Notes under the pieces: model-generated | The model's input: only the letters and a program-made list of their open reading frames with translations | What the model was told of the DNA's origin: nothing | Database searches by the model: none | Shown here: positions 1 to 12,887 of the stretch, piece by piece | Layout: each line of letters opens with the position of its first letter | How positions within the stretch are numbered: the stretch's first letter is position 1 | From: Burkholderiales bacterium | GTDB lineage: Bacteria; Pseudomonadota; Gammaproteobacteria; Burkholderiales; Burkholderiaceae_D | Length of the DNA stretch: 12,887 nucleotides | Assembly: GCA_016197345.1 (NCBI GenBank) | Contig: JACPVY010000192.1 | Span: 1-12,887 of the forward strand | Reading direction: 5' to 3' | Made by a program: the position numbers and the translations under genes

Positions 1-2483
1 AGCACATTGGTGATCTGAATCGGCAAGTTAGCGCTGTTGTAGCACATGGAAGTGATGTTGCCGTTCGGGTCTTGACGGCTAATGACGTTGCCTGCTTCAT
101 CGTAGGTATAAAAATCGCTCAAACCATCGCCATTTTTATCTTCGATCATTTGATTATGTTTGTCCCATTTACGCTGCCCGAGCGAGACAGGATGTTGTTG
201 GCTAGGGAGAAATTGCAAAATCTCGGTCACTAACCAGCTTTCATTGAAGTGGTATTCCGTGATTGCTTCGCTTGGTTCGGTGACGCGGGTAATACCGGGT
301 TCGCTGTATTCAATCAAATAACGTGAACTGCCATCTTGCGCTTGGCTGGCAATGGCGCGTGCTTGATAGCTGTTATCGAGGTGCAACGGGTTTTGTTCTA
401 GCAATTCTTCCAGCGAATACGGTGCACCGCGCCAAAAGTCAACCAATGCAGCAAGCGACATCCACGCTATATCGGTGGAAAACCCGTTGTAATTGCTAAA
501 GCCATGCAACAAATGAAAGCGATAACGATAATTGCGGATATGTCCCAAACGATTGCTTTGTGCAACCAAATTCACGCGCGGCGGTAGCATGATAAACGCT
601 TCTTGTGCGGCATCAAAACGCTCTGGCGGTGGGAAGACTGCTGCTTCGTTTTCAATCGCATATTGATAGTGCACATGGCACACTCGGCTACCGTCATGCA
701 GCACCTCATCGACATAGCCGATGGTCGGCCATTGGTTGGCGCAACTATCTATCGCGCGGATAGCTTCTAGCACGCGGCCATCGTCATTCTTAATGCGTAA
801 TAGCACTTCACCCGCTTGAGCTTGCATCCAACTTTCAACGCTATAGCCGCGCCCATCTAACCCTTGATTACGGGACAGGTAGTAGCGTTTGACTCCCAGC
901 GGCGCTTGCGGTGCGAGCATCGCATTCACGCCATCGTAGCCATGCGGTAGCCATGCATCTTCTCCTAGCGTGAAGTGCTGTTGCTGACCATCGCGCCAAA
1001 TCAAGCGGCATTCTTGCTGGCTCGTGCGTTCAAGAATAAATTTTTCGGCTTTGTGATCAAAACTGCTTCCCACAGCAACATAGGGCAAGCGCACACTACG
1101 GCCAGTGGCATCAATATAGACGATGCCTTGTTTGCAGGTCGAAATTGAAGCGGTGAATTCGCTGCCCCAGCGCGCACCAAATACGCCCCAATCGAGGGTT
1201 TCAGAACCTGAGCGATATACCCTTGTCCATGAAAGCGGCAAACTGCCCATGAGGCTAAAGTCTTCCTGAAAGAAGATCTCTTCGCCTGTGCCAAAGTGAA
1301 TGGGCTTTTTGCTCGTTAAAGGTTTTCCTCCGATGCCGTTGCATAGTTCGCATATGATAGGCGGTTTATCGGCAGGTGGCCTATTCGGCGGTTTCGATTT
1401 GCTGCCATTGAAGCCGTTACGATCTGGCGGCGTGGGTGGGGTGGCTTTGGGCGGCACGGATGGTGCGTGTGGCGAAGGTGTCGCGCTTGGTGTGGGAAGC
1501 GATTTTTTCGGTATGAGTTTGCTTGCAAGCCCGCCTAAGCGCTTGAGTACAGCGTTTTCGATGAAATTCACCGCAAGGGTTTGCGCGGTGGCGATCACAT
1601 TGGGCGGTTTGCCTGTGATCACCCAATCTGCCCCAGCATCGAGCACTGTAGCGCCGCTATCTGCTGCTGCACCAACGGAAGCAACGCCAGTACCGATGGA
1701 GGTGGTAGCCTCACCAACCACCATAGTGGGAACGCCCACTTCGGCCCCGACGACGGTGGCCGTCATCACAGCCCCGGCAACCGTCGTGGCGGTACCCACT
1801 GCAGCGACTTTGCCGCCTGTTTCCATCGCATCTTGGCCGAATTTGTGCGCGCTTTCGGAAATCTCATTTTTCCAAGTCTGCGCCAAGGGCATCAGGCCCA
1901 TGCGCACTTCATGCGCCCCTTGCAGCAAGCGTTGCTTGATTTCCTGCCCGCCGCTGGTCAAGGCTTGTTCCACTGCCTTTGCCTTGACGTTGATTTCTTG
2001 TGAGAGTGCATCTAAACCCGCACTGACATCCTTTTGCGCATTGCTAAAAACGTCTTGAAAGTGACTCGATAAATCTTTTTGCGTGGGCTTTGCCCCTACG
2101 CCACCGCGCTCATAGATTTGGCCGATGGTGTTGCGGTCATTCATCCAAACAATACGCCCCACTTGCACAGTTTGCGCACCATTACTGCCATAGCTGGTGC
2201 TAAAGCTCATGCTTTCCACACGTTTACCTACGGTGTTGCTCTTGATGCCTTTGGCCGTGCCGGGTTCGTCCCCTGTCACAGTGGGGATGTAGCTCTTGTT
2301 ATGCAGAAAAACCACTTCACTATGTGATTTCACATTGGGCGAAGGGTCTTTGGTCTGTTTGAATTCGCCTTTAATCGTGTACGGCAATGGTGGCGTCGCT
2401 GCGCCAACTGGGGTTTTGCAAAAATCTGGGACAAGGCTGACGCAGTAAAAGCGATCAGATTGGGTGACGGTTTCTTTTGCCAT
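1..2483 (-). CDS. Rhs-family T6SS effector with PAAR-like (DUF4150) N-terminus, 3' end off window
   Basis: The frame is open from an ATG at 2483 to the left edge (827 complete codons) with no stop, so the C-terminus is missing. Residues about 10-125 look like a DUF4150 PAAR-like domain (GDEPGTAKG at 71-79), which would cap the VgrG tip. Residues 150-220 are helical and charged. Residues 223-290 are very Gly/Ala/Val-rich and may insert in a membrane. A Pro-rich linker spans 329-375, followed by CELC at 378-381. A DUF6531-type Rhs entry segment starts near 394 (PIHFGTGEEIFF, then LPLSWTRVYRS). A YD repeat is visible at about 791-810 (FYTYDEAGNVISRQDPNGN). In this family the Rhs shell encloses a C-terminal toxin released by autocleavage; toxin and immunity gene lie beyond the edge, so the toxic activity cannot be named. 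AAGG lies about 10 nt before the ATG. The gene starts 23 bp after the DUF2169 remnant, in the same orientation, and is probably in one operon with vgrG. Confidence 0.9.
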   Translation of the reverse strand, partial: MAKETVTQSDRFYCVSLVPDFCKTPVGAATPPLPYTIKGEFKQTKDPSPNVKSHSEVVFLHNKSYIPTVTGDEPGTAKGIKSNTVGKRVESMSFSTSYGSNGAQTVQVGRIVWMNDRNTIGQIYERGGVGAKPTQKDLSSHFQDVFSNAQKDVSAGLDALSQEINVKAKAVEQALTSGGQEIKQRLLQGAHEVRMGLMPLAQTWKNEISESAHKFGQDAMETGGKVAAVGTATTVAGAVMTATVVGAEVGVPTMVVGEATTSIGTGVASVGAAADSGATVLDAGADWVITGKPPNVIATAQTLAVNFIENAVLKRLGGLASKLIPKKSLPTPSATPSPHAPSVPPKATPPTPPDRNGFNGSKSKPPNRPPADKPPIICELCNGIGGKPLTSKKPIHFGTGEEIFFQEDFSLMGSLPLSWTRVYRSGSETLDWGVFGARWGSEFTASISTCKQGIVYIDATGRSVRLPYVAVGSSFDHKAEKFILERTSQQECRLIWRDGQQQHFTLGEDAWLPHGYDGVNAMLAPQAPLGVKRYYLSRNQGLDGRGYSVESWMQAQAGEVLLRIKNDDGRVLEAIRAIDSCANQWPTIGYVDEVLHDGSRVCHVHYQYAIENEAAVFPPPERFDAAQEAFIMLPPRVNLVAQSNRLGHIRNYRYRFHLLHGFSNYNGFSTDIAWMSLAALVDFWRGAPYSLEELLEQNPLHLDNSYQARAIASQAQDGSSRYLIEYSEPGITRVTEPSEAITEYHFNESWLVTEILQFLPSQQHPVSLGQRKWDKHNQMIEDKNGDGLSDFYTYDEAGNVISRQDPNGNITSMCYNSANLPIQITNV

Positions 2484-2506
2484 GATGGGTGCCTTAGTCT
2501 GTCACT

Positions 2507-3617
2507 TTAGTGCGGTGCCAAGGCAGCGCGTGCGGCCAGCATGTCGTTAAAGCGTGCAATTTGCTCTGGTTTGGTCAAATGTAGCAAACGCATGGTCTTG
2601 ATATGCAGATCGACGGGCAAGGCGATACGCCATGTGATGTCGATACGGTTGTCTAACATGTTGATCAAGAGCGTGTCGATTTCCATTTTTTCAGGGGCGA
2701 GCATGTCACCTTCAACCAAATTCATCAGCACGCACGCATGTTGCGGCACGATGAAATCCAGCACGTAATTACCATTCGCGCCAATTTTGGCGGCAGCGTG
2801 ATTTGCCGGGCAGAGATTGACAAGACGCACATGCTCACCGCCCTGCAAATAGCGGCATTGCTGGTCTAGCGGCGCGCAATTCCAATAGCCATAGTCAAAA
2901 TTGGACGGCAGGCTAGGCACACTCTCTGCGCTATAACCTTGTTGCGCCATTGCGTCTACCTTGCCGACTTTGGCTAAGCGCGGTTGCCAGCCACGGCCAA
3001 GGCAACCTAAGCTAGCGGGTGCTGGCATTTTGCCTGTTTGCAAGGTGTGCGCTAGTGCCGCTTCGTCAAAGGCTTGATGTGCATAGGTGATCTGTGGTGC
3101 GGCGATGGCGGTGAGGTTTTTTGCACGGACATACCAATCACGGCAAAAACCTAGCCCAAGCGGATTGCCCTCACAGATTTGATGCGCAATTGCGCCGCTA
3201 GTTGGGTCAACTTGCGGCATCGATAGCCACGCTACCGACTTGCAATTGCACGGAAAATTGTGGGACAGCCTGAGCGCGAGGGGCGAAGCCGCTACCCAAC
3301 ACCAACACATCACATCGCGGTTTATAGGGCGCGAGGTCGCTCTCAATCATCGTGCTGTGCAAAAAATCATTCTCATAATGCTGATCTTCAGTCGCTAGCA
3401 TCACTTTTTCTGCGCAAGGATGCAGTGTTGCAAAGCCATGCGCATCCACCGCGCCTAGGGTGTAGGCTGTTTTTGCCACCACCACATGGAAGGCGCTTTG
3501 ATGCTGGTCTAAGGTGTTGAAAAAGAGCGCATCCAATCCTGTGGTGTTTTCAAATTCCGGCGTTGGCAAGCTTTGTGCAAGCGAGTTGACATCAATTGCT
3601 GTGGATTGCTTTATCAT
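2507..3617 (-). pseudogene. DUF2169-type T6SS adaptor gene, frameshifted
   Basis: Two overlapping minus-strand frames together resemble one DUF2169 protein. The N-terminal frame (ATG at 3617; a TTG at 3632 is possible; stop TGA at 3207-3209) carries the family stretch ESDLAPYKPRCDVLVLGSGF and then FSVQLQVGSVA. The C-terminal frame, shifted by one base, continues to TAA at 2507-2509 with NPLGLGF, LGRGWQPRLAKVG, LPSNFDYGYWNCAPLDQQ and YLQGGEHVRLVNL, all typical of the second half of the family. The join lies near 3206-3240. From memory of the family, about 45-50 residues (KTLxVFGxRxW to YExAFGG) should lie between these parts and are absent, so a deletion as well as a frameshift is likely. DUF2169 proteins act as cytoplasmic adaptors that load effectors on VgrG (Atu3641 in Agrobacterium is an example). 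Its place between vgrG and rhs fits that role. A sequencing error could mimic the frameshift but not easily the missing block. Confidence 0.75.
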
Positions 3618-3680
3618 AGTGGGTTCCGGCAAAAGCGGGGTTAGCTAGGCGCAGGTAGGCTAAGGTAAGCCCAATCAGGC

Positions 3681-5828
3681 TTAGGCAGGGTTATTGTCGA
3701 TATCTTTACCGTGCACTTCTACCTTCTTGCTGCCCGTGATAAACACCTCTGTCCCGGCAATTTCGATGCGGCCATCGGCATGCATCGTAAAGCTGCTTTT
3801 GCCCACCGTGATTTTGAATTGTTTGCCTGCAACCACGCTCATGGTTTGCCCCACCATCGCGGTTTTGGTCATGCCGACTTCTTCCGCCTGCGCCATTGCC
3901 ACGGTGGTATTCATCGCGCCACCTACCGTGGTTTGATATAAGCCACCAATCGAGAGAAATTTCGCTAGTGCGACTGTTTCGCTCTTGGTTTTGCCCACCG
4001 TTTCCGATTTATGATCGCCGATATGCACGCTACGCGAATGACCGATGTGAATGTCCTCATTCTTGCCGACATCCTCGGTGCGGTTATCACCTATGCTAAT
4101 TTTCTCGTTATGATCAACCCGCTCGGTGCGATCATTATGCACGGTGATTTTCTCATCGTGATCCACCGTTTCCGTCCGGTCATGCTTCACATGCACGGTT
4201 TCATCGTGGTCGATAGTCTTGCTGCGGTCGTGTCCTACCCAGTGGCTCTCGTCATTCTCCACCTCAATGCGCTGATCTTTTTCCGCGTGGAGCCAAACCT
4301 CTTCCTGCCCTTTTTTGTCTTCAAAGCGGAAAGCATTGGCGTTTGCAGGTGTGCCGCCTTTACTAGAGCGCGACAGAATACCGCTTTGGGTTTGATTGGC
4401 TGGTAAATCCCACGGCGGCATATGGCGCTGGTTGTAAAGCTGCCCAACCACTAGGGGACGATCTGGATTGCCTTGCAGGTATTGAATCACCACTTCTGTA
4501 CCGATACGTGGCAAGGAAATCATGCCGAAATTTTTATCGGCCCACGGCGTCATCACTCGCACCCAGCACGAGCTTTTTTCGTCTAACTTGCCCATTCTGT
4601 CCCAATGGAATTGGACTTTGATACGACCAAATTTGTCGGTGTAGATTTCTTCCCCTGCCGGGCCAACCACAGTAGCGGTATCGACACCTTGTACTTTGAT
4701 GACTTGGCTGTTAAACCCAAAAGGAGGACGCCAGCGCACATTGCGCCGTAAGCAGGTGAAGTTATTGCTGTAATAGGCTTCGCCGCCTTGCGAGTTAAGC
4801 AGATTATTGCGAGCGGTGTGGCTGGCACGCAGAATCAGGAATTCGTATTCGGTGGTCGAGCCTTGAAAGCTTTGGCTAAGTGAATCTTTGGTCAGGCGAA
4901 ACCAGCGCCCCGGCTTGATATAGCGGCTATCGCTGGTGGCCGTGAAGGTTTTGCCGCTAGCGTCAATCTGTTCCATTCGCCGTTTAGCGAGCAATGCGCC
5001 CATCGCGCTATCTTTGTAGCCATATAGGCCGTGATAACGATACACCTCAATCTTGTGAACATCGCCTTGCTTATGCTGGCTGGTGTCTGTCACCATAACA
5101 GGCGTAGGCGCTTTAAAATCGAAGCTGGAATAACTCACCTTGCCCGACACTATCGAGCGCTGCGGTTGCCAATTTGAGATTTTGTCAAACTCATTGCTAC
5201 CGCCATCGTGATGCAGAGGAATCGCTGGGTTGCCGTCGATAGGTTCTGCTGCCATCGAATAATCCGATAGCATCAAGCGGTGGCCGCTGGCAGTATGTTC
5301 ATACCAGTAATGCAGACCGTGTTCTTCCCAATGACGGTGCAAAAAGTTGTAATCTGTTTCTTCGTACTGCACAGTGAACGTTCGCTTGTGGTCGCCATCG
5401 CGGATTTTGATATCAAAGCTGGCAGTGCCGTAGTCGAGAAAAATTTCCTTGGTGATTTCAGCGAGGGATTGATTGTGGAATATAAAAAAATCGGTACGCA
5501 AACGTAGTAGCGCCAGCCAAGGCTTGAGGATCATTTGATACACGGCGGTGCCGTTGTCTATCTTTTGCAGGCTGAATTCAAAGCAATAGCCATTGAAATA
5601 GCGCGTGCTATGATCGTCGCGCATCAATTCCACACAAACCATTTTGCCTTGCACGTCTTTCAGAGCAATCTCGGCGTCATCAGACAGCACTTGTAGAGTA
5701 AAGGTGAAATCGCTGGAGAGTTGTTCATCAGCGATGAATTCGTTAATGAGAAAGCTTGCCTGTGGCCCGTTATTGCGCGGGAAAGTCAACTTCATCAAGC
5801 GGGTTGCATTATTGAGTAAGGAAAACAT
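3681..5828 (-). CDS. vgrG: T6SS spike protein VgrG
   Basis: VgrG trimers form the tip of the T6SS inner tube and carry PAAR-capped effectors into target cells. The 715-residue product has the full layout: a gp27-like base at about 1-370 (ETDYNFLHRHWEEHGLHYWY at 157-176); a gp5-like OB fold at about 375-465, with GRIKVQFHWD at 401-410, WVRVMTPWADKNFG at 422-435 and GNPDRPLVVGQLYN at 453-466; the conserved RFEDKKGQEEVWLHAEKD at 501-518; then a beta-helical needle to about residue 690. It ends at KDIDNNPA, with no extra C-terminal toxin domain, so this is a structural VgrG rather than an evolved effector VgrG. The ATG at 5828 precedes the first base-domain strands; no good Shine-Dalgarno is visible. 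It is the first gene of a leftward vgrG-DUF2169-rhs cassette, 63 bp before the adaptor ATG, with a candidate promoter at 6021-6049. Confidence 0.95.
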   Translation of the reverse strand: MFSLLNNATRLMKLTFPRNNGPQASFLINEFIADEQLSSDFTFTLQVLSDDAEIALKDVQGKMVCVELMRDDHSTRYFNGYCFEFSLQKIDNGTAVYQMILKPWLALLRLRTDFFIFHNQSLAEITKEIFLDYGTASFDIKIRDGDHKRTFTVQYEETDYNFLHRHWEEHGLHYWYEHTASGHRLMLSDYSMAAEPIDGNPAIPLHHDGGSNEFDKISNWQPQRSIVSGKVSYSSFDFKAPTPVMVTDTSQHKQGDVHKIEVYRYHGLYGYKDSAMGALLAKRRMEQIDASGKTFTATSDSRYIKPGRWFRLTKDSLSQSFQGSTTEYEFLILRASHTARNNLLNSQGGEAYYSNNFTCLRRNVRWRPPFGFNSQVIKVQGVDTATVVGPAGEEIYTDKFGRIKVQFHWDRMGKLDEKSSCWVRVMTPWADKNFGMISLPRIGTEVVIQYLQGNPDRPLVVGQLYNQRHMPPWDLPANQTQSGILSRSSKGGTPANANAFRFEDKKGQEEVWLHAEKDQRIEVENDESHWVGHDRSKTIDHDETVHVKHDRTETVDHDEKITVHNDRTERVDHNEKISIGDNRTEDVGKNEDIHIGHSRSVHIGDHKSETVGKTKSETVALAKFLSIGGLYQTTVGGAMNTTVAMAQAEEVGMTKTAMVGQTMSVVAGKQFKITVGKSSFTMHADGRIEIAGTEVFITGSKKVEVHGKDIDNNPA
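3993..4232 (-). repeat. Five 16-residue (48-bp) repeats in the VgrG needle
   Basis: VgrG residues 533-612 are five 16-residue units in a row: HDRSKTIDHDETVHVK, HDRTETVDHDEKITVH, NDRTERVDHNEKISIG, DNRTEDVGKNEDIHIG and HSRSVHIGDHKSETVG. The pattern is xDRTExVxxxExIxIx, that is two 8-residue turns of the gp5-type triple-stranded beta-helix per unit. The units become less alike toward the C-terminus, as expected for old internal duplications. The first units are unusually rich in His and Asp. Confidence 0.8.
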
Positions 5829-6020
5829 GTTGTAAGCAGTCAGTCAAAGCATGGGGTTGCACAAAGCACTACCGCGATGCGAAGCATCAAGGCATGACGA
5901 TTTTCTGTGAGAGGAAAATAGGGGGAGTGCTAGGCACGCCGTAGGCTGCTAGAGCGCAATATTTCTGAAATGTAACTTCGAATGCATTTCCATAAGGAAA
6001 CCAGCAATCAAACATGTGTG

Positions 6021-6049
6021 ATTATATGAGACTGTTGTACCGATTGCAA
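6021..6049 (-). promoter_or_regulatory. Candidate sigma70 promoter for vgrG, with palindrome over the -35
   Basis: Read on the minus strand there is a perfect TATAAT (plus positions 6021-6026), a 17-bp spacer, and TTGCAA (6044-6049), which matches TTGACA at 4 of 6 bases. The start point would be near 6014, giving a leader of about 185 nt before the vgrG ATG. The -35 sits inside a perfect 10-bp palindrome, GATTGCAATC (6042-6051), a possible operator. Inferred from sequence match only. Confidence 0.5.
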
Positions 6050-6080
6050 TCACGATTTTTTAGAACTGGGCTTGATGATT

Positions 6081-6106
6081 GGGCAAGCTGTATTTGTAGT
6101 TTGCCC
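6081..6106. repeat. Inverted repeat GGGCAA / TTGCCC
   Basis: GGGCAA (6081-6086) and TTGCCC (6101-6106) form a perfect 6-bp inverted repeat with a 14-nt centre. It lies between the two divergent promoter candidates and shares GCAA/TTGC half-sites with the dyads that cover both -35 boxes, though in the opposite half-site orientation. It could be a regulator site or chance. Confidence 0.3.
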
Positions 6107-6160
6107 ACATAGCTGTGGTAATACAAATACAAATACAAAACAACCACAGGAAATTCCATT

Positions 6161-6274
6161 ATGGGCATTTTTTTGAATTGCAAGATGACAATTTCACAAA
6201 ATTATCTTGTCCTCTCTTGGATAAGCATGGGTGTTTTTGGCGAATTCGTTGCTAAGGGCAACGTTCCTACTTAA
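6161..6274 (+). CDS. Possible small hydrophobic peptide, 37 aa
   Basis: An ATG at 6161 opens 37 codons and ends at TAA 6272-6274. CACAGGAAA lies upstream with AGGA about 10 nt before the ATG. The product has one hydrophobic stretch (YLVLSWISMGVFGEFVA) that could span or insert in a membrane. The 7-bp inverted repeat CTGTGGT/ACCACAG lies just upstream and ends within the ribosome binding site region. I do not recognise the peptide. It could be a small membrane peptide, a type I toxin-like ORF, or chance; at this length only conservation can tell. Confidence 0.22.
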   Translation: MGIFLNCKMTISQNYLVLSWISMGVFGEFVAKGNVPT

Positions 6275-6277
6275 AAT
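6249..6277 (+). promoter_or_regulatory. Candidate sigma70 promoter for the PIN-GNAT operon, with dyad over the -35
   Basis: TTGCTA (6249-6254, 4 of 6) and TAAAAT (6272-6277, 5 of 6) are separated by exactly 17 bp and face the right-hand genes. The start point would be near 6284, leaving a leader of about 274 nt before the first large gene. A perfect dyad CGTTGC-TAAGG-GCAACG (6247-6263) covers the -35 and could be an operator for an autoregulator. The -10 overlaps the stop codon of the 37-codon ORF upstream. Confidence 0.45.
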
Positions 6278-6448
6278 TTTTGCTAAATTTTGCTTACCAA
6301 TGAATAACAACGGTAGTATGAAACCCGTATGCAACTGAGATGCCACAGATCCGACTTCTTTGCTCAATGCTGCGAGGAGAGAGAGGAGAGAGGTCAGATT
6401 CTGTACGAATAGCTAAGTAACTGCTCCGAAAAAATAAAAGGAAATATC

Positions 6449-6526
6449 ATGCGTACCGATTCGAGAATGAGTCAGCACACGGAATTACTGACAAATCTAA
6501 TCGCAGTTTCGAGCATCTGCCAATAG
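6449..6526 (+). CDS. Possible leader peptide, 25 aa
   Basis: AAAGGAAATATC directly before the ATG at 6449 is the best Shine-Dalgarno in the intergenic region. The frame runs 25 codons (MRTDSRMSQHTELLTNLIAV, then SSICQ) to TAG at 6524-6526, 31 nt before the ATG of the PIN-GNAT gene, which itself lacks a clear Shine-Dalgarno. It could be a leader peptide controlling downstream translation, or the start of a lost antitoxin-like gene. No homology is recognised. Confidence 0.3.
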   Translation: MRTDSRMSQHTELLTNLIAVSSICQ

Positions 6527-6557
6527 TGTTTTTTTCCCGCGCATTAGCAACCAAACT

Positions 6558-8030
6558 ATGAGTCAACGCCTTCGCTTTCTATTAGATACGAACATCCTGA
6601 TCCCACTTCAGGATTCGTATCAGGTGTTGGCGAACAATCTTGCAAATTTCGTCATGCTAGCCAGTATTGGGGGACATCAACTCCTCCATCATCCAGCAAG
6701 CATTACCGATTTTGAACGCGACAAAGACGTTCAACGGAAAGCCCGTAATCTTCAACGTATCCGCCAGTACCCAGCGCTAGAAACTCCGGCGGCTTGCCCT
6801 TGGAATACAGAAACCACAGGGGCAAATGATGCATGTGACAACGAGATTTTGTATGCTCTTGCGTGTGATGCGGTTCATGCGCTCGTTACCGAGGATCAAG
6901 GGATACACGCGAAAGCGAAGGTCAGGGGTTTGTCTGGCCGGATTTATACGATCCAGATGGCAGAAGATTGGTTGCGGCGCTTGCATGAACCGCACAAAGT
7001 CGTCCTCCCCAACATTCAAGATTTACCACTACACAGCCTGACACCAGAGCTATCCTCGATTTTTTTTGACAGCCTCCGGGAAGGTTATGCTGGTTTTGAC
7101 GATTGGTTCCGACAAAAAGCCCGCGAAAATCGCATGGCGTGGGTCTATCGTGATGAAACGGGTGCAGTAGCCGCAATCTGCATTTACGCTACGCAAGCAG
7201 ATGAAGCCATTAATGATGCAGGTGAGCGGCTTTCCGGCAAGGCTCTGAAACTTTGCACCTTTAAGGTTGGAGATACAGTTCGTGGCCGAAAAATTGGCGA
7301 ACTGTTCTTGAAAGCTTCTTTTCAGTACGCGACAAAAAATGCTTGCGAACATGTGTTTCTTCATACAAATGCGGAGCGGCACGACTATCTGATACGTCTA
7401 TTGCAAGATTTTGGATTCGCGGAACGTGGCAACTATGGCTGTGATGTGGTACTTGTCAAAGCGCATCCGATTGCTGCGCCGGATGCATCCACACTGCCAC
7501 CGTTGGAATACGTGAAACGGTTTTTCCCACATTTTCGGCAAGATGCGCAGGTACAAAAATTTCTCATCCCTATCCAACCGCACTTTCATGAAATTTTGTT
7601 TCCAGATTATCAACCTATACAAAGTTGCCTTTTTAACTTGCCCAATAATGTCGGCAACGCTATCAAACTGGCCTATCTATGCCATGCACAAACCAAGTCT
7701 ATCCATGTCGGCGATGTGGTGCTGTTTTACAGAACAGATGATGAAATGGCAATCACTTCTATTGGCGTGGTAGATAGATTCGAGATGCTGGATGATGCTG
7801 CACAGATCGCAAGCCTTGTCAGCCGTCGGACTGTATACTCCATTACGGAAATTGCTAAAATGGCAAAGCGTCCGACCAAAGTAATCCTCTTTCGCTTGGT
7901 AGAACATCTCTCAAAGCCTGTTGCGTATAATCAACTCCTGCGTGACGGAGTTGTCACTGGCCCCATTCAATCCATTTGCAAAATTACCAATGAATCATTT
8001 TCAAGAGCAATCGCAGCAGCCAGAAATTAG
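6558..8030 (+). CDS. PIN nuclease-GNAT acetyltransferase-PUA/EVE-like fusion protein
   Basis: The 490-residue product appears to join three domains. Residues 1-140 look like a PIN nuclease: FLLDTNILIP with D10, acidic residues D51/E53 in TDFERDKD, DACDNEIL with D94, and LVTEDQGI with D113, which together could form the metal-binding acidic set. Residues about 165-300 look like a GNAT acetyltransferase: VRGRKIGELFLK at 241-252 resembles the acetyl-CoA pyrophosphate loop (with K245 where Gly is usual) and LIRLLQDFGFAERGNY matches motif B. Residues about 311-490 resemble a PUA/EVE-type fold (VQKFLIPIQPHFHEILF, then GDVVLFYRTDDEMAITSIGV), which in relatives binds RNA or modified bases. PIN domains usually cleave RNA, and GNAT toxins acetylate aminoacyl-tRNA; the target here is unknown. 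The ATG at 6558 places the first PIN strand at residue 6, so the start is sound despite no clear Shine-Dalgarno. It overlaps the ASCH gene by 41 bp and leads the operon. Confidence 0.8.
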   Translation: MSQRLRFLLDTNILIPLQDSYQVLANNLANFVMLASIGGHQLLHHPASITDFERDKDVQRKARNLQRIRQYPALETPAACPWNTETTGANDACDNEILYALACDAVHALVTEDQGIHAKAKVRGLSGRIYTIQMAEDWLRRLHEPHKVVLPNIQDLPLHSLTPELSSIFFDSLREGYAGFDDWFRQKARENRMAWVYRDETGAVAAICIYATQADEAINDAGERLSGKALKLCTFKVGDTVRGRKIGELFLKASFQYATKNACEHVFLHTNAERHDYLIRLLQDFGFAERGNYGCDVVLVKAHPIAAPDASTLPPLEYVKRFFPHFRQDAQVQKFLIPIQPHFHEILFPDYQPIQSCLFNLPNNVGNAIKLAYLCHAQTKSIHVGDVVLFYRTDDEMAITSIGVVDRFEMLDDAAQIASLVSRRTVYSITEIAKMAKRPTKVILFRLVEHLSKPVAYNQLLRDGVVTGPIQSICKITNESFSRAIAAARN

Positions 8031-8454
8031 TGCGATTTTGCTTTCTATCAAGCCCAAATATGCCAACCTCATCATTGAAGGCACCAAAACCGTCGAATTG
8101 CGCCGGGCGATTCCATCGAAACAGGTAGGGACAATCGCTATTTATTCATCGTCACCTGTGCAAATGATTGTTGCTGTAGCCGACGTAAGGGAAACTGTCG
8201 AAGCGAGTCGCACACGATTATGGTCTATCGCAAAAAATAATGGCGGTGGCCTGACCCGCAGAGAACTGTTTGCTTATTTTGCAGGCAAAAAAACAGGTTT
8301 TGCGCTCATGTTGGAAAACGTGCGGACGTTTGGCAAACCAGTGCTGCCAACAAAAATTTTTAAGCCATTTTCAGCGCCACAGTCATTTCGATACCTGACG
8401 CAAAAAGAACTGAAGAAATTGGAGCGGCTTTTGCAATCGGAAGAAAAAAAATGA
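7990..8454 (+). CDS. ASCH domain protein (PUA-like)
   Basis: The 154-residue protein is essentially one ASCH domain. It opens with ISAILLSIKPKYANLIIEG and then the family signature G-x-K-x-x-E-x-R (GTKTVELRR, residues 31-39), followed by TIAIYSSSPVQMIVAVADV and the C-terminal APQSFRYLT. ASCH domains are PUA-like folds thought to bind RNA. E. coli YqfB, a member, hydrolyses N4-acetylcytidine; as I recall its Lys21-Thr24-Glu74 set, the position of Thr24 is Glu36 here, so the same chemistry is not supported. I chose the ATG at 7990 because the domain begins about 12 residues later; an upstream start at 7921 would add 23 residues from inside the preceding gene. It overlaps the PIN-GNAT gene by 41 bp and the next gene by ATGA, so translation is probably coupled. 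Confidence 0.85.
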   Translation: MNHFQEQSQQPEISAILLSIKPKYANLIIEGTKTVELRRAIPSKQVGTIAIYSSSPVQMIVAVADVRETVEASRTRLWSIAKNNGGGLTRRELFAYFAGKKTGFALMLENVRTFGKPVLPTKIFKPFSAPQSFRYLTQKELKKLERLLQSEEKK

Positions 8455-8993
8455 GCGTTATCTTCTTGGCTGGGGTGCATGGTGTAGGGAAAGGATTTCT
8501 CGGTACTCCAGCCGCCCAAACCCTAGGCATGAGTCACTTTACCGCCAGCCAGTTGATCCGCGAAGAAAAAGGGCGTGCAACTTGGGGGCAAGATAAAAAA
8601 GCTGTTGATCTTGATGATAATCAACAGGCATTAATACGTGCTGTCGCACTAAGGCAGTCAACGCATAACGCAATTTTGCTTGACGGCCATTTTGTTCTGC
8701 GAAATGCTCAAGGTATCTTGGTTCCGCTTGAACAGAAAGTTTTCGCACAACTCCAGTTATGTGGCGTGATACTTCTTTCTGAAAATACTGGCGTCATCGC
8801 CAACAGGCTCCGATTGCGGGACAGTGTAGATGTAAAAGTAGTTGAAATTGCTGAGTTGGCGGATGCTGAAATCCGTCATGCCCGTATCGTATGCGCTGAA
8901 CTCGGATTACCGTTAACCGTGATTCACGCTCCCACCGAAATGAACCTGTGTGCCGCGATTCAGGCGCTGCTGTCAGGATGCCAAAACGTATGA
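8451..8993 (+). CDS. Small adenylate-kinase-like P-loop NTPase
   Basis: The 180-residue protein has a P-loop GVHGVGKG at residues 8-15, a Walker-B-like ILLDGHF at 75-81 (D78), and Arg-rich RLRLRD at 119-124 like the LID region of nucleotide kinases. The layout (HFTASQLIREEK after the P-loop, late AEIRHARIVCAELGLPL) matches small single-domain ATP-binding proteins of the adenylate kinase/AAA_17 type. The residue after the P-loop Lys is Gly, as in adenylate kinases (GKGT), but the Thr that follows there is Phe16 here, so the hydroxyl that coordinates magnesium is missing. Activity is therefore uncertain; it could be a nucleotide kinase, a nucleotide sensor or an antitoxin-type partner. Its ATG overlaps the ASCH stop as ATGA and its own stop overlaps the next ATG the same way, which implies tightly coupled expression. 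Confidence 0.82.
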   Translation: MSVIFLAGVHGVGKGFLGTPAAQTLGMSHFTASQLIREEKGRATWGQDKKAVDLDDNQQALIRAVALRQSTHNAILLDGHFVLRNAQGILVPLEQKVFAQLQLCGVILLSENTGVIANRLRLRDSVDVKVVEIAELADAEIRHARIVCAELGLPLTVIHAPTEMNLCAAIQALLSGCQNV

Positions 8994-9543
8994 GTTACGT
9001 CATTCATTGCACAAAAAAATTGCTGGATCGAGTCAAACAGCCTGTGGTCACGCCATCCGAAGATTCGTCCTCGCTACTGGGAACTTGGTACGCCACCGCC
9101 TTGTTTTGGAAACCGCAACTTGCCTTGCTTGTGAATGAACCCTTTTACCGATATTGATGCCCTTAGCCCCAGCGACGGATTTAGGTTTGCGTTTCCCTCA
9201 GTATTTGTCGCGCATCTTGACGGCTCACGGTATTAGCGCTAGCGCCTCCTTTATCGCGTATGAGCTATTGCAAATGCGCCAAGTTCTGTATGCCAAGACC
9301 GTGAATCGTAGTGTGGTCGGGGTGATGAATCAGTTTGTGTTTTTAGCCGAGCGCTATCGTGAATGCGGTGAGGCGGATGATCCGCTAGCACTCTCGCTTC
9401 ACTTATCTGAAACCCCATGTAGCCCGCTGTACAAAAGCACGATTTCACCCAAATCCGAATTGAAGCGTGTGGTTAATGAATGGTGCTTGGCAAACTCTAG
9501 CGCACGACTGGCAAGCGACGTGGGACAGGCAACAGACAAATAG
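8990..9543 (+). pseudogene. DUF6933-type gene with single-base frameshift
   Basis: The gene starts with ATG at 8990, overlapping the NTPase stop as ATGA. The first frame gives MSYVIHCTKKLLDRVKQPVV, then LGTWYATALFWKPQLALLVN, and stops at TGA 9155-9157. One base back, the second frame gives LLPILMPLAPATDLGLRFPQ and runs to TAG at 9541-9543, with KTVNRSVVGVMNQFVFLAER near the end. Joined, these make a protein of about 184 residues that matches my memory of DUF6933 (HCTKKLL start, WYA, NETLLPxLMPLAP, KTxNRSVxGxMN). Adding one base near 9138-9146 (for example GAACCC restored to GAAACCC) gives VNETLLPILMPLAP, so the lesion is very probably a one-base loss, or a sequencing error in the CCCTTTT run. 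The family's function is unknown to me. Its tight overlap places it in the operon, though such genes can also occur alone. Confidence 0.78.
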
Positions 9544-9666
9544 CAGCGGGAATCATCAGGCAAGAAATCAAATCCGCTAACCACAAGAATGTTATACTTT
9601 ATAATTAATTGATAATAATCAACGCTTTTTTGCGCGTAGTTTTCGGAATCAATCGAAGGGTAAAAC
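9544..9666 (+). promoter_or_regulatory. AT-rich gap with a possible -10 for the helicase gene
   Basis: The 123-bp gap has a perfect TATAAT at 9600-9605 in an AT-rich stretch, but no good -35 at 16-18 bp upstream, so it is only a weak promoter candidate. No hairpin followed by a T-run is visible, so read-through from the upstream operon is possible. GAAGG at 9655-9659, 7 nt before the GTG, is a good ribosome binding site and fixes the start of the next gene. Confidence 0.3.
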
Positions 9667-12600
9667 GTGACTCAACCTAATCTTGCTGACCAGCCGACTG
9701 AATCCACCTTCTTAAAAAACGACCTGCCGATTAATGAAAAGCTTGAACGCGCCCGGATGGAGTTGCTGGATTTGTCTGCGCGCAACAAGTTGCTCAATAT
9801 CCCTAGAAATTCCAAAACCTCGCGCACCATCACCATCATTGATGAAAAATCTGAAGAAATTTTCAGAATGCTGGTCACTGAGAGCAAAACCTTTACGTTT
9901 TTACCGGGACGAGCTTCTGCGCAGGCAAAACAGGAAGAAGACGAAGAAGAAATTGTTGAGCTTGCCAATCCCGACGAAAGCATAGACGAACAGGGACGAG
10001 CCAAGCGTCATATAGATAACAAACTGCAAACCCGGCTGACGACTAAAGGATTGCAAAAGCGCCTGCTTGATCTTTGCCTCGATGCGCAAACGCTGGAAGA
10101 AGAACAAGGTGTCAACATCCTGTACATGGGTTTGGGAACCTTGAAATGGATTGATCCAACCACGAAAAATATCCGCTTTGCACCGTTGATATTGATTCCG
10201 GTAAGACTGGAGCGCGGCAACGCTGCGGAACAATTCAAACTCAAGTGGCGTCAGGAAGACCCCGCTACCAATTTATCGCTGGAAGTTTTTCTTGAACGTG
10301 TCCATTCCTTGAAAATGCCCGAAGTGGCGATGGACGAGGACTTCAACATTCGCGCCTATTTCAGTGCTGTGGCGCAGGTGGTTCAATCAAAAGCCAATTG
10401 GGAAGTGAACAGCGATGACATCGTGCTTGGCTTTTTCTCATTTGCCAAGTTTTTGATGTTTGTTGATCTTGATGCTGCGGTGTGGCCCCTAGACCAAAAA
10501 TTGACAACCCAGCCACTGATTCGCGGTTTGCTCGCTGATGGCTTTGCAGATGATGGAGCCTTGATTGCTGATGATGCCAATATCGACCCTCATATTGCGC
10601 CAGCGGATATGCGCCATATTGTCGATTGTGATAGTTCGCAATCGCTCGCAGTACATGACGTTCGGCAGGGGCGCAACCTGATTGTGCAAGGGCCGCCGGG
10701 GACAGGTAAATCACAGACCATCGCCAACATCATTGCCGCTGCGATTGCGGATGGTAAAACGGTATTGTTTGTCGCCGAAAAAATGGCAGCGCTGGAAGTC
10801 GTCAAACGCAGGCTTGATCAAGTAGGTGTTGGTGACGCTTGCCTTGAATTGCACAGCAATAAAGCCAATAAGCGCATGGTGCTAGATGAGTTGCGTCGCA
10901 CTTCTGAGCTAGGTTCTCCCAAAGGTCAATTTCCGACCTCGTTGAATCAACGCATTCAAACCGCCCGCGATTTGCTCAATGCGCATGCTACTCGGATGCA
11001 CGAGTACCATCCCCATGCGAATCTGACTCCTTATCAAGTCATTGGCCAGCTCACCCGTTTGCGTCAGGACGGGGTGATGCCAAACGCCATCACCTTTACG
11101 CGACCTGAGCTATGGTCTGCCGACGAAACAAAATTACGTCTTCAGTTGGTTGGTGAACTGGCGCAACGCATTACCGAGACTGGACTACCTGCAAACCATC
11201 CGTGGCGTGGCATTGGCATTACCAGCATTATTTCGACCGAAGTGACACGCTTAATGGTGCAAATCGGGCAGTTACAAGCCCATGCTGTGCAAATTGAAGG
11301 CGACCAAACGGCATTGGCGCAAGCGTTAGGTGTGCCAGTGCCAAGCCGATTGAGTGACTTTGCCACCGTTGTCACTATAGCGGAAAGGGTTGCCCCAGCA
11401 CCATCACTTTCCGCCAAAGCGATGACTGCGCAGATTTGGAACAATGATCACTCCAGCATCACAAACCTGCTCAAGCACGGCAAAACCTATCAGCACTATG
11501 TCACTACCTTGAGTGAGACGGTCAGTGCTGCCGCATGGACGAGCGATATTACGGAGTTGCTTGGCCTCTTTACAGTTTTGCCCGCAAGCTTTGCTAGCAC
11601 GCACTTTCAAACCACGCAAAAGCTGCATGCGCAGTTACCTAAGCTTTTGCGGCTAGCACATCAATTGGCACAAGACTTAGGCAACGCACGTCCGCTTGAT
11701 AACATCGCTGCCATTAAACGGGCGATTACCACCGGGGAGCGTGTAGCCTGCGCGCCGAATGTCAGCGCAGATGTTTTTGCCGCGACAATATGGGATAACG
11801 GTGTTGAACAGGCGGCTGATTTGGCCGAGGCGGTAAAGACATTTGAGCAAGAAAAGCGCGGCTTGCTAGATCAAGTGACCGAAGCTGCTTGGGATATCGA
11901 CCTTGCGCCAGCAAGGCAAGAGTTAGCCATGCATGGCGCAAGCTGGCTCAGATTTTTCCGTGCAGACTGGCGCAACGCTAACAAGCTGGTTAGGTCTTTG
12001 CTGAAAAATCCCGAACTGGCTCTGACAGAGCAAATCACCATATTAGACCGCTTGATCTGCGCACAAAAAGCACGCGCTGTGATCTTGCAAAACGATGCTT
12101 TTGGCCGCATCGCCTTTGGCGAAGACTGGCGTGCCGAACACTCAAAAGCGGCTCCATTGTTCGCTATCGTCGAGTGGATGCGCAGCCTGCGCGGTCTGGG
12201 TGCAGAACCGCGCTTGATCGCCAGCCGTTTGCCAGATCGCCCTGCAATCGGTGAGCGGGTAAAACAGGTAAGTGCCATGTTGGACGAATTGCTACCGTTG
12301 CTAAGCGAGCTTTGGCATGAACTGGGTTGCGCCCGCGAGACTTTCTTTGCCGATTGTCCACATCCTGAACAGCTTTCCTTGCATGTCCTGACTGCCGAAG
12401 TGGATAAGCTTGTGCGCTTATACCAACAAGGCGCAAGCCTGATACCCACTATGCCGCCTGTTGCCGAACAGGTTTTAGCGATCTTGTCTGACCTAACCAC
12501 AGGCCAGCAAGCATTGAGGCAAATCTTGGCGAACTATGATCAGGGACGCGATGCATTTGACGATCAATGGCAAGGGCCGGATTCTGACTGGCAAGCGTTA

Positions 12601-12887
12601 AGTAGTGCCGCCGAATGGATGACGACCAATCTGGATATCCGGGAAGTGGCGGCTCGGCATCCTGATAAAGCGCAGCCTTTGCACGCCGCCAATGCGGTGC
12701 AGGCCAGCATTGCGCAATTAATCGAAGGCGTTGACAAGCTGTTTTTTGATTTATGCAGCAATAGCGAAAATTTATTTGGCGTGGCCCAAACAGGCTACAT
12801 TTCGATAACCCGCTTGCTGGAGCGCTTTAGCTTATGGCTCGAGCAGGAAGAACAGCTATCAAAATGGGTGACATATCGTGACCGCGC
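9667..12887 (+). CDS. Large DUF4011-type SF1 helicase, 3' end off window
   Basis: From GTG at 9667 the frame stays open to the right edge (1073 complete codons). Residues about 21-60 carry the DUF4011 signature (ARMELLDLSARNKLLNIPRN, then TSRTITIIDE). TKGLQKRLLDL and FAPLILIPVRLER follow at 126-183. A Q-motif-like CDSSQSLAV (321-329) precedes the Walker A QGPPGTGKSQTIANIIA (341-357), and motif Ia-like KTVLFVAEKMAALEVV lies at 364-379. No motif II (DExx) appears in the remaining roughly 690 visible residues, which form a long, mostly helical insertion; motif II and later motifs should lie beyond the window. Full-length relatives are about 1,800-2,000 residues and often end in a Vsr/DUF559-type nuclease. 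GTG is preferred over the ATG at residue 31, which lies inside the DUF4011 signature, and it has GAAGG 7 nt upstream. A DUF4011-helicase-Vsr protein has been reported as an anti-phage gene (Hhe, from memory); whether this one has a nuclease cannot be seen. Confidence 0.88.
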   Translation, partial: MTQPNLADQPTESTFLKNDLPINEKLERARMELLDLSARNKLLNIPRNSKTSRTITIIDEKSEEIFRMLVTESKTFTFLPGRASAQAKQEEDEEEIVELANPDESIDEQGRAKRHIDNKLQTRLTTKGLQKRLLDLCLDAQTLEEEQGVNILYMGLGTLKWIDPTTKNIRFAPLILIPVRLERGNAAEQFKLKWRQEDPATNLSLEVFLERVHSLKMPEVAMDEDFNIRAYFSAVAQVVQSKANWEVNSDDIVLGFFSFAKFLMFVDLDAAVWPLDQKLTTQPLIRGLLADGFADDGALIADDANIDPHIAPADMRHIVDCDSSQSLAVHDVRQGRNLIVQGPPGTGKSQTIANIIAAAIADGKTVLFVAEKMAALEVVKRRLDQVGVGDACLELHSNKANKRMVLDELRRTSELGSPKGQFPTSLNQRIQTARDLLNAHATRMHEYHPHANLTPYQVIGQLTRLRQDGVMPNAITFTRPELWSADETKLRLQLVGELAQRITETGLPANHPWRGIGITSIISTEVTRLMVQIGQLQAHAVQIEGDQTALAQALGVPVPSRLSDFATVVTIAERVAPAPSLSAKAMTAQIWNNDHSSITNLLKHGKTYQHYVTTLSETVSAAAWTSDITELLGLFTVLPASFASTHFQTTQKLHAQLPKLLRLAHQLAQDLGNARPLDNIAAIKRAITTGERVACAPNVSADVFAATIWDNGVEQAADLAEAVKTFEQEKRGLLDQVTEAAWDIDLAPARQELAMHGASWLRFFRADWRNANKLVRSLLKNPELALTEQITILDRLICAQKARAVILQNDAFGRIAFGEDWRAEHSKAAPLFAIVEWMRSLRGLGAEPRLIASRLPDRPAIGERVKQVSAMLDELLPLLSELWHELGCARETFFADCPHPEQLSLHVLTAEVDKLVRLYQQGASLIPTMPPVAEQVLAILSDLTTGQQALRQILANYDQGRDAFDDQWQGPDSDWQALSSAAEWMTTNLDIREVAARHPDKAQPLHAANAVQASIAQLIEGVDKLFFDLCSNSENLFGVAQTGYISITRLLERFSLWLEQEEQLSKWVTYRDR

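Follow-up and report, generated by a model that had tools for sequence, protein, structure and literature searches.

Three overlapping genes in the window (the whole 12,887-nucleotide stretch of DNA analyzed here) probably constitute a mobile toxin-antitoxin-like module of the (PIN-)GNAT-EVE/ASCH/AAA_17 kind with an RNA-acting toxin, a reading to which we assign a probability of about 0.6. The argument is built, at the level of sequence, on gene content, overlaps, PIN, GNAT and P-loop motifs, adjacency, overlap phase, natural fusions and the company kept by the AAA_17 gene. An initial sequence-only reading had described a four-gene overlapping cassette; the ORF coordinates agree with its 41-bp and 4-bp overlaps for genes 1-3, while its fourth gene is, in this assembly, a broken neighbor that does not appear to belong to the module.

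Overlapping genes and their predicted domains

The features of the locus, with their coordinates in the window, are as follows.

6558..8030, + strand: M11A, PIN-GNAT-EVE(PUA-like) fusion of 490 aa, predicted effector/toxin (ORF; PADLOC PDC-M11A, 4e-140)
6558..6992, + strand: predicted PIN part of M11A, about residues 1-145 (conserved D10, N12, D91, D94, D113)
7014..7463, + strand: GNAT part, about residues 153-302 (PF00583; conservation; Foldseek GNAT matches)
7545..8027, + strand: predicted EVE/ASCH/PUA-like reader part, about residues 330-490 (boundaries approximated from the predicted model)
7990..8454, + strand: M11B, ASCH protein of 154 aa, predicted antitoxin/RNA-binding partner (PADLOC PDC-M11B, 7.5e-47; PF04266)
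7990..8030, + strand: 41-nt coding overlap of M11A and M11B (ORF coordinates; phase as in the 23-nt overlap of relatives)
8451..8993, + strand: AAA_17 P-loop NTPase, adenylate-kinase type, 180 aa (PF13207, 7.2e-16)
8990..9157, + strand: first piece of DUF6933, 55 aa, outside the conserved module (PF22016, 2.6e-9, profile 1-46)
9154..9543, + strand: second piece of DUF6933, in a different frame (PF22016, 1.4e-16, profile 60-156)
9667..12887, + strand: context, DUF4011 helicase truncated at the contig end (PDC-S37)
3681..5828, - strand: context, T6SS VgrG, divergent from the module (TIGR03361, 5.7e-161)

The adjoining fusion and ASCH proteins scored 466 and 156.9 bits against the PADLOC M11A and M11B models, respectively. 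In the fusion, a GNAT domain was matched by Pfam (PF00583, E 1e-5), with K231, T234, G247 and the stretch RGRKIGE as conserved positions. No PIN model of Pfam was matched at E<=1 in the whole protein; the N-terminal part alone gave PIN_4 at 0.3 as its sole PIN match, and when a profile of the family N-termini was run against solved structures, PIN proteins scored no better than 0.2-0.24, with an unrelated protein ahead of them (0.0023). PIN_3 was matched at E<=1 in 13 of 17 aligned family members (best 1.8e-5), the window protein not being among the 13. The acidic PIN positions are conserved in the family alignment, D91 occurring in 30/32 sequences and E in the other two. Family alignment and predicted fold together point, indirectly, to a PIN domain in the window fusion. 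The EVE match of the window protein was likewise faint (0.14, versus 5.8e-4 in relative L091). When the predicted M11A model, in which the GNAT and EVE parts are usable and the low-confidence PIN part is not, was searched with Foldseek, solved ASCH/PUA-like and GNAT structures ranked first. The best matches were ZmASCH structures (E 5.7e-7), which we would assign to the EVE part. Searching solved structures by sequence, with the fusion or GevT (a phage protein considered below) as query, gave a best match of only 0.15. Of the PIN-GNAT-PUA folds originally called, GNAT was borne out by Pfam, whereas PIN and EVE, sub-threshold on their own, draw on the family alignment and fold.

The Pfam scan of gene 2 returned ASCH only (PF04266, E 1.6e-6), with no RHH or HTH domain. 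HTH-annotated ASCH genes are present in alphaproteobacterial relatives. Its solved relative is ZmASCH (PDB 5GUQ, E 9e-12), whose cleft residues Y47, Q127 and S128 are kept in gene 2 as Y52, Q131 and S132; K53 corresponds to Q58 in gene 2 and to Q, G, R, S, K or M across the family. According to passages of PMC5615036, the solved relative is a Mg-dependent ssRNA nuclease that does not degrade ssDNA. Since this relative is itself a reported nuclease, "antitoxin" is not the sole reading of gene 2.

The ASCH ORF begins at ATG 7990, inside the fusion gene, and its end overlaps the AAA_17 start by 4 nt (ATGA). The fusion-ASCH overlap was compared in 92 same-strand pairs, counting from the start nearest the ASCH domain. 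Overlaps of 23 nt (58 pairs), 17 nt (10) and 41 nt (7) were the most frequent, with 29 nt (3), 14 nt (3), 62 nt (2), 11 nt (1) and 44 nt (1) being rarer. One common phase, with the ASCH start inside the fusion gene, was found in 85 of the 92 pairs and in 52/58 ASCH clusters (80% identity; from 91 pairs). In the window, a TTG at 8038 is nearer the ASCH domain and would give a 7-nt gap, so that under the nearest-start rule the window is not among the seven pairs with 41 nt; we favor ATG 7990 for its agreement with the relatives. The 41-nt overlap of the window belongs to the conserved overlap and is more than a product of chance. A promoter and terminator scan gave matches that were not above those in shuffled sequences.

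Distribution, neighborhood and the AAA_17 partner

The sequence-only reading had proposed a coupled unit of toxin/immunity type, with the fusion as likely effector and the ASCH protein and NTPase as control parts, and conserved co-occurrence speaks for this. ASCH adjoins the fusion in 53/54 loci, the exception (L097) being cut by a contig end. This table keeps L097 as its sole locus without ASCH, uses duplicates of one place once, and leaves out short or weak M11A matches (L010-L012, L027, L081-L083) and proteins of 742-752 aa (L024-L026). Its loci were gathered by genome searches, a contig-level search having given two loci only. In relative L091, PIN, GNAT, EVE and ASCH are encoded as one ORF. 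Adjacency and overlap phase are seen across bacteria, archaea and phages, and the spread is patchy, at 9/369, 12/392, 12/398 and 6/389 genomes, the source genome being counted each time, compared with 0/14 controls.

The AAA_17 protein carries a Walker A motif (GVHGVGKG), a DGH motif, R119 and R123, as judged by family conservation. A profile search from it found archaeal adenylate kinases among its matches, and PADLOC-DB 2.0.0 gave no match. In a search with AAA_17 alone, the fusion (GNAT-EVE) and/or ASCH lay within about 2 kb in 62/63 loci, with both present in 59 (47 clusters at 80% identity); the query rows were module members, and the figure therefore speaks for that subfamily only. ASCH and AAA_17 form a single ORF in relative L092. 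Among 50 loci scored by hand, AAA_17 was present in 28/34 PIN-bearing and 5/16 PIN-less loci (Fisher p 9e-4). The broken PIN genes of L048 and L113 counted as PIN-bearing, and L003, L046, L097, L103 and the second L100 copy were left unscored for a contig end or a shared gene. An independent association of PIN with AAA_17 was rejected, because PIN changes state only once on the tree. The six PIN-bearing loci without AAA_17 (three archaeal, two actinobacterial and L091) indicate that it is not essential everywhere, and locus L030 has neither PIN nor AAA_17. Tentatively, AAA_17 may be more than an optional accessory: a switch derived from an adenylate kinase and dedicated to a tripartite toxin-antitoxin system, which would sense or change a nucleotide or RNA end and so control, via ASCH, an RNA-reading PIN/GNAT effector.

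Neighboring genes give a mixed picture. Of 254 genes of at least 150 aa around PIN-bearing loci, the window left out, 117 proteins were scanned and included five type I specificity domains and four N6_Mtase domains. The 608 neighbor genes around 51 loci include five families that occur in at least three loci: two are type I restriction subunits, one is a short protein annotated as GNAT in one record, another is annotated as a Mu transposase in one record, and the tested members of the fifth received no assignment from Pfam or PADLOC. DUF6933 is not among the five. In the window, the DUF4011 helicase adjoining the module matches PDC-S37 and, partially and below cut-offs, NCBIfam ProA and Hhe, models that place it among (candidate) anti-phage proteins, in agreement with its description as a defense-type helicase. 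No restriction gene was found among the window ORFs scanned with Pfam, and the contig ends at 12887. The restriction genes near other copies fit the suggested defense-island setting, which is offset by the many copies in prophages and plasmids.

Those copies bear on an alternative in which the same toxin-antitoxin parts benefit a mobile element through addiction, prophage or plasmid maintenance or superinfection exclusion, chromosomal copies being relics. Module copies occur in phages of E. coli, Lacticaseibacillus and Methanothermobacter (3/16 phage records examined), on 33 plasmid records (21 of them examined) and in 63 viral-contig loci, 52 with a PIN-less and nine with a PIN-bearing fusion; a viral-contig search with the window's own fusion gave no match. 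Passages of Bell et al. (2020; PMC7641849) also report GNAT-EVE in prophages. The same source places PIN-bearing copies near type I restriction systems, as are some here, which argues against this alternative. So do the position of the window copy between a T6SS cluster and the DUF4011 helicase, and the absence of integrase, transposase and replication genes from the window ORFs scanned. We consider a benefit to the mobile element possible, though somewhat unlikely.

Proposed mechanism and remaining alternatives

For a toxin-antitoxin-like module with an RNA-acting toxin, the toxicity, antidote role, substrate and trigger can be proposed as follows. The fusion would be the toxin. Its EVE/PUA-like domain may dock on an RNA with a modified base, most likely a tRNA. 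The GNAT domain would acetylate this RNA, or else its aminoacyl end, and cleavage of the RNA by the PIN domain would stop translation. Those PIN domains that have been studied are RNases. With the ASCH start codon lying inside the toxin gene, toxin and ASCH protein would be produced jointly, and the ASCH protein may keep the toxin, or the toxin's RNA, inactive. AAA_17 would be the dedicated third component and probably acts as a switch: by reading or altering a nucleotide or the end of an RNA, it would determine whether the toxin is held or released. Release upon infection by a rival phage would amount to abortive defense. If true, members of this toxin family would both cut and acetylate RNA with a single polypeptide, directed by a reader of modified bases. 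For experimental design, the ASCH gene is to be cloned with its in-gene start and the AAA_17 partner included.

A second alternative is a DNA base modification system in which GNAT acetylates a DNA base and EVE and ASCH read the modified DNA. Iyer et al. (2013), according to PMC7641849, put forward such a role; passages of PMC7641849 also describe HTH-ASCH fusions and an association with restriction systems; HTH-annotated ASCH genes were seen here as well. We judge it improbable given that studied PIN domains are RNases, a point also made in passages of Bell et al. (2020; PMC7641849), and that ssRNA, but not ssDNA, is degraded by the solved relative of ASCH (PMC5615036, in the passages cited above). 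An operon for RNA repair or modification that is not toxic, and whose kinase-like member could heal the ends of RNA, is very unlikely in view of the patchy distribution, the mobile context and the annotation of GevT as a toxin.

Least probable of all is a true four-gene system that includes DUF6933. The fourth gene had been read as a single frame to 9543. The frame from 8990 stops at 9157, and DUF6933 (PDC-S63) is split over two frames, with the break inside a conserved block that 10 intact copies read straight through. Adjacency to the module is not conserved: DUF6933 was absent from 53 other fusion loci, several with short flanks, and from 63 AAA_17 loci, and the module was absent at 10 further DUF6933 sites (each spanning at most about 13 kb, in nine genomes) and at a viral one (L119). 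DUF6933 being both frame-broken and absent at other loci, we rejected the four-gene unit in favor of a three-gene module plus a damaged neighbor. The predicted fold of DUF6933 was unusable (mean pLDDT 44.9). The four-gene explanation takes the frame break to be an assembly error. In its favor, the ATG at 8990 overlaps the AAA_17 stop by 4 nt (ATGA), both pieces still resemble the family, and another gene of the contig, DUF2169, is likewise split over two frames, which fits an error-prone assembly. Identical longest-contig sizes were also listed for AAA_17 and DUF6933 (1242) and for the fusion and DUF6933 (11427, 2833). As a proxy for metagenome context, however, shared sizes were no better than shifted controls and were rejected (DUF6933/M11A, two matches, shift mean 0.7; DUF6933/AAA_17, three, mean 1.5; not significant). 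The M11A/AAA_17 comparison gave four matches (shift control mean 0.72).

Comparison with known systems

TacT and AtaT are GNAT toxins of type II toxin-antitoxin systems, and the TacT-type antitoxin is a DNA-binding RHH or HTH protein. The window fusion has the GNAT fold in common with them; here, however, GNAT is fused to PIN and EVE, and the partner carries ASCH as its only Pfam domain. ZmASCH of Zymomonas mobilis is a homolog of gene 2 that differs at K53.

The sequence-only reading knew of no characterized system with this gene set. A search of the available literature found no experimental paper on the system and no toxicity, binding or phage data for it, an isolated ASCH relative alone having been studied, and passages of PMC10853773, PMC12839542 and PMC11514479 do not mention the PIN-GNAT-EVE fusion. 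The set had nevertheless been predicted, in PMC7641849, as PADLOC PDC-M11 and in record PV340567.1. It is already described, and the window holds an ordinary copy of it. Window genes 1 and 2 match M11A and M11B, which, from the model names, together appear to define PDC-M11; AAA_17 lies outside the PADLOC matches. In PV340567.1 (Escherichia phage PhiR47_2), GevT and GevA are annotated as toxin and antitoxin and score 443 and 173 bits with the M11A and M11B models. The names are record annotation, no paper on the pair having been found in the literature search. As in the window, GNAT-EVE is followed by an overlapping ASCH gene (23 nt); unlike the window, GevT lacks PIN and the 7-kb stretch lacks AAA_17. 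The GevT-GevA pair is a PIN-less relative of the module.

The closest description is that of Bell et al. (2020; PMC7641849), passages of which set out (PIN)-GNAT-EVE operons with ASCH and often AAA_17, and propose a toxin-antitoxin or defense role. The window has the same domain order in its fusion, with PIN and EVE sub-threshold, and the same ASCH and AAA_17 partners. In those passages AAA_17 is frequent but not invariable, with a non-essential role expected, whereas the subfamily examined here is nearly always found with the module. Relative to the same passages, the additions made here are the conserved overlap and the occurrence of fusion-ASCH and of ASCH-AAA_17 as single ORFs. ASCH adjacency and the near-constant company of AAA_17 are likewise added. 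The analysis joins PDC-M11, GevT/GevA, the solved RNA-cutting ASCH and the predicted operon family into one testable system.

Module and neighboring genes in the window

The source genome is incomplete (68% complete, 675 contigs) and the window is one entire contig of 12,887 bases. From an ORF listing and the DNA itself, three module ORFs were confirmed, followed by a DUF6933 gene in two pieces:

6558-8030, M11A fusion ORF (PIN-GNAT-EVE), 490 aa
7990-8454, ASCH ORF (M11B), starting inside the fusion gene with a 41-nt overlap
8451-8993, AAA_17 NTPase ORF, sharing an ATGA overlap with the ASCH ORF
8990-9157, first DUF6933 piece, from an ATG (ATGA overlap with AAA_17) to a stop; Pfam profile positions 1-46
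9154-9543, second DUF6933 piece, in another frame; Pfam profile positions 60-156

The fusion and ASCH proteins matched the PADLOC candidate models PDC-M11A and PDC-M11B at 466 and 156.9 bits, respectively; the third protein matched no PADLOC model and was assigned to AAA_17 by Pfam. The downstream DUF4011 helicase gene, which is cut by the contig end, matched PADLOC candidate PDC-S37 and, with scores under the family cut-offs, ProA and Hhe, two NCBIfam families of anti-phage proteins.

A sequence-only reading had presented a cassette of four overlapping genes. The three ORFs, their 41-nt and ATGA overlaps and the ATG at 8990 are indeed present, but DUF6933 is split over two frames, by a mutation or by an assembly fault, and alignment with ten intact copies placed the break inside a conserved NERTLLP block. 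The DUF6933 profile was positive at one of 54 M11A loci (several with short flanks), namely the window itself, and at 0/63 AAA_17 loci. Queries with M11A, M11B and AAA_17 found no match in ten other DUF6933 stretches or in a viral one (L119). DUF6933 occurred in 10/385 genomes of the family, and only the window's genome carried it together with M11A in the two family samples. Its proposed place as fourth member was therefore dropped, and these comparisons favor reading DUF6933 as a damaged neighbor that is separate from the module. All four intact DUF6933 relatives scanned matched another PADLOC candidate, PDC-S63 (2.8e-8 to 1.8e-14), and the match was weak in the window's second piece. A second broken gene on the contig, DUF2169 (2507-3346 and 3207-3632; Pfam), is also divided between two frames and is part of a VgrG/DUF2169/PAAR-like Rhs (type VI secretion) cluster.

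Co-occurrence and overlap of the module genes

The predicted association of the fusion with its partners was borne out for ASCH at 53 of 54 fusion loci, the only locus without an adjacent ASCH gene (L097) ending at a contig edge. AAA_17 was present in 28/34 PIN-bearing vs. 5/16 PIN-less loci (50 loci scored), and a tree of 54 rows gave one PIN change and seven AAA_17 changes. The AAA_17 gene follows ASCH in the window's own branch (e.g., L002, L032, L049-L052, L098-L100) and precedes the fusion gene in others (L005, L045, L090). Fusion and ASCH form a single 641-aa ORF in L091, as do ASCH and AAA_17 in L092 (329 aa). In the reverse direction, a search of viral contigs with the AAA_17 alignment as sole query found 63 loci (47 clusters at 80% identity). 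The fusion and/or ASCH lay within about 2 kb in 62 of these, a result limited to the module's AAA_17 subfamily because the query rows are themselves module members; both were nearby in 59, and the sole exception (L159) is a contig ending inside the AAA_17 gene.

Tandem modules were seen in L100 (7401-11316), PIN-GNAT-EVE/ASCH/AAA_17 being followed by GNAT-EVE/ASCH. A separate short second protein, annotated as GNAT family in L109, recurs next to PIN-less modules (L055, L096, L102, L109), accompanied by a further protein family without assignment that was also seen in L106.

Overlaps were measured in 92 same-strand fusion-ASCH pairs, taking as ASCH start the codon closest to the domain. They were 23 nt in 58 pairs, 17 in 10, 41 in seven, 29 in three, 14 in three, 62 in two, and 11 and 44 in one each, with a single phase common to these 85 pairs; the remaining seven comprised five gaps, one 1-nt overlap and one pair without a start. 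After clustering of ASCH at 80% identity (91 pairs), the one-phase overlap held in 52/58 clusters. Of 12 annotated records in which ASCH lies downstream, eight overlap by exactly 23 nt and one by 28 nt, and three have gaps. In the sequences inspected, the usual 23-nt overlap codes for a NESF-like fusion end in one frame and a MKVLLSIK-like ASCH start in another. In the window, the ASCH ATG likewise falls at the NESF codons, beyond which the fusion has six more residues, hence the 41-nt overlap (7990-8030). Given this shared layout, the overlap seems to be a conserved trait of the fusion-ASCH pair.

Fusion architecture and conserved residues

The PIN part of the window protein fell below the Pfam threshold; 13/17 aligned family members matched PIN_3 at E ≤ 1 (best, 1.8e-5). 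D10, N12, D94 and D113 were invariant in the 32 rows spanning them, D91 was replaced by E in two, and a 17-row alignment showed similar conservation. An N-terminal profile searched against solved structures gave PIN proteins at just 0.2-0.24; an unrelated protein ranked ahead of them, at 0.0023. The predicted fusion structure (mean pLDDT 64, PIN part poor) best matched Zymomonas ASCH structures and GNAT enzymes.

Three genomes of the window's family have 742-752-aa open frames (L183, 3422-5647; L184, 3070-5310; also L024-L026) with an N-terminal GNAT then PIN_3 (Pfam, two of three frames scanned) and a C-terminal M11A-like EVE part, an ASCH gene coming next downstream. Their domain order thus reads GNAT-PIN-EVE, perhaps with a degenerate GNAT before EVE. 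GNAT and EVE were separate genes in viral contigs L130, L133-L136, L139, L142-L144, L146, L147, L151, L152, L155, L158 and L175, with a stop and then a close ATG in the same frame between them, and we interpret this form from its sequence as fission of the fusion. AAA_17 is in the opposite orientation at these loci, and L149 is a degraded example.

In PMC5615036, an ASCH relative of solved structure is reported as an Mg-dependent nuclease of single-stranded RNA in which Tyr47, Lys53 and Ser128 have roles in binding and cleavage. By our own matching of residue numbers, these align with Y52, Q58 and S132 in the window; the Y and S were kept in 53/54 rows, and the residue at position 58 varies. 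The AAA_17 profile found archaeal adenylate kinases at about 1e-10, the top match being a designed particle. Of 43 rows, 42 or all 43 retain G8, G13, K14, D78, H80 and R123. The Walker K is followed by G in the window and its close relatives and by T or S in more distant ones.

Distribution and relation to described systems

With the window's genome included and some weak or broken matches counted, M11A was found in 6/389 genomes of the order, 12/392 of the family, 9/369 of the class and 12/398 of the phylum, and in 0/14 controls; among 40 relatives searched, only the window's own genome carried it. Homologs occur on 33 plasmid and 16 phage records, including archaeal plasmids and Methanothermobacter prophage psiM100. 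In psiM100 (L031, 2554-5843), an annotated inserted fragment, IFa, covers most of the PIN-GNAT-EVE gene, and its ASCH gene (ORF5) is marked as common to phage psiM2; on this annotation, psiM2 may retain a relic of the antitoxin but no toxin. On a Mesorhizobium plasmid (L069, 8851-10188), the module adjoins a DUF4365 protein matching PADLOC Argonaute-associated models (REase-PNTD1-PNTD2).

Phage record PV340567.1 names its homologs GevT toxin (443 bits against the M11A model) and GevA antitoxin (173 bits against M11B). According to PMC12988326, PDCs were nominated as candidates by guilt-by-embedding, and most still await validation. No experimental work on the module was among the matches listed in a full-text literature search, the scope of which left out bioRxiv and most subscription papers. 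The sequence-only reading knew of no characterized system with this gene set; Bell et al. (2020; PMC7641849) had already described PIN-GNAT-EVE with ASCH, often with AAA_17, as putative toxin-antitoxin systems, and stated that no module in them had been characterized experimentally at the time. That reading stands in part, for a three-gene module of this putative toxin-antitoxin kind and not for DUF6933. The window module belongs to a known, still uncharacterized kind, to which we add evidence that both AAA_17 and the start of ASCH within the fusion gene are part of the module.
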